64,000 bases of DNA from an uncultured Verrucomicrobiota bacterium (GCA_937872895.1 CALMUP010000015.1:1-64000); one strand, 5' to 3'. Numbered from the stretch's first letter, positions 1-64,000 are shown. Made by a program: numbers and translations. Notes: a model not told the origin generated them from the letters alone.

Positions 1-39
1 AAATAACCCTGATTAAACGAACAAGTTGACAGACCACAT

Positions 40-345
40 GCCCGTGTTCCGTAGTTGCCCCTCCTCCCCCTCATCCCCCTCCGTGGTGAAATCCATCTCC
101 ACGGTCCTCCACACCCCTTCCACCTTTTCGCCTGTTTCGCGCCTTTCGTAGTCCCCCCTCCGCGCCCTCTGCGTCCTCAGCGGTTAAGCTTCCGTCCCTC
201 TGGATCGGCTGACCCTCATCGCGCCATCATCTGCTTCCGGCGAATATCGCCGGAACTACAGGAACGTTTTCCACAAACCCGCTCCCCTTCCGCGTATTCC
301 GCGTGTTCCGTAGTGGCCCCTCCTCCGTGGTTCATCAACGAATGC
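40..345. repeat. Gene-free spacer with degenerate nonamer repeats
   Basis: The first 371 bases contain no convincing gene. Two blocks (about 124-187 and 284-340) are runs of 9-bp units with a TTCGCG or TCCGYG core, for example TTTCGCCTG TTTCGCGCC followed by CTCCGCGCC CTCTGCGTC. The same nonamer style recurs at 3855-3997, 7690-7895 and, inverted, at 50656-50683. Long reading frames across it are by-products of the 9-bp (three-codon) period. Function unknown. Confidence 0.6.
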
Positions 346-371
346 ACCAGCACGAGCGGCATGGTTGCGAT

Positions 372-629
372 CTACGGATCGCGCACGATGAACCGCTTGT
401 GCCAGAAGGCGTGACCGGAGCCTGATTTGAAATACGTCTCGAGGGCCAGCGCGGTGGCTCGATCCTGTACCCCGACGTACGCGATGACGCGCCAGGGTGA
501 AAACCGCTTGGTGGAAGGGACAGCACCGCGATTGTGCACCGCAAGGCGTTCGTTGACCGGTACTTCGGTAAAACCGATGTACGTCTTGCCCGGATGGCTT
601 TCACTGCGCAGGAAATAGACGTGGTACAT
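372..629 (-). CDS. GIY-YIG domain protein (distal copy)
   Basis: Small single-domain GIY-YIG nuclease-like protein of about 85 residues. The start MYHVYFLRS leads into a GIY-YIG core in which the usual GIY and YIG strands appear as VYF and YIG (TYIGFT), followed by VNERLAVHNRG, the expected Arg helix region. Such single-domain proteins (UvrC N-terminal/Slx1-like fold) cut DNA; the cellular role of free-standing copies is unclear. Two further in-frame ATGs lie 12 and 21 bases upstream; none has a strong Shine-Dalgarno sequence. It is the second of two GIY-YIG genes on this strand, each preceded by a GAAGC-containing palindrome and by a tRNA-fMet 3' end with terminator. Confidence 0.8.
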   Translation of the reverse strand: MYHVYFLRSESHPGKTYIGFTEVPVNERLAVHNRGAVPSTKRFSPWRVIAYVGVQDRATALALETYFKSGSGHAFWHKRFIVRDP

Positions 630-653
630 GGTCACAGTCATTCCAATCAACTA

Positions 654-695
654 GCCCTGCTACGCCCGGCGGCTTCGCCTGGTGCTTCGCAGGGC
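654..695 (-). repeat. GAAGC-containing palindrome upstream of distal GIY-YIG gene
   Basis: Perfect 7-bp arms GCCCTGC (654-660) and GCAGGGC (689-695) enclose two GCGAAGC-type motifs on the minus strand. A similar hairpin with GAAGC motifs (1090-1120) precedes the other GIY-YIG gene. The shared position and sequence style suggest it is part of the GIY-YIG unit. Confidence 0.5.
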
Positions 696-730
696 ATTCT
701 TCGCAATACCAAGGGCCTGCCATTCGTAGC

Positions 731-758
731 AAAAGGCCCGCACCGAACGGTGCGGGCC
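731..758 (-). terminator. Rho-independent terminator after displaced tRNA 3' half
   Basis: Inverted repeat GGCCCGCACC / GGTGCGGGCC (735-758) with a 4-base loop, followed on the minus strand by TTTT (731-734). It lies just downstream of the orphan tRNA-fMet 3' half, where a terminator of the original tRNA gene would be expected. A second inverted repeat (CATTCTTCGCA, 695-705 and 763-773) surrounds it. Confidence 0.75.
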
Positions 759-771
759 TGCATGCGAAGAA

Positions 772-828
772 TGGTAGCGGGGTTGGGATTTGAACCCAAG
801 ATCCGGCAGCCGCCGGATTATGAGCCCT
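772..828 (-). pseudogene. Displaced 3' half of initiator tRNA gene
   Basis: Positions 772-801 are identical over 30 bp to the 3' end of the intact tRNA-fMet gene (1158-1187), including the T arm, acceptor strand and encoded CCA. The anticodon-loop sequence CTCATAA is also present (about 818-825 on the minus strand), but the anticodon stem is disrupted by an inserted CCGGC/GCCGG hairpin, and the D arm and 5' acceptor strand are missing. It cannot fold as a tRNA. It overlaps the last codons of the neighbouring GIY-YIG gene. Confidence 0.8.
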
Positions 829-1075
829 CAGGGCGAGGTAATCCGGTAATCGTATAAAAACCAGATCCACGACCTTGCCGCTTGAGTTTGTTTTCAAGTT
901 GGCGCGCTGCGCTCAAATCAGGGCATGCTTTCGACCAGATAAGCACCCAGGGACCACGATGTCTCGTCCACGTGGAAACACCCGTGTTGTGGTCGACGAG
1001 ACGGTCCGGAAGATTGCTGGTGCATCCGATGTAGCGACGACCCTCCCTATTCTGTATGACATAAACCGAATACAT
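818..1075 (-). CDS. GIY-YIG domain protein (proximal copy)
   Basis: An 85-residue single-domain GIY-YIG protein beginning MYSVYVIQN, with RRYIGCTSNLPDRLVDHN (YIG strand and the Arg-containing helix) and a C-terminal AARQLENKLKRQ helix. It is complete for the core domain. It lies between the intact tRNA-fMet and a displaced copy of that tRNA's 3' half, and its stop codon falls inside the anticodon-loop remnant. A hairpin with GAAGC motifs lies directly upstream. Context suggests it is the only protein of a tRNA-targeting mini-element; DNA cleavage of the tRNA gene is inference. Confidence 0.82.
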   Translation of the reverse strand: MYSVYVIQNREGRRYIGCTSNLPDRLVDHNTGVSTWTRHRGPWVLIWSKACPDLSAARQLENKLKRQGRGSGFYTITGLPRPEGS

Positions 1076-1089
1076 GCCGTCCTGGTGGC

Positions 1090-1120
1090 TGTCCGCCTTC
1101 GCCGAGGCTTCGGCGGGACA
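1090..1120 (-). repeat. GAAGC-containing palindrome upstream of proximal GIY-YIG gene
   Basis: TGTCCGCC (1090-1097) pairs with GGCGGGACA (1112-1120), with one bulged G; an inner CGCCGA/TCGGCG hairpin lies at 1100-1115. It resembles the palindrome at 654-695 in layout and in GAAGC motifs on the minus strand. Confidence 0.45.
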
Positions 1121-1157
1121 ATGAAAAACCCGCCGGATGTCCGGCGGGCCTTTTCAT
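1120..1157 (-). terminator. Terminator of tRNA-fMet
   Basis: CCCGCCGGA (1130-1138) pairs with TCCGGCGGG (1140-1148); the stem is extended by AATGAAAA / TTTTCATT, so it gives a T run on either strand. On the minus strand it follows the tRNA CCA end directly. Confidence 0.75.
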
Positions 1158-1234
<77 letters not shown>

Positions 1235-1330
1235 GTCAAAAATGCGTCTACTGTTCCTGGTGTTGGACGTCGGGACGTCCGAAGTAGGTGGGAGAGACTA
1301 CGTTTTTTCGCCGAGCTTGCAACTGTTTTT

Positions 1331-1711
1331 TTACAAAAACCGCGTTTCCCATTCCGGCGACGGCAGCGGGCAGGCGTCGAGGCGGCCGAACCAGCGGTAG
1401 CGGTGGCGGGCGATCCAGGCGTAGAGGACGTCGCGGAGTGGGCGCGGGATGACGATAAAGGCGTACAGCAGCGGCCAGGCACCGTCGAGGCGTCGGGCGA
1501 TGCGCAGGGCGGCGGTGCTGCGGTCGTAGCGGAGGCCGTTCTCGATCAGGAGGATGGAATCCGGGGCGGGTCCGGCGGCGAGGCGGCGACCGGGTTCCGA
1601 CTGGAGCGAGGCGAAACGGAACCGGGCGGCGCGGTCGCGGCGGATGATGAACCGCACCGCGCCGTGGCACAGGTTGCAGACGCCGTCGAACAGGATGACC
1701 GGATGTTCCAT
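1331..1711 (-). CDS. DCC-family thiol-disulfide oxidoreductase-like protein
   Basis: A 126-aa protein with the family signature FDGVCNLC near the N-terminus (residues about 8-15), followed by VRFIIRRDRAARFRFASLQSEPGR, as in DUF393/DCC proteins (YuxK type). The conserved Asp-Gly-x-Cys-x-x-Cys suggests a thioredoxin-like redox role; substrates are unknown. A membrane-associating stretch LLYAFIVIPRPLRDVLYAWIARHRYRWFG is typical of the family. It starts divergently from the helicase gene with about 190 bp between them. Confidence 0.88.
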   Translation of the reverse strand: MEHPVILFDGVCNLCHGAVRFIIRRDRAARFRFASLQSEPGRRLAAGPAPDSILLIENGLRYDRSTAALRIARRLDGAWPLLYAFIVIPRPLRDVLYAWIARHRYRWFGRLDACPLPSPEWETRFL

Positions 1712-1901
1712 GTCCCCAGCCTACGCCAAGCGGGGCCGGTTGACCACCCTGCAAGCGCGGACTGCGGGACGGAGGCGGGAACGGGCGGAGCGTTCAACCA
1801 TTGACGGATCGACGGATTTAGCTCATAACCAACGACCAACGCAGCAACGCCCGCACCGAAAAAACCAACCGCGGGCACTTGGAAAGTCCCACGGGTATAT
1901 C

Positions 1902-3692
<1,791 letters not shown>

Positions 3693-3712
3693 CCGGCGAC
3701 GAATGGTACGCG

Positions 3713-3805
3713 ATGGTTGATGGTTGCCCGCCCCGGGCGGATCCGCCTATGGCGGGATGGCTCATGGGTGATGGGTCATGGCTCATGGTTGATGGTTGAT
3801 GGAAG
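3713..3805 (+). repeat. Heptamer tandem repeat (ATGGNTN)
   Basis: Seven consecutive 7-bp units at 3757-3805: ATGGCTC ATGGGTG, ATGGGTC, ATGGCTC, ATGGTTG, ATGGTTG, ATGGAAG. Two more ATGGTTG units are at 3713-3726. Between the blocks are CG-rich short palindromes. It lies immediately after the helicase stop codon. Resembles short tandemly repeated sequences of other bacteria; no coding potential. Confidence 0.7.
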
Positions 3806-3854
3806 AAATGAATCCTCCTGCACCCGGACACCTTGCATCTCCCCGTCCCATCCC

Positions 3855-3997
3855 GGTCTTTCTGCGAGTTCTGCGCGATCAGCGGTCTAATCTCGTCAGC
3901 CGCATCGGTGGGCAATCTCCGTGGTAAAAACCCCCTTCCGGGTATTCCGTGTTTTCCGTAGTTAACTCCATTCCCCTCATCCCCCTCCGTGGTTCAG
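3855..3997 (+). repeat. Nonamer repeat block
   Basis: Part of the 3693-4127 spacer, which has no gene. Units include TTCTGCGAG, TTCTGCGCG, ATCAGCGGT and further along GTATTCCGT GTTTTCCGT, the same 9-bp style as elsewhere in the window. Nothing else is recognisable up to the start of the C39-like gene. Confidence 0.6.
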
Positions 3998-4127
3998 TCC
4001 AACCCGACGAAGCCTGCGTCCTGGCGGACGCACTACGAACGACGTGTCCATCCGCGCTTCCAATTCCCATCCCCTTTTTTCGTGCAACGGCGGGGGGATT
4101 TGCTAGAACACTGGGAATTCGCGCGCG

Positions 4128-4850
4128 TTGAAAACCAAACTCAAACTGCAAATACTCCGCCAGCCCAACGACACGACCTGCGGGCCGACCTGCCTGCACG
4201 CGGTGTACGGCTATTACGGCGACGGGGTGCCGCTGCACACCGTGATCCGCGAGGTCCCCTCGCTGAAGACCGGTGGCACGCTTGGCGTGATGCTGGCGAA
4301 CCATGCGTTGCGCCGCGGGTACCGGGCGACCATCTACTCCTACAACCTGCGGCTGTTCGATCCGACCTGGTTCGCGCTCGAGCGCGACGAGGTGGTGAAG
4401 CGGCTGAAGCGGCAGGCGCGGGTCAAGAAGCGCGAGAAGTTGCAGCGGGCCACCCGGGCCTACATCGATTTCCTGGAGCTGGGCGGCCAGTTGAAGATCG
4501 AGGACCTCACCGCCAAGCTGCTGCGCCGCTACCTCAACCGCGGCATCCCGGTCCTGACCGGACTCAGCGCGACCTACCTCTACCAGGCGCCGCGCGAATA
4601 CGGCCCGAACGATGTGGACGACGATATCCGCGGTCAGCCGGCGGGCCACTTCGTCGTGCTGCGGGGGTATGACCGGCGCAACCGGTCGGTGTACATCGCC
4701 GATCCGCTGGAGAGCAATCCCTACTCGGCGGACCACCAGTACGAACTCGGCATCAACCGGGTCATCAACGCCATTTTGCTGGGCATCGTCACCGATGACG
4801 CGAACCTGATCATCCTGGAACGCGATCGCCCGGCCATCACCACGGACTAA
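4128..4850 (+). CDS. C39-like papain-fold cysteine peptidase
   Basis: A 240-aa protein starting at TTG. DTTCGPTC places the presumed catalytic Cys at residue 18; GHFVVLRGYD supplies His174 and VYIADP supplies Asp192, the Cys-His-Asp order of the peptidase C39-like family. No signal peptide or membrane segment is visible, so it is probably cytoplasmic. A charged helical insertion (about 85-120) separates the two halves. It is the first gene of a three-gene unit; the next gene starts 5 bp after its stop. A role in trimming or transferring a peptide product made by the two downstream ligases is inference. Confidence 0.82.
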   Translation: MKTKLKLQILRQPNDTTCGPTCLHAVYGYYGDGVPLHTVIREVPSLKTGGTLGVMLANHALRRGYRATIYSYNLRLFDPTWFALERDEVVKRLKRQARVKKREKLQRATRAYIDFLELGGQLKIEDLTAKLLRRYLNRGIPVLTGLSATYLYQAPREYGPNDVDDDIRGQPAGHFVVLRGYDRRNRSVYIADPLESNPYSADHQYELGINRVINAILLGIVTDDANLIILERDRPAITTD

Positions 4851-4854
4851 TGCC

Positions 4855-6321
4855 ATGTATCTATTGGTCGTCGTTGACAATCCCAAGTTGTGGCCCCTCG
4901 ACATCCCGAACGTGGAGGTCGTGCAGGCCCGAAAGTACATCACCGAGGAGACGTTCACCCGCATCGGGGACGCCCGCGTGTTCAACCTGTGCAAGTCGTA
5001 CAAGTACCAGAGCACGGGGTATTACGTGTCGCTGCTCGCCGCGGCGCGCGGGCACAAGCCGATCCCGGACGTCTCGACCATCCGCGACCTGCAGTTCCCG
5101 ACCATCGTGCGGCTCGCCTCCGAGACCCTCGACGAGGAGATCCAGAAATGCCTGGCCGACCACAAGGGCACGACCTTCACCTTGAGCATTTATTTCGGGC
5201 GCAACCTCGCCAAACGGTACGACCGGTTGTGCCTCGAGCTGTTCAACCTGTTCCGTGCCCCGCTGCTGCGCGCCGAGTTCGTCAAGGAGGACGACCGCTG
5301 GCAACTCCAGAACATCGGCCCGATCACGGTCAGTGAGGTGCCGGAAAGCCATCACGGGTTCATCGTCGTGGTGGCCTCGGAGTTCTTCCGCGGGCGCCAC
5401 CGCCGGGTGCGGCCGCGCAGCCAGCCGGTGTTCTCGATGGCCATCCTGGCCAGCGCCAACGACGCACATGCCCCGTCGAATCCGCGTGCGCTGGACAAGT
5501 TCATCGAGGCGGCGGAGCAGATCGGCATCGACGCGGAGATCATCGACCGCGACGACTTCTCGCGGCTGCCCGAGTACGACGCGCTGTTCATCCGCGAGAC
5601 CACCTCGGTCACCAACCACACCTTCCGCTTCGCGCGGCGTGCCGAGGCCGAGGGGCTGGTGGTCATGGACGATTCGAAGTCGATCCTGCGCTGCACCAAC
5701 AAGGTGTACCTCGAGGAGCTGCTCACCCGGCACCGCATCCCCACCCCGAAATCGGTGATCGTGCACCGCGACAACCTCGACCTGCTGCCCTACGAGATCG
5801 GGTTCCCGCTGATCCTCAAGCAACCCGACTCGTCCTACTCGGTCGGAGTGATCAAGATCGAAAGCCGCGAGCAGTTGCTGCGCGAAGCGCCCCCGATGCT
5901 GGAGGACTCGGAGCTGCTGATCGCGCAGGAGTTCCTGCCCACCGAGTTCGACTGGCGTATCGGGGTCATCGACGGCAAGGCGTTCTATGCCTGCAAGTAT
6001 TTCATGGCGAAGAAGCACTGGCAGATCGTGCAGCGCGAGAGCGACGGGGTGCAGGAGGGGCGCGTCCAGGCGGTGCCGCTCGGCAAGGTACCCGACTTCG
6101 TGCTCGACGTCGCGGTGCGCGCCTCGCGCCTGATCGGCGACGGGCTCTACGGAATCGACCTCAAGCAGGTGGACAACAAGGTGTATGTGATCGAGATCAA
6201 CGACAACCCGAGCATCGACGCCGGGTTCGAGGATGCGGTGATGAAGGACCGGATCTACCTGACGGTGATGAAGAGCTTCCTGCGCCGGCTGAAGACGCGC
6301 CAGCAGGTGAAACAGCCGTGA
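4855..6321 (+). CDS. RimK-like ATP-grasp ligase with RLAN domain
   Basis: A 488-aa protein. The N-terminal half (MYLLVVVDNPKLWPLDIPNV onwards) matches the RimK-like ATP-grasp N-terminal (RLAN) type. The C-terminal half (about 280-480) is an ATP-grasp domain: PLILKQPDSSYSVGV with the ATP-binding Lys, LLIAQEFLPTEFDWRIGVIDG, and the metal-binding VYVIEINDNPSIDAG. ATP-grasp ligases of this type join amino acids to a carboxylate through an acylphosphate. The gene is separated by 4 bp from the C39-like gene and overlaps the GCS2 gene by 4 bp, so translation is probably coupled. Substrate unknown. Confidence 0.88.
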   Translation: MYLLVVVDNPKLWPLDIPNVEVVQARKYITEETFTRIGDARVFNLCKSYKYQSTGYYVSLLAAARGHKPIPDVSTIRDLQFPTIVRLASETLDEEIQKCLADHKGTTFTLSIYFGRNLAKRYDRLCLELFNLFRAPLLRAEFVKEDDRWQLQNIGPITVSEVPESHHGFIVVVASEFFRGRHRRVRPRSQPVFSMAILASANDAHAPSNPRALDKFIEAAEQIGIDAEIIDRDDFSRLPEYDALFIRETTSVTNHTFRFARRAEAEGLVVMDDSKSILRCTNKVYLEELLTRHRIPTPKSVIVHRDNLDLLPYEIGFPLILKQPDSSYSVGVIKIESREQLLREAPPMLEDSELLIAQEFLPTEFDWRIGVIDGKAFYACKYFMAKKHWQIVQRESDGVQEGRVQAVPLGKVPDFVLDVAVRASRLIGDGLYGIDLKQVDNKVYVIEINDNPSIDAGFEDAVMKDRIYLTVMKSFLRRLKTRQQVKQP

Positions 6322-7541
6322 GCGCGGGGCCGTTGCACCTGTTCGAGGCGATCGGCGTCGAACTCGAATACATGCTCGTGGACGCGGCGACGCTGGACGT
6401 GCGGCCGGCGGTCGATGCGGTGCTGAAGGCACAGGCCGGGTCGTACGTCTCCGATGTCGAGGACGGGCCGATTACCTGGTCGAACGAGCTGGTGCGCCAC
6501 GTCGTCGAGGTCAAGGTCGGTGCACCCGTCGCCCACCTCGACGGGGTGGCGGCGGCGTTCCAGGCGAGCCTCGGGCGGATCCAGGCACTGGCCGGCGCGA
6601 TCGGGGCGCGGCTGCTGCCGACCGCGATGCATCCATGGATGGATCCGGCGCGCGAGACGGAACTATGGCCGCACGAGTCGGCGGAGATCTACCGGATGTT
6701 TGACCGGATCTTCGATTGCCGCCGTCACGGCTGGGCCAACCTCCAGTCGGTGCATGTCAATTTGCCGTTCTGTGGCGACGAGGAATTCGCGCGGCTGCAT
6801 GCGGCCATCCGGCTGGTGTTGCCGCTGATCCCGGCGCTGGCCGCGTCGTCGCCGGTGATGGAGGGCCGGGTGACCGGGGTGCTCGACAACCGCCTCGACG
6901 TCTACGTCAACAACAGCCGGAAGATTCCGCACATCACCGGCGCGGTGATTCCCGAGCGGGTGTTCAGCGCGGCGGACTACAACGCGTTGATCTTCCAGCC
7001 GATGTTCCGGGCCATCGCGCCGTATGATCCGGAGGGTGTGCTGCAGGACGAGTTCCTCAACGCGCGCGGGGCGATCGCGCGGTTCGACCGCGGGGCGATC
7101 GAGATCCGGCTGATCGACGTGCAGGAAACGCCGGCGGCCGACCTGGCCATCGTGGCCGCGGTGGTGCATGCGGTGCGGGCGCAGGCGGAGGGTCGGTATG
7201 CTTCGCTCGCCGCACAGCAGGCGTGGGAACCGGAGCCGCTGCGGGGCATCCTGCAGGCCACGCTGCGCGAGGGTGAGGCGACGATGATCACCGACCGGGG
7301 CTTTCTCGCCGCCTGGGGCATCGAGGGTCCGGCGCGCGCGGGTGACGTGTGGCAGGCGATCACGGCCGACCTGTGTCCGGCGGACCGGGACATCGCTGGT
7401 GCGCTCGCGCACATCCGGCAGCACGGCACCTTGGCGCGTCGCATGCTCCGGCGCTTGTCGGCGACACCGTCCCGCGAAGAACTGGCCGCGCTCTACCGCG
7501 AACTCGGCGACTGCCTTGCGGAAGGACGGCTGCTGGAGTAG
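6318..7541 (+). CDS. GCS2-family carboxylate-amine ligase
   Basis: A 407-aa protein starting at GTG within the end of the previous gene. It matches the glutamate-cysteine ligase 2 (YbdK-like) family: FEAIGVELEYMLVD at the N-terminus (metal/ATP-binding Glu residues), VSDVEDGPITWSNELVRHVVEVKV, NLQSVHVNLPF with the conserved His, and NNSRKIPHITG. These enzymes form amide bonds using ATP; cysteine need not be the substrate. With the RLAN/ATP-grasp protein and the C39-like peptidase it forms a peptide-amidoligase cassette. A free-standing glutathione-type role is possible but less likely given the partners. Confidence 0.87.
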   Translation: MSAGPLHLFEAIGVELEYMLVDAATLDVRPAVDAVLKAQAGSYVSDVEDGPITWSNELVRHVVEVKVGAPVAHLDGVAAAFQASLGRIQALAGAIGARLLPTAMHPWMDPARETELWPHESAEIYRMFDRIFDCRRHGWANLQSVHVNLPFCGDEEFARLHAAIRLVLPLIPALAASSPVMEGRVTGVLDNRLDVYVNNSRKIPHITGAVIPERVFSAADYNALIFQPMFRAIAPYDPEGVLQDEFLNARGAIARFDRGAIEIRLIDVQETPAADLAIVAAVVHAVRAQAEGRYASLAAQQAWEPEPLRGILQATLREGEATMITDRGFLAAWGIEGPARAGDVWQAITADLCPADRDIAGALAHIRQHGTLARRMLRRLSATPSREELAALYRELGDCLAEGRLLE

Positions 7542-7554
7542 CGACGACGAGGGC

Positions 7555-7588
7555 GGGTGTCGGGTTTCAGGTGTCGGGTGTCGGGTTC
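7555..7588 (+). repeat. Short GTCGGGT-type repeat
   Basis: GGGTGTCGGGTTTCAGG followed by GTGTCGGGTGTCGGGT, a run of GTCGGGT-like heptamers just after the GCS2 stop codon. The inverse of the same core occurs inside the cytochrome gene at 23526-23551. Confidence 0.55.
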
Positions 7589-7689
7589 TTGTCAGTCCCC
7601 GCATCCCCGGCGGTTTCGCTTTCCGGTGGCCTTGCATCGACACCGCGCATCCACATTATCAGCCCCATCATGCTACGCGAGGCTACGCC

Positions 7690-7895
7690 CCGACACGTCC
7701 GCGGTTCCTTCCCCTTCCCCTTTTCGCCTGTTTCGCGCCTTTCGTGGCTGATTCGCCGGCTTCCCCCTCCGCGCCCTCTGCGTTCTCTGCGGTTAAATCC
7801 TTCTTCGTGGTTTCCCATCAACGGACGTCATCCGCGCCATTCGCGAAATCCGCGGTCTCCTCGGTTCCACTCCGTGACCTCCGTGGCAAGATCGT
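7690..7895 (+). repeat. Long nonamer repeat block
   Basis: The 7542-7906 spacer has no gene. It carries several sets of 9-bp units: TTTCGCCTG TTTCGCGCC, CTCCGCGCC CTCTGCGTT, CATCCGCGC CATTCGCGA and ACTCCGTGA CCTCCGTGG. This is the longest such block here, and it separates two converging transcription units. Confidence 0.65.
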
Positions 7896-7906
7896 CTCTT
7901 CCGCGG

Positions 7907-8539
7907 TTACAGTTCGCTCGAGGTGAAGCTTTCGTTGGCCATGCCGGTCAGGTGGATGCCGCATTCCTGTTTCTGGTCCTTGCCCTTGGCGGGGTCGAAG
8001 TAGTCGTCATTGATGGGCAATTGGTGTTGCTTGCAGTAGGCGAACAGGCGGCGGGAATCCCAGTCGAGCAGCGGGTGGAACTTGTAGAGTCCGTCGGAGC
8101 GCTGCATGACGAACTGGAACTCCCGGCGGTGGTCGGTCTCGTTGCGCTGCACGCCGGACATCCAGGCCTGGGTGCCGTGGGCGCGGAGGGCCTGTTCGAG
8201 CAGGTCCACCTTGGCCCGTTGCAGGTATTCCTCGGGGGTTTCGGTCGGGTGGTCGGTGCCGACGGGTGGCGCGGGGATGCGGTGCCGTTCGACGGTGATG
8301 TCGAGTTGGCGCATCAGGCGCTCGGCGAAGGACAGGGTCTCGGCATTGTGGCCGGTATCGACGGAGATCACCGGGGTATCCGGCGCGTGCTGCTTGACCA
8401 GGTGGAGCATCACCGCGGAGTACGTTCCAAAACTGGTGGTAAGGACCAAGGTACGGCCCCATTGCTGGCGCGCCCAGAGGATCCGGTCCACCTCGTTCAA
8501 CCCCTCGAGGTATGGATTGGCTTGTTCCAGAGAAATCAT
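7907..8539 (-). CDS. cysH: Phosphoadenylylsulfate reductase family protein
   Basis: A 210-aa PAPS reductase of the adenine nucleotide alpha-hydrolase fold. LTTSFGTYSAVMLHLVKQ carries the modified SGG-type PP-loop, VISVDTGHNAETL the substrate-binding strand, and the C-terminus has KQECGIHLTG, matching the catalytic ECG(I/L)H motif. The paired CC motifs of iron-sulfur APS reductases are absent, so it is of the PAPS type (reducing PAPS to sulfite with thioredoxin or glutaredoxin). It follows a sulfotransferase gene by 38 bp on the same strand, so both genes act on PAPS metabolism. Confidence 0.87.
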   Translation of the reverse strand: MISLEQANPYLEGLNEVDRILWARQQWGRTLVLTTSFGTYSAVMLHLVKQHAPDTPVISVDTGHNAETLSFAERLMRQLDITVERHRIPAPPVGTDHPTETPEEYLQRAKVDLLEQALRAHGTQAWMSGVQRNETDHRREFQFVMQRSDGLYKFHPLLDWDSRRLFAYCKQHQLPINDDYFDPAKGKDQKQECGIHLTGMANESFTSSEL

Positions 8540-8577
8540 GCGCGAAGGTTACGCCATCCCGGTCGGGATTGCAGGGA

Positions 8578-9366
8578 TTATTTCGCGCGAAGCGTGGCTT
8601 CGCTGTCCCACAGGGTTGGCCAATGCAGCAGACGGCACGTGTCGGCGTTGCTGTGCGCGAACACGCGGTCGATCTTCGCCCGGGTGGCATCGGTCAGGTA
8701 CTCGTAGAAGTTGACGGGCGGAGGTTCCAGCAGCGACGGTTGGTAGTCGGGCAGATCAAGGAAGCGGTACACGCGTATCGCGGTGTTTACCGGATCGCTG
8801 AAATAATCCTCGCTGCGCAGGAAGAGCAATTGCTCGCGTGGGAACACATCCATCCACCGCCGCACCTGCGGGGCATACAACCCGTGCGAAATATAGGAGT
8901 GGTTCAGGTTGCGCTCGGCATAGATGCGCGGATTGGCGCGAAGCAGTTGATTGCCCTTCTCCATGCGCTTTGCCTCGACCTTGAGCGCCATGGAGAACGA
9001 CAGGGATTCCACGCCTTGCCGAACGGCATAGCGGTAGTGCGAATAGGCGCGGTCGGTTGGATTGCGAAGCAAGGCGATCATCTTTACCGTGGGCAGGTTT
9101 TCCCTGATCCTTTCTGCCACCAACGGGTGGTGCAGGTAGAAGGGTGACGCCTCGCCGGTGATGTGCCCTGCCGGCCTGGTTGCCCCGTAGTAACCGGAGA
9201 GCAGCGGGAATTGCCGAATGTACCAGTCCATCCCTTGTTCGTAGAACAAATCGAAGAAATGGATATCCGGGCGGATGGCGGGTACAACCCGTGGGTGCTG
9301 CATGATGTAGTCATACAGACTTTGCGTTCCGGCGCGATGGGCGCCGATGACGATGAAGTCGATCAT
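8578..9366 (-). CDS. PAPS-dependent sulfotransferase
   Basis: A 262-aa sulfotransferase-domain protein. FIVIGAHRAGTQSLYDYI corresponds to the 5'-phosphosulfate-binding loop (usually KSGTT; here HRAGTQ). ALLRNPTDRAYSHYRY is the 3'-phosphate-binding motif. The heparan-sulfate N-sulfotransferase-like spacing and EDYFSDPVNTAIRVYRFLDL near the C-terminus support this. Likely sulfates a carbohydrate or other acceptor; acceptor unknown. It is upstream of cysH in the same direction and divergent from pcnB. Confidence 0.87.
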   Translation of the reverse strand: MIDFIVIGAHRAGTQSLYDYIMQHPRVVPAIRPDIHFFDLFYEQGMDWYIRQFPLLSGYYGATRPAGHITGEASPFYLHHPLVAERIRENLPTVKMIALLRNPTDRAYSHYRYAVRQGVESLSFSMALKVEAKRMEKGNQLLRANPRIYAERNLNHSYISHGLYAPQVRRWMDVFPREQLLFLRSEDYFSDPVNTAIRVYRFLDLPDYQPSLLEPPPVNFYEYLTDATRAKIDRVFAHSNADTCRLLHWPTLWDSEATLRAK

Positions 9367-9475
9367 CTAGAACCACGATTTACCGTTGGCAACATTCCCA
9401 CCGGCTACTTTATACATAGCAGATGGTGCATATCAGTAAAAAAGTACCCGGAATTGCCATTCGCGGATTGTGGAG

Positions 9476-9503
9476 TTGAAATTTTCCCCGCGCCGACGAT
9501 ACT
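9476..9503 (+). promoter_or_regulatory. Promoter of pcnB
   Basis: TTGAAA (9476-9481), 16-bp spacer, GATACT (9498-9503), about 57 bp before the pcnB start. It matches the style of other promoters in this window (TTGATG-17-CATACT before kdsD). Confidence 0.5.
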
Positions 9504-9560
9504 CGCACCATCGGACAGCTCGATATACAAGATGAAAAAACGCTTAACCAATCAGGCCCC

Positions 9561-10802
9561 ATGCGCAACGAAGGCATGACGACGAACGACGACCTTGCTG
9601 CTGCGCCGGTGATTGTACCCCGGGAAGCGCACCCGATCAGCCGCAAGGACATCAGCAAGAGCACCCTCGACGTGTTGTATCGACTGACCGAGGCGGGGTT
9701 CACGGCGTTCATCGCCGGAGGCGGTGTGCGCGACCTGCTGGTCGGGCGGCACCCGAAGGATTTCGATGTCGCGACCGATGCCCGGCCGGAGCAGGTGAAG
9801 CGCCTGTTCGGATATTGCCGCCTGGTCGGCCGCCGGTTCCGCCTGGCCCATGTGCACCAGCGCGGGGAGGTCATCGAGGTCTCGACCTTCCGGGCGAACC
9901 TGGAGGATGCCCAGCAGAAATCCCGATTCCATGAGAAGTCGGAGGATGGCCTGATCCTGCGCGACAACATCTACGGCACGCCGGAGCAGGATGCATGGCG
10001 GCGTGACTTCACGGTGAATGCGCTGTTCTACAATATCCAGGACTACACGATCATCGATTATGTGGGCGGTTTGAAAGACATCGAGGCGAAGCTGATCCGC
10101 ACCATCGGCAACCCGGATGTCCGCATGGTCGAGGATCCGGTCCGGATGATCCGCGCGGCACGCTTCGCCAGCACGCTGGGATTCCAGATCGAGGCGGAAA
10201 CGGAGGCCTCGATCCGCCGCAACGCCGCGAACATTGCCCTCGCCTCGCCGGCCCGCATGTTCGAGGAAATCCAGAAGCTGTTCTACTGCGGACATTCCCG
10301 CGACGTGCTGCACCAGTTGATGCGGCTCGGGCTGCTGGAGCACATGCTGCCCGAATTGGATGCTGCGACAAAGGACGGCGGGCGGCACCTGCAATGGATC
10401 GAGCGGGTGTGCCGGCAGCTCGACACGTGGCGCTCGCACCGCGTGCCGGTCACCGCCGAATTGCTGTTCGCGCTGCTGTTCGGGATGATCCACGAGGCGA
10501 AGATCGCCGAGCTGACCGCGACCGGCATGCCGGTGTTCCAGGCGGCCGACCAGGCGGTGACCGAACACCTGGTCGCGCTCGCGCCGAAGGTGCTGATCCC
10601 GAAAGTCATCGGCCGCCACCTCGCCCAGTTGATGGCCACGCAGCCGTACTTCACGAACATCAAGCCGAGCCGGGTGAAACGCTTCATGCATCGCCCGAGT
10701 TTCCACGATGCGTTCATCTACTTCAAGATGCGCTCGCGGTTCGACGAGCGCCATGCCGACGAAGTGAAATTCTGGGATGAACAGATCCGTGCCGAGGCGT
10801 GA
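9561..10802 (+). CDS. pcnB: Poly(A) polymerase / CCA-adding enzyme family
   Basis: A 413-aa class II nucleotidyltransferase. FIAGGGVRDLLVGRHPKDFDVATDARPEQ holds the GG and DxD catalytic signature; RRDFTVNALFYN, RTIGNPDVRMVEDPVRMIRAARFAS and RRNAANI are the following conserved blocks. The order and RFAS/SPARMFEEIQKL helices resemble PcnB, but tRNA nucleotidyltransferases are close relatives. All nearby tRNA 3' ends encode CCA, so a polyadenylation or CCA-repair role are both possible. A second ATG lies 15 bases downstream. The L,D-transpeptidase gene follows after 6 bp. Confidence 0.85.
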   Translation: MRNEGMTTNDDLAAAPVIVPREAHPISRKDISKSTLDVLYRLTEAGFTAFIAGGGVRDLLVGRHPKDFDVATDARPEQVKRLFGYCRLVGRRFRLAHVHQRGEVIEVSTFRANLEDAQQKSRFHEKSEDGLILRDNIYGTPEQDAWRRDFTVNALFYNIQDYTIIDYVGGLKDIEAKLIRTIGNPDVRMVEDPVRMIRAARFASTLGFQIEAETEASIRRNAANIALASPARMFEEIQKLFYCGHSRDVLHQLMRLGLLEHMLPELDAATKDGGRHLQWIERVCRQLDTWRSHRVPVTAELLFALLFGMIHEAKIAELTATGMPVFQAADQAVTEHLVALAPKVLIPKVIGRHLAQLMATQPYFTNIKPSRVKRFMHRPSFHDAFIYFKMRSRFDERHADEVKFWDEQIRAEA

Positions 10803-10808
10803 CCGGCC

Positions 10809-11342
10809 ATGACGGCGCCCGGCATGCCCATCGATCCTTCCGTGCTGCACCTGCCCCGCGGCGACCTGCTGCTGGTGGTGGACGTGGCTCGGCAGGAACT
10901 GGCGGTGCTGGACGGGATGATGGAATGGACGCGGTTTCCGGTGTCGACGAGCCGGCTCGGGCTCGGGGAGTTGGTTGACTCGCAACGCACGCCTCGCGGC
11001 CTGCACCGGGTTGTCGAGCGGTTCGGCGAGCGCAACGAAATCGGCTCGGTGTTCGTGTCGCGCAAATTCACCGGCGAGGTGCTCCCGCCGGCGGCGTGGC
11101 GCGAGGGCGAGGGTGACCGGATCCTCTCGCGCATCCTGCGGCTTGCCGGGGCGCGGCCGGGATTGAATGCGGGCGGCGCGATCGATACCTACCAGCGGAT
11201 GATCTACCTGCACGGGACCAACCACGAGGAGTGTGTCGGCGTGACGCCGTCCTCGCACGGTTGCATCCGGATGACCAACCGCGACATCGTTGCGTTGTAT
11301 GACCGCATCCGCGACCGCGAGGCGTGGTGCTGGATCGGCTGA
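10809..11342 (+). CDS. L,D-transpeptidase (YkuD family)
   Basis: A 177-aa YkuD-domain protein. MIYLHGTNHE and TPSSHGCIRMTNRDI give the catalytic His and the Cys of the SHGCIR motif. The length covers only the catalytic domain, and no signal peptide is visible at the N-terminus, unlike typical periplasmic members. It would form or remodel peptidoglycan cross-links if exported. Probably cotranscribed with pcnB. It converges with the dinB operon. Confidence 0.87.
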   Translation: MTAPGMPIDPSVLHLPRGDLLLVVDVARQELAVLDGMMEWTRFPVSTSRLGLGELVDSQRTPRGLHRVVERFGERNEIGSVFVSRKFTGEVLPPAAWREGEGDRILSRILRLAGARPGLNAGGAIDTYQRMIYLHGTNHEECVGVTPSSHGCIRMTNRDIVALYDRIRDREAWCWIG

Positions 11343-11366
11343 GTTGCCGCTGCGGCGCAGAATCGG

Positions 11367-12566
11367 TCAGCGCGGTTTTTTCGGCTGGTTCTCCAGACCC
11401 GCGGCGCGCTGGATGGCGCGCGGTCCGAGTTTTTCGCGGATGCCGTCCATGGCCTTGTCGAGGCGGGCCTGTCTTTCCTCGGTGACCACCTCCGGATCCG
11501 GGAAGAGGGACAGTTGCGGGTCGTGGGTGGCGGCGTCGGACAGGTTGCCCACCCCCACCCCGATCAGGCGCACCGGCTGGGGAAGCTTCTGCCGGTCGAA
11601 CAGCGCGAGCGCATGGTCGAGCAGGCGCCGGTCGGAGCAGAACGGGCGCGGCGCGGTTTCCTGCCGGGTCATGGTCTGGAAATCCTCGAAGCGGAGCTTG
11701 ATGGTCACGGTTTCCGCGACCAGGCCGGATTGGCGCAGGCGGCGTGCGACCTGTTCGGCGAGGTCGACGAGGACATGGCGGACGATCGAGCGGTCGCTGA
11801 TGTCGTGATCGAAGGTGGTCTCGGCGGAGATGCTTTTGGTGGCCGATTCGGTGACCACGGAGCGGTCATCGAGGCCGCGGGCGAGGCGGCTGATGTGTTC
11901 GGCGAGGGCGGGTCCGACGAGCGGGACCAGCACCGGGGCGCCGACCTGCTGGAGGTCGCGGATGGTGCGGAAGCCGGCCTGGTGGAGTTTGGCCTCGGTC
12001 ACTTCGCCAACGCCCCAGATGCGGCCGACCGGAAGCGGGGCGAGGAAGTCCACGATCGCATCCGGCTCGAACGGCACTGCGGTCAGGCCGTCCGGTTTCT
12101 TCATGTCGCTGGCCAGCTTGGCGAGGAACTTGTTCGGGGCGATGCCGACCGAGGCGGTCAGGCCGGTGACGGAACGGATGCGGTTCTTCATTGCGGCGGC
12201 CATCGCCTCGGGCGATTTCCAGGTGCGCAACGCGCCGGTCACATCCATGAACGCCTCGTCCACCGACACCTGCTCAACCATCGGGGTGAAGGAGTGCAGC
12301 AGGCGCATGATCCGGTCCGAGATCTCGGCATAGCGGGACATCCGCACCGGCGCGAAGATGGCGTGCGGGCAGAGCCGGTAGGCGGTGCGGGAGGGCATGG
12401 CCGAGCGCACGCCAAAGGCGCGGGCCTCGTAGTTGGCGGTGGAAACGACACCGCGCTTGTCGGGCGGGGAACCGACGACCAGCGGCTTGCCCGCCCATTC
12501 GGGGTGGTCCAGCACCTCGACTGCCGCGAAGAAGGCGTCCATGTCGAGATGCAGGATACACGGCAT
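11367..12566 (-). CDS. dinB: DNA polymerase IV
   Basis: A 399-aa Y-family translesion polymerase. ILHLDMDAFFAAVEV contains the first catalytic Asp, SVDEAFMDVTGA the acidic pair, and TASVGIAPNKFLAKLASDMKKPDG the finger/palm block; IWGVGEVTEAKL is the helix-hairpin-helix. The C-terminal little-finger domain is present. The ATG at 12566 is preferred because GGGGGAG lies 6 bp upstream. It is the last gene of an ndk-aminotransferase-dinB unit. Confidence 0.94.
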   Translation of the reverse strand: MPCILHLDMDAFFAAVEVLDHPEWAGKPLVVGSPPDKRGVVSTANYEARAFGVRSAMPSRTAYRLCPHAIFAPVRMSRYAEISDRIMRLLHSFTPMVEQVSVDEAFMDVTGALRTWKSPEAMAAAMKNRIRSVTGLTASVGIAPNKFLAKLASDMKKPDGLTAVPFEPDAIVDFLAPLPVGRIWGVGEVTEAKLHQAGFRTIRDLQQVGAPVLVPLVGPALAEHISRLARGLDDRSVVTESATKSISAETTFDHDISDRSIVRHVLVDLAEQVARRLRQSGLVAETVTIKLRFEDFQTMTRQETAPRPFCSDRRLLDHALALFDRQKLPQPVRLIGVGVGNLSDAATHDPQLSLFPDPEVVTEERQARLDKAMDGIREKLGPRAIQRAAGLENQPKKPR

Positions 12567-12598
12567 GGTGCACTCCCCCGTCGCGGGCGAGGGCCCGG

Positions 12599-13795
12599 TC
12601 ACCCGTTCAGGACTTCGGCCAGCGACTGGCAGAGGTAATCGATGTTCTGCGAGGTGATACCGGCCACGCTGATGCGGCCGCCCTTCACGATGTAGATGCT
12701 TTTCTTCTCGCGAAGGAAGGCGACCTGTTCATCGCTCAAGCCGCTGAAGGAGAACATGCCTTTCTGGCGGTTGATGAACGAGAAGTCGGTGGCGATGCCC
12801 TGGTTCTTCAGCGCCAGGACGAACTGGCGGCGCACTTCGGCGATGCGGGTGCGCATCGCGCCGAGTTCCTCGAGCCACTGGTTGGTCAGGACCTCGTCGG
12901 ACAGGATCGTCGTGACGATCAGGCCGCCGTGGGCCGGGGGGTTCGAGTAGTTCACGCGGATGGCGATCTCGATGTGGCTAAACGCGATGTCGGCCTGGGC
13001 GCGGTTGGCCGCGATCACGCTGAGGGCACCGGTGCGTTCCTGGTAGAGGCCGAAGTTCTTGGAGAACGAGCTGGAGACCAGCAATTCAGGGCAGGCGCGC
13101 ACCATGGCGAGCAGGCCTTCGCGGTCCTCCTCGACCCCCGAACCGAAGCCCTGGTAGGCGAAGTCGAGGAAGGGGATCCAGCCCTTGCGAGCGGCGATGG
13201 CGGCGACTTTTTCCCACTGCGCGGCATCGAGGTCCACGCCCGACGGGTTGTGGCAGCAGACGTGCAGCACGACGATGTCGCCGGCCGGAATGGTTTCGAG
13301 ATCGGCCAGCAGGCCGGCTTCGTCCAGCCCGCGGGTCGCGGCGTGGTAATAGGCGTATTCCTTCACGGAGAAACCGGCCGCCTCGAAGATACCCTTGTGG
13401 TTCGCCCAGGTCGGGCGGCTCACCCACACGGTCGCGCCGCCGCGGATCTTGCGCAGGAAGTCCGCGCCCACGCGCAGGCCGCCGGTGCCACCGGGGACCT
13501 GGGCGGTGCGGATGCGGTTCTCCTGGATGGCCGGGTGGTCGGTACCGAGGATAAGCGCCTGCACGAGCTTGCCGTATTCGGGCGCGCCGCCGATCGGCAT
13601 ATAGGTTTTGGTCGAGGCGGTGGCGAGCAGGCGTTCCTCGGCGGTTTTCACCGAAGGGAGGACGGGGGTCTGGCCCTTGTCATCCTTGTAGATCCCCACG
13701 CCGAGGTTGACCTTCAGCGGGTTCGGGTCCTTCTTCCAGGCTTCGGTCAGGCCGAGGATGGCATCGGGCGGGGCGGCTTGGAGGTGTTCAAACAT
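12599..13795 (-). CDS. Aromatic/aspartate aminotransferase
   Basis: A 398-aa class I/fold type I aminotransferase close to TyrB/AspC: FEHLQAAPPDAILGLTEAWKKD, VNLGVGIYKDDKG, HVCCHNPSGVDL, and SSSFSKNFGLYQERTGAL with the PLP Lys in SFSKNFGLY. NYSNPPAHGG is characteristic of this subgroup. It transfers amino groups between aspartate or aromatic amino acids and 2-oxoglutarate. The upstream GTG at 13804 is an alternative start. Gap of 17 bp from ndk and 32 bp to dinB. Confidence 0.92.
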   Translation of the reverse strand: MFEHLQAAPPDAILGLTEAWKKDPNPLKVNLGVGIYKDDKGQTPVLPSVKTAEERLLATASTKTYMPIGGAPEYGKLVQALILGTDHPAIQENRIRTAQVPGGTGGLRVGADFLRKIRGGATVWVSRPTWANHKGIFEAAGFSVKEYAYYHAATRGLDEAGLLADLETIPAGDIVVLHVCCHNPSGVDLDAAQWEKVAAIAARKGWIPFLDFAYQGFGSGVEEDREGLLAMVRACPELLVSSSFSKNFGLYQERTGALSVIAANRAQADIAFSHIEIAIRVNYSNPPAHGGLIVTTILSDEVLTNQWLEELGAMRTRIAEVRRQFVLALKNQGIATDFSFINRQKGMFSFSGLSDEQVAFLREKKSIYIVKGGRISVAGITSQNIDYLCQSLAEVLNG

Positions 13796-13812
13796 GGCGG
13801 TCACGCAGGGGT

Positions 13813-14979
13813 TCAGGGTTTATAGTAAGCTTCAACGTAGGGGGTGATGGTATCGGCTTCCGGCTTCACGATGCCCATTTCGCGCAGGCAGTTCTCGGGC
13901 GAGTCGGAGGCGTGGGCGGCATTGATCATGATGTCCTTGCCGTATTCCTTGCGGACCGAGCCGGGGCCGGCCTTGCTGGGATCGGTCGGACCGAGGATCT
14001 TGCGGATCTTCTCCACCGCCTTCGGACCCTTGTAGATCAGCACAAGGCAGCGCGAGGTGCCGGGATTGGCCTTTTCCTCGGGCTTCACCGCAGTCGGGCG
14101 GAGTCCGGTCATGAACTCGATGATCTGGTAGAACTGTTCATCCCCGAAGCAGGGACCGACCAGTTCACCGATCCGGGCCTTCACGTCATCCGGCAGGGTG
14201 AAACCGAACTCTTCGCGCAGGGCTTCAGCGGCGCGTTCGGCTGAGGGGGCCTTGAGCTTGCTGCGCAGCACCTCCTGGACCGGGCCATAGAATTCCTCGC
14301 CTTCGGCCACGCTCATGCGGTGAACCTTGGCGGCGATGATACGCAGGCCGGATGCCGAGAACAGATCGATGATGTTGCCGGGACGGGCGCTCGGGAACCG
14401 GAAGTTGTCGGGCTTGATGATCACCAGCGTCTTGTGGACGTCCGAGCCTTCCGCCACGTCATCCGCATCTTCGATCAACCCGCCGTCGCTCAGTGCATGC
14501 TTCGACCACAGGGCAAGCACCAGCTTGGTCGTTTCGAGGGTGCGGCTGATGGTCACCGCCGGTTCGACATAGCGGATCTGGTGGTTATCATCGTAGATCA
14601 GATCACCGAAGGTATCGCGCACGGTCTCCCCGGAGGTGGTCAACTTGCGCACGCTGCCGACGGCATCGCGGATCTTGCTGATGGCGTCATCGCCCTCAAA
14701 GAGCAACATCATCACGCGGCGGCGTTTGCCGCTTCGCGGATCGGGACCATAGTTGTGCTGCACATGGTCGGCGATCAGCGAAGCCTCCTCCTTGGGAAGA
14801 TCGGGGGCATTGCGGATCAGTTCCGCGTAGGCATCAGCGAGGGCCTGACTGGGTCCATACATGCGGGTAGCCACGAGATCGAGGCCGGTGCGGCTGGTGA
14901 TGCGGCTGATGACGCCGCCGGTGCGGGATTTGGCGATCGTGTAGGGGTTGACGAGGACGTACGCTAATTCCTTGGCCAT
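13813..14979 (-). CDS. ndk: Tandem nucleoside-diphosphate kinase-like protein
   Basis: A 388-aa protein, more than twice the usual 140-150 aa of NDK. The C-terminal copy begins KTLVIIKPDNF and ends with INAAHASDSPENC, which holds the catalytic His (residue 356). The N-terminal copy has VLVNPYTIAKSRTGG in place of the KPD motif, and at the active-site position it reads RYVEPAV, without the HxSDS motif. It is therefore probably a non-catalytic domain. The functional copy also has an insertion after the first helix. GGAG lies 6 bp before the ATG. First gene of the operon with the aminotransferase and dinB. Confidence 0.85.
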   Translation of the reverse strand: MAKELAYVLVNPYTIAKSRTGGVISRITSRTGLDLVATRMYGPSQALADAYAELIRNAPDLPKEEASLIADHVQHNYGPDPRSGKRRRVMMLLFEGDDAISKIRDAVGSVRKLTTSGETVRDTFGDLIYDDNHQIRYVEPAVTISRTLETTKLVLALWSKHALSDGGLIEDADDVAEGSDVHKTLVIIKPDNFRFPSARPGNIIDLFSASGLRIIAAKVHRMSVAEGEEFYGPVQEVLRSKLKAPSAERAAEALREEFGFTLPDDVKARIGELVGPCFGDEQFYQIIEFMTGLRPTAVKPEEKANPGTSRCLVLIYKGPKAVEKIRKILGPTDPSKAGPGSVRKEYGKDIMINAAHASDSPENCLREMGIVKPEADTITPYVEAYYKP

Positions 14980-15075
14980 AAGATCTCCGGTGGTGTTGGC
15001 GGCGTACCGTATGCAGAACGCCAGCGGTTATCAAGCGGGAATGCCGAATCCGAATGGTGCATCGGGATTCCCGCC

Positions 15076-15103
15076 TTGCCGGGATCAGCCCGTCGCGTAT
15101 GAT
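15076..15103 (+). promoter_or_regulatory. Promoter of SGNH-hydrolase operon
   Basis: TTGCCG (15076-15081), 16-bp spacer, TATGAT (15098-15103), about 42 bp before the SGNH-hydrolase start and about 100 bp from the divergent ndk start. Confidence 0.45.
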
Positions 15104-15145
15104 GGGTGGGATGGACGGAAATCACGGCTGCTGAAGCGAATCCCG

Positions 15146-16858
15146 ATGAAAAAACGCAAAACTGATCCGAAGACGGCATCTTCCGCCCGGACACCGGCCC
15201 CTGTAATCGCCTCTCCGGCCAGGAAATCCGGCATAGGCAAGAAACTCGCCCTGGCCCTGTTCATGCCGGTTGTACTGCTCGGCATGGTCGAAGGCGCATT
15301 GCGGATATCGGGTTTCCGGCATACGCCGCGCGAAAAGGTGCTATGGAAGCCCACCGTATCCGGCTTTATCGGCACGTACGAGTTCTACATCCAGACCGAG
15401 CTGTCCCCTCCCGGTTACATCTGGTTGTCACAACCCAACACGCCCTACACGGATCGTTATGGTTTTCGCCTGCCGGAAATCCCCTACCAGAAACCTGCCG
15501 ACAAGGTGCGGGTGGCCTTTCTCGGCGGCTCCACCACCCATGGGGGCTACCGGCCCTACCCGGAACGGGCAATCCGCATCATCAACCAGGCCATCGGAAC
15601 AAACCGCTATGAGATGCTGAACGTGGCTTGTTCGTCGTACTCGACACACCAGAGCGTCAAGGCCATGGACCGCTGGGTCCTGCCGCGCAAGCCGGATATC
15701 GCTTTCGTGTACCACGGCTGGAACGATGCTTTTCTCGCCGTGGATGGCCATGCCGACAAGGAAAAGGATGCCTTGCTCGGGGCGGGCGGACAGGCCCGGT
15801 TGACCATGCCGGCCTTCCTGCGCGAGCTGAAGTTGACCGCCTTGTTGGCCAAGCTTGCCGAGGCCTCGGGCAGTCCCTGGCCGCGCCAGCGTGTTGCTCC
15901 TGACGATTTTGAGGCAAATCTCGAAGCCATGGCGGCGGCTTGTGCGAGCAACCAGGTGCGTATGATCGTAATGGCGCGCCCCGAGCAACGCCGCGCCGAC
16001 CTGGTCATCGAACCTTTGACCACCAACTCGGCTCTCGGCCAATTCGCCCGTGCCGTGCACGGAACCGATGACTACGCGACCCTGTACGCCAGGCAAGCTG
16101 AAGAGATCACCTCGCGCCAGCGTGCACTCGCCGAGCGACACGCGCATGTGGATCTCTGTGACGGCTGGAGCACCGTGTCGAACCTGCTTGAGCGCGCCGG
16201 GCGCGGCGAATTCGGCGATCATGTACATGTCTTTCATGCCGACAATTGCCACCTGTACGACTTCGCCGATGAACTGCTCGCCCAGGAAGTCGCTCTCGCC
16301 ATTGCTCCCGAACATGCCGAGGCGATCCGCGCCTACCTCGACAGCACGAACTACCTGAAGGCCATGGCCGAGGAACTGCTCCGCGAAACGGCCCCGCGCG
16401 AAGCCGCCTGGTTCGCCCGCGAGGCGCTCGCCCGCGCGACCGACGAGAGCGAACGCGCCGCGCTGGAGTCGCTCCTGCGTCAAGCCGAGGCCGACTTCGA
16501 ATTCGCCGACCTGTTCCGCACCGGACGGTGGGGCGGAACGGATCAGGATTTCGACAGCAAGATCCGGAAACTCACCCGCTGCCTTGAACTGCGACCGGAC
16601 GACTACGGTGTCATGACCCAGATTTACCGGGTTTGTATCTATATGAACCGGCTTGAAATGGCCGCCCCTGCCCTCGCCCGTTTTACGGCGCGCTCCCCGC
16701 AGCAGCGCTACGAATGGTTGCAGTTCACCATGGAATCCCACCTGCAAGGCAAACGCTGGGCGCCGGCCCGCCGCGCTGCCGAGCAACTCGTGCAGATGAA
16801 CCCCCAGCATCAGGTCGCCCAGTCAGTGCTGCAACAAATCCCCGCCAATGTCCCCTGA
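15146..16858 (+). CDS. Membrane-anchored SGNH/GDSL hydrolase with C-terminal helical repeats
   Basis: A 570-aa protein. Basic N-terminus followed by a membrane anchor (LALALFMPVVLLGMVEGAL, about residues 32-50). The SGNH domain has VAFLGGSTTHGGY (block I Ser), VYHGWNDA (block III Asn) and DNCHLYDFADELLAQEV (block V Asp-x-x-His), so it is catalytically complete. The last 180 residues look like TPR-type helices. Such proteins deacetylate or acetylate extracellular polysaccharides or lipids. The earlier in-frame start would lie in the divergent promoter, so the ATG at 15146 is chosen. The next gene overlaps by 11 bp. Confidence 0.82.
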   Translation: MKKRKTDPKTASSARTPAPVIASPARKSGIGKKLALALFMPVVLLGMVEGALRISGFRHTPREKVLWKPTVSGFIGTYEFYIQTELSPPGYIWLSQPNTPYTDRYGFRLPEIPYQKPADKVRVAFLGGSTTHGGYRPYPERAIRIINQAIGTNRYEMLNVACSSYSTHQSVKAMDRWVLPRKPDIAFVYHGWNDAFLAVDGHADKEKDALLGAGGQARLTMPAFLRELKLTALLAKLAEASGSPWPRQRVAPDDFEANLEAMAAACASNQVRMIVMARPEQRRADLVIEPLTTNSALGQFARAVHGTDDYATLYARQAEEITSRQRALAERHAHVDLCDGWSTVSNLLERAGRGEFGDHVHVFHADNCHLYDFADELLAQEVALAIAPEHAEAIRAYLDSTNYLKAMAEELLRETAPREAAWFAREALARATDESERAALESLLRQAEADFEFADLFRTGRWGGTDQDFDSKIRKLTRCLELRPDDYGVMTQIYRVCIYMNRLEMAAPALARFTARSPQQRYEWLQFTMESHLQGKRWAPARRAAEQLVQMNPQHQVAQSVLQQIPANVP

Positions 16859-18455
16859 TTGCCCCCCCACGAACCAGGGCCACCGTTGCTGGTGGCTGTT
16901 CTGCGCGATGCTCGGCCTCGCATTCGTGCTACGCGGGCAAGCCCTGCTCCAGGTCTATCCGGCGATGGAGGGATTCGACGAGTTCCAGCACACCGCCTAT
17001 CTGATCCACCTTGCCGAAACGCGGACCCTGCCCTTGCTCGGCGAGACGCGTGTACCAGCCTCGTTGTTCCCGGAGATCGCGAACAATCCGCACTCCGATC
17101 TGAGCATGGGCCAGGCCGGCCTGGTCGGCGGCCTGAAGTACCGCCACTTCTACACCAGCACCCCGACCACGAATTTCCAAGCGGAGATCCTGTTGTTCCA
17201 GGCACAGCACCCGCCGGTCTATTACCTGCTGACCTGGCGGCTGTTCGATTGGGTGCGCACCCAGCACGGCTACCGCGAGGCCGTTTATGTGCAGCGCTCG
17301 CTCCAGCTGCTGCTCGGGGCGGCGGCGCTGGCCATCCTGCTCGGCACCCTGCCGGTGCTGTTCAAGGACCCCGGCCTGGTCCGCCTGCTCGCCCTGGTGA
17401 TCAGCCTGATGCCGATGTACCTGATCTACATCCTGCGCGTGTCGAACGATGCCCTCGCGGTCCTGCTCGCCGCACTGGCCTTCAGCCTGCTGGCCCACCT
17501 GCGCACCGACGGGGGACTGATCCTTCGCTGCATCCTCGTGGGCCTGCTGCTCGCGGCCGGCGCGATGACCAAAACCATCGCCTTCCTGCTGCTGCCGGTC
17601 GCCGTGGTGTATGTGTTCGCCCACCTCCTCGACCGTTCGTTCGCCCGTTGGCGCGTGATTGCCGGGGCACTGGCCATCCCGCTGGTCTACATCGCCTGCT
17701 GCCATCGCTACCACCTCGCCAGCAAGGAAACCTTCGGCACGATGTTCCCGGCGCTGGAGACAATCGTCAATGCCGGCCAGCACCACGGACTTGCCGACCT
17801 ACTCGGCGCGATCAAACCCAGCGATGCCTGGACGTTCTTCATCGACCGCCTGATCATCAACAACGTCTGGAAGAGCGGCATGACCTTCCTCGAACCCGAC
17901 GCCCGCTGGGAGTGGGCGATCGCTGCGGTTTTCGCCCTCGGCCTGTTCGGCTGGATGCTCCGCCTGATCACCCCCTCACGCCGCCGCGACCTGTTCGCCG
18001 CCGACCCCGGCCGCTACCTGTTCCTCTGCCTGCTCACCGTAGGCGCCACTTTCGCCGGCGCCTACGCGCACGGACTGAATTGCCGCCTTGCCTGGGGCCA
18101 ACTCATCACGCCCGCCTACTATGTCATGGTCGCATTCCCGGCCCTGCTCGCTCTGGTCACCTACGGACTTACCGCCCTTACACGTCCCGTCGCGATCACC
18201 CTGCTGATCCTGCTCGGCATCCTTTATATAGGAACTGAATTCGATGCCCTGCTGCGAGTCGCGCTGCCCTACTGGACCAACACCCACGACCCAGCTTTGA
18301 TGATCCAACGGTTGCGCCTGCTCAGCTCGGCATGGACCGACCCGCTGCTCGCCCCGCTCTGGTGGGTGGCGACTTATGCCCTGCTGGTACTGCTGGTCCA
18401 ATGCACATTGCATCGCGGCGGCGACGAACGTGCTCCGGTGAACCATGACCGCTGA
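16848..18455 (+). CDS. Polytopic membrane glycosyltransferase-like protein (DUF2142-like)
   Basis: A 535-aa protein with about ten to twelve hydrophobic segments. The first periplasmic loop has GFDEFQHTAYLIHLAETRTLP, an acidic motif as in GT-C glycosyltransferases and DUF2142 proteins, and a later loop has QAQHPPVYYLL. These enzymes use polyprenyl-phosphate sugars on the outer face of the membrane. Overlaps with the SGNH gene upstream and the rRNA methyltransferase downstream indicate one transcript. Acceptor unknown. Confidence 0.75.
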   Translation: MSPDCPPTNQGHRCWWLFCAMLGLAFVLRGQALLQVYPAMEGFDEFQHTAYLIHLAETRTLPLLGETRVPASLFPEIANNPHSDLSMGQAGLVGGLKYRHFYTSTPTTNFQAEILLFQAQHPPVYYLLTWRLFDWVRTQHGYREAVYVQRSLQLLLGAAALAILLGTLPVLFKDPGLVRLLALVISLMPMYLIYILRVSNDALAVLLAALAFSLLAHLRTDGGLILRCILVGLLLAAGAMTKTIAFLLLPVAVVYVFAHLLDRSFARWRVIAGALAIPLVYIACCHRYHLASKETFGTMFPALETIVNAGQHHGLADLLGAIKPSDAWTFFIDRLIINNVWKSGMTFLEPDARWEWAIAAVFALGLFGWMLRLITPSRRRDLFAADPGRYLFLCLLTVGATFAGAYAHGLNCRLAWGQLITPAYYVMVAFPALLALVTYGLTALTRPVAITLLILLGILYIGTEFDALLRVALPYWTNTHDPALMIQRLRLLSSAWTDPLLAPLWWVATYALLVLLVQCTLHRGGDERAPVNHDR

Positions 18456-19743
18456 TACCGCCACCCACCGGTTGATCCGCCAGCGCGACGTCGCGCTGTC
18501 CGTGCTCGCCGAGGTATCCGCCGCCGTCGCCGCAGGCCAACCCGCCGACGCCACCCTCGCCCGCGTGTTCAACCAGCATCCGATGCTCGGCTCACGCGAC
18601 CGCCGCCGCTGCGCGCACGTGCTCTTCGCCCAGTTCCGCTGGCTGGGATGGACCACTCACCTCGCGCCATCCTCCCTGCTCCACCAGGTCGCATGGTCAC
18701 TTGCCCTCGAACCCGATCCCGCCTCAGCCGCGCCCGACCCGGCTGTCACCGCCTGGCGTGCGGAGACCGGATTGACCGAAGCCGAATCCATTGCCCTCGC
18801 CCGAGCCGACCTCGCCACGAAAGCCGCATTGCTCCGCCAACACGCTCCAGAAACGCACCTCGCACCCGCCGACCTGCTGCCGGCATGGACGGCCGACGCG
18901 CTCGATCCGGGTCTCGACCTCGCCACCTTCATCACTGCCGTGCAATCCCGTCCGCCGACCTGGGTGTGGATCGAACCGTACCGCCGCGCCGCCTTCGCCG
19001 CGATGCTGACCGCACAGCGCCTCGACCACCACCTCCATCCGCTCCTTCCCGGCGCAGTGGCCATCGCCACACCCTTCCAGCGCCAGTTGCTCGAACGAGC
19101 CTGGGGTGGACCCATCCAGATCCAGGACATCGGTTCACAGGCCGTTGCCGCGATCTGCGCCGCCCGTCCCGGCGAATCCTGGTGGGATGCCTGCAGCGGA
19201 GCGGGCGGCAAGACCCTCCACCTCGCCCGCCAGGTCGGCACCTCCGGATCGGTCATCGCCACCGACATCCGCCCCACCGTTCTCGCCAACCTGCAACGCC
19301 GCGCCGCGGAAAACCGACTCACCCAGATCACCGCCCTGCCCCTCGACAGCGCGAATGACGTGCCGCCGGGACGCATCTTCGACGGAGTGCTCGTGGATGC
19401 CCCCTGCTCCGGTCTCGGCACCTGGCCGCGCAATCCGGATGCCCGCTGGCGCACCGGCCCCGACGACCTCGCCCGCCATGCCGAAACACAACGACGCCTG
19501 CTGCACCACGTCGCCCCGCGCGTCAAGGCCGGTGGCCGCCTCGTCTATGCTCTCTGCACCCTCACCCGCCTGGAGGCGCACGCCGTCACCGCCTGGTTTC
19601 TTGAACGGCATCCGGAGTTCGCGCCCGACCCCTTCATCGACCCGCTTCGCGGGGTCACCATCGACGGCGAGCGCTTCATCCATCCCGGCGAAGGCCCCGG
19701 CGACGGCATGTTCGTCGCCGCCTTCCGCCGCGATCCGACTTGA
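18445..19743 (+). CDS. RsmB/NOP-family RNA cytosine-C5 methyltransferase
   Basis: A 432-aa protein: N-terminal NusB-like helical region, then the SAM-binding domain WWDACSGAGGKTLHLA (motif I), VIATDIRP, LVDAPCSGLGTWPRNPDARW (motif IV with one catalytic Cys) and LVYALCTLTRLE (motif VI with the second Cys). Two-cysteine chemistry is typical of m5C methyltransferases such as RsmB, which act on 16S rRNA. Overlaps the glycosyltransferase-like gene by 11 bp. The exact target base cannot be told from sequence. Confidence 0.87.
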   Translation: MTADTATHRLIRQRDVALSVLAEVSAAVAAGQPADATLARVFNQHPMLGSRDRRRCAHVLFAQFRWLGWTTHLAPSSLLHQVAWSLALEPDPASAAPDPAVTAWRAETGLTEAESIALARADLATKAALLRQHAPETHLAPADLLPAWTADALDPGLDLATFITAVQSRPPTWVWIEPYRRAAFAAMLTAQRLDHHLHPLLPGAVAIATPFQRQLLERAWGGPIQIQDIGSQAVAAICAARPGESWWDACSGAGGKTLHLARQVGTSGSVIATDIRPTVLANLQRRAAENRLTQITALPLDSANDVPPGRIFDGVLVDAPCSGLGTWPRNPDARWRTGPDDLARHAETQRRLLHHVAPRVKAGGRLVYALCTLTRLEAHAVTAWFLERHPEFAPDPFIDPLRGVTIDGERFIHPGEGPGDGMFVAAFRRDPT

Positions 19744-19768
19744 TGCCCACCCCCCCCTCCGGCATACT
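19740..19768 (+). promoter_or_regulatory. Promoter of kdsD
   Basis: TTGATG (19740-19745), 17-bp C-rich spacer, CATACT (19763-19768). It starts at the end of the methyltransferase gene and gives a leader of about 70 bases before the kdsD TTG start. Confidence 0.6.
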
Positions 19769-19843
19769 CCCCCGCGTGTCCAATCCATGGAAAAAGCCGG
19801 TGCCGCGCTTTCCAAGGCCTGGAAACCCGCCGGAGGAATAGCG

Positions 19844-20812
19844 TTGAAGTACATTGAGCGAGCGCGCGAAGTCATCGATATCGAAGCGGAAGGGTTGCAC
19901 CGGGTCAGCGCCGGCCTCGGCGAGGCGTTCAGCCAGGCCATCGACCTGTTGCTCGCCTGCCTCCAGCGCGGCAACAAGATCATCGTCACCGGCATCGGCA
20001 AGAACCTCCCGGTCGGCCAGAAGATCGCCGCCACCCTGACCAGCACCGGCAGCCCGGCGGTTTTCCTTCACGCCACCGACGCCCTGCACGGCGAGCTCGG
20101 CATCATCAGCGACGGCGATGTCGTGCTCGCATTGAGCTACAGCGGCGAGTCCGACGAACTGCGCACGCTCATGCCCGCCATCAAGCGCCGCAGCGTCGCC
20201 GTGGTCAGCCTGACCGGTTCGCTCGACAACTTCCTCGCCTCCTGCTCCGACGTCGTCATCCCGGTCACCGTCGACCGCGAAGCCTGCCCGTTCAACATGG
20301 CCCCCACCACCACCACCACCGCCACCCTCGCCGTCGGCGACGCCCTCGCCATGGTCCTGATCGAGGCCCGCGGCTTCCGCAAGGAAGACTACGCGAAACT
20401 CCACCCCGGCGGCGCCATCGGCCGCACCCTGGTGATGAAGGTCGCCGACATCATGCGCACCGGGGACCGCCTCGCCCGCATTCCGCGCGGCAGCAAGGTG
20501 CAGGACGCCGTGCTCGCCATGACCGAGGCGCGCAGCGGCTCGGTGGTCATCGTCGAACCCGACGGCCGCGTCGCCGGCATCTTCACCGATGGCGACCTGC
20601 GGCGCCACCTCAACACCAGCGATCTCCCGAACCGCGTGATCGACACCGTCATGTCCACCCGGCCCATCACCCTCCAGCAGGACCAGCTCGCCGTCGAAGT
20701 ACTCGCCGTCTTCCAGAAGCACAACGTCGATGACCTGATCATCGTCGATTCGAACGGACATCTCGCCGGCATGGTCGATATCCAGGACCTGCCCAAGTTC
20801 AAGATCCTCTAG
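19844..20812 (+). CDS. kdsD: Arabinose-5-phosphate isomerase (KdsD/KpsF)
   Basis: A 322-aa SIS-CBS protein that converts ribulose-5-phosphate to arabinose-5-phosphate, the first step of Kdo synthesis for LPS or capsule. The SIS domain (about 30-180) has VTGIGKN, TSTGSPAVFLHATDALHGELG, LSYSGESDE and PTTTTTATLAVGDALA; then LHPGGAIGR; two CBS domains follow (about 200-322). The TTG start at 19844 is chosen because GGAGGA ends 6 bp upstream, and the resulting length fits the family (about 325 aa). The secreted cyclase-like gene follows after 9 bp. Confidence 0.93.
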   Translation: MKYIERAREVIDIEAEGLHRVSAGLGEAFSQAIDLLLACLQRGNKIIVTGIGKNLPVGQKIAATLTSTGSPAVFLHATDALHGELGIISDGDVVLALSYSGESDELRTLMPAIKRRSVAVVSLTGSLDNFLASCSDVVIPVTVDREACPFNMAPTTTTTATLAVGDALAMVLIEARGFRKEDYAKLHPGGAIGRTLVMKVADIMRTGDRLARIPRGSKVQDAVLAMTEARSGSVVIVEPDGRVAGIFTDGDLRRHLNTSDLPNRVIDTVMSTRPITLQQDQLAVEVLAVFQKHNVDDLIIVDSNGHLAGMVDIQDLPKFKIL

Positions 20813-20821
20813 GGAGAAACC

Positions 20822-22000
20822 ATGCGAACAGCCATCCTCGCCACCTTGCTCGCCGCCACCGCCCTTGCCCAGCCGACCGTTGACATTACTGGCCTCGAAA
20901 CCGAGCGAAGCCCGATCCCCGAATCGCTTCGCCGCGAAGCCGAGGCCGCCGCCCAGCGCGCCACCGCCTGGTTGCTCCAGAACCAACAGCCCGAAGGCCA
21001 CTGGTCCAACCCCGACTTCCCCGCCCTCACCGCCCTCCCGGTCTGGGCCATCCTCCGCAACGGCGGCGACCCCTCCTCCGACGCCATCCAGCGCGCCGCC
21101 GCCTACCTCGCCGGTACCTTCAACGAGAACGGCTCCTTCTGCCGCGAACCGCGCGAGCAACGCAAGGGCGGCGGCCTCTGCAACTACAACACCGCCCTCG
21201 TCATCGTCGCCCTGCACGCCCTCGGCAATCCCGAGCACATCCCGCTGATCCAGAAGGCCCGCGCCTACATCGCCGCAACCCAGCATTTCGGCGACGACAT
21301 CTACCACGGTGGCATGGGTTACGATGCCGACACCGGGCGCCCCTACGCCGATCTCTCCAACTCCTACCTCGCCTACGAGGCGATGCGCCTCACCGAAAGC
21401 GTCGAGGATCTCCGCAGCAACACCGGCGAACGCGCCGACCTCGACTGGGAAGCCGCCCGCACCTTCATCGAACGCGTCCAGAACCGCCCCGAATCCAACG
21501 ACCAGGACTGGGCCTCCGACGATCCGGAAAACGCCGGCGGCTTCGCCTACAAGCCCGACTCCAGCATGGCCGGCAGCACCACCAACGAAGCCGGCGAAGT
21601 GCGCCTCCGCTCCTACGGCAGCATGACCTACGCCGGACTGCTCAGCTTCATCTACGCCGAGGTCGACAAGAACGATCCGCGCGTCCAGTCCGCCTACGAA
21701 TGGTCCACCAAGTACTGGTCCCTCGAGGAAAACCCCGGCATGGACCAGCAAGGCCTGTTCTATTACTACAAGACCCTCGCCAAGGCCCTCGCCACCCTTG
21801 ACACCGACATGATCCATCGCGCCGACGGCTCCGTCATCAACTGGCGCACCGCCCTCGTCCAGAAACTCGTCAGCCTCCAGAAAACCAACCCCGACGGCAC
21901 CGGCTTCTGGGTAAACGCCGAAGGCCGCTGGTGGGAATCGGATCCCGTCCTGGTCACCGCCTATTCGTTGATCGCCCTGAATCTTGCGATGCAACAATGA
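20822..22000 (+). CDS. Secreted squalene-cyclase/prenyltransferase-fold protein
   Basis: A 392-aa protein with a signal peptide (MRTAILATLLAATALA) and alpha-toroid repeats: AAQRATAWLLQNQQPEGHW, YNTALVIVALHALG, AKARAYI-type helices and SYGSMTYAGLLSFIYA. The QxxxGxW-type repeat is seen in squalene-hopene cyclases and prenyltransferases, but the catalytic DxDD motif of cyclases is not evident, so activity is doubtful. Similar secreted proteins occur in planctomycetes and verrucomicrobia. GGGAG is 5 bp before the ATG. Confidence 0.78.
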   Translation: MRTAILATLLAATALAQPTVDITGLETERSPIPESLRREAEAAAQRATAWLLQNQQPEGHWSNPDFPALTALPVWAILRNGGDPSSDAIQRAAAYLAGTFNENGSFCREPREQRKGGGLCNYNTALVIVALHALGNPEHIPLIQKARAYIAATQHFGDDIYHGGMGYDADTGRPYADLSNSYLAYEAMRLTESVEDLRSNTGERADLDWEAARTFIERVQNRPESNDQDWASDDPENAGGFAYKPDSSMAGSTTNEAGEVRLRSYGSMTYAGLLSFIYAEVDKNDPRVQSAYEWSTKYWSLEENPGMDQQGLFYYYKTLAKALATLDTDMIHRADGSVINWRTALVQKLVSLQKTNPDGTGFWVNAEGRWWESDPVLVTAYSLIALNLAMQQ

Positions 22001-22080
22001 ACGGCTCGCCGCTGGCCTGTCCGCCGTAGTCCCGAACGGGACGAAGGCGGATGGGAATCGGATCCCATCCTGGTCACCAC
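21932..22080 (+). repeat. Direct repeat spanning the end of the cyclase-like gene
   Basis: The segment TGGGAATCGGATCCCGTCCT (start of 21932-21960) recurs at 22052-22080 with 26 of 29 positions identical, 120 bp apart. The first copy encodes WESDPVLVT near the C-terminus; the second is in the spacer before tmRNA. Confidence 0.7.
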
Positions 22081-22259
22081 GTCTCCATAGTGATCGGTTG
22101 GAGCCGCGGTGTTTACCCGCCGAAGGAGGGCCCCCACCGCGGAAAACTTTCGATTGCCGCTCGACCATTTTGTGATACTGTATGAATTGCCACATCAACG
22201 GCGACTTTCCACATCTGAAAACTGGAAGTTGAACGTTGAATGTTGTTTCTTCCTTGAAC

Positions 22260-22614
22260 GGGGGCGACTGGTTTCGACGGGTACGTTGAAGCCCAGGTGG
22301 CGCGCCGAGGACTCCGGTTGGCCTCGTAAATCATCCGGAAAAACAAATAAACGCTAACCAAGAATTAGCTCTCGCGGCCTAATTAGTGCCACGACGTTCC
22401 ACCGCTGATATCTGCTAGGTGGATGGAACGACGACAGCAGGTCTGGACGCCCGGTGAGCAACCGACCAGGTGTTCAGTACCAACGTGGATGCTGGCGGTG
22501 ACCATGGCCTGTTTGTTGGCAGTGTTCACGGCGATGACCCAATAACAAAACACGCGCGTAGAGGCCTGGGTGACTCGTATTCGGACGGGGGTTCAATTCC
22601 CCCCGCCTCCACCA
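22260..22614 (+). ncRNA. ssrA: tmRNA (ssrA)
   Basis: A 355-nt transfer-messenger RNA. The 5' end GGGGGCGACTGGTTTCGACG and the 3' end GGGTTCAATTCC...CGCCTCCACCA form the tRNA-like acceptor (7 bp with one G:U) and T arm. The tag frame starts at GCT after AATAAAC and encodes ANQELALAA before TAA, ending in the LAA degradation signal. Several GC-rich pseudoknot candidates follow the tag. It rescues stalled ribosomes with SmpB, which is not in this window. Confidence 0.96.
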
Positions 22615-22774
22615 TTTTGCCATCAGCGAGATGATGCCACGCCAAAGCCTTGGCGTAGGCGGCTCTGCGGCTTTACCATGAATGCATGCGGCGTTCGGAG
22701 CATGTCCACAACCCTACCACCCGTCTGCCCCCATCACGCCACACTTTCCCGTACCCTTCATCCCCGGTTTCGGG

Positions 22775-22789
22775 CATAGTGGGCCCATG
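22775..22789 (+). promoter_or_regulatory. Leaderless-type -10 box of the cytochrome gene
   Basis: CATAGT (22775-22780) is followed by exactly six bases and ATG. The context GCATAGTGGGCCCATGG matches 15 of 17 positions of the sequence before the permease gene (GCTTAGTGGGACCATGG). No clear -35. Confidence 0.45.
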
Positions 22790-25039
22790 GTATCCGGACG
22801 TTGGCTGGTTCTGGTTGCGATCGCACTGCTGATCGCCGCCTCGGCGTGCCGACGCCAGGAACCCGCCCCTCCCCGCGTCATCACCGAAACCCTGGTCGTC
22901 CGCTCCACCGTGCCCGACCCCGCCGCCCAGGCCTGTGCCCAATGCCATGCCAATATCGTGGCCGAGTGGGCATCCTCGCAGCACGCGAATGCAAACCGGC
23001 TCGTCTCCGACGCCCTCGACCGCGCCGCCTTCGACCCGCCCACCACCCTCGCCCACGGCTCGTTCATCACCACCATGGCCCGCACCCGCGACGGCGACTT
23101 CACGTTCTCCGTCGCCTTCAGCAACCAGCCCGCCGCCACCTACATCGCCGAAGCGGTGATCGGCATCACCCCGCTCCGCCAGTACCTCGTGACCTTCCCC
23201 GGCGGCCGCCTCCAGACGGTCGATGTCTCGTTTGATCCGCGCTCGAACGAGTGGTTCAACGCCTTCGGTGACGAAAACCGCCAGCCCCACGAATGGGGCT
23301 TCTGGAAAAACCGCAGCATGACCTGGAACGTCCAGTGCGCCTTCTGCCACATGACCGGCTTCGAGAAGAACTACGACATCCCCACCGACACCTACAACTC
23401 GACCTGGCAGGCCATGGGCATCTCCTGCGCACAGTGCCACACGCCAAAGGCGCAGGTTTCGGGTTTGAATGCCAAGGTGCCAGGAAAGACCCATGAATGT
23501 CCCATGGTGGAACCCTTCCATCCCGACACCCGACACCCGACACCCGAAACCGTGGTCATGGACAACTGCGCCTCCTGCCACGCCCGCCGCGAGGAACTGT
23601 TCGGCACCTTCAAACCCGGCGACCGCTTTCACGACCACTTCCGCCTCACCCTGCCCGATTCACCCGGCGTGTTCCACCACGACGGACAAGTCCTTCAGGA
23701 AGACTTCGAATACGGCTCGTTCGCCATGAGCCGCATGGGCCACGCCGGCGTGACCTGCCTCGACTGCCACAACCCGCATTCCGGCCAACTCGTCGCCCCC
23801 GTCGAGAACAACGCGCTGTGCATGCAATGCCATACCCCGCCCGGCCTGAACGGCGCCATCCCGATCGATCCCGCCGCCCACAGTTTCCACACCCCCGGCA
23901 CCCCCGGTGGCCGCTGCGTGGATTGCCACATGCCGGTCCACCACTACATGGTGCGCGACGGACGCCGCGACCACGGGTTCACCTCGCCGGATCCGCTGCT
24001 GACCATCGAACTCGGCATCCCCAACGCCTGCACCATGTGCCACACCGACCAATCCGCCGAATGGGCCCACGAAAAGACCGTGGCCTGGTACGGCGACAAG
24101 ATGAACCGCCGCGCCCGCGACCGGGCCCGCGTCGTCGCCCGCGCCCACGCCGGTGATCCCGACGTCGCGCCCGACCTGCTCGCCATGGCCGCCACCGAGG
24201 ACATCGCCGCCTGGCGCACCGCCCTCAACAGCCTGCTCGCCCCCGCCGCACAACGCGACGACGTGGCCGCCCACCTCGTCACCGACCTTACCCACTCGAA
24301 CCCGATGGTCCGCGCCGCCGCCACCCGCTCCCTCGCCGAGCGCCCCGACCTCCTCGCCAACCACCCGCACCTCGCCACCGACGACAGCGCCCTCGTGCGC
24401 CTCGACGCCGCCTGGGCCGCGCCCGACCTGTTCATGACCACCCCCGCCAACCTGCGCGACATCCAGGCCTACCTCGCCAACATCGCCGACCAACCTCCCG
24501 GCGCCCTCCGCCAGGCCCAGCACGCCATGAACCGGAACGACCTCGCCTCCGCCGAGACCTGGGCCTCCAAAGCCCTCGCCTGGGATCCCACCCCCGTACC
24601 GCAGTACGCCCTCGGACGCATCCAGCACCTGCGTGGCAACATCTACGGCGCCGTGTCGAACCTCGCCGCCGCCGCGAACGCCGACCGCACCAACGCCGAA
24701 TACAGCTACGCCCTCGCCTTGTTCTACGCGGAAAACCAACGGACCGACCTCGCCATCCCCTGGCTCGAGGAAACCGTGCGCCGCGACCAGACCTTCGGCC
24801 GCGCCTGGTACAACCTCGGCCTCGCCTACTCCCAGACCGAACGCCTCGACGAAGCGATCAACGCCCTCGCCCGGGCCGAAACCATCCTGACCACCTCCCC
24901 CGATCCCGCCTACGCCCGCGCCACCATCCACGCCCGGCGCCAGGAAACCGCCCTGGCCCGCGCCGCAGCCACCCGCGCCCTCGCCCTCGACCCGTCCCAC
25001 CAACCCTCCCGCCAACTCCTTCAAGCGATCGAACGCTGA
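22787..25039 (+). CDS. Octaheme c-type cytochrome lipoprotein with TPR repeats
   Basis: A 750-aa protein. The N-terminus is a lipoprotein-type signal (LVAIALLIAASAC, lipobox Cys about residue 20). Eight CXXCH heme motifs are visible: CAQCH, CAFCH, CAQCH, CASCH, CLDCH, CMQCH, CVDCH and CTMCH. HEAT-like and TPR-like helical repeats fill residues about 450-750. It is likely an outer- or periplasmic-side electron carrier of the cytochrome c554 superfamily. Between hemes 3 and 4 there is an odd stretch (about 23450-23560) containing HPDTRHPTPETVV, which is an intergenic heptamer repeat read in frame. The ATG at 22787 gives a clean signal peptide. Confidence 0.88.
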   Translation: MVSGRWLVLVAIALLIAASACRRQEPAPPRVITETLVVRSTVPDPAAQACAQCHANIVAEWASSQHANANRLVSDALDRAAFDPPTTLAHGSFITTMARTRDGDFTFSVAFSNQPAATYIAEAVIGITPLRQYLVTFPGGRLQTVDVSFDPRSNEWFNAFGDENRQPHEWGFWKNRSMTWNVQCAFCHMTGFEKNYDIPTDTYNSTWQAMGISCAQCHTPKAQVSGLNAKVPGKTHECPMVEPFHPDTRHPTPETVVMDNCASCHARREELFGTFKPGDRFHDHFRLTLPDSPGVFHHDGQVLQEDFEYGSFAMSRMGHAGVTCLDCHNPHSGQLVAPVENNALCMQCHTPPGLNGAIPIDPAAHSFHTPGTPGGRCVDCHMPVHHYMVRDGRRDHGFTSPDPLLTIELGIPNACTMCHTDQSAEWAHEKTVAWYGDKMNRRARDRARVVARAHAGDPDVAPDLLAMAATEDIAAWRTALNSLLAPAAQRDDVAAHLVTDLTHSNPMVRAAATRSLAERPDLLANHPHLATDDSALVRLDAAWAAPDLFMTTPANLRDIQAYLANIADQPPGALRQAQHAMNRNDLASAETWASKALAWDPTPVPQYALGRIQHLRGNIYGAVSNLAAAANADRTNAEYSYALALFYAENQRTDLAIPWLEETVRRDQTFGRAWYNLGLAYSQTERLDEAINALARAETILTTSPDPAYARATIHARRQETALARAAATRALALDPSHQPSRQLLQAIER

Positions 25040-25247
25040 CCCCGCCGCGGATGGCACAAAAATAGTTTCATTCCGTCATTGCTATTCCCTGAATCCCCGG
25101 CATGCTGTTCCGCCAGTTGGTAAGAGCAGTCCAGTGAATTGGTAGGTTGTCCATCGCCTGCATCTGCATGGTGGGTGTCGATCCGAAACCCGAACGAGTC
25201 GGGAACAGTCACGAGCGTCTACCCACAGCAGAAAGAGAAGCAGAAAC

Positions 25248-25619
25248 ATGGCAACGAAACTATACGTCGGGAATCTTTCCTTCGGCACCACCGAAGGCGA
25301 CCTGAGCAAGCTGTTCGCATCCTGCGGCACGGTCACGAGCTGCAGCATGATCATCGACAAGTTCACCGGCAAATCCCGCGGATTCGCCTTCGTGGAAATG
25401 TCCTCCCCGTCGGAAGCCGCCAAGGCGATTTCCGAATTGCACGGCAAGGAATTCGACGGCCGCGCCCTGACCGTCAATGAAGCCAAGCCCCGCGAAGACC
25501 GCCCCCGTGGCGGTGGCTTCGGTGGTGGTGGCGGCGGCGGTGGTGGCTATGGTGGTGGCGGCCGTAGCGGTGGTGGCGGTGGTGGTTACGGTGGCGGCGG
25601 ACGCCGCGACCGGTACTAA
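25248..25619 (+). CDS. Glycine-rich RRM RNA-binding protein
   Basis: A 123-aa protein. One RRM (about 1-82): RNP2 KLYVGNLSF and RNP1 KSRGFAFVEM. The C-terminal tail is Gly/Arg/Tyr-rich (GGGG and GYGGGG runs), ending RRDRY. This layout is that of bacterial and cyanobacterial cold-inducible Rbp proteins, which act as RNA chaperones. A 200-bp leader region precedes it with an AGAGAAG purine stretch before ATG. A strong terminator follows. Confidence 0.93.
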   Translation: MATKLYVGNLSFGTTEGDLSKLFASCGTVTSCSMIIDKFTGKSRGFAFVEMSSPSEAAKAISELHGKEFDGRALTVNEAKPREDRPRGGGFGGGGGGGGGYGGGGRSGGGGGGYGGGGRRDRY

Positions 25620-25647
25620 CCAGCCCGGTTCCTCACGGAACGCGATC

Positions 25648-25684
25648 GAGGGAGTGGAGCTTGTCTCCGCTCCCTCTTTTTTTT
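25648..25684 (+). terminator. Rho-independent terminator of RRM gene
   Basis: GAGGGAGTGGAG (25648-25659) pairs with CTCCGCTCCCTC (25665-25676), followed by eight T. Confidence 0.9.
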
Positions 25685-25711
25685 GCCGGCCCGGCCCCTT
25701 CGCGTTGTCAC

Positions 25712-25739
25712 AAAAAAAAGCCGGAGTCACCCCCGGCTT
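25712..25739 (-). terminator. Rho-independent terminator of ylbF-like gene
   Basis: On the minus strand AAGCCGG pairs with CCGGCTT (25718-25739) and is followed by eight T (25712-25719 read in reverse). Confidence 0.85.
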
Positions 25740-25763
25740 CGTTCCGTCACCGTAAACCCGGCA

Positions 25764-26180
25764 TCAGTGGCAACCGCAGCTCGGACCGCAACTGCCGCTG
25801 GAGAAGTCGCTTTCCTCCGGCACCCGCCCCAGCTCGAAGGTCTTGCGGACGTACTCGGACACCGTCTTCTCGATCTTGTGCATCTGGCGCTGGGCCTTGA
25901 TGAAGTTCTCGGCAACCGGCATGGCCAGGAATTTTTCCTCCAGCTCGCCGAACGCGTTGTCCTCTTCCTCGGTGATCATCTGGCCATTTTCCTGCTTCTG
26001 GCTCAGGACCTCCTGCCGGTCGCACAACGTCTCGTACAAACCTCGCGCTTCCTCGTTGCGCAGGAAGTCGATGATGTGCTGCTTCATCTGGGCGTAACCG
26101 GGCTGTTCCAGGATGGTCGCGCACAATTCCTTGGTCTTGGCAATCAACGGCGTTTCCTGGGCAATGGACAATGGTTTCAT
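25764..26180 (-). CDS. YlbF-family regulator-like protein
   Basis: A 138-aa, mostly helical protein of the YlbF/YmcA type: AKTKELCATILEQPGYAQMKQHIIDFLRNEEARGLYETL, then a charged helical hairpin. The tail SGSCGPSCGCH is Cys-rich and could bind metal or an iron-sulfur cluster. In Bacillus, YlbF-YmcA-YaaT bind RNase Y; a similar role here is inference. GAGGAA lies 6 bp before the ATG at 26180. A terminator follows the gene. Confidence 0.8.
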   Translation of the reverse strand: MKPLSIAQETPLIAKTKELCATILEQPGYAQMKQHIIDFLRNEEARGLYETLCDRQEVLSQKQENGQMITEEEDNAFGELEEKFLAMPVAENFIKAQRQMHKIEKTVSEYVRKTFELGRVPEESDFSSGSCGPSCGCH

Positions 26181-26295
26181 AAGGTTCCTCGTGTTGTGCT
26201 GATCCATACTCTATCATACCGCGCGGGATTTTCCAGCAATACGCTGAACGTCCGTCCGGAACCTGCCCTCCGGACCCACCTGGCGCATGCCGTCC

Positions 26296-28524
26296 TCAGA
26301 TCATGTCCACCGCATCGATATCGATGGACAGGTGGATCCCCTTGGGCCACTTACCCTCGCGCAGCACGGTACGCAGCGGACGGGTGATCGACGCTGACTG
26401 CCGCGCACGGAACAGCAACTGGAAACGGTACTCCCCCTTGAGCCGGGCCAGCGGCGACGGCGCCGGTCCGGTCATGACCACCCCCGCCCCCTTGACCGGC
26501 TCCATCCGCGCCGCAACCTCGCCGATCGTCTTCTCGACCAGCGCCGCATCCTCGCCTCGCGCCGTCAGGCACGCCATGTGGCTGTAGGGCGGATAATCCA
26601 ACTCCTCGCGAAAGGCGAGCTCCTGGTCGGCAAACGCCTCGAAGTCCATCCGCCGCGCCGCCTGGATCGACCAATGGTGCGGCGAAAACGTCTGCACGAT
26701 GACCTCGCCGTTGATGTCGCCCCGCCCGGCCCGGCCCGCCACCTGGGTGAGCAACTGGAAGGTCCGCTCGGCCGACCGGAAATCCGGAACCTGCAAACTC
26801 ATGTCGGCGAGCACCACCCCGACCAGCGTGACGTTCGGGAAATCAAGCCCCTTGGCGATCATCTGCGTCCCGATCAGGATGTCGATCTTGCCCGACTTGA
26901 AATCCCCCAGCACCGTCCGGTACGCATCGCGCCGCGTCATCGTGTCGCTGTCCATCCGGTGCACCCGCGCCTTCGGGAAGATCCGCCGCACCACCTCCTC
27001 GATGCGCTGCGTCCCCAGCCCGGCAAACTTGAACCCCGGATCCCCGCACGCCGTATTGGGACACCGGTCCGGCACCTTGTATTCCGTCCCGCAGAAATGG
27101 CACAACAGCTTGTGCGTGACCTTGTGGTAGGTCAACGTGACACTGCAATGCTCGCACTTCGGCGCCTCGCCGCATTTCTGGCAGATCATCGACGACGAGA
27201 ACCCGCGTCGGTTGAGGAACAGCATCGTCTGCTCGGCACGGTCGAGCCGCACCCGGATGGCCTCGACCAGTTCCGCCGACAAGGCATTCGGCTTGCCCTG
27301 CTTTTCCGCATCCAACCTCAAGTCGACGATCCGCATGTGCGGCATCGTGCGGTGGTCGATCCGGTGCGGCATCCGCACTTCGCGGTATTTCCCCTTGCGC
27401 ACGTTCAACACCGACTCGAGCGACGGCGTGGCCGAGCCGAGCACGACCGCGCACCCGGTGATGCGCCCGCGCACCACCGCCATGTCGCGCGCATGGTACC
27501 GCGGCGCCTCGTCCTGCTTGTAGGTCGTCTCGTGCTCCTCATCGACCACGATCAGCCCGAGCCGCGGCACCGGCGCAAACAACGCCGACCGCGCCCCCAC
27601 CACAATCCGCGCCTCGCCGCGATGGATGCGGTGCCACTCGTCGTGGCGCTCGCCGTCGGACAGGTCGCTGTGCAGCACCGCCACCACATCACCGAACCGC
27701 CCGCGGAACCGGTCGACCGTCTGCGGCGTCAATGCGATCTCCGGCACCAGCACGATCGCCCCCCTGTCCGCCGCCACCGCATGCGCGATCGCCTGCAAAT
27801 ACACCTCGGTCTTGCCGCTCCCGGTGACCCCGTTGAGCACCAGCACCGCCGATCCGCCGGCATCAATCGCCCCCGCACACGCCGCCAACGCCTCCGCCTG
27901 CTGCGGCATCAGCACGAGCGGTTCAGTGCGCAACACCTCGTGGTCCTTGAACGGATCGCGCCGGTGGGTCCCCTCGCCCGGCGCAACATACCCCTTGTCC
28001 TCCAGGGCCTTGATCACCGCCGGGGTGACCCCCGCCGCACGCACCACGTCGCGCTGGGCCATCGCCCCCTGCTCCTTCAGCAACGCCAACACCGCACGCT
28101 GCTTCGGCGCACCCGTCCCGGCATCGGCCAGGAACGCCTCGCCCGCCGCCGTCATGGCCAGCGTCTTCTGCTTGAGGAACTTGTCGTTGTTGCGGCGCAC
28201 CGGGGCCGGCAGCACCGTGCGGATCACCGTCTCGAACGCGCAGGCATAATAATCGGCGATGAACCGCGCGAGCTGGATGACGTCGTCGGCCAGGTATGAG
28301 CCGGAACCGACCACCCGGCGGATCGGTTTCAACCGCGCCTCCGGCAACTCGCTTTTCGCGGGAAACGCCATGACGAACCCGTACTTCCACGTGTTGCCGA
28401 ACGGAACCTCGACCCGCGCGCCGAGTACGATCGTCCCGCGCAGCTCCGGCGGCACGAGGTAGTCGAATTCCCGGTCGAGCGCCAGCTCGACGATCACCCG
28501 CGCGATGACAGGGCCGCTGGTCAT
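26296..28524 (-). CDS. priA: Primosomal replication helicase PriA
   Basis: A 742-aa replication-restart helicase. N-terminal 3'-DNA-binding domain ([16 protein letters not shown]), Walker [15 protein letters not shown] (about residue 235), DEEH box [12 protein letters not shown], two zinc-binding sites made by [13 protein letters not shown] and CHFCGT...CPNTACG, and the motif V-VI region [19 protein letters not shown] and VAGRAGR. Complete. Overlaps yjbQ by 4 bp (ATGA), indicating translational coupling. Confidence 0.96.
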
Positions 28525-28937
28525 TCCCCGATGATTTTCACCAGCACCCGCTTGCGCCGCTTCCCGTCAAACTCCCCGTAGAAGATCTGCTCCCACGGCC
28601 CGAAATCGAGCTGCCCACCGGTCACCGCCACCACCACCTCGCGGCCCATGATCGTCCGCTTGAGATGCGCATCCGCATTGTCCTCCGCCCCGTTGTGCGC
28701 GTACTGGCTGTACGGCTTCTCCGGCGCCAGCTTCTCCAGCCACCGCTCGAAATCCGCATGCAACCCGCGCTCATCGTCGTTGATAAATACCGAGGCCGAA
28801 ATATGCATGGCATTGCACAACAGCAACCCCTCGGAAATACCCGATTCACGCAGGCACGCCTCCACCTGCGGGGTGATGTTGAGGAAGGCCCGCCGGGTGG
28901 GAATGTCAAACCAGAGTTCTTTGCGGTAGCTTTTCAT
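28521..28937 (-). CDS. YjbQ family protein (UPF0047)
   Basis: A 138-aa protein of the YjbQ/UPF0047 family: [19 protein letters not shown] with conserved Asn/His, [17 protein letters not shown] with the conserved His, and [21 protein letters not shown]. Members have weak thiamine-phosphate synthase activity; the biological role is unsettled. It directly precedes and overlaps priA. Confidence 0.9.
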
Positions 28938-29158
28938 CGCGACCTCGATTGATGCGGCCTGACGTCCGCACTACGAACGGTTTACACAGTAAAACACATT
29001 GGTAGTGACGCGGTGAGGCGTCAGGTTTGCCGGGCAATCCGTTGTACTCCAAAACGCAAACCTGACCAACTAAATCTTGCCTTGGGAACCCAATTTGGGG
29101 TAGCGAAGAGCGAAACGTTTTTACCGCCGCCCTTCTCGCGGCGAGGAAAGGAATCCCC

Positions 29159-29671
29159 ATGAGCATTGGACTGGCTTTTTCCGTGTTTTTCAAAGTGCTC
29201 GGCAACCGCGACTTCGCCGGTCGCCTGACCGAGTGGATGGCGCGCCCGGCGATCCCGGAACCGAAAGCGGCTGCCCCGAAACCCGACGCCCCGCGCCGCA
29301 CCGAGGCGATTGAACTGCTCGCCACCCTGCAGCGTGAAGGCCGCCTGGTCGACTTCCTCCAGGAAAAACTCGACGGCTACAGCGACGCCCAGGTTGGCGC
29401 CGCCGTGCGCGACATCCACCGCGACTGCCGCGCCACCGTGCAGCGCCTGTTCGGCATTGAACCGCTTGTTGCCCAGGCCGAAGGCAGCACCATCTCCCTG
29501 CCCGCCACGCCCGACCCCGGCCTCTGGAAGTTGACCGGCCGCGTCGGCCAGGGCAGCCAGGGCCGCCTCTGCCACCCCGGCTGGAAAATCACCCGCCACG
29601 ACCTGCCCGCCTGGTCCGGCTCCGATGCCGCCGCCCGGGTCATCGCCCCGGCCGACGTGGAAATCACCTGA
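29159..29671 (+). CDS. DUF2760 domain protein
   Basis: A 170-aa protein. The hydrophobic N-terminus (IGLAFSVFFKVLGN) is followed by a Pro/Ala linker and the conserved domain EAIELLATLQREGRLVDFLQEKLDGYSDAQVGAAVRDIHRDCRA, with a C-terminal beta-rich half ending in GWKITRHDLPAW. DUF2760 genes commonly stand before two Hsp70-like genes, as here. AGGAAAGGAA lies about 5-12 bp before ATG. Function unknown; an Hsp70 cofactor role is inference. Confidence 0.87.
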   Translation: MSIGLAFSVFFKVLGNRDFAGRLTEWMARPAIPEPKAAAPKPDAPRRTEAIELLATLQREGRLVDFLQEKLDGYSDAQVGAAVRDIHRDCRATVQRLFGIEPLVAQAEGSTISLPATPDPGLWKLTGRVGQGSQGRLCHPGWKITRHDLPAWSGSDAAARVIAPADVEIT

Positions 29672-29735
29672 CGCCCCTTCGTCCCGGCCCTACACCGCCG
29701 CCACGACCTCGGCCCACCCCATTCCGGAGATCGCC

Positions 29736-31493
29736 ATGAGCACCGCCACCTATTCGATCGGTATCGACCTCGGCACCACCAACAGCGCGCTGGCCTTCGT
29801 CGCACTGGATGACCCGTCCGCCCGCGTCCAGCTCCTCGACATCCCGCAACACGTCACCGCCACCTCCACTGAGGCCCGCCCGCTGCTGCCGTCGTTCACC
29901 TACCTGCCGCCCGAGGACACCGGCTCGACCGCGCTGGTCGGCCTGTTCGCCCGCACCCAGTCGGCCGATGTCCCAACCCGCACCATCGCCGCCGCCAAAT
30001 CCTGGCTCTGCCACACCCGCGTGGACCGCCACCAGCCGATCCTCCCCTGGAACGCACCCGCCGAGGTGCATAAACGCTCCCCCGTCGAGGTCTCCGCCCT
30101 CTACCTGCGCCACCTCGTCGCCGCATGGAACCAGCAGTTTCCCGACACCCCGTTCGCACACCAGCACGTCACCCTGACCGTGCCCGCGTCGTTCGACGCC
30201 AGCGCCCGCGACCTGACCCGCGAAGCCGCCGCCTCCGCCGGATTCCCCGGCGATTTCGTCCTGCTCGAGGAACCGCAGGCCGCGCTCTATGCCTGGCTGG
30301 CCGCCCGCGGCGATACCTGGCGCAAGGACCTTCGCGTCGGCGACCTGATCCTCGTCTGCGATATCGGCGGCGGCACGACCGACCTGACCCTGATCGCCGT
30401 GCGCGAACAGGACGGCGACCTCGAACTCGCCCGCCTCGCCGTCGGCAACCACATCCTCGTCGGCGGCGACAACATGGACCTCGCCCTCGCCTTCACCGCC
30501 CAGCACTTGTTCAAGGAGAAGGGCCACGACCTCGACCCCTGGCAGTCCGTCTCCCTCTGGCACGCCTGCCGCGCCGCGAAGGAGTCGCTGCTCGCCGCCG
30601 ACGGTCCCGCCTCCCACCCGGTGACCATCCTCGGCCGCGGCTCCCGCGTGATCGGCGGCGCGATCAGCGTGGACCTCACCCGCGACCAGGTACAGGCCAC
30701 CCTCGGCGACGGCTTCTTCCCCGCCTGCGCCCTGTCCGACAAACCGGCCAAACGCCCCACCTCCGGCTTCAAGCAACTCGGTCTCCCCTACGAATCCGAC
30801 ACCGCCATCACCCGCCACCTCGCCCGGTTCCTGACCGATCACGGCGACGACGGACAACCCGCAGCCCGCCCGACCCGCCTGCTCTTCAACGGCGGCGTGT
30901 TCAAGGCTGCCGCGCTGAAGCAACGCGTGCGCGACAGCTTCCGCACCTGGTTCGGCGATGACGGCGTGCCCGCCGTGCTGGCCGGCGAGGAGGACCTCGA
31001 CTTCGCCGTCGCCCGCGGCGCCGCCTTCTATGGCCAGGCCAAACGCCAGGGCGGCGTGCGCATCCGCGGGGGCACCGCCCGTGCCTATTACATCGGCATC
31101 GAGACCGCCGGCCTCGCCGTGCCCGGCGCGCCCCGCCCGCTGCATGCCCTGTGCGTCGTCCCGCACGGCATGGAGGAAGGCACCGCCACATCCGTCCCCG
31201 GCGAGGAGATCGGCCTCGTCGTCGGCGAACCCGTCCACTTCCGTTTCTTCAGCTCGGCCACCCGCACCACCGACCGACCCGGCGACCTGCTGACCCGCTG
31301 GGCTGACGGCGAACTGGAGGAAACCGACCCGCTCGAAATGTCGCTCGCCGCCGCCGAAAACGCCGAAGGCGGCTACGTCCCCGTGACCATCGAGACCCGC
31401 ATCACCGAACTCGGCACCCTCGAATTGTGGTGCGCCAGCACGGTGAGCGCCGAGAAATGGAAACTCGAGTTCAGCGTGCGCGAACAGGAATGA
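29736..31493 (+). CDS. Hsp70-family protein (short form)
   Basis: A 585-aa DnaK-like protein. SIGIDLGTTNSALAFV (phosphate 1), LEEPQAALYAWLA, LVCDIGGGTTDLTLI (phosphate 2) and GGVFKAAALKQRV (adenosine motif region) define the actin-like ATPase domain. The C-terminal part is a short beta domain without the long helical lid of DnaK. GGAGA is 6 bp before the ATG at 29736. It lies 64 bp after the DUF2760 gene and 9 bp before the second Hsp70 gene. Confidence 0.9.
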   Translation: MSTATYSIGIDLGTTNSALAFVALDDPSARVQLLDIPQHVTATSTEARPLLPSFTYLPPEDTGSTALVGLFARTQSADVPTRTIAAAKSWLCHTRVDRHQPILPWNAPAEVHKRSPVEVSALYLRHLVAAWNQQFPDTPFAHQHVTLTVPASFDASARDLTREAAASAGFPGDFVLLEEPQAALYAWLAARGDTWRKDLRVGDLILVCDIGGGTTDLTLIAVREQDGDLELARLAVGNHILVGGDNMDLALAFTAQHLFKEKGHDLDPWQSVSLWHACRAAKESLLAADGPASHPVTILGRGSRVIGGAISVDLTRDQVQATLGDGFFPACALSDKPAKRPTSGFKQLGLPYESDTAITRHLARFLTDHGDDGQPAARPTRLLFNGGVFKAAALKQRVRDSFRTWFGDDGVPAVLAGEEDLDFAVARGAAFYGQAKRQGGVRIRGGTARAYYIGIETAGLAVPGAPRPLHALCVVPHGMEEGTATSVPGEEIGLVVGEPVHFRFFSSATRTTDRPGDLLTRWADGELEETDPLEMSLAAAENAEGGYVPVTIETRITELGTLELWCASTVSAEKWKLEFSVREQE

Positions 31494-31502
31494 CACCCCG
31501 GC

Positions 31503-34271
31503 ATGGCTGACGCGCCCGATAACCTCTCCGCCTCGCCGCGCTTCATCGTCGGCATCGACCTCGGCACCACCAACTGCGCCGTGGCCTTTGTCGATACCCG
31601 CGGCGGCGGCACCACCGTGCAGGATTTCCCGGTGCGCCAGGTCACCGCGCCCGGTGTGACCGAGGCCCGCGACACCCTGCCCTCGTTCCTTGTCGCGCTG
31701 ACCGACCCCGAACGCACCGATACCGACACCCGCATCCACCCGCACTACCGGATCGGCCTCCATGCCCGCGACCACGGCGCCCTCACCCCCGGCCGCCTGA
31801 TCACCTCGGCGAAGTCGTGGCTCTGCCACCCCGGCATCGACCGCCGCAGCCCGATCCTTCCCTGGCATGCCGCCCCCGACGTGCCCGCGCTGTCACCCGT
31901 CGAGGCCCAGGCCGCCATCCTCGCCCACCTCCGCACCGCCTGGGACGACGCCCACCCCGACCACCCGCTCGCCACCCAGCAGGTCTGCATCACCGTGCCC
32001 GCCTCGTTCGACGAGGTCGCCCGCGAACTGACCATCGACGCCGCCCGCAAGGCCGGCCTCCCCGCCCTGCTCCTGCTCGAGGAACCCCAGGCCGCCTTCT
32101 ACGCCTGGCTGGCCCGCCACGAAACCACCCCGTCGGACCGCATCGCCCCCGACGACCAGATCCTCGTCTGCGATGTCGGCGGCGGCACCACCGACTTCAC
32201 CCTGATCCACGCCCAGCCCGCCCCCTCCGGCCCGGTCGTGTTCCACCGCACCGCCGTAGGCGACCACCTGATCCTCGGCGGCGACAACCTCGACCTCGCC
32301 CTCGCCCACGCGCTCGAACCCGATCTCGCTGGCGGTGGCCAGCTCGACCCGCGTTCCTGGTCGGTCCTCGTCCGCCGTTGCCGCCACTACAAGGAAACCC
32401 TGCTCGGCGAACAACCGCCCGACACCATCGACGTCGTCATGCCCGGCTCCGGTGCCGGCCTGCTGCGCCAGCAACGCACCGCCACCCTCGCCCGCACCCG
32501 CGCCGAAACCCTGCTGCTCGACGGCTTCATGCCGCTCGTCCCCCTCGATGCCCGTCCGGCCAAACAGGCATCCGGTTTCCAGGAGTTTGATCTGCCCTAC
32601 GCGCCCGATCCCGGCATCACCCGCTACCTCGCCACCTTCCTGCGCGACAACCTGCCCCGCGATGCCCGCGGGAATCCCGTTCCCCCGCGCGCCGTCCTGC
32701 TCAACGGCGGCCTGTTCGAATCCCCGGCCATGCAGCGCCGTCTTGTCGAAACCCTCACCACCTGGTTTGGCGCGGACGGCGCGTGGACACCGAACCTGCT
32801 CGACCACCGCCGCCTCGACCTCGCCGTGGCCCGCGGTGCCGCCTACTTCGGCCTCGTCCGCCGCGGCCTCGGCGTGCGCGTGGTCAGCGACCTCGCCCGA
32901 TCCTATTACCTCGGCCTCGGCGGCCAGCACGCCGGTCAGGTCCTGTGCGTGGCCCCGGCCCGCCTCGCCGCCGGCGACACCCTCGTCCTCGACGAACACC
33001 CGCTGGCCGTCACCCTGAAGACTCCGGTCGAGTTCCCGCTCTTCGTCTCGAGCCGCCGCACCACCGATGCCGCCGGCCAGTTGGTGGACTTCGACCCGGA
33101 TTCGTTCACCGCATTGCCCCCGATGCGCACCGTATTGTCCACCGGCAAGCACGCCACCCAGGACACGGTGCCCGCCTCGCTCTCCACCCACCTGACCGAA
33201 CTCGGCTCCCTCGAACTCGCCATCGTCGAGCGTGCCGGAACGCGGCGCTGGAAACTCGCCTTCGACGTGCGCGCCGCCACCCGCACCGAACTGTCGTACC
33301 ACGACGGCACGGGCGAACGCGCGGGCATGATCGAAGCGGGGCTCGTCGAGGACGCCGCCCGCCGCCTCACGGCCTTGTTTGCCATGAACCAGCAACAGCT
33401 CGGCTCGATCTCGGTCTTCAAGGCCCTCGAGCAGGCCGTCGGGCTTCCCCGCGCGGAATGGCCGGTCTCGCTGCTGCGATCACTCTGGACCACCGCCATG
33501 GCCCTGGCCGACCAGCGGCGCAGTTCGGCCATCCACGAGCAACGCTGGTTGAATTTCACCGGTTACTGCCTGCGCCCGGGCTTCGGGGTTGCGCTCGATG
33601 ACTGGCGGGTTGGCGAGACCTGGAAGCTCTTTCCGCGCGGCCTGTACTACGCCGCCAACGAAACGGTGCGCGCCGAGTGGTGGATCTTCTGGCGGCGGGT
33701 GTGCGGCGGGTTGAATGCCGGACAGCAAAGCGCCCTCGCCCTGCCCCAGCTCGCCCAGCTCCGCAACCTGATGCTCGGCAAGGGGTCGGTCAAGATCGGC
33801 GACCACGAACGCGTCGAGTGGTTCCGCCTGCTCGCCGTGCTCGAACGCCTGCCCGTCGAGCAGCGCGTACAGCTCGGCACCTGGATGCTCCAGCGCATCG
33901 AGGCCCGCGGCAACGACCGCGGCGCGGCCCTGTGGGCCCTCGGACGTCTCGGCAGCCGCGTGCCGCTCTACGGATCGATCCAGCAGATCATCCCCGCGGA
34001 AACCGCCGCAACCTGGCTGCGCAGCCTGATCGCCTCGCCGGCCAGTCCGGAACTTCCGTTCGCCCTGCTCGCCATCGCCCGCCGCACCGGCGACCGGTAC
34101 CGCGACCTCGACGAAGCAAGCCGCACCGCCGCCGCCACCCGCCTCGCCGAACTCGACGCCGCGCCGCACTGGATCACCCTCGTCACCGATGGCGGCCACC
34201 TCGACGCCACCGAACAAGACCTCGCCTTCGGCGACCAACTCCCCCCCGGCCTCACCCTGCTCGACGGCTGA
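31503..34271 (+). CDS. Hsp70-family protein with C-terminal DUF3731-like domain
   Basis: A 922-aa protein. The ATPase domain (about 1-430) has VGIDLGTTNCAVAFV, LLEEPQAAFYAWLA, LVCDVGGGTTDFTLI and LNGGLFESPAMQRRL. A beta-rich middle part with a THLTELGSLELAIVE block follows, as in the first Hsp70. The last 300 residues are helical and Trp-rich (LRSLWTTAMAL, NFTGYCLRPGFG, AEWWIFWRRVCGGLN), matching the DUF3731-type extension. With the DUF2760 protein and the short Hsp70 it forms a three-gene chaperone-like operon of unknown client. Confidence 0.9.
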   Translation: MADAPDNLSASPRFIVGIDLGTTNCAVAFVDTRGGGTTVQDFPVRQVTAPGVTEARDTLPSFLVALTDPERTDTDTRIHPHYRIGLHARDHGALTPGRLITSAKSWLCHPGIDRRSPILPWHAAPDVPALSPVEAQAAILAHLRTAWDDAHPDHPLATQQVCITVPASFDEVARELTIDAARKAGLPALLLLEEPQAAFYAWLARHETTPSDRIAPDDQILVCDVGGGTTDFTLIHAQPAPSGPVVFHRTAVGDHLILGGDNLDLALAHALEPDLAGGGQLDPRSWSVLVRRCRHYKETLLGEQPPDTIDVVMPGSGAGLLRQQRTATLARTRAETLLLDGFMPLVPLDARPAKQASGFQEFDLPYAPDPGITRYLATFLRDNLPRDARGNPVPPRAVLLNGGLFESPAMQRRLVETLTTWFGADGAWTPNLLDHRRLDLAVARGAAYFGLVRRGLGVRVVSDLARSYYLGLGGQHAGQVLCVAPARLAAGDTLVLDEHPLAVTLKTPVEFPLFVSSRRTTDAAGQLVDFDPDSFTALPPMRTVLSTGKHATQDTVPASLSTHLTELGSLELAIVERAGTRRWKLAFDVRAATRTELSYHDGTGERAGMIEAGLVEDAARRLTALFAMNQQQLGSISVFKALEQAVGLPRAEWPVSLLRSLWTTAMALADQRRSSAIHEQRWLNFTGYCLRPGFGVALDDWRVGETWKLFPRGLYYAANETVRAEWWIFWRRVCGGLNAGQQSALALPQLAQLRNLMLGKGSVKIGDHERVEWFRLLAVLERLPVEQRVQLGTWMLQRIEARGNDRGAALWALGRLGSRVPLYGSIQQIIPAETAATWLRSLIASPASPELPFALLAIARRTGDRYRDLDEASRTAAATRLAELDAAPHWITLVTDGGHLDATEQDLAFGDQLPPGLTLLDG

Positions 34272-34501
34272 CCCGTCGCCCTCAACACGGCGCGCGATGT
34301 CTGCTCACAGGCTCTGCATTGGCATGATGCATATCACGGCACGGATCACTCCCCGCCATTCGCAAGGAACACCAGCAAGCATCACGCCGCACACTCGCTA
34401 TACTCCGCGCAGAACATCCGCTACGCTAGAGCCTGTCTTCGAGGAGGTCGTGACCGCGCCAGCAAAAACATCGCAGGATCACAAGAAAACTATCCAATAA
34501 C

Positions 34502-34960
34502 TTGTTCGATTCAGAAGATGAAAAAACACTGAAAATCTTAATCGCCGCAGTAGTAATCATTTCGCTGGCTAATTACCTCTACTGCGAGCACCGAGTTAGC
34601 TCTGTTGCGTCACTCGTCGAGGTTGGAATGACGAAGGCAGACGTCATTAGCAAATGCGGGAAACCTTCTGGTTCAGGTCAATTGATCGACCCCGCAGAAG
34701 GCTCCGAGAAGGTAGTCGGCTCATTTATCTATTATGCCTTCCCATACTGGTGGGACATTGCCGCATGGAAGTTTCGTGGTATCGCCACAGGCAAGTATGC
34801 AAGCACTATTGAGGGGCAACCCCGTATTGAACATTCCCCGAAATGCCAAACTGAATTTCTCGGCATAGACGACGATTCCATTGTATTGGTTGTACATACT
34901 TCTCGAGGGTACAGTGATCGATCTACCGTCATAAAGGGAACTATTTCCGCAGAACGTTAA
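34502..34960 (+). CDS. Small membrane-anchored protein with BamE/SmpA-like motif
   Basis: A 152-aa protein starting at TTG. It has one membrane segment near the N-terminus (ILIAAVVIISLANYLY) and the motif VGMTKADVISKCGKPSG, which resembles the SmpA/OmlA (BamE-like) turn. The rest is beta-rich. Base composition is clearly more AT-rich than the Hsp70 gene upstream, and it is the first gene of a small-gene island. No good Shine-Dalgarno is seen. Annotation as BamE-like rests on one motif. Confidence 0.6.
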   Translation: MFDSEDEKTLKILIAAVVIISLANYLYCEHRVSSVASLVEVGMTKADVISKCGKPSGSGQLIDPAEGSEKVVGSFIYYAFPYWWDIAAWKFRGIATGKYASTIEGQPRIEHSPKCQTEFLGIDDDSIVLVVHTSRGYSDRSTVIKGTISAER

Positions 34961-34969
34961 TAAATAAAT

Positions 34970-35025
34970 CGAACATGTACCGCCAGGAGGACGGCGAAGA
35001 CGCCGCCCCTGCGGTTGGTCGTTCG
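34970..35025 (+). repeat. attC-like imperfect palindrome (site 1)
   Basis: Outer arms CGAAC (34970-34974) and GTTCG (35021-35025) are complementary. Inside, ACCGCCAGGAGGACGGC (34979-34995) pairs with GCCGCCCCTGCGGT (35002-35015) when three bases (two A, one C), all on the left arm, are left unpaired. Left-arm extrahelical bases and inverted outer boxes are hallmarks of integron attC sites; the outer boxes differ from the GTTRRRY consensus. It starts 9 bp after a stop codon and ends 14 bp before the next ATG. Confidence 0.5.
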
Positions 35026-35039
35026 CCGATGGAATAACA

Positions 35040-35210
35040 ATGACTAAAGATGGTGGCCAACAACCGAAAAGAAAGCCTGGAGATCGATGGGGACACAGCG
35101 GGATAGTTTATCTCTCGATCAGACCAATTCATACTGTTCACGGCTACGATGTGGCAATCGCAACTGAACGGCTCTCAATTCCGAATCGCATCAGCAAGGA
35201 TTTGGACTGA
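35040..35210 (+). CDS. Small hypothetical protein, 56 aa
   Basis: Open frame from ATG 35040 with GGAA 5 bp upstream, beginning MTKDGGQQPKRKPGD and ending SIPNRISKDLD. AT-rich like its neighbours. No recognised domain. Position between two attC-like palindromes is what supports it. Confidence 0.4.
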   Translation: MTKDGGQQPKRKPGDRWGHSGIVYLSIRPIHTVHGYDVAIATERLSIPNRISKDLD

Positions 35211-35267
35211 AGCAGAGCCGAATCAAAAGATTTGAGCCAATCGAAGTTCACAAGATAATTTTTGCGG

Positions 35268-35318
35268 CGAACATTCCCATGGAGCGTACGGGGCGTCGCT
35301 GGGCCTTGACAGTCGAAC
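35268..35318 (+). repeat. Degenerate attC-like palindrome (site 2)
   Basis: CGAAC (35268-35272) is followed by a hairpin AGCG-T-ACG / CGTCGCT (35284-35300) with one unpaired T on the left arm. The right outer box is degraded (AGTCG, 35311-35315). It lies between the 56-aa ORF and the toxin-antitoxin pair. Weaker than sites 1 and 4. Confidence 0.3.
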
Positions 35319-35320
35319 CA

Positions 35321-35343
35321 TATAATGTACGTTCTATTGTACA
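35321..35343 (+). promoter_or_regulatory. Candidate -10 box and operator of the toxin-antitoxin pair
   Basis: TATAAT (35321-35326) overlaps an inverted repeat TGTAC-N8-GTACA (35326-35343), 20 bp before the antitoxin start. TTGACA (35306-35311) is too close for a standard -35. Phd/YefM antitoxins typically bind such palindromes to repress their own operon. Confidence 0.45.
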
Positions 35344-35362
35344 CAACATGGGAGTAACGACT

Positions 35363-35644
35363 ATGCCTCGGCTCATTCTTGACGAAGACGTAAAACCACT
35401 TTCAGAATTTCGCGCGAACGTCACAACATTTATCCGGCAAACCCGAAAAACACGGCGTCCGGTGGTAATTACCCACCACGGCAAGTCGGCCGCCGTTCTG
35501 CTTGGGGTTACTGAATATGAATCGTTGATGCAAAAAATGGAAATACTTGAAGATATCCGCTTGGCTGAAACACAACTCACGCAAGGCATGGGTCTTAACC
35601 ATGATGCAGCACTGAAATCGGTTAAGGCCAAAGCCATCCGATGA
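35363..35644 (+). CDS. Phd/YefM-family antitoxin
   Basis: A 93-aa antitoxin: MPRLILDEDVKPLSEFRANVTTFIRQTRKTRRPVVITHHGKSA is the DNA-binding Phd/YefM N-terminal half (PLSEFR, VITHHGK), and the C-terminal helix wraps the toxin. GGAG lies 8 bp before ATG 35363; an alternative ATG is 15 bases upstream. It overlaps the toxin gene by 4 bp. Confidence 0.9.
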   Translation: MPRLILDEDVKPLSEFRANVTTFIRQTRKTRRPVVITHHGKSAAVLLGVTEYESLMQKMEILEDIRLAETQLTQGMGLNHDAALKSVKAKAIR

Positions 35645-35934
35645 AATTGATTTGGGCACCCCTGGCCATCGATCGGATTGCCGAAATTGCTGCGTACATC
35701 GCCCATGACAATCCATCGGCGGCAGAAAAGTGGATTGATGATGCTTTTAAACGAGTCGGGCAACTGGCGCGATTTCCAAACAGCGGTCGTCACTTGCCCG
35801 AAACTATTCGCGAGGATATCCGGGAACTGATTTGGAAGAACTATCGTATCATCTATCGCATCAAGGCTCGAGAAGTGGCCATACTCACAGTCAGGCATAC
35901 AAAAGAGATACTACCGATTGAAGATTTAACATGA
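35641..35934 (+). CDS. ParE/RelE-superfamily toxin
   Basis: A 97-aa toxin: WAPLAIDRIAEIAAYIAHDNPSAAEKWIDDAF, LARFPNSGRHLPE, RELIWKNYRIIYRIKAREVAILTVRHTKEIL. This is the ParE-type fold and motif order (F/L-P-x-x-G-R, YRI-Y-R). ParE toxins poison gyrase; RelE-type mRNA cleavage is less likely because the basic catalytic residues are not evident. Intact and translationally coupled to the antitoxin (ATGA). Confidence 0.9.
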   Translation: MKLIWAPLAIDRIAEIAAYIAHDNPSAAEKWIDDAFKRVGQLARFPNSGRHLPETIREDIRELIWKNYRIIYRIKAREVAILTVRHTKEILPIEDLT

Positions 35935-35937
35935 TGC

Positions 35938-35996
35938 CCGACATGCGATACCTGTGGACGCCCGAAGACGGGCGCCCCAGAGGCCTGTCGTTAGCC
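35938..35996 (+). repeat. attC-like imperfect palindrome (site 3)
   Basis: GG-A-CGCCCG (35956-35964) pairs with CGGGCGCC (35969-35976) with one unpaired A on the left arm; CCTG/CAG pairing extends it. The right outer box GTTAGCC (35990-35996) is one base off the GTTRRRY consensus; the left box CCGAC is degenerate. It starts 3 bp after the toxin stop and ends 16 bp before the next ATG. Confidence 0.45.
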
Positions 35997-36012
35997 TTCA
36001 TCGCGAGCGTCC

Positions 36013-36621
36013 ATGGAGAAGATTGACCTCAAAAAGGAACTGAAGCAGCTCTACACGGCTTCCTCGAAGACTGTGGCACAAGTCACTGTGCCACCACTCA
36101 GATACCTGATGATTGATGGCAAGGGAGACCCCAACACGTCCAAAGAGTATATGCAGGCCATTGAGGCATTGTTTTCAGTCTCCTACACGGCGAAGTTTGC
36201 CGTGAGGAAGGGGGCGCAGAAGATGGATTACAAGGTTATGCCACTCGAAGGACTCTGGTGGGCTGATGATTGGTCGGTCTTTGTTGCGGGAGACAAGTCG
36301 AAGTGGAATTGGACGATGATGATTTTGCAGCCGTCGTTCGTAGCTGACAAGACCATCGAGACAGCCATCGAGGATGTCCGCAAACGGAAGAATCCCGCCG
36401 CCCTGCACAAGCTGCGATTGGAAGAGTTCTCCGAGGGGAGATGCGCCCAGATATTGCACGTCGGCCCATTTTCTGCGGAAGGGCCGACCATTGAGAAGCT
36501 GCACGAGTATATTCTCGGCCACGGAAGTCTGGCCGGGAAGCACCACGAGGTTTATTTGAGCGACATTCGTCGCGCAGACCCGACGTCATGGAAGACCATC
36601 TTGCGACAGCCAATGAAATGA
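36013..36621 (+). CDS. GyrI-like small-molecule-binding domain protein
   Basis: A 202-aa protein of the GyrI-like (SOUL/GyrI fold) type without a DNA-binding domain: VTVPPLRYLMIDGKGDPNTSKEYMQAIEALFSVSYTAKFAV, YKVMPLEGLWW, and ILHVGPFSAEGPTIEKLHEYI with the conserved His-x-Gly-Pro. Stand-alone members bind or hydrolyse small ligands. AT-richer than flanking core genes. Located between attC-like sites 3 and 4. Confidence 0.87.
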   Translation: MEKIDLKKELKQLYTASSKTVAQVTVPPLRYLMIDGKGDPNTSKEYMQAIEALFSVSYTAKFAVRKGAQKMDYKVMPLEGLWWADDWSVFVAGDKSKWNWTMMILQPSFVADKTIETAIEDVRKRKNPAALHKLRLEEFSEGRCAQILHVGPFSAEGPTIEKLHEYILGHGSLAGKHHEVYLSDIRRADPTSWKTILRQPMK

Positions 36622-36622
36622 T

Positions 36623-36678
36623 GGCCAACCAGAGCACTGCAGCGAACGGCCTCTCCGCCGTGCGCTCGGGCGTCGCGG
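36623..36678 (+). repeat. attC-like imperfect palindrome (site 4)
   Basis: GGCCAAC (36623-36629, close to the RYYYAAC box) is followed by AGCGAACGGC (36641-36650) pairing with GCCGTGCGCT (36657-36666) across one A/G mismatch, then CGTCGCGG (36671-36678) as a degraded right box. It begins 1 bp after the stop codon of the GyrI-like gene. The CTGCAGCGAACGGC style is common in integron cassette ends. The 36679-36825 stretch that follows has no recognisable feature. Confidence 0.45.
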
Positions 36679-36825
36679 GTATTCGTGAGCGCACCGTGCA
36701 CTCCACCACCGCTCCCGGGACCGTCGCCGAGATTGTCGTCGTACCAGCTCATCGTTCATCGTGACGGTATGACCCCGCGGCCATGAACGGTTTCCGAGTC
36801 GGCCAGGCGCTGCGGTATCGATGAA

Positions 36826-38568
36826 TCAGTGGCCAACAAACCGGATGTAACGAAATGGTTCATCCAAGGGTGTGGAATACTCCAACAATCCCCCGGTTCC
36901 CGGCCGGTTCGTAAAGGCCGGATCCACGCCCCAACCAGAAGAAAGACTTATCGACGTTTGGGCGTCATATGTAATGCCCAAGTCGGATTCCACTGACATC
37001 ACCAGTTGCGTATCCAAAGCGACAACGAACCGGATCGGAGCCTCCTCCACCGGAAGGCGTGGCATCCGGAATACGAAGGCATCGTCAGAACTTCCCCCGC
37101 CGATGAAGGACTGGAAGGGATTCACCAGAGGAAAGCCCGAGGCAGAATACGTGTGACCGGCCACGTAAGGCGTACCACCCGGGCCCATCGCAATCGCCAT
37201 TCCCTGGTCAGTCGATCCACCGCCGTGATAGGTGGACATCATTAACTGGCCACCCGCACTCAAACGGGCGACAAACGACTGAAGTTCCAGGGAACCGATG
37301 TTTGTCTGAATGGCGGAAAGCACCGGGAACGCACGCAATCCCGCCGATCCATTTCCTCCCGCTCGCCCGGTTACATAAATTGAGTTTGAAGGCCCAAGGC
37401 AAGTCGCATACGCGATATCCGAATACCCTCCGCCCAGGCGGGTTGAAAACACAACACCGGTCCCTTCCGGAGAATACTTGCAGACAAACGCATCCGGATA
37501 GGTGGCGGCATTGTACCGGTTGGTCTGCCACGCGTTGTGTAGCGGGAAATTGGTGGAGAGGGTCTGTCCTACCACAATCACTGCTCCGTCATCATCAACG
37601 GTCACCCCATAAGCTTGGTCATCACTCGCACCCCCGAGATAGGTGCTGAATTCCAAACCGGCTCCATCCGGTGTCAGGCGGAAAACATAGGCATCATGAA
37701 CACTGCCAACCGTTCCCCCACCGAAGGTTCCTTGCACGGCCTGAACCGACGGGAAGTCAACGCCATCCGTCCGACCACACACCACGGCAGCTCCGAAGGA
37801 ATCCACCTCCAAATCATAAGCCATGTCGCCATACCCCATATTTGTATCCGCAGATGCACCCACAAAGGTCGAATACACCAATCCATGATTGCCCGAAAGG
37901 TTTAGCTTCGTGACAAAAACATCACGATTCCCGCCCGGCCGCGTGGTCCGATAGGCTCCGGCCGTGGTCGGGAAATTGGTAGATCCAGTGTGCCCCGCCA
38001 CGTAAATGTTCGTCTGGGCATCCAAAGCTATGGCCATGATGTAATCATTACCAATGCCCCCGAGGTAACTGCAATACAGGAGGTTGTTGCCGGTCGGACC
38101 AAACTTGGCAATAAACCCGTCCATGACGGCACCTTTGATCCCTTGATAGGCATTGCCGGTAGCACCAATATCAGTCGATTCCGTCTCTCCGACGACATAG
38201 ATGTTTCCGTCCCGATCCACCGCGACATCGTGCGCGAAATCGTTGTATGTCCCGCCAAAATAAGTACTGAATATCAGCGCGCCGTCTGGCGATATCTTCG
38301 AGAGAAAAGCATCATACCGCGACGACCATCGATGGGATGGCTGATAGGCATTCACAACAGGAAAGTCATCAGACCGCGTTCCGCCTACCATATAAAGATT
38401 ACCGTGCTGATCAACAGCCACTCCGCCACGCATGGAAAAATCCGTACCGCTCGCATCAATATGACTACCCCCAAGATAACTTGAGAAAATCCATGACGCC
38501 CCCCATGCCGCCGGACCACAGGAACTCAATGCCAGCACCAACAACCGAAGAGATCGTCCGTTCATCAT
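36826..38568 (-). CDS. Secreted SBBP beta-propeller repeat protein
   Basis: A 580-aa protein with a signal peptide (LRLLVLALSSCGPAAWGA). About eight repeats of the SBBP type follow, each with a YLGG...D core, VAVDxxGNIYVVG and DAFVxKxSPxG: for example YLGGSHIDASG, YFGGTYNDFAHDVAVDRDGNIYVVGETES, YLGGIGNDYIMAIALDAQTNIYVAGHTGS. The last 70 residues form a separate beta domain ending FRYIRFVGH. Probably an extracellular or outer-membrane beta-propeller; ligand unknown. GGAG is 7 bp before ATG 38568. Confidence 0.87.
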   Translation of the reverse strand: MMNGRSLRLLVLALSSCGPAAWGASWIFSSYLGGSHIDASGTDFSMRGGVAVDQHGNLYMVGGTRSDDFPVVNAYQPSHRWSSRYDAFLSKISPDGALIFSTYFGGTYNDFAHDVAVDRDGNIYVVGETESTDIGATGNAYQGIKGAVMDGFIAKFGPTGNNLLYCSYLGGIGNDYIMAIALDAQTNIYVAGHTGSTNFPTTAGAYRTTRPGGNRDVFVTKLNLSGNHGLVYSTFVGASADTNMGYGDMAYDLEVDSFGAAVVCGRTDGVDFPSVQAVQGTFGGGTVGSVHDAYVFRLTPDGAGLEFSTYLGGASDDQAYGVTVDDDGAVIVVGQTLSTNFPLHNAWQTNRYNAATYPDAFVCKYSPEGTGVVFSTRLGGGYSDIAYATCLGPSNSIYVTGRAGGNGSAGLRAFPVLSAIQTNIGSLELQSFVARLSAGGQLMMSTYHGGGSTDQGMAIAMGPGGTPYVAGHTYSASGFPLVNPFQSFIGGGSSDDAFVFRMPRLPVEEAPIRFVVALDTQLVMSVESDLGITYDAQTSISLSSGWGVDPAFTNRPGTGGLLEYSTPLDEPFRYIRFVGH

Positions 38569-38603
38569 GAACTTGCTCCGCTGCAGTGATCCGCATATTA
38601 GCA

Positions 38604-38964
38604 TGGAGTCTATGACGACGCGATACTAAAGCCCAAGATAGTCCGTCACGCGTGCTGACCCATATGTGATGACACCGAGCCGCGGATCACCCCGACCTTT
38701 ATCGGGCTATGCGTTTCGCAACGCCCCATCAATCCGGTTCGCGACAACCTGACCCCATCCAGACCGCACCTAGACACATCCCAAGAGGCAACGGTCTTCA
38801 CGACGGCTTGAGGGCAACACGCGTTGGATCGTCGCCTGTTCGTCCGCCACCCGCCTCCATCCGCGGGCCGCCCTTGGCATCCGTGGGACGATCCGGTCGA
38901 CCAACCGATAAACGACCTGCCCCGCCTTCATCACCCGCACCCGCCGTTCCCCCCGCCAAATCCA
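38604..38964. other. Intergenic region, no gene recognised
   Basis: Divergent spacer between the SBBP gene and nadA. No repeat of the families seen elsewhere, no tRNA and no convincing small gene. It must hold the promoter of the SBBP gene, but no clear box was found. Confidence 0.5.
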
Positions 38965-38993
38965 TTGAAAATCACCCGTTCATCCCGTACCGT
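38965..38993 (+). promoter_or_regulatory. Leaderless-type promoter of nadA
   Basis: TTGAAA (38965-38970), 17-bp spacer, TACCGT (38988-38993), then exactly six bases to ATG at 39000. No Shine-Dalgarno is present, as expected for a leaderless transcript. Confidence 0.5.
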
Positions 38994-38999
38994 TCTCGC

Positions 39000-39941
39000 A
39001 TGGACGACATCATCCGGCAGATCGAAGACCTGAAAAAGCAGAAGAACGCCTTCATCATCGCCCACAACTACGAGCGGCCCGAGGTCCAGGACATCGCCGA
39101 CTTCGTCGGCGACTCGCTCGGCCTCTCCCAGCGCGCCGCCGCGACCGATGCCGACATCATCGTCTTCTGCGGCGTGCACTTCATGGCCGAAACCGCCTCG
39201 ATCCTCGCGCCGACCAAGAAGGTGTTGATTCCCGACCTCAAGGCCGGCTGCTCCCTCGCCGCGACCATCACCGCCGACGAACTGATCAAATGGAAAGCCG
39301 AAAACCCCGGCGCCGTGGTGGTCAGCTACGTGAACACCACCGCCGAGGTGAAGGCCGAAACCGACTACTGCTGCACCTCCTCCAACGCGGTGAAGGTCGT
39401 CAACGCCATCCCCGCCGACCGCGAGATCCTCTTCCTCCCCGACATGTTCCTCGGCGCCTACGTGAAACGGATGACCGGTCGTACCAACATGAAGATCTGG
39501 GCCGGCGAATGCCACGTCCACGCCGGCATCCGCCCCGAGGACATGGAGAAGAAGCGCGCGGAATACGCCGACGCCGAGTTCCTGATCCACCCCGAATGCG
39601 GCTGCGCCTCGGCCGCCATGTTCAGCATGGCCTGCAACCCCGGCGCCTACCCCAACACCCACATCTGCTCGACCGAAGGCATGATCAACCGCGTGAAGGA
39701 GTCCCCGGCCAGCCGCTTCCTCGTCGCGACCGAGACCGGCATCATGCACCGGATGCGGAAATACAATCCGGGCAAGACCTTCGTCGCGGTGAACGACCGC
39801 GCGGTCTGCCAGTTCATGAAGATGATCACCCTCGAGAAGGTCCTGCGCTCGCTGCGCGAGGAGGTCTTCGAGGTCAAGGTCCCCGCCCCCATCGCCGACC
39901 GCGCCCGCAAGGCGATCCAGCGCATGGTCGAGATCTGCTGA
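39000..39941 (+). CDS. nadA: Quinolinate synthase
   Basis: A 313-aa NadA. IIAHNYERPEVQDIADFVGDSLGLS, VFCGVHFMAETA, LIPDLKAGCSLA, VVSYVNTTAEVKAETDYCCTSSNA, WAGECHVHAGI and HPECGC carry the substrate-binding His/Tyr residues and three 4Fe-4S Cys. It condenses iminoaspartate with dihydroxyacetone phosphate to make quinolinate for NAD synthesis. The ATG at 39000 gives the usual length; the open frame upstream has no family similarity. The radical SAM gene follows after 10 bp. Confidence 0.96.
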   Translation: MDDIIRQIEDLKKQKNAFIIAHNYERPEVQDIADFVGDSLGLSQRAAATDADIIVFCGVHFMAETASILAPTKKVLIPDLKAGCSLAATITADELIKWKAENPGAVVVSYVNTTAEVKAETDYCCTSSNAVKVVNAIPADREILFLPDMFLGAYVKRMTGRTNMKIWAGECHVHAGIRPEDMEKKRAEYADAEFLIHPECGCASAAMFSMACNPGAYPNTHICSTEGMINRVKESPASRFLVATETGIMHRMRKYNPGKTFVAVNDRAVCQFMKMITLEKVLRSLREEVFEVKVPAPIADRARKAIQRMVEIC

Positions 39942-39951
39942 ACGGGCCGCC

Positions 39952-41490
39952 ATGACCGACATCGTACTCGCCACCCTGAACGCGCGGTACAGCCATACCG
40001 CCTTCGGATTGCGGTACCTGATGGCGAACCTCGGCGACCTCGAACCGCGCGCGGCCATGCTGGAGTTCGACATCCACCAGCGCCCGATGGACGTCGCCGA
40101 ATCCATCCTCGCCCGCCACCCGCGCATCGTCGGCCTCGGCGTGTACATCTGGAACGTCGTGCCGATGCTCGAGGTGGCCCAGATCCTCAAACGCCTCGCC
40201 CCCGACCTGCTCCTCGTCATCGGCGGACCCGAGGTCAGCCACGAGCACGAGACCCAGCCGATCTGCGCGATCGCCGACTTCGTGGTGACCGGCGAGGCCG
40301 ACGAGACCTTCCCGCGCCTGTGCCGCGACCTGCTGGAGGGACGCAGGCCGGTGAACCGCATGATCTTCTCCGGCCCGCCCGACACCACGAAACTCGCCCT
40401 GCCCTACCGCCTGTATTCCGACGAGGACATCCGCCACCGGGTGATCTACGTCGAGGCCTCGCGCGGGTGCCCGTTCACTTGCGAGTTCTGCCTGTCCTCG
40501 CTCGACCAGCACCTCAACCGCTTTCCGCTGGAAACCCTGCTGCCCGCCTTCCAGGACCTGCTCGACCGCGGCGTACAGGAGTTCAAGTTCGTCGACCGCA
40601 CCTTCAATCTCAGCGTCCCCTACAGCCTGAAGATCCTCGAGTTCTTCCTCGAACGCTACCGCCCCGGCCTGTTCCTGCATTTCGAGATGATCCCGGACCG
40701 GTTGCCCGAGCAACTGCGGGAGATCCTGCGGTGCTTCCCGCGCGGGGCCCTGCAATTCGAGGTCGGCATCCAGACCTTCAACGAGGAGGTCGCCGCGCTG
40801 ATCAGCCGCAAGCAGAACTACCCGCGCAGCGAGGAGAACATCCGCTGGCTGCTGCAGGAGACCGGGGCGCACATCCACGCCGACCTGATCGTCGGACTGC
40901 CCGGCGAGGACCTCGCCAGCACCGGCGTCGGCTTCGACCGCCTGCTCGCCCTCGCCCCGCAGGAGATCCAGGTCAACCCGCTCAAGCGGTTGCGCGGCAC
41001 CCCGATCATCCGCCACGAAGCCACCTATGGCCTCGTCTTCAACCCGCAACCGCCCTACGAGATCCTGCGCACCGACCGGATCGACTACCCGACCATGCAG
41101 GAGCTGCGCCGCTTCGCCCGCTATTGGAACCTCTACGGCAACAGCGGCCGTTTCCGCGCCACCCTGCCCCTGCTCTGGCGCGGCGAACGATCCCCGTTCC
41201 AGACCCTGTGGGCGTTCTTCGGCTGGCTGTACAAGACCCGCGGCCAGACCCACGCCCTTGCCCTCGAGGCACTCGCCGAGTCGCTGTGGATCTACCTCAC
41301 CGGAAACGACGCACAGGAACCGGCCCCCATCGCCCCGCTGCTCATCGAGGATTACCAGCGCGACGCCGCGCGCGACCTCCCGGCCTTCCTGCGCCCCTTC
41401 GCCCCCGAGGACCAATGGCGACCCCGCGGCGACCCCGCCAAACCCAACCGCCTGCTCCGCCAGCACCGCCACCAGGCCGGGCCGGCCTGA
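39952..41490 (+). CDS. B12-binding domain radical SAM protein
   Basis: A 512-aa protein. The N-terminal cobalamin-binding-like domain (IVLATLNARYSHTAFGLRYL, ILARHPRIVGLGVYIWNV, LLLVIGGPEVS) is followed by the radical SAM core with YVEASRGCPFTCEFCLSSLD, the CxxxCxxC cluster. A conserved C-terminal domain (about 390-490, DUF4080-like) ends in a basic tail. The B12 domain lacks the DxHxxG His, as is common in this class. Product unknown; a methyltransferase role is possible. Probably cotranscribed with nadA. Confidence 0.88.
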   Translation: MTDIVLATLNARYSHTAFGLRYLMANLGDLEPRAAMLEFDIHQRPMDVAESILARHPRIVGLGVYIWNVVPMLEVAQILKRLAPDLLLVIGGPEVSHEHETQPICAIADFVVTGEADETFPRLCRDLLEGRRPVNRMIFSGPPDTTKLALPYRLYSDEDIRHRVIYVEASRGCPFTCEFCLSSLDQHLNRFPLETLLPAFQDLLDRGVQEFKFVDRTFNLSVPYSLKILEFFLERYRPGLFLHFEMIPDRLPEQLREILRCFPRGALQFEVGIQTFNEEVAALISRKQNYPRSEENIRWLLQETGAHIHADLIVGLPGEDLASTGVGFDRLLALAPQEIQVNPLKRLRGTPIIRHEATYGLVFNPQPPYEILRTDRIDYPTMQELRRFARYWNLYGNSGRFRATLPLLWRGERSPFQTLWAFFGWLYKTRGQTHALALEALAESLWIYLTGNDAQEPAPIAPLLIEDYQRDAARDLPAFLRPFAPEDQWRPRGDPAKPNRLLRQHRHQAGPA

Positions 41491-41735
41491 TCCCCACGCG
41501 CCGCCGTCTATCATGGCAACCGTGCTCGTACACTCGAGTCTCCTCCCGTGCATGAACATCACCCGGTGGGGTTCACCGTCCCTGGTGAACCGTAAGAACA
41601 GGATCCCGTATCCGAACAAGGCGCGGCCACCGCGATCAGCGATCGCGGCTACAACCAAAACTCGAAAATATACAGAATCGAAAAGGATGATTTCCCCCGA
41701 CTTGATCGGCGAGCGAAGCGAGACGATGCGTGAAC

Positions 41736-41917
41736 ACCTGGATTCGTCGGGCAAACCCGTGCCGCTGGAGGCGGCACGGGTTTAGCGGGCGGGTGGTCGG
41801 ATTTGCGGTGATTTCAAGGCGGCGCATCGGGGGCTGGACTCCAGTCCGCCCCCGATGCGCCAATGCAGAAAGCGCCGTGAATCCGACCGCACGCCCGGCG
41901 GCCTGACGAATCCAGGT
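41736..41917. repeat. 182-bp branched palindrome upstream of the permease
   Basis: Outer arms ACCTGGATTCGTC (41736-41748) and GACGAATCCAGGT (41905-41917) are perfect over 13 bp. They enclose hairpin 1, AAACCCGTGCCGC (41753-41765) with GCGGCACGGGTTT (41771-41783), and a second arm GGTCGGATT (41795-41803) with AATCCGACC (41880-41888). The second arm carries GGCGCATCGGGGGC (41821-41834) with GCCCCCGATGCGCC (41848-41861). The fold is a three-way junction in DNA or RNA. The rest of the 41491-42017 spacer has shorter hairpins only. Confidence 0.85.
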
Positions 41918-41982
41918 ATCATCCAGAACAACTACACACCATAAACAAGGCCGCATCCCCGTCCCGCCACGGCCCGTTGCGC

Positions 41983-42016
41983 TTGACATCACCGGCCGGG
42001 TCCCGCTTAGTGGGAC
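41983..42016 (+). promoter_or_regulatory. Promoter and operator-like palindrome of the permease
   Basis: TTGACA (41983-41988), 17-bp spacer, CTTAGT (42006-42011), then six bases to ATG 42018. The -10 sits inside the palindrome GGTCCC-N7-GGGACC (41999-42017 region), which could act as an operator or simply as a hairpin at the very 5' end. Confidence 0.5.
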
Positions 42017-42017
42017 C

Positions 42018-43334
42018 ATGGAGCCTTCACCGCAACCGGCGCTACGCCGGCACATTGGTCTCATCGGCCTGACCCTCTACGGCCTCGGCGACATCCTCGG
42101 CGCAGGGATCTACGGCCTGGTCGGCAAGGCGGCGGGCCAGATGGGCAACGCGGTCTGGCTGGCCTTCCTCGCCAGCATGGTCGCGGCGGGCTTCACGGGC
42201 CTGTCCTACGCCGCGGTGGGCAGCCGCCATCCGCGCGCCGGTGGCGCGGCCTACGTCACCGCCCGCGCCTTCCGGCTGACCGGACTCGCCTACCTGGTCG
42301 GCCTGGCCACGATGGCGTCGGGCCTGACCTCGATGGCCACGGCCAGCCGCGTCTTCGCGGGCTACCTGCAGGGCATGCTGCCGGGCGTCAGCTACGACCT
42401 GCTCACCGTCGGCTTCGCCACCGTCATCACCGCCATCGTCCTCTACGGCATCCGCGAGACCATCGCCACCAACGCGCTGTGCACCGTGATCGAGGTCTCG
42501 GGCCTGCTGCTCATCATCGTCTTCGGCGTCTCGTTCATCGGCTCGGTGAACTACCTCGACGCGGTGACCGTGGACAACGCGGCCGGAGTGATCACCCCCG
42601 GCCTGATCCTCGGTGGCGCGGTGCTGACCTTCTACTCCTTCATCGGGTTCGAGGACATGCTGAACGTCAGCGAGGAAGTGAAGAACCCGGTGCGGGTGCT
42701 GCCGCGCGCGCTGATCCTCGCCGTGGTGGGCGCGTCGGCCATCTACATCACGGTCAGCCTGATCGCGGTCTCGGTCATTCCCGCCGGCGACCTTGCCGCC
42801 TCCAAGCAGCCGCTGGTCGATGTCGTGCGCGTGGCCATCCCGTGGTTCCCGCCGCGCCTGTTCTCGTTCATCGCCCTGTTCGCGGTGAGCAACACCGCGC
42901 TGCTGAATTTCGTCATGGCCTCGCGCCTGCTCTACGGCATGTCGCGGCAGGGATTGCTGCCGAAGGTGCTCGGCCGCGTGCATGCCCGCACCGCCACGCC
43001 GCACGTGGCGATCCTGGTCCTGTACGGATTGCTGCTCGCGCTGGCGCTCTCCGGCGACATCGGCCAGCTCGCCCGCGCGACCAGCATCCTGCTGCTGTCG
43101 TGTTTCGTGGTGGTCAACGCCGCGCTGCTCGTGCTCAAGCGCCGCGAGCCGGCCCCGGAAGGCGTCTTCGATGTGCCGTCGTTCGTGCCGGTCGCCGGCG
43201 CGGTCATCTGCCTCGCCATGTTGTCCCAGGCGCGCCAACCCGAACTGATCACGGCGGGCATCATCCTCGGCGTGATCGGGGTTTTGTACCTCGTGCTGCG
43301 GCCCGATCCGAAGGCCGTCGAGCAGATGGAGTAG
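42018..43334 (+). CDS. APC-superfamily amino acid permease
   Basis: A 438-aa transporter with about 12 membrane segments. LTLYGLGDILGAGIYGLVGKAAG has the unwound helix-1 motif GAGIYG typical of amino acid/polyamine/organocation permeases; FYSFIGFEDMLNVSEEVKNPVRVLPRAL is the conserved helix-6/loop region with the E-E-x-x-N-P motif. Substrate cannot be assigned. Probably expressed from its own leaderless promoter, and both flanks are branched palindromes. Confidence 0.9.
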   Translation: MEPSPQPALRRHIGLIGLTLYGLGDILGAGIYGLVGKAAGQMGNAVWLAFLASMVAAGFTGLSYAAVGSRHPRAGGAAYVTARAFRLTGLAYLVGLATMASGLTSMATASRVFAGYLQGMLPGVSYDLLTVGFATVITAIVLYGIRETIATNALCTVIEVSGLLLIIVFGVSFIGSVNYLDAVTVDNAAGVITPGLILGGAVLTFYSFIGFEDMLNVSEEVKNPVRVLPRALILAVVGASAIYITVSLIAVSVIPAGDLAASKQPLVDVVRVAIPWFPPRLFSFIALFAVSNTALLNFVMASRLLYGMSRQGLLPKVLGRVHARTATPHVAILVLYGLLLALALSGDIGQLARATSILLLSCFVVVNAALLVLKRREPAPEGVFDVPSFVPVAGAVICLAMLSQARQPELITAGIILGVIGVLYLVLRPDPKAVEQME

Positions 43335-43471
43335 CCGGACGTCTCGGATCACGTGTCGATCATGGGCTGGGATCAACTACGTTCCGTGCCCGGCCTGATG
43401 CTACATCCTTGGGTTGTTCGGCCCGGGTCTCCCAGCTCATCGCAGCAGCGGAACAATCAAGGACCATGAAA

Positions 43472-43585
43472 GGATGATGCCGCATTTTATTTTCCCCGGT
43501 GTCTCACCGGGGAAAATGCGTAGGTGCATGCGGCTTCGGGTGATTCCGCCTCAGCGGAATCAACCGAAGCCGCATGCCATCATCC
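43472..43585. repeat. 114-bp branched palindrome downstream of the permease
   Basis: Outer arms GGATGATG (43472-43479) and CATCATCC (43578-43585). Hairpin A: TTTCCCCGGTG (43491-43501) with CACCGGGGAAA (43505-43515). Hairpin B: GCATGCGGCTTCGG (43526-43539) with CCGAAGCCGCATGC (43564-43577), and an inner GATTCCGC/GCGGAATC stem. Hairpin A followed by AATG could also terminate transcription, but there is no T run. The layout (outer arm, short hairpin, longer branched hairpin) is the same as at 41736-41917. Confidence 0.8.
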
Positions 43586-43633
43586 CAAAACATCCATCGT
43601 TGATAGCACGTCGTGGTAGCAACCATGTTCAGA

Positions 43634-45361
43634 TCAGATCCGGTCCGGCGTATCGATGCCGAGCAGGTTCAGGCCGGTGCGCAGGGTCCGGTCCACCAGG
43701 CCGCACAAGCGGATGCGGCTCTCGCGGACCCCTTCGTCCGCCTTCAGGAACGGCACGTTCTGGTAGAACCGGCTGTAGAGCTGGGCCAGTTCGAACAGGT
43801 AGTCGGCCAGCAGGTTCGGGCGGAACTGGTTCGCCGCGCGGCCGAGCACGTCGGCGAAGCGCAGCAGCCGGTTGGCCAGCAGGCGCTCGACCGGTTCGTT
43901 CAGCACGATCGGATACGTCTCGAACCGTCCCTCCGGGAACCGCTCGCGGTACTTGTCCTTCACGCTGGCCACCCGGGCGCAGGCGTATTGCAGGTACGGG
44001 GCCGAATTGCCCTCGAGGGCCATCGCCTTCTCCCAGGTGAAGGTGATCATGCTCTGCGGATTCTGGCTCAGATCGGCGTACTTCACCGCACCGATGCCGA
44101 CCGCGCGGGCGACCTCCCGCTGCTGGGCTTCGGGCATATCCGGGCTCGACTGCTTCACCATCTCCAGCGCGCGCGCCTCGGCCTCGTCGAGCAACCGCTC
44201 GAGCTTGATCACATTGCCCTGGCGCGTCGAGAACGTGCCCTCGGGCAGGCGCATCAGGCCGAACCAGATGTGCTCCAGCCGGGTGGTCACGCCGATCCGG
44301 CGGCAGACCGTGAAGAACTGCTTGAAGTGCAATTGCTGGCGGTCATCGGTCACGTAGAGGATCCGGTCCGGCGCGAATTCCTTCACGCGCGACAGCACGG
44401 TGCCGATGTCGGTGGTGGCGTAATTGAAGCCGCCGTCGGACTTCCGCACGATGCAGACCGGCAGCTTCTCCGCCTCGAGGTTCACCACCAGCGCGCCTTC
44501 GCTCTCCTCCACCAGGTTGTGATGCTGCAGCAACGTCAGCACCGAGGGGAGGTCGGCATCGTAGAAACTTTCGCCGCGGGTCAGGTCGAACGACACGCCG
44601 AGGCGGCGGTAGATGCGGTCGAATTCCTTCAGGCTCACCTCGACGAACGATTTCCACAGGCGGCGGTTCTCCTCGTCGCCGCGCTGCAGCTTCACCAGTT
44701 CGGCGCGCGCCTGGTTCATCCATGCCTCGTCCTGCTTTGCCCGGTTGTAGCTCTCGACATAGCAGCGTTCGAGTTCGTGGACCGGCTCGGTGGCCAGCGC
44801 CTCCTCGTTGCGGAAGTGGCGGTAACCGAGGATCAGCACACCGAACTGGGTGCCCCAGTCGCCGAGGTGGTTGTCGGCGATCACCCGGTGGCCGAGGTGG
44901 CGGAACATGCGGTCCAGCGCGTTGCCGATCACGGTCGAGCGGATGTGCGCGATGTGCATCGGCTTGGCGATGTTCGGGCTCGAGTAGTCGATGATGATTG
45001 TCTCCGGCTGCGCCGCCGCGGGCACGCCGATGCGCGGATCGCGGTCCATCGCATCCAGCCGCGCCGCCACCCAGGTATCGGCCAGCGTGATGTTGATGTA
45101 ACCGGGACCGGCGATGTCCAGCTTCGCGATCATGTCCGGCCGGGAACAGGTATCGACGAACTGCTGGCTGATCGCCCGCGGCGCCTTCCCCAGTTGCTTG
45201 GCCAGGCCCAGCGCCGCATTGCACTGGTAATCGCCGAACTGGTCGTTCGTCGCGACCACCACGTCGACCGGGGCGCCTACCGGGAGATCGGGGAAAATCC
45301 GAAAAAACTCCGCACGGGCCCACTCGGTCAACTGCTGCTCCATCGTCAGATTCATGTTCAT
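43634..45361 (-). CDS. argS: Arginyl-tRNA synthetase
   Basis: A 575-aa class I synthetase. N-terminal Add1 domain with YQCNAALGLAKQLG, then SSPNIAKPMHIAHIRSTVIG (HIGH motif as HIAH), LGDWGTQFG, YATTDIGTVLSRVKEF, and STRQGNVIKLERLL in place of KMSKS, which is usual for ArgRS. The C-terminal DALR anticodon-binding domain is present with FYQNVPF. Complete. The first ATG is used; two more in-frame ATGs follow within 21 bases. Confidence 0.97.
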   Translation of the reverse strand: MNMNLTMEQQLTEWARAEFFRIFPDLPVGAPVDVVVATNDQFGDYQCNAALGLAKQLGKAPRAISQQFVDTCSRPDMIAKLDIAGPGYINITLADTWVAARLDAMDRDPRIGVPAAAQPETIIIDYSSPNIAKPMHIAHIRSTVIGNALDRMFRHLGHRVIADNHLGDWGTQFGVLILGYRHFRNEEALATEPVHELERCYVESYNRAKQDEAWMNQARAELVKLQRGDEENRRLWKSFVEVSLKEFDRIYRRLGVSFDLTRGESFYDADLPSVLTLLQHHNLVEESEGALVVNLEAEKLPVCIVRKSDGGFNYATTDIGTVLSRVKEFAPDRILYVTDDRQQLHFKQFFTVCRRIGVTTRLEHIWFGLMRLPEGTFSTRQGNVIKLERLLDEAEARALEMVKQSSPDMPEAQQREVARAVGIGAVKYADLSQNPQSMITFTWEKAMALEGNSAPYLQYACARVASVKDKYRERFPEGRFETYPIVLNEPVERLLANRLLRFADVLGRAANQFRPNLLADYLFELAQLYSRFYQNVPFLKADEGVRESRIRLCGLVDRTLRTGLNLLGIDTPDRI

Positions 45362-45455
45362 ACCTTCCGGAAACGGGGAAACTTGCGCAAAAACGGTAAC
45401 ATTTTTCTAATTCTTTTGGGGCTTACACCGTCCGGAAAAACGTTATGATAAATGC

Positions 45456-45483
45456 TTGAAATAGCGGACTGGATGTGTACATT
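45456..45483 (+). promoter_or_regulatory. Promoter of DUF2934 gene
   Basis: TTGAAA (45456-45461), 16-bp spacer, TACATT (45478-45483), giving a leader of about 60 bases with AGGAG (45535-45539) 8 bp before ATG. Confidence 0.5.
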
Positions 45484-45547
45484 CCGCGACTTAAATCATG
45501 GGACATCGCAAATGTCAAAGCGACATTAACAGACAGGAGTATTTACC

Positions 45548-45907
45548 ATGGCAAAGAGCACTACAGCGAAGAGCGTGAAGAAGGAAACCGTGAAGCCCGC
45601 CGCCCCGGTCAAGGAGAAGGCTGCCCCGAAGGCCAAGGCTCCGGTCAAGCCGGTTGAGGCGCCCAAGCCGGCCCCGGCCGCCGCGAAACCCGCATCGGCG
45701 ACCAAGCCTGTCCCGGCGGCGAAGGCCGCCCCGGCCAAGGCTGCTGCCAAGACCATCTCGGCGCAGGAACGCTACCACATGATCGACGAGGCTGCCTACT
45801 ACCGTGCCGAGAAGAGTGGTTTCCAGGTTGACCCGCACGCGAATTGGGTGGCCGCCGAGAAGGAAATCGACGAACTGCTGGCCAAGCAGAACATCAAGGT
45901 CGGTTAA
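45548..45907 (+). CDS. Lys/Ala/Pro-rich protein with C-terminal DUF2934
   Basis: A 119-aa basic protein. Residues 1-70 are a histone H1-like Lys/Ala/Pro tail (VKPAAPVKEKAAPKAKAPVK). Residues 72-115 (SAQERYHMIDEAAYYRAEKSG then HANWVAAEKEIDELLAKQ) match DUF2934, a short helical domain common in Acidobacteria and PVC bacteria. The tail suggests nucleic-acid binding; this is inference. Its own promoter and terminator flank it. Confidence 0.85.
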   Translation: MAKSTTAKSVKKETVKPAAPVKEKAAPKAKAPVKPVEAPKPAPAAAKPASATKPVPAAKAAPAKAAAKTISAQERYHMIDEAAYYRAEKSGFQVDPHANWVAAEKEIDELLAKQNIKVG

Positions 45908-45946
45908 GTCCGCTTTCGCGGACAGGTGCGACAACCCTGATGATGG

Positions 45947-45981
45947 ACAGGCATGCCTGCGTGGCATGCCTGTTTCTTTTT
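45947..45981 (+). terminator. Rho-independent terminator of DUF2934 gene
   Basis: ACAGGCATGCC (45947-45957) pairs perfectly with GGCATGCCTGT (45963-45973), followed by TTCTTTTT. A small GTCCGC/GCGGAC hairpin precedes it at 45908-45923. Confidence 0.88.
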
Positions 45982-46111
45982 CCGCATCCGCGTCACCCGC
46001 CGGCACGGCGCTGGCCGAAATTGGCTTGTCCGGGTCACGGGCCGGATGGATACTGGTCCGCGAACCGGGATTGCCTGCCCTGTACATGCGACCGGTTCAA
46101 GGAGCGTTGGC

Positions 46112-46756
46112 ATGGAAGCAGTGAAACAATGGATCAACCTGGTGGATGGCATTGTGGCCGTCATTCTGGTCCTCGGGCTCTTCGGCGGCGTTCGCCGCGG
46201 CCTATCCGGCGAATTGCTGCGCGTTATCACCATCGTTGTCGCCCTGCTGATCGGCTGGTATGGTGCCGATACTGCGGCGTCGTGGCTTGCCGATCGCGTT
46301 ACCCTGCCCGACGACGATGTAAGGGTCGTCGCCCTGCTCGGCCTGATTGTCGGCACCTACACCGTACTGGGCATCGTGCGCCATGTGTTCCGTATCATCC
46401 TCGACTTCTCCTTCCGCGGGCGGCTGGAGATCATCGGCGGTGGACTGCTCGGCCTCCTGCGGGCCTCGGTGTTCAGCTCCATCGCGCTGGTCGGAGCCTC
46501 GCTGGTTCCCTCGCCTGCCGTCGAAGCCACCCTGCTCGCCTCGCGGTCCGGCACCTGGGCGGTTGAGCACCTGACCCCGGCCTACCTGTCGTGGGCCGAG
46601 CAACATCCCGGCCTGAAATTGCCCACCAAGGAACAGCCGTTACCCGAGGTCGAACTGCCCGACTTCCCTGTCGACTCACCGGCCATCGAAACCGTGATCG
46701 AGTCCAAACCGCTCGGTCCGTTGATCGACTCGACCGAAGAATTCCTGGAGGAATAG
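46112..46756 (+). CDS. CvpA-family membrane protein
   Basis: A 214-aa protein with four predicted membrane segments: LVDGIVAVILVLGLFGGVRRGLSGELLRVITIVVALLIGWYGA matches the CvpA N-terminal signature (D-x-x-x-x-x-x-x-x-x-G-x-x-x-G). The C-terminal 60 residues are hydrophilic, acidic and probably periplasmic. GGAG lies 7 bp before ATG 46112. It is directly followed by dnaG (5 bp), so the two are cotranscribed. CvpA proteins affect envelope function and biofilm; exact role unknown. Confidence 0.85.
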   Translation: MEAVKQWINLVDGIVAVILVLGLFGGVRRGLSGELLRVITIVVALLIGWYGADTAASWLADRVTLPDDDVRVVALLGLIVGTYTVLGIVRHVFRIILDFSFRGRLEIIGGGLLGLLRASVFSSIALVGASLVPSPAVEATLLASRSGTWAVEHLTPAYLSWAEQHPGLKLPTKEQPLPEVELPDFPVDSPAIETVIESKPLGPLIDSTEEFLEE

Positions 46757-46761
46757 CGGTC

Positions 46762-48630
46762 GTGCCGCCCCCGGACTTCAAGGCGGTGATCGAGACGATC
46801 CGCGACCATAACGAAATCACCGAGGTCATCGGCACCTACGTGCAGCTCAAGCGCGCTGGCGCGTCGTTCAAGGCCTGTTGCCCGTTCCACAAGGAAAAGA
46901 CCCCGTCGTTCCATGTCAATCCGACCCGACAGTCGTTCCACTGCTTCGGGTGCGGTGCCGGCGGCGACGTGTTCAATTTCGTCATGCGCTACGAGAGCCT
47001 CGACTTCATGGCCGCCGCGAAGTTCCTCGCCCAGCGCGCCAACCTCGACGTGGCGTTTGAGAGCGACCGCCCCGGCTCCTCCACCCCCGCCTCGGTGAAG
47101 GAGGACCAATACCGCCTGCACACCCACCTGCGCGATTGGTACCAGCGCTGCCTGCGCGAGAGCCCGCAGGCGGAATCCGCCCGCGCCTACCTCGCCGAAC
47201 GCGCCCTGGAGGGCGAGGCCGCCGGGACGTTCGGCATCGGCTACGCCCCGGCCCGCAACATGGACTGGCCGTCGTGGGCCGCCAAACGCTCGTTCACCAT
47301 GGAACACCTCGTCACCGCCGGCGTGGTGTTGCGCAACGACCACGGCGGCTGGTACGACCGCTTCGCCGACCGGCTGATGTTCCCGATCCACGATGAATCC
47401 GGCCGGGTGATCGGCTTCAGCGGCCGCATCCTGCCGGGCGATCCGCGCGACGCGAAATACGTCAACAGCCCGGAGACCCCGCTGTTCACCAAGAGCCGGG
47501 TGATCTACGCCCTGCACCTCGCCAAGCGCGAGATCCTCGACCAGCGCGAGGCGATCATCTGCGAAGGCCAGATCGATGTGATCCGCTGCCACCTGGCCGG
47601 CGTGAAGAACGCGGTCGCCGCCCAGGGCACCGCGATCACCGAGGAACATGCGCGCATCCTCAAACGGTTCACCGATTCGGTGCGCCTTGTACTGGACTCC
47701 GACAACGCGGGGAAGAAGGCGGCCATGCGTTCCGCCGACGTCCTCGTTGCCGCCGGCCTGAACGTCCGCATCGCCAGCCTGCCCGAGGGCGACGACCCCG
47801 ACTCGCTGATCCGGCGCGCCGGGGCTCCGGCCTTGCGCGCGGCCATCGATACCGCCGTGCCCGAGATCGACTTCATCATCGACACCCTGCTCGCCGCCGA
47901 ACCCGTCCAGGACGATGGTGCCATCCGCCGCACCGCCCGGGTTGTCCTCGAAACCATCGCCCAGGTCCCCTCCGAACTGCGCCGCACCCAGATGCTCCAG
48001 AGCGCGGCCGCCCGCTTCGGCCGCCCCCCGCATGTGCTCGCCTCCGAACTGCGGCAGCTTGAACGCCGCCGCACCCGGAGCGACCGCAACGACCCCGGCG
48101 ACGAGCCACCTGCCGAACCGGCCACGTCGGTCCAGCATCCCCGCGAGGAACTCGAAGTGGTGCGCCTGCTGATCCACTACCCTCTCAGCGCCAACTACCT
48201 GACCGACTACGTCGAGCCCCGCCATTTCCAGAGCGCAACCTGCCGCCTGCTCTACACCATTCTGGCCAACCGGGCCGCCGACCTCCACCTCGATGTCATG
48301 GCCGAATTGCCCGCCGAGGACGACGAGGCCCGCCGCATCGCCGCCATGCTCATGGCCGAGGACCGTTTTGTCGGTGATGAACTCAGCCTCGAGAAGATCG
48401 CCCGCGAGGTCATCATCGCCCTACGCCGGAAAACCTTCGAGCTCGACCGCCGCCGCCTGGAAGCCCGCCGCCGCACCGCCACCGGCGAACAAGCACGCCA
48501 CCTCGACCTCGATATCGCCGAAATCACCCTCCACCTGCACACCCTCCGATCCGGCTGGGAAAAGGCCCGGCCCATGCTCGATCTCCACCGCAGCCTGAAT
48601 CCCCCCGACGAATCCCCCCGGGATGCCTAA
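46762..48630 (+). CDS. dnaG: DNA primase
   Basis: A 622-aa primase starting at GTG 46762, with GGAGGA 9 bp upstream. Zinc ribbon CCPFHKEKTPSFHVNPTR...CFGCGAGGD (about 37-65), RNA-polymerase core with FGIGYAP, RFADRLMFPI, GFSGR and the toprim domain (IICEGQIDVI; LVLDSDNAGKKA). The C-terminal helicase-binding region is helical. It lies between cvpA and rpoD, echoing the dnaG-rpoD order of many bacteria. Confidence 0.96.
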   Translation: MPPPDFKAVIETIRDHNEITEVIGTYVQLKRAGASFKACCPFHKEKTPSFHVNPTRQSFHCFGCGAGGDVFNFVMRYESLDFMAAAKFLAQRANLDVAFESDRPGSSTPASVKEDQYRLHTHLRDWYQRCLRESPQAESARAYLAERALEGEAAGTFGIGYAPARNMDWPSWAAKRSFTMEHLVTAGVVLRNDHGGWYDRFADRLMFPIHDESGRVIGFSGRILPGDPRDAKYVNSPETPLFTKSRVIYALHLAKREILDQREAIICEGQIDVIRCHLAGVKNAVAAQGTAITEEHARILKRFTDSVRLVLDSDNAGKKAAMRSADVLVAAGLNVRIASLPEGDDPDSLIRRAGAPALRAAIDTAVPEIDFIIDTLLAAEPVQDDGAIRRTARVVLETIAQVPSELRRTQMLQSAAARFGRPPHVLASELRQLERRRTRSDRNDPGDEPPAEPATSVQHPREELEVVRLLIHYPLSANYLTDYVEPRHFQSATCRLLYTILANRAADLHLDVMAELPAEDDEARRIAAMLMAEDRFVGDELSLEKIAREVIIALRRKTFELDRRRLEARRRTATGEQARHLDLDIAEITLHLHTLRSGWEKARPMLDLHRSLNPPDESPRDA

Positions 48631-48670
48631 TTCTTAGGCTTGACCAACCCCCCGGGTTTTCACATAAATC

Positions 48671-48690
48671 TTGCCCTTCGTTCCTATAAT
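48671..48690 (+). promoter_or_regulatory. Candidate promoter element of rpoD
   Basis: A consensus TATAAT at 48685-48690 lies 32 bp before the rpoD ATG. A matching -35 at normal spacing is not evident (TTGCCC at 48671 is only 8 bp away). Confidence 0.35.
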
Positions 48691-48722
48691 TAGGTGAAGT
48701 CTATTCATTTGTAGCGAAAACC

Positions 48723-50531
<1,809 letters not shown>

Positions 50532-50655
50532 TCCGCGCCACCCTCCCGCTCCGGCCCGCGGCCTGCACGCCGCAGCGGGAGGACCGATCCTATCCGGCTT
50601 GATTCCCGGAACCCGTTGGCGTAGCGTTCCTAATGTACCGAAAAGGTCGGTTCTG

Positions 50656-50683
50656 AACCGCGGATTACGCTGATTTCGCAGAT
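50656..50683 (-). repeat. Nonamer repeat (inverted orientation)
   Basis: On the minus strand: ATCTGCGAA ATCAGCGTA then ATCCGCGGT, three 9-bp units in the style of 3855-3997. It lies in the 50532-50791 spacer between rpoD and the kinase gene; nothing else is seen there. Confidence 0.5.
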
Positions 50684-50791
50684 GAAGAGCGGAGCATCCA
50701 CCCGATGCCGTCCGCTACGATCGATGAGATTCGCGGCACCTTTGCGGATACAGGAACAGAAACGCAGAACGGGTATAACCGGGGGTTGACG

Positions 50792-52141
50792 ATGCATACA
50801 GCGGATGGTTCGGCACGCAGCGTGATCAAGCGGGACGGAAACGTGGTTCCCTTCGACCGGGACCGGATCGCCACCGCCATCTTCAAGGCCGCCGCGACGG
50901 TCGGCGGCTCCGACCGCGCCACCTCCGAGAAACTCGCCGCAGAGGTCGAGCAACAACTCCTTCCCACCTACAGCAAGGGCGCCATCCCGTCGGTCGAGGA
51001 CGTCCAGGACATGGTCGAAGCCGTGCTGATCAACAACGGCCATGTGCGTACCTCCCGCGCCTTCATCATCTACCGCCACGAACGCGCCCAGGCCCGCGCC
51101 GCCCGCATGGACCGGTTCGAGGCCACCGACAACATCCCCTACAAGAAGATCTACGAGGTCCTGCGCTGGAACATGGCCCACGAGTGCGAGACCGTCGAGT
51201 CGCTGAACGAGCTGATCGCCACCGGCAAGTTCCCCGAGCTCGTCCACGCCTCGAACGAGCGCTACCACAACGAGGTGGTCAAAGGCGCGGAGAAGATCAT
51301 CGCCCGCCTCCCCGATATCCGCATCGCCATCATTGCCGGCCCCTCGTCCTCCGGCAAGACCACCACCACGATCAAGGTCGGCGAGGCCCTGAAGAAGGCC
51401 GGACGCGAGCTGGTCGCCATCAACATCGATCACTACTTCTTCGACCTCGACCACCACCCGAAGGACGAGTTCGGCGACTACGACTACGAGACCCCCCAGG
51501 CCCTCGACCTCGACCTGATCAACCAGCACCTCGTGCAGTTGCTCGAAGGCAAGACCATCAAGACCCCGCACTACGATTTCAAGACCGGCACCCGCAAGCT
51601 CGACGTGCACGAACTCTCGCTCGCCCCGAACCAGATCCTGCTGATCGACAGCCTGCACGGCCTGTACGGCGACATGACCCGCGACATTCCCGCCGCGAAC
51701 AAGTTCCGCCTGTACATCGAAACCCTCGGCCAGCTCCGCGACGCCAACGACAACTTCATGCGCTGGGCCGACAACCGCCTGCTCCGCCGGATGATCCGCG
51801 ACAGCTGGCACCGCAACCTCCAGCCCATCCAGACCCTGACCCACTGGCACTACGTGCGCCGCAGCGAGCTGAAGAACATCATCCCGTTCATCGGCACGGC
51901 GGACTACCTGGTCAACAGCGCCCTGCCCTACGAGATCCCCATCCACAAGGCCAAGCTGTTCTCCTTCTTCCCGAAGGCGATGGACATGTTCCGTGATGAA
52001 CCCAAACGCCAGGACGCCTACATCCGCGCCCGCCGCGTATTCGAACTGCTGGACCAGATCACCGCCGTCGAGGACGACAGCGTCGTGCCGAAGGATGCCC
52101 TGCTCCGCGAATTCATTGGCGGCAGCGTGTACAAGTATTGA
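50792..52141 (+). CDS. ATP-cone / uridine-kinase-like P-loop protein
   Basis: A 449-aa fusion. The N-terminus (SVIKRDGNVVPFDRDRIATAIFKAA to RAFIIYRHERAQAR, about 10-105) is an ATP-cone as in NrdR and ribonucleotide reductases. The remainder is a phosphoribulokinase/uridine-kinase-type P-loop domain: IAIIAGPSSSGKTTTTIKVGEAL (Walker A), INIDHYFFDLDHHPKDEFGDYDYETPQALDLDL, and NQILLIDSLHGLYGD. ATP-cone control of a nucleoside kinase is inferred. GGGGG is 6 bp before ATG 50792; the frame is open further upstream but includes the repeat region. Confidence 0.85.
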   Translation: MHTADGSARSVIKRDGNVVPFDRDRIATAIFKAAATVGGSDRATSEKLAAEVEQQLLPTYSKGAIPSVEDVQDMVEAVLINNGHVRTSRAFIIYRHERAQARAARMDRFEATDNIPYKKIYEVLRWNMAHECETVESLNELIATGKFPELVHASNERYHNEVVKGAEKIIARLPDIRIAIIAGPSSSGKTTTTIKVGEALKKAGRELVAINIDHYFFDLDHHPKDEFGDYDYETPQALDLDLINQHLVQLLEGKTIKTPHYDFKTGTRKLDVHELSLAPNQILLIDSLHGLYGDMTRDIPAANKFRLYIETLGQLRDANDNFMRWADNRLLRRMIRDSWHRNLQPIQTLTHWHYVRRSELKNIIPFIGTADYLVNSALPYEIPIHKAKLFSFFPKAMDMFRDEPKRQDAYIRARRVFELLDQITAVEDDSVVPKDALLREFIGGSVYKY

Positions 52142-52209
52142 GCATCTTTTCTTCCCTTTTTCCGCTGGTTGGTGTTGAGTCGTGCCCGTGAAACGGAAGG
52201 AGACCCCGC

Positions 52210-53760
52210 ATGACCATCCCGTCCCTTGTTGATGCCCAGCGCCGATCCGCGGCCACCTACCCCGACCATGCCGCCATCGTGTTCAACGGCCGTACCACCA
52301 CCCACCGCGCGTTCGACGAGGCAAGCGACCGCGTGGCCACCGGCCTGGCCGCCGCCGGCATCGCCCCCGGCGACCACGTCGGCCTGTACGCGGTGAACAG
52401 CGACGCCTTCGCCATCACCTACTTCGGCATCCTCAAGGCCGGCGCCACCGTGGTCCCGATCAACCTGCTGCTGAACCCGAAGGAGGTCGCCTACAACCTG
52501 AACGATGCCGGGGTCCGCGGGGTGATCTATTCCGACCCGATGGGCACGCCGATGAAGGAAGTCCGCACCCTGCTGCCCGCGACGACGCTCTACTGGTGCC
52601 TCGGCCAGGGCAAAGCCGATCCGGCCGACCGGGCCTGGACGGATCTCGCCGCCACCACCGGAACCCCGCCGACCTTGTCCATCCGGCCCGCCGAGGACCT
52701 CGCCGCCATCCTCTACACCTCCGGGACAACCGGGTACCCGAAGGGCGCGATGCTGACCCACGCCAACCTGGCCTCGAACGCGAAGAGCATCAGCGAGGCG
52801 CTGCGCCTCGTCCCCGGCGAGGATGTGCTGCTGGTCGTGTTGCCGATGTTCCACGCCTTCGCCGCGACCGTGGGCATGATCTTCCCGCTGCTGAACGGCT
52901 GCACCCTGATCCCGCTGCCCAAATTCGAACCGCAACTGGTCGCCGACACCGTCCAGCAGTACGCGGTGACCATCCTGCCCGCCGTCCCCAGCATGTACAA
53001 CGTGCTGCTCCGCCTGCCCGAGGCCGAGGTGGCGAAGTTCGCCACGGTGAAGTTCTGCATCTCCGGAGGGGCCGCCCTGCCCGCCGAGGTCATGCGCCAG
53101 TTCGAGGCGAAGTTCGGCAAGTACATCTACGAGGGCGACGGGCCGACCGAGTGTTCGCCCTGCACCTGCGTGAACCCGATCGGCGGCGAACGCAAGATCA
53201 GCTCGGTCGGCCGGGTCGTTCCCGACGTCGAGATGAAGATCATGGACGACCAGGGCCGCGAACTGCCGCAAGGCCAGATGGGCGAGATCTGCGTCCGCGG
53301 ACCGAACGTGATGAAAGGCTACTGGAACCGGCCCGACGATACTCGCGAATCGTTCTGGGGCGACTGGTTCAAGACCGGCGACCTCGGTTACGTCGATGCC
53401 GACGGCTATTTCTACATCGTGGACCGCAAGAAGGACATGATCATCGTCAACGGCATGAACGTCTACCCGCGCATCATCGAGGAGGCCCTGTTCAAGCATC
53501 CCGCGGTGAAGGAGGCGGCGGTGGTCGGCGAACCCGATGAGTTGCACGGCGAAAAAGCCGTCGCCTTCGTCGTGGCCAAGGACGGTATGACCCTGACCGA
53601 GGCGGAGGTGCGCGCCTGGTGCCGCGACCACCTCGGCCGCCACGAGATCCCGCGCAAGGTCCACCTGATCGACAAGCTGCCCCGCAACGCCGCCGGCAAG
53701 GTGTTGAAACGCGAATTGCGCAAAGCCGGTGAACACGAACGCGGCGTGCACGATACCTGA
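52210..53760 (+). CDS. Long-chain fatty acid-CoA ligase family (AMP-binding)
   Basis: A 516-aa adenylate-forming enzyme. LYTSGTTGYPKGAMLTH (P-loop, A3), GDGPTECSP (A5, usually YGxTE), WFKTGDLGYVDADGYFYIVDRKKDMIIVNGMNVYPRIIEE (A7-A8) and PRNAAGKVLKREL with the catalytic Lys (A10). Activates a carboxylic acid to acyl-AMP and acyl-CoA; chain length not assignable. AAGGAG is 7 bp before ATG. Confidence 0.92.
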   Translation: MTIPSLVDAQRRSAATYPDHAAIVFNGRTTTHRAFDEASDRVATGLAAAGIAPGDHVGLYAVNSDAFAITYFGILKAGATVVPINLLLNPKEVAYNLNDAGVRGVIYSDPMGTPMKEVRTLLPATTLYWCLGQGKADPADRAWTDLAATTGTPPTLSIRPAEDLAAILYTSGTTGYPKGAMLTHANLASNAKSISEALRLVPGEDVLLVVLPMFHAFAATVGMIFPLLNGCTLIPLPKFEPQLVADTVQQYAVTILPAVPSMYNVLLRLPEAEVAKFATVKFCISGGAALPAEVMRQFEAKFGKYIYEGDGPTECSPCTCVNPIGGERKISSVGRVVPDVEMKIMDDQGRELPQGQMGEICVRGPNVMKGYWNRPDDTRESFWGDWFKTGDLGYVDADGYFYIVDRKKDMIIVNGMNVYPRIIEEALFKHPAVKEAAVVGEPDELHGEKAVAFVVAKDGMTLTEAEVRAWCRDHLGRHEIPRKVHLIDKLPRNAAGKVLKRELRKAGEHERGVHDT

Positions 53761-54028
53761 GCCTGAAGCATGGCCCGGGCAAGCTTACCGCGTCCTGGGG
53801 ATAAGCCGTGCCACCGGTTGCAAACGACCAACCACCCTGGATGGAGCGCGTTGCCCCAAGCGGGTTGGTGACACGTGCCGCACGGACCCCATCGTCCTGG
53901 AGGCTTGGTCTGATTGGCGGGAGGATAAGGCTGATCGCTTGTTCCTCGTATTCTCTATTCCATATGGAACACGACAGGAATTAATCGGCTATCTTGCCAA
54001 GAAATTCACTTATGGGTAGGTTTCAGGC

Positions 54029-54286
54029 ATGACAACAGTCCAGGAAATTGAACAAGCGATTACCAAGCTGCCTCCGGAGAAACTCGCGGAGTTTCGCTCT
54101 TGGTATACCGAATTCGATGCTGCGCAATGGGATGCGCAGATTGAATCCGATGTTCGGGCAGGTAAACTTGATGTGTTCGCGGATAAAGCTCTGGATGATC
54201 TTGCGCAGAAACGGTGCAAGCCACTGAGAAGCATCATGCGAGTCCCCAATTCTGGAACACCTACAATCAACTACCGTCCGAAATAA
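54029..54286 (+). CDS. Antitoxin-like protein of a decayed toxin-antitoxin locus
   Basis: An 85-aa protein: TTVQEIEQAITKLPPEKLAEFRSWYTEFDAAQWDAQIESDVRAGKLDVFADKALDDLAQKR matches a family of short helical antitoxins paired with RelE/ParE-type toxins. The last 20 residues (RSIMRVPNSGTPTINYRPK) read through the toxin frame rather than ending just before it, suggesting a changed stop. The DNA here is AT-richer than its neighbours. The partner toxin has an internal stop. Confidence 0.75.
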   Translation: MTTVQEIEQAITKLPPEKLAEFRSWYTEFDAAQWDAQIESDVRAGKLDVFADKALDDLAQKRCKPLRSIMRVPNSGTPTINYRPK

Positions 54287-54483
54287 GGCAGGTTGCCGAC
54301 AAGAACTTCGAACTTCTCAAATGAGATCCTCGGCATCTATCGCTCCAACTGAAGAAAACGGGCCGCTTTTGGTCAGTTCGCGTTGGCTTGGACCATCGGG
54401 CACTCGCCGTTGAATGCGCAGATGGCCTTGTTGTTTGGTTCTGGATCGGAAATCACGCCGACTATGATCGCTTGGTCAAGTAG
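54214..54483 (+). pseudogene. RelE/ParE-like toxin with internal stop
   Basis: A GTG-started frame reads EKHHASPQFWNTYNQLPS, IRQVADKNFELLK, TGA, then DPRHLSLQLKKTGRFWSV, RVGLDHRALAVECADG, LVWFWIGNHADYDRLVK and TAG. The parts before and after the TGA (54322-54324, codon 37) join in one frame into a complete toxin of about 89 residues, so one nonsense change has inactivated it. It overlaps the antitoxin gene. Read-through or recoding cannot be excluded but nothing suggests it. Confidence 0.8.
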
Positions 54484-54543
54484 AAGTGCGCAATCTTGTC
54501 CCGCTGGAGCATGGCCGAAGCGGTCGGCTCTGCGGTTTACCCA

Positions 54544-55410
54544 TCATCGTTCAGTCCGCGAGACGACGATGCCGGCGGCGGTGATCAGGGCGACGCCGGC
54601 AAGGGAGAACGCATCGGGGCGCGATTGCCAGAGTATCCAGTCCACCGCTCCCGCGAAGATGACCGCACTGTAGTGGAACACCGCCAGTTTTCCGGCCGGA
54701 CCCGACGCGTAGCCGCGGGTGAGCAGCCATTGACCGAGCGTGGCGAAGACCCCCACCCCGGTCAGCATCAGGACCTGCGGCCACGTCGGGGTGACCCAGA
54801 CCCGCAGCATGGGCAGCAGGGTGATCGCCGAGGCAATCAGCGCGAAATAAAACACCACCCGGAGTGCCGGCTCGGTGTTGGTCAACCGCCGGATGTTGAT
54901 CAGCGCGAACGCGGCAAAAAACGCCGAGAGGGTCCCGACCAGTGCGGCCGGTTGGAAGACACCTACCCCCGGCTTGATGACCAGCAGGACCCCGATAAAA
55001 CCGACTACCAGCACCCCGACGACAAAGCGGGTCACCCGCTCCTTGAGCAGCAGGTAGGCGAGCAGCGGGATGATCAGCGGCGAAGTGAAATTCAGCGAGA
55101 TCGCCTCGGCGAGGTGCAGGTGGCGGATGGCATAGAAGAAGCAATACATGGCCAGCACACCGGAAACCGCCCGCGCCGTGTGGTCCCAGAGCCGTGTGGT
55201 GCGCAGGTTCACCACCCCGCCCGCACACAGCAGCGGCAACAGCAGGATTAGGCCGACGCCGTTGCGGAAAAACACCACCATCTCGATGGGCAGTTCGGCG
55301 GTGAGGATCTTCACCAGCGTGCCCACCGCGGAGAAGACCGCCGAGGAACCGAGCAGGAACAATGCGCCGCGACGGATGCTCTGGCGGTACAGGTAGGTTC
55401 CGCCGTTCAT
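54544..55410 (-). CDS. EamA-family (DMT) transporter
   Basis: A 288-aa protein with ten membrane segments in two EamA repeats: SAVFSAVGTLVKIL...FFRNGVGLILLLPLL, then LHLAEAISLNFTSPLIIPLLAYLLLKERV at the end of repeat 1, and LTRGYASGPAGKLAVFHYSAVIFAGAVDWILWQ in repeat 2. Exports metabolites in the drug/metabolite transporter superfamily. Start 55410 overlaps the small membrane protein gene by 4 bp. Confidence 0.88.
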   Translation of the reverse strand: MNGGTYLYRQSIRRGALFLLGSSAVFSAVGTLVKILTAELPIEMVVFFRNGVGLILLLPLLCAGGVVNLRTTRLWDHTARAVSGVLAMYCFFYAIRHLHLAEAISLNFTSPLIIPLLAYLLLKERVTRFVVGVLVVGFIGVLLVIKPGVGVFQPAALVGTLSAFFAAFALINIRRLTNTEPALRVVFYFALIASAITLLPMLRVWVTPTWPQVLMLTGVGVFATLGQWLLTRGYASGPAGKLAVFHYSAVIFAGAVDWILWQSRPDAFSLAGVALITAAGIVVSRTER

Positions 55411-55631
55411 CGCCGGCCGATCCGCAGCATCGACAGGATATAGTAGGCGGCGAACACCGCCACCATCACGCCCATGCACAGGAACGAACGTTGCGACCAG
55501 GCTTGCTGGGCCGCCGGATCGGCAGCCTTGCGGGCGGCCAGCATCATCAACATTCCGGCGAAGCCGAAGCCGTAGGCGATCCACCGGAGCCTCCGGACCC
55601 ATGCGGCCAATTGGTCGTCGAGGCGGCTCAC
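55407..55631 (-). CDS. Small membrane protein, 74 aa
   Basis: Starts MSRLDDQLAAWVRRLRW, with two membrane segments (IAYGFGFAGMLMMLAA and SFLCMGVMVAVFAAYYILSML) and an Arg-rich end. No family recognised. It overlaps the helicase gene upstream and the EamA gene downstream by 4 bp each, which strongly supports translation. Confidence 0.75.
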   Translation of the reverse strand: MSRLDDQLAAWVRRLRWIAYGFGFAGMLMMLAARKAADPAAQQAWSQRSFLCMGVMVAVFAAYYILSMLRIGRR

Positions 55632-58600
55632 AGCTGCAGCAGGTCCTGGACATCCTCCCAGGACAGGCTGCGGATGATGTCGACATCGGCGGAGAGGGTG
55701 GCGTCGATGACCGAGCGTTTGCGCTTCTGCAGTTCCAGCACCTTTTCCTCGATGCTGTCACGGGTGATCAGCTTCACGTTGTACACCGTCTTGTGCTGGC
55801 CGATACGGTGGGCACGGTCGGTGGCCTGGTCCTCGACGGCCGGGTTCCACCACGGATCAAAGTGGATGACCATGTCCGCGCCGGTCAGGTTCAGGCCGGT
55901 GCCGCCCGCCTTGAGGCTGATCAGGAACAGCGGGATCGAATCGGTCTCGTTGAACTTCTGCACTTCCTCCCACCGGTGCACGGTCGAACCGTCGAGGTAG
56001 CAGTACGGGGTCTTCCGCTTGTTCAACTCGTCGCGGATGATGTGCAGCATCGACACGAACTGGCTGAACACCAGCACGCGGTGGCCGCCATCCATCGCCT
56101 CGTCGAGCAACTCCATGAACAGGTCGAGTTTGCCGGACGGATTCTTCGACTGGAGTTCCGGCATCTTGAGCAGGTCGAGGTGGCAGCAGACCTGGCGCAG
56201 CCGGGTGAGGGTCTTCAGGATCATGAAGCGCGACCGGGTGAAGCCCTGCGAGGTGACCATGCCGACGATCTGGCGCGAGGTGCTTTCCAGCAACTGGCGG
56301 TACACCGCGCGCTGGTCGGGGGTCATCGTACAGTAGGCGATCCGGTCGATCCGCTCCGGCAGTTCCTTCGCGACATCGCGCTTGAGGCGGCGCAGCAGGA
56401 ACGGATGCACCTTCTGGCGCAGGCGCTGCTGGACCTGTTGCGACTGGGTACTGCCGGCGGCGATCGGCATCTCGTAGGCGCGGCGGAAGTGCTGGTGGTG
56501 GCCGAGGTAGCCGGGCATCAGGAAATCGACGATCGACCAGAGGTCGGTCACCCCGTTCTCCACCGGCGTACCGGTCAGGACGAGGCGGTGAACGGCCCGC
56601 AGCTTCTTCGCCGCGCGGGCGTTCTGGGTCGAGTGGTTCTTGATGTGCTGGGCCTCGTCGAGGATCGCCACCGAGAATTCCTGCCGGTGGTAGTGCTCGA
56701 TGTCGCGGCGCAACAGGGCGTAGGAGGTGATGATCAGGTCGGCCTTGTCGAGCTGGTCGAGCGCCTTCTTGCGGTCCTGCCCGTGGATGACATGGACGCG
56801 CAGGTCGGGGGTGAAGCGGCGCGATTCCTCGGCCCAGTTCTCCAGCAGGCTGGTCGGACAGACCACGATGGCCGGCTTGTTGCGGGCGCGCGGATCAACC
56901 CGCTCAAGGGTCAGCCACGCCAGGGCCTGGATGGTCTTGCCCAAACCCATCTCGTCGGCGAGGATGCCGCAGAAACCGCAGCGCTCGAGGAAGCGGAGCC
57001 AGCTCACGCCCTCCTTCTGGTAGCCGCGCATGATCTTTTCGAGGAACGCCGACAGGCTCACCGGCTCCATGGTCACTTCGCGGTTCTGGGCACTGGCGAT
57101 GTGGCTGAAGGCGTCGTTGCCCGACCATTTCACATTGGAGAGGGCCGAGACGGAATTGCGGATGAAGCCGGCGTGGATGGCGTCGAGCCGGTGGCCGCTG
57201 TGACCGATCGCGCCCTTGTGGTCGCACTCGTCGAGGATGTCCTGCAGGGTCTGCATGTTGTGCCGGTCCATCAGCCAGATGCGATCCCCCTGCTGCACGC
57301 AGCCATCGCCCTTGAGCAACGCGGCCTGGATCAGGGCGGGATCGAGGGTCTGGCCTTCGGAGTCGCGGAAGGTCAGGTTGCAATCGAACCAGCCCTCCCC
57401 GCCCGAGGCCTTGCATTCCACCTCCGGCACGATCCAGGAGACGCCCTGCTTCAGGGCCTCGAGCCAGCCCTCGAAGGCGATCTGCCACCCCCGGCCCTTC
57501 AGCGCAGGCAGGACGGTGGCGAGGATATCCATGATCGACTGGGCCCCATCGACGACGATCTCGCCATCGGCCCGCAGGTGGGTCGCCACGCGCTGGCGAA
57601 GCCAGGCCAGCGCCTGCTGCTCCTGCTCGAGGTCGCGGCGCAGGTAGCGGAGGTGGTCCTTGCGGTCGGGGGTACAGTACGGAGGCTCGCTGTCGGGCGA
57701 CCCGGCCAGCGGACCGGGCAAGCCGTCGTAATCGGCATGCAGCAGGATACGCATCCGCTCGTAGTCGCCGGACAACACGACGCGGAAGTCCGGGGTGCCG
57801 ATACCCCAGGCGATCCTGTCCTGCGGAAAGTTGTGCTCGATCAGCCAGCTCTTTTCCAAGTGCGGGAACTGCTGGTGCAGGAACGGCATGATCTCGACGC
57901 GGGGAATGCGCATCGGACCTTCGTACAAGGCATGGAAGTCGCGCGGCAGGGCCGAGGCGAGACGGCGGATCGTTCCTTTCCAGTGGATGTAGGCGGCGTT
58001 GTTGCCCGGCAGGATGGACCGTTCCTTCTTCCCGCTCTTCGGCCAGTCCATGTCGAGGGTGAGCAGGAGGTCTCCGGAATCCTCGTCCAGCGAGGTGGAC
58101 AACATCGGCACGACCGGGGAGGCATCGAAGGCGAGGTACCCGTTGGTTTCGCCATCGTACAGGACATCGGCCGGGGTGAGGTCGAGCAGCTCGATGAAGT
58201 CATCGACGGTGACCGCGGCCTGTCCCTTCATGGGCAGGCCGACGATGTCCTCGATGCAGTACAGGACTTCCTCCTGCTCGGGAGCGAAGGCGAAGGGAAC
58301 CTCGACCGGGGCCTTGTCGATCCGGGTCTTCTTGTCGCGGTAATGGACCCAGACCGAGATCGGCAGCACACCGGCCGGGGCGGATGCCCGCCAACCGGTC
58401 TCGAGCTTGATCCGCAACTGGGCGGGCTGGACATGCGGGGCCTTGACCGGGGAGCGGCGGATGCAGCCGTATTCGACACCGGTCCGGGCGTGCTTCTCGC
58501 GGCGCTTCTGGATGCGCATCGAGCGGTCGGTCCGGCTGTCCGAGAAGGCGTTGACGTAGGCGAACCCGAGGGCCATGGCGTGGGCGCAGACCAGGCCGCG

Positions 58601-58870
58601 CTCGCGCGAGTCGCGGCACGGGCACAGGTTCTCGATTGATCCGTCCTTGAGGATCTTGAACCGCGTCACCATGTCGCGCGAACCGAAGTTCAGGACCGCA
58701 CGCACGATATTGCCCTCGCACTCCATCCGGGTCACCGCACCCGATTCGAACAGGCGTTTCCCCTCCTGGTGCTGGTGCGGACCGGACCACTTCACCAGCG
58801 AGTCGCGGTTGATGTACAGGCCGCTGACCGGCTGGTTCGGGTCGGATTGTTGAATGGTTGACGGATTCAT
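55628..58870 (-). CDS. SNF2-family helicase with SWIM zinc finger
   Basis: A 1080-aa protein. SWIM finger CPCRDSRERGLVCAH (about residues 78-95). A long middle part, then the SNF2 ATPase: DEMGLGKTIQALAWL (Walker A, about 640), PTSLLENWAEES, LDEAQHIKN (DEAQ box), VLTGTPVEN, and the C-terminal lobe with VLVFSQF, SLKAGGTGLNLTGADMVIHFDPWWNPAVEDQATDRAHRIGQ. DNA translocase of the bacterial RapA/HepA-related SNF2 group; role in DNA repair or transcription is not assignable. Start could also be the TTG 6 bases upstream. Confidence 0.92.
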   Translation of the reverse strand: MNPSTIQQSDPNQPVSGLYINRDSLVKWSGPHQHQEGKRLFESGAVTRMECEGNIVRAVLNFGSRDMVTRFKILKDGSIENLCPCRDSRERGLVCAHAMALGFAYVNAFSDSRTDRSMRIQKRREKHARTGVEYGCIRRSPVKAPHVQPAQLRIKLETGWRASAPAGVLPISVWVHYRDKKTRIDKAPVEVPFAFAPEQEEVLYCIEDIVGLPMKGQAAVTVDDFIELLDLTPADVLYDGETNGYLAFDASPVVPMLSTSLDEDSGDLLLTLDMDWPKSGKKERSILPGNNAAYIHWKGTIRRLASALPRDFHALYEGPMRIPRVEIMPFLHQQFPHLEKSWLIEHNFPQDRIAWGIGTPDFRVVLSGDYERMRILLHADYDGLPGPLAGSPDSEPPYCTPDRKDHLRYLRRDLEQEQQALAWLRQRVATHLRADGEIVVDGAQSIMDILATVLPALKGRGWQIAFEGWLEALKQGVSWIVPEVECKASGGEGWFDCNLTFRDSEGQTLDPALIQAALLKGDGCVQQGDRIWLMDRHNMQTLQDILDECDHKGAIGHSGHRLDAIHAGFIRNSVSALSNVKWSGNDAFSHIASAQNREVTMEPVSLSAFLEKIMRGYQKEGVSWLRFLERCGFCGILADEMGLGKTIQALAWLTLERVDPRARNKPAIVVCPTSLLENWAEESRRFTPDLRVHVIHGQDRKKALDQLDKADLIITSYALLRRDIEHYHRQEFSVAILDEAQHIKNHSTQNARAAKKLRAVHRLVLTGTPVENGVTDLWSIVDFLMPGYLGHHQHFRRAYEMPIAAGSTQSQQVQQRLRQKVHPFLLRRLKRDVAKELPERIDRIAYCTMTPDQRAVYRQLLESTSRQIVGMVTSQGFTRSRFMILKTLTRLRQVCCHLDLLKMPELQSKNPSGKLDLFMELLDEAMDGGHRVLVFSQFVSMLHIIRDELNKRKTPYCYLDGSTVHRWEEVQKFNETDSIPLFLISLKAGGTGLNLTGADMVIHFDPWWNPAVEDQATDRAHRIGQHKTVYNVKLITRDSIEEKVLELQKRKRSVIDATLSADVDIIRSLSWEDVQDLLQL

Positions 58871-58943
58871 GGGCAACGAAACAGCCTAACCCAGACGGCT
58901 CCCGGTTCCAAGCGATTCCGGCAAAAAAGCGGCAGAACCGCGC

Positions 58944-60014
58944 TTACCGGCGAACCGCTTCAACCAGCATGCGGTAGGTGGCATCGAGTTCGCCGGGCAC
59001 GATGCGGCATCCGGGCACATCCACCATGGCCAGCCGAGCAGCCGCCCAGACCCGCCCCTCGCCTATGACCATCGACAAGGCGCGCCCGTTCAAGGTGTGG
59101 GCCAGCAACGCAGACACCCGATCCGCACCGGCCAATGCGGACATGACCGGGGACTGCTGGAAATCCGGGCGGCGGCGCGGCCCGTCGTGCCACCCCCCGT
59201 AACGGGCACCAACGCCGTGCAGCGCGGCGGCGACCTGGCCGGCCGACACCGGCGTCGGGCACCGGATGCGCCACCAGGGCGGACCGTCCGGGTGCGGCAG
59301 GACCTGCCACGACGGACACTGCACCCGCCAGGCATTGATCCACCCGCGGTCGCGACCGGGAACCTCGAACTCGGCCGTGTGCCATCCTTCGCTCTCCCGG
59401 TGCGACGGGTCGACCGGCCATTCCAACAGCGCCACGCCCGCGAGCGCAAGCGACGTTTCGCCCGACGCAGCATCCACAGGCACGATGTGCTTCCGCTCAT
59501 CGAGGTCGAGCGTCGGGGGCGGATGCCCGGCCACCCCCGCCAGCGCAAGGCTGTCCGGACGCACCGCCATGGCACGTGGCCACGCGCGCAGGCCACCGGT
59601 GGCGAGGTCCCAGCCTCCCGCCTCGTCCGACCACACCTCGCCCCCGCAGACCCGGTGCCGTAACGACAGCGTGGTCTTGCCGCATCCGGAATCCGCCACC
59701 ACGAGCAACGCCCGTCCATCGATCCGCCACACCGCGCCATGCCAGAGCAGATGGGATGTCACGGAAGTCAGGATGTCGTTCTGCACCACCTCCTGCAACC
59801 GGGCCATGATCGAGCCCGGGCCCGGATCCCTCATCTGGCCGTTGACGGTGAGCACACCGTCCGCTGCGACGTCCACCCGGTGCTCGCGTGTTGCGGGCGC
59901 CAAATCCGGATCCGCCATCGCGCCGTACAGCAGGTTCCACGCGGCACGGACCGACGGCGGGGCATTGAGCCGAACCCGCTGATCGAAGAACCGGTACGTG
60001 TCAGGAGCGTGCAT
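58944..60014 (-). CDS. HprK-related P-loop kinase-like protein
   Basis: A 356-aa protein with features of HPr kinase-related proteins: beta-rich N-terminus, VWRIDGRALLVVADSGCGKTTLSLRH (P-loop, about residue 105) and GGEVWSDEAGGWDL (DE of the second motif). The catalytic loop of true HprK is not evident. Proteins of this type are found with PqqD-like and peptidase genes in peptide-modification clusters. It overlaps the S26-like peptidase gene by 14 bp. Substrate unknown. Confidence 0.7.
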   Translation of the reverse strand: MHAPDTYRFFDQRVRLNAPPSVRAAWNLLYGAMADPDLAPATREHRVDVAADGVLTVNGQMRDPGPGSIMARLQEVVQNDILTSVTSHLLWHGAVWRIDGRALLVVADSGCGKTTLSLRHRVCGGEVWSDEAGGWDLATGGLRAWPRAMAVRPDSLALAGVAGHPPPTLDLDERKHIVPVDAASGETSLALAGVALLEWPVDPSHRESEGWHTAEFEVPGRDRGWINAWRVQCPSWQVLPHPDGPPWWRIRCPTPVSAGQVAAALHGVGARYGGWHDGPRRRPDFQQSPVMSALAGADRVSALLAHTLNGRALSMVIGEGRVWAAARLAMVDVPGCRIVPGELDATYRMLVEAVRR

Positions 60015-60489
60015 GGGGTCGGTGCAACAGGGCTTTGGTGGCACGAAGCATCCGGGCCAGGCACGGTGACGCACGCAACCGGCGCGGCACCCACGGGAGC
60101 ATCCGGCGCTCGAGGCGGGCCAGGATCCGGGCCGCGGCGGGTACGAGCGGGACAGGCTGATCGTTGATCGCGACAAGCACGCCGATCACGGCATCGCGGC
60201 TGATCCAGGAGCCGCGCGTTACCGCATCGCCCTGTTCGTAGAAAGGAAGGGTGCGCAACGGGTCGATCTCGACCAGGCGATGCACCACGGCGTCTCCGTC
60301 GCGCAGGAACAACACGATCTGGCCCGGCTGCAGGTCCGACGGCTCGCCGCACCGGATGCGCAGCCGGTCGCCGGCCCGGATCAGCGGCAACATGCTCATT
60401 CCCTGCGCGGCCAGGGTCAATTCCATCCCGGACGCGCGAAGCAGCGCGGGTTCAAGCGGACGTTGGCCGGATGAAGCCGATGCGGTCAT
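60001..60489 (-). CDS. S24/S26-type serine peptidase-like protein
   Basis: A 162-aa protein. TLAAQGMSMLPLIRAGDRLRI places the nucleophile at Ser32, and GQIVLFLRDGDAVVHRLVEI gives His70 where bacterial signal peptidases have Lys. A Ser-His pair is typical of the archaeal/eukaryotic signal-peptidase (Sec11) subtype. No membrane anchor is visible. Overlaps the upstream secreted-protein gene by 4 bp and the HprK-like gene by 14 bp. Could process a peptide made or sensed by its neighbours; this is inference. Confidence 0.75.
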   Translation of the reverse strand: MTASASSGQRPLEPALLRASGMELTLAAQGMSMLPLIRAGDRLRIRCGEPSDLQPGQIVLFLRDGDAVVHRLVEIDPLRTLPFYEQGDAVTRGSWISRDAVIGVLVAINDQPVPLVPAAARILARLERRMLPWVPRRLRASPCLARMLRATKALLHRPHARS

Positions 60490-61277
60490 GGTGCAAACCG
60501 GATCCGGTAATACTGGGCGGTGGTGGTCGCCGCGGCGTTGGTGAAGGCAAGGGAGAGATCAACCGCACCGGCCGTCTGCTCGCCGAGCATGCTCCAAGGT
60601 CCCGCAAGCTGGCTGGCCGCCTCGACAGCGTACCGGGCGTGCGGGGCCGCCGTCCACTGGAACACCTCCTGGCCGGCCACGCCGGACCACGCCTCGATGG
60701 CCAAGGTTCCGGTCTCTCCGAGTCCGGCGAGGTAGCGATCGCGGTCGGAATAGTCCGGCCCCAACCGGAACGACGACGCATCGGCGTTGGTGATCGCGCC
60801 AAACGTGGCCAGCTCCCACGCATCGGCGATGCCATCCCCGTCGGCATCGTTCGTGGCCGGGACCGTCCACACCGCGACCTGGTAGCTGCCGGTGGTGAAC
60901 TGGAACATCGGCGTCACACGCAGGAACCAGCGACCGGCGGTGCCGGGATTGGTCCACGTCATCTGCGCCGGCGCGGAAGCGTGCACGGTATTGGTGGTGG
61001 CCATCCGCGGCGTGCCCAGCGGCGGCACCACCTCGACCCGCAGGTCCCACACCGTCGAGGTGGCGATGCGGATGATGTAGCTCCACTGCGGAAGGACCGG
61101 AAACGAGAAGACATCCCGGTCGGCCCGCTGTTCGAACACGCCGGACACCAGGTTGCTGATCCCGTTCAACGCGGTGGCCCGGGACGGATCATTGCCGTGG
61201 TCATCGGATAGCTGGGCGAAGGCCGGGGACAGCACCGAGAACGCAACGGCAAGGAGGATGGCGAGTCGGCGGATCAT
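60486..61277 (-). CDS. Secreted protein with PPC-like domain and Ca-binding loop
   Basis: A 263-aa protein with a signal peptide (RLAILLAVAFSVLSPAFA). DDHGNDPSRATALNGISNLVSGVFEQRADRDVFSFPV is a pre-peptidase C-terminal (PPC) type domain, and DADGDGIADAWEL is a thrombospondin-3/dockerin-like Ca-binding loop. The C-terminal 90 residues are a beta domain ending AQYYRIRFAP, a style seen in verrucomicrobial exoproteins. It overlaps the C25 peptidase gene by 4 bp. Confidence 0.82.
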   Translation of the reverse strand: MIRRLAILLAVAFSVLSPAFAQLSDDHGNDPSRATALNGISNLVSGVFEQRADRDVFSFPVLPQWSYIIRIATSTVWDLRVEVVPPLGTPRMATTNTVHASAPAQMTWTNPGTAGRWFLRVTPMFQFTTGSYQVAVWTVPATNDADGDGIADAWELATFGAITNADASSFRLGPDYSDRDRYLAGLGETGTLAIEAWSGVAGQEVFQWTAAPHARYAVEAASQLAGPWSMLGEQTAGAVDLSLAFTNAAATTTAQYYRIRFAP

Positions 61278-64000
61278 GGCGGAACGCCCCCCCAGATCCG
61301 TTGCGCGGGATCCCCGAAGATGGAATAGAACAGGAGTTCGCGGGCGAACGGGGATTGCGACCATAGCCGAAGGTGCGCCGCGGCCATGGCTTCGCCGAGG
61401 CGGGGGACCCGGTCCACCGCGAAGGCCTGGTAAAAGCCATCGGCCAACCGCTCCGCGTTGTTCTGGATCGAGATGGCCGTCGGAGCGATGCAGGAACTGC
61501 CGCAGGCGATCGAGGTCACGATGGATTCGGCCAGCGACTTGGTGCCTGGTTCGTGGAAGGCGCCGCTGCGGCAGGTGAACACGGTAAAGATCGGGTACAC
61601 CGTGTTGCTGCGCGCCTCGGCATCGACGCGGTTCCAGACCCCGCTCACCACCACGTCCGACCAGGTGAAGATCCCGCCGTGGCCCATGTAGTTGACCACC
61701 TGCCCACCCCCCTGGATGAAGGCATTGATCTCGTTGCGCACCTGTGCCGGCGGTTTGTCGCTGATGTACGAAGTGGCGATACCGAACTGCGCGTTGAATC
61801 CGCCGTTGGTCAGGTGACGGAAGGTATTGGTCTGGGTGAATTGCTTGAAGACAAACACGTTCGAGACCTCGTTGGTGTCGGCGACCAGGAGGGCCGACTT
61901 GAACCAGCCGCTGTTGGTGGGTGCGGTCTCGTAGGCGCGCAACTTGGTGAAGAAACGCTCGACGTCGACCGCGTTGGTCGCCGGCAAGCGCCCGAGCATC
62001 AGGTCGGGAAGACGGTCGGGTTGTCCGTCGAGGTCCACCCCGTTGACGGTGACAAACCACTGGTCGAGGGCGGTGCGGGCGGTGGTGGAGTAGCCCTGGA
62101 CGGTGGGAACGAAATCGCGGTCGCTGTGGCGGGTGCGTTTGGTCGGATCAAAGGATCCGTTGCCGACCAGCACGGCATAGGCCGGCCGGGGCATGGCGTA
62201 GTGGTGGTAGGCATAACCGATGTACTGGCGGATGGCGGCGGGATCGACGATGCCGTAACTGAACTCGTGGTAGATATCGTCCGGTGTGGCGACCTGTACC
62301 TCCAGCCGGTCGCGTTGCCGGTGTTTCATCCACCGGTAGGCGGGGATCTGGAACTCGATCGGTACCACGGCCAGGTAATCGGCGCGGCGTTGCCGATCGG
62401 CGAGGTTGAGGAAGTCCACCCGGGTCAGCGATGCGACGGCCGCGGTTGATGCGGCATCAAACACGGCGAGGCACCGGTCGGTGGTGCCGGTGGTGGCGAA
62501 GGACAGGGTCCATGAAGGTCCGGCGTTACTGAACACCAGATCGACGAGGCGCACCGGCGCACGTGGTTCGGTGATGTCGAGCACCACGACGTTGGTGGAG
62601 GCGAGCGAACGGATCCGCACCGTGGCCTGGGTGCCGGGAACCCGGATGTACTGGGGCAGGTTGGAGGCGGTCAGGTGTGTGGGATAGGCCAGTTGCAACG
62701 ACTCGATCAGGGCGGTTGCGTAACTGGGAATGAGGACCCCGGCGGGCACCTGCTGTGACACGGCGATCGTGGTGAGCGCACTGGTGATCAAGGCGGCATT
62801 GGTGACGATCGTGCCGGCCACCTGTGTCTCGCCGGTATAGGTCAGCGTCGCCACGGACTGGTTGTTGATGCGCAGGATGGTCCGGTGGTCGGGGCCGGTA
62901 AAGTTTGTATCGAACAGGCTGTAATCGCGAAATCCGCGGAACGAGTAGGACAGGTGGAGCGCGCCCGAACCGGAGGCGTTCGGCGTGGCGAATGGCAGAT
63001 TGGATTGCGTCCCGCCCTGCACGCGGTACACGAACCAGTGATCAAAGGAGTCGTCGAGCGGCTGGTAGTTGGCGAGGTAGAAGTTGGTGGTGTTGAGATC
63101 GATCCGCTGCAAGGCGGTGGTGACGATCCCCCACCCAGGCACCGGCGCGGCGGCACGGGTGGGCAGCTCCGGCGATGGCAAACCGATCGACAACCAGTAC
63201 ACATTCTGCGTGGTAAAGGAACTGGCGACCGGTGCGGCATAAAACCGGATCCAGTCGGTCGGACCCATCGGGCCGTGCACCGAACGCTCGAACGGAAGGG
63301 TGCTGGATTGCGTGCTCAAGCGCATCCGCGTGGTGTCCTGTGCTTCGGCAGGCCAGCCAGCCGCAGCGAGCTGCGCACCGGTGATCCGGTACCAACCGGC
63401 GTGGTTGATCGCGATCTTCCAGGCCAGGTCGTTGGTAACCGGACGGCGAGCGGTGAACTCGGCGGGCAAGCCGACACCCGGTATGATCTCCACCGGAATC
63501 GGGACCGGACAATCCGGACAGGCACCTGAAGGGCCTGACACCGATTGCAGGCGCGGTCGGCTGGACGCAGGCACCGGCTGGTCGCTCACCCGGATAACCG
63601 CCCGGATGCGGCTGTAGGTCATCAGGGCATTCGACGCTGGATCAGGCTGGACAGGACGGACCACCACACGGAGAAAGATGCGCTCGCCCATGGCACCGAC
63701 GTTGGCCTCGACCAACGGTGCCGGTTCGTGGCACTCGGCACCGGCGGCATCACGGGGTTTGCCGCGCGATTCCGTGATGGAAACAGAGGCCGAGCGGCCA
63801 GCGGGGATTTCCAGCACCCGGACCCAGCCGGGCAGGCAAAGGGCGTTGGGCGCGGATTCGGGAACGGCGTCAGGGAAAACGGGAACAGGCGCATAGCCCG
63901 CGTCGTTGTGCTGCTCCCACGAGCGGATCACCACGTCGAGTTCGAACCGATCCGGAGCCACCGGGTTGAGGGAAAACCGGCTCTCCGCCCGCACCCAGGA
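61274..64000 (-). CDS. C25-family (gingipain-type) cysteine peptidase, 5' partial
   Basis: At least 906 aa, running off the window end, so the start and signal peptide are not seen. The C25 domain lies in the C-terminal half: PAYAVLVGNGSFDPTKRTRHSDRDFVPTVQGYS, DRLPDLMLGRLPATNAVDVERFFTKL, NYMGHGGIFTWSD (catalytic His) and FTVFTCRSGAFHEPGTKSLAES (catalytic Cys), then SIFGDPAQRIWG. The N-terminal half is beta-rich. Probably secreted; it heads a chain of overlapping genes with the PPC protein, S26-like peptidase and HprK-like protein. Confidence 0.88.
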   Translation of the reverse strand, partial: SWVRAESRFSLNPVAPDRFELDVVIRSWEQHNDAGYAPVPVFPDAVPESAPNALCLPGWVRVLEIPAGRSASVSITESRGKPRDAAGAECHEPAPLVEANVGAMGERIFLRVVVRPVQPDPASNALMTYSRIRAVIRVSDQPVPASSRPRLQSVSGPSGACPDCPVPIPVEIIPGVGLPAEFTARRPVTNDLAWKIAINHAGWYRITGAQLAAAGWPAEAQDTTRMRLSTQSSTLPFERSVHGPMGPTDWIRFYAAPVASSFTTQNVYWLSIGLPSPELPTRAAAPVPGWGIVTTALQRIDLNTTNFYLANYQPLDDSFDHWFVYRVQGGTQSNLPFATPNASGSGALHLSYSFRGFRDYSLFDTNFTGPDHRTILRINNQSVATLTYTGETQVAGTIVTNAALITSALTTIAVSQQVPAGVLIPSYATALIESLQLAYPTHLTASNLPQYIRVPGTQATVRIRSLASTNVVVLDITEPRAPVRLVDLVFSNAGPSWTLSFATTGTTDRCLAVFDAASTAAVASLTRVDFLNLADRQRRADYLAVVPIEFQIPAYRWMKHRQRDRLEVQVATPDDIYHEFSYGIVDPAAIRQYIGYAYHHYAMPRPAYAVLVGNGSFDPTKRTRHSDRDFVPTVQGYSTTARTALDQWFVTVNGVDLDGQPDRLPDLMLGRLPATNAVDVERFFTKLRAYETAPTNSGWFKSALLVADTNEVSNVFVFKQFTQTNTFRHLTNGGFNAQFGIATSYISDKPPAQVRNEINAFIQGGGQVVNYMGHGGIFTWSDVVVSGVWNRVDAEARSNTVYPIFTVFTCRSGAFHEPGTKSLAESIVTSIACGSSCIAPTAISIQNNAERLADGFYQAFAVDRVPRLGEAMAAAHLRLWSQSPFARELLFYSIFGDPAQRIWGGVPP

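Follow-up and report, generated by a model that had tools for sequence, protein, structure and literature searches.

Why would a secreted gingipain-type peptidase share a run of overlapping genes with a soluble S26-like protease and an HprK-related protein predicted to stay in the cytoplasm? The question arises at the end of the window, by which we mean the whole stretch of 64,000 nucleotides analysed here, from an uncultured Verrucomicrobiota bacterium; it covers positions 1-64000 of a contig (C15) that runs on to 66686, in a genome assembly of 51 contigs. An earlier note on this DNA described a chain of four genes joined by overlaps of 4, 4 and 14 bp, and the chain is real, with all four open reading frames at that place on the minus strand (Table 1). 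Overlaps of 4 bp are by themselves commonplace in operons; these go beyond chance, since the corresponding genes of a different family, whose proteins are ~36-41% identical, overlap as well (4, 4 and 1 bp). The note also offered, as a hypothesis, the secreted protease as the substrate of the protease/kinase pair, a guess that is probably wrong. We posit, with an even chance of being right, that these genes represent one form of a RiPP-like modification system found throughout Kiritimatiellae and linked there to secreted C25 peptidases and giant proteins of the cell surface.

Table 1. Features of the window, of the contig beyond it and of related loci, with their coordinates.
Feature	Position	Strand	Remarks
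SNF2-family helicase	window 55628-58876		directly downstream of the HprK-like gene
HprK-related kinase-like protein, 356 aa	58944..60014	-	predicted cytoplasmic
Overlap S26-like/HprK-like	60001-60014		14 bp
Soluble S24/S26-like serine protease, 162 aa	60001..60489	-	PF00717 E=6.4e-7
Overlap PPC-like/S26-like	60486-60489		4 bp
Secreted PPC-like/TSP3-loop protein, 263 aa	60486..61277	-	signal-peptide-like N-terminus
Overlap C25/PPC-like	61274-61277		4 bp
Secreted C25 (gingipain/PorU-like) cysteine peptidase	61274 (stop)..64000, start ~64081 in contig numbering	-	
Leader-bearing protein, 146 aa	contig C15 64124-64564 (L003:4125-4565)	-	begins MKKSYSKPRVTRYTREQIAAMIGPAKTQYPPPPPPPPP...
DUF11/SdrD_B giant	contig C15 64582-66684 (L003:4583-6685)	-	runs off contig
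7424-aa open frame	C22 ~33400-55660 (L036 from 3413, L005 to 5660)		ends in C25 domain
Homologue of the window SNF2 helicase	L068:12922-16122		adjoins PqqD
Single ORFs matching S26-like and nucleotidyltransferase models	L068:7356-9122, L070:8398-10551, L072:212-1948, L088:12249-13868		
S26-like fusion protein	L080:1645-2568		
TPR genes beside or fused with PqqD	L067:8685-9665, L016:3141-3854, L146:5775-6557		
Secreted-looking/barrel-like genes after cassette	L076:4742-8092, L094:11578-14774, L103:7278-11536		
Polysaccharide export, glycosyltransferase-like genes	L069:12113-13648, L077:549-4830, L099:5670-11429		

The first of the four products can be assigned to peptidase family C25 from its sequence: the domain (PF01364) scores 207 bits (E=6.7e-61) against a gathering threshold of 23, and the motifs GHG and TCRSG (TCxxG) carry the catalytic His and Cys, in keeping with the gingipain-type identity proposed before. 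Both this protein and the PPC-like one carry Sec-type signal peptides, as predicted from their N-termini. The latter had been described as a secreted PPC/Ca-loop protein; its signal-peptide-like start agrees with secretion, the calcium loop is suggested by weak TSP3_bac matches (E=0.026 in the window protein, 6e-4 in one relative), and 'PPC' is a label of resemblance only, because no Pfam PPC model matched at E<=1 in four homologues. PPC-like homologues adjoin C25 genes in L016, L017, L033 and L004.

The S26-like protein bears out its earlier description as a soluble Ser32/His70 peptidase free of a membrane anchor: it matches PF00717, Ser32, His70 and Asp88 are invariant among its relatives, and the window protein has no hydrophobic segment that could serve as an S26-type anchor. 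Asp88 falls at the place of the GD of Sec11, and an alignment with SEC11C (E=0.0085) recovers the Sec11-type Ser/His/Asp arrangement (GxSM, HR, GD), which is common to Sec11/SipW-type signal peptidases (S26); unlike these, the window protein and most of its relatives are anchorless and stand in a gene context of peptide modification. Its partner can be placed by motifs and predicted fold in the HprK/PEPCK-type P-loop kinase superfamily. It has a P-loop (GxSGxGKT) preceded by His92 and followed by SD130, and H92, S109, G112, K113, T115 and D130 are invariant in 14 homologues; Foldseek retrieved HprK/P and PEP carboxykinase (PEPCK) for its AF2 model (pLDDT 84) at prob 1.00, with low TM-scores. 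The HprK-related identity already noted thus agrees with residues and predicted fold, while the profile match is weak (TIGR04352, E=4.5e-7, 29.3 bits over a partial 75 residues, far under the cut-off of 200). PDB sequence searches with the HprK, C25 and PPC-like queries gave no matches, and a contig scan with the HprK query gave nothing beyond two loci already known.

What lies past position 64000, where PqqD, nucleotidyltransferase or exporter genes had been suggested as partners? Neither a PqqD nor a nucleotidyltransferase gene lies on the contig, whose sequence ends inside a giant gene; the extension revealed that giant and a leader-bearing protein. The 146-aa protein has a leader-like start (YxKPxV...GPxKTQY) and no signal peptide; a proline-rich linker and, in a predicted model of modest confidence, a beta-sandwich domain follow the leader. 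Homologues occur in G291, G290 and G002, and the motif YxKPxxTxYxREEIxxMxGPxKTQY is common to this protein and its G291 homologue, which are 40% identical overall. This candidate substrate was missed by the earlier note because its gene lies past position 64000, and leader-bearing peptides or proteins encoded in or beside such cassettes are better substrate candidates than the C25 peptidase. A recognisable leader, as looked for in a RiPP cluster, is present in the GPxKTQY protein of the block and, in relatives, in a GCK...GS family of short precursors. The giant, visible for its C-terminal 700 residues, lies upstream of the C25 gene and is 43-47% identical to the giants that occupy the corresponding position in G291 and G002.

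The particular HprK protein of the window (E<1e-6) is confined to 3 of the 346 genomes of the class, namely the window genome and two of another family. In G291 the block reads giant, leader protein, C25, PPC, S26-like and HprK-like, with the 4, 4 and 1 bp overlaps, and is faced by genes for a nucleotidyltransferase (PF14907) and a PqqD protein (PF05402); a short contig of G290 holds the giant, leader and C25 genes. PqqD and nucleotidyltransferase genes, predicted as partners, thus exist beside the G291 block and at a second C25/PPC locus of the window genome, on contig C22. That contig encodes an S26-like and an HprK-like protein, a C25 in addition to the one that ends a 7424-aa frame, a giant of DUF11 type, PqqD paired with radical SAM, and a C25-nucleotidyltransferase-PPC run. 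The RRE/PqqD component of a RiPP cluster is accordingly represented by PF05402 in the G291 block and at the C22 locus, and is missing from C15. G002, of the same genus as the window genome, has the giant, leader protein, C25 and PPC genes with no S26/HprK pair alongside; elsewhere it encodes another leader protein (...DIAELMGPVETQYG...), of GPxxTQY type, directly upstream of HprK-like, PqqD-TPR, S26-like and nucleotidyltransferase genes and with no C25, which indicates that leader, kinase, PqqD, protease and nucleotidyltransferase form a set able to stand without C25. The HprK match at C22:31623 could be taken for an ordinary HPr kinase, a reading that we discarded because it has an S26-like neighbour, and further PqqD matches at C9 and at G291:C217 were set aside for their different, non-cassette context.

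Across Kiritimatiellae, the S26-like profile matched at 75 places in 62 of 346 genomes. Among the first 20 loci by S26 score, taken irrespective of context, 16 have an HprK-like gene, 12 PqqD, 11 a radical SAM gene, nine a nucleotidyltransferase and eight a C25; a second batch of 20, picked for nearby C25, was used for gene order only. In many families the genes usually run C25 - PqqD - radical SAM - precursor - HprK-like; C25 immediately precedes PqqD, the S26-like gene is usually convergent, and the nucleotidyltransferase gene comes after it. The precursors, of 50-80 aa and lying between radical SAM and HprK-like genes, form one family (YxKPxI...E-[VT]-L..GCK...GS-COOH): all of 17 sequences keep Y, P, L, E and Cys, and almost all keep the Lys after Cys and the Gly-Ser at the end. 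Their profile gave 49 convincing matches (E<1e-5) in 44 genomes, and in an evenly drawn sample of the phylum all matches fell within Kiritimatiellae; a search of the window genome gave no member. C25 genes lie within 10 kb of at least 31 of the 75 S26-like matches (~0.7 expected) and of at least 29 of the 49 precursor matches (~0.5 expected), where the expectation assumes uniform placement in 3-Mb genomes and is a crude null; the genomes are also related to one another, and no single Poisson figure would give a fair probability. The linkage is nonetheless secure, since it is spread across many families. Indeed, the proposed membership of the S26-like/HprK-like pair in a peptide-modification cassette is upheld by its PqqD, radical SAM, precursor and nucleotidyltransferase neighbours class-wide, and the synteny search once suggested finds the link with C25 to be class-wide as well. 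No exporter is a consistent member among the cassette loci examined. Several single open reading frames match both S26-like and nucleotidyltransferase models, and these fusions support one pathway in common.

A close parallel is offered by the phosphorylated lasso-peptide clusters (paeninodin, pseudomycoidin, bsf), which comprise A, B1 (PqqD), B2, C, K (HprK homologue) and N (nucleotidyltransferase). In these, HprK homologues phosphorylate a precursor Ser – C-terminal in paeninodin – the nucleotidyltransferase puts hexoses on the phosphate, the PqqD-like B1 binds a YxxPxL leader, speeds phosphorylation and assists cleavage, and leader position -2 is usually Thr (PMC8498205, PMC10368454). The Kiritimatiellae cassettes share the HprK-like kinase, the NTP_transf_5-type nucleotidyltransferase, the PqqD-like leader binder and a YxxPxL-like leader, and their short precursors share the C-terminal Ser of paeninodin. 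They differ in having, at the loci inspected, a soluble S24/S26-like protease apparently in place of the transglutaminase-type B2, in the radical SAM enzyme of most clusters, in the linked C25 and, for the window variant, in a leader carried by a folded protein; neither a lasso cyclase (C; macrolactam synthetase) nor a transglutaminase-type B2 was noticed on inspection of the ORFs of the loci read. HPr-rel-A/SynChlorMet cassettes (TIGR04352, TIGR04353, TIGR04249-04251) likewise combine HprK-related, PqqD-like and radical SAM/SPASM proteins, to which matches here are weak and far under the curated cut-offs, whereas C25, the S26-like protease and the precursor family are absent from those models. 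Our literature search found no mention of SynChlorMet or HPr-rel-A, nothing joining Kiritimatiell* with gingipain and, in work on C25/PqqD/radical SAM, no mention of 'peptidase C25'; the pairing of C25 with RiPP-like enzymes has no match in the literature searched, and the gene team reads as a new variant of PqqD/HprK-type cassettes.

How might such a cassette operate? From these likenesses we infer that the PqqD-type protein (on C22 in the window genome, beside the block in G291) would bind the YxKPxV leader in the cytoplasm, that the HprK-like kinase would phosphorylate the substrate, and that the NTP_transf_5 protein, where present, would decorate the phosphate, as in phosphorylated and phosphoglycosylated lasso peptides. 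Kinase action on the short precursors is directly predicted, because enzyme types, kind of leader and nearly invariant terminal Ser are those of the lasso systems. For leader cleavage the soluble Sec11-like protease suggests itself as the candidate, and it may remove the leader in the cytoplasm, possibly between Gln and Tyr of GPxKTQY; a cut before Tyr29 of the window leader would leave Thr27 at -2. In most clusters the substrate would be the short Cys peptide ending in Gly-Ser, on which the radical SAM enzyme would also act; in the window variant, which has no radical SAM gene, a folded beta-domain protein would bear the leader. At the cell surface, the matured product would then act together with the secreted C25 peptidase and the giant DUF11/SdrD protein encoded alongside.

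In favour of this coupled modification system stand the six-gene block in a different family with nucleotidyltransferase and PqqD genes facing it, the C22 loci, the canonical operon in many families, the precursor family, the linkage counts, the GPxxTQY protein upstream of a C25-free cassette and the lasso-type parallels. Against it count the want of PqqD and nucleotidyltransferase genes on C15, a window leader protein that does not end in Ser, the G002 block with no adjoining pair, cassettes free of C25, the lack of a consistent exporter, and HprK-like and S26-like scores under the curated NCBIfam cut-offs. What the genomes do tie together, in a poorly known class, is a lasso-type toolkit with a new precursor family and gingipain/PorU-type proteases and giants; RiPP enzymes are mostly regarded as producers of free small molecules, but a functional link would give the chemistry of peptide modification a part in building the cell surface. 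GCK...GS peptides and GPxKTQY proteins can be offered as named candidate substrates for PqqD, HprK-like and soluble S26-like proteins.

The most interesting option is surface attachment of the modified product, since PorU, a C25 relative, cleaves a signal at the C-terminus and adds a sugar anchor (PMC5445135). The C25 peptidase could then be a sortase or transpeptidase whose substrate, either the modified peptide or the beta-domain protein freed of its leader, is joined to the giant DUF11/SdrD protein or to the cell surface. We consider this rather improbable; if true, it would be a peptide-tagging surface system outside Bacteroidota, its tag made by PqqD/radical SAM/HprK/nucleotidyltransferase chemistry.

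Perhaps the neighbours are simply modular, the cassette making a modified peptide on its own while C25, PPC and giant are co-transcribed or co-regulated and act on a different molecule. We hold this to be unlikely, though a serious contender: cassettes with neither C25 nor PPC occur (L067, L068, L070 and L073) and C25 is found in 151 genomes against 62 for the S26-like gene, but linkage is strong over many families, the order is fixed with C25 next to PqqD, and a leader-bearing protein sits inside the C25 block. The same four loci also speak against direct maturation of C25 or PPC, before export, by the S26-like protease and the HprK-like kinase. They have the pair and neither secreted gene, which is the first of the two observations that the earlier note had named as together refuting its proposal, the other being a lack of upstream partners; the protease as substrate is thereby left unsupported, and the cassette is not dedicated to C25 maturation. 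Gene overlaps kept in two families speak for direct maturation; both secreted proteins carry Sec-type signal peptides, however, and leader-bearing substrates are encoded beside the pair, so we find it clearly improbable.

Could C25 be the type IX secretion sortase PorU itself, with the other genes as unrelated cargo or helpers? PorU is the best NCBIfam match of these C25 proteins, which share with PorU and gingipains the C25 domain, the catalytic His and Cys and a PorU-like N-terminal region; yet the window protein, at 181 bits, falls short of the PorU cut-off of 420 (NF033707), and no further T9SS gene was seen among the loci read, which makes this highly improbable. The C25 proteins here also differ in lying outside Bacteroidota, in their frequent fusion to giant DUF11/SdrD proteins and in having RiPP-type genes as neighbours. 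That the pair is regulatory, a true HPr kinase with a LexA/phage-type S24 repressor, is scarcely credible, for the superfamilies are the same but the class-wide neighbours are PqqD, radical SAM, nucleotidyltransferase and precursor genes, there is no DNA-binding domain, and the S26-like residues match Sec11.

Several further features of these loci deserve mention. The SNF2-family helicase of the window has a close homologue in an HprK/S26-nucleotidyltransferase locus of another family, and such a helicase was seen at these two loci only. TPR genes lie beside PqqD or are fused with it at three cassette loci. One S26-like protease forms a fusion protein that also contains a hydrophobic segment and a domain resembling CarboxypepD_reg/SdrD_B. 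On C22, the 7424-aa frame, very large for a bacterial ORF, also contains a TSP3-like loop and a C-terminal beta domain. In several genomes the genes after the cassette encode a large protein that looks secreted and one resembling an outer-membrane barrel, with the end ...SWNY, and near some cassettes lie polysaccharide export and glycosyltransferase-like genes, possibly the source of sugar for the modification.
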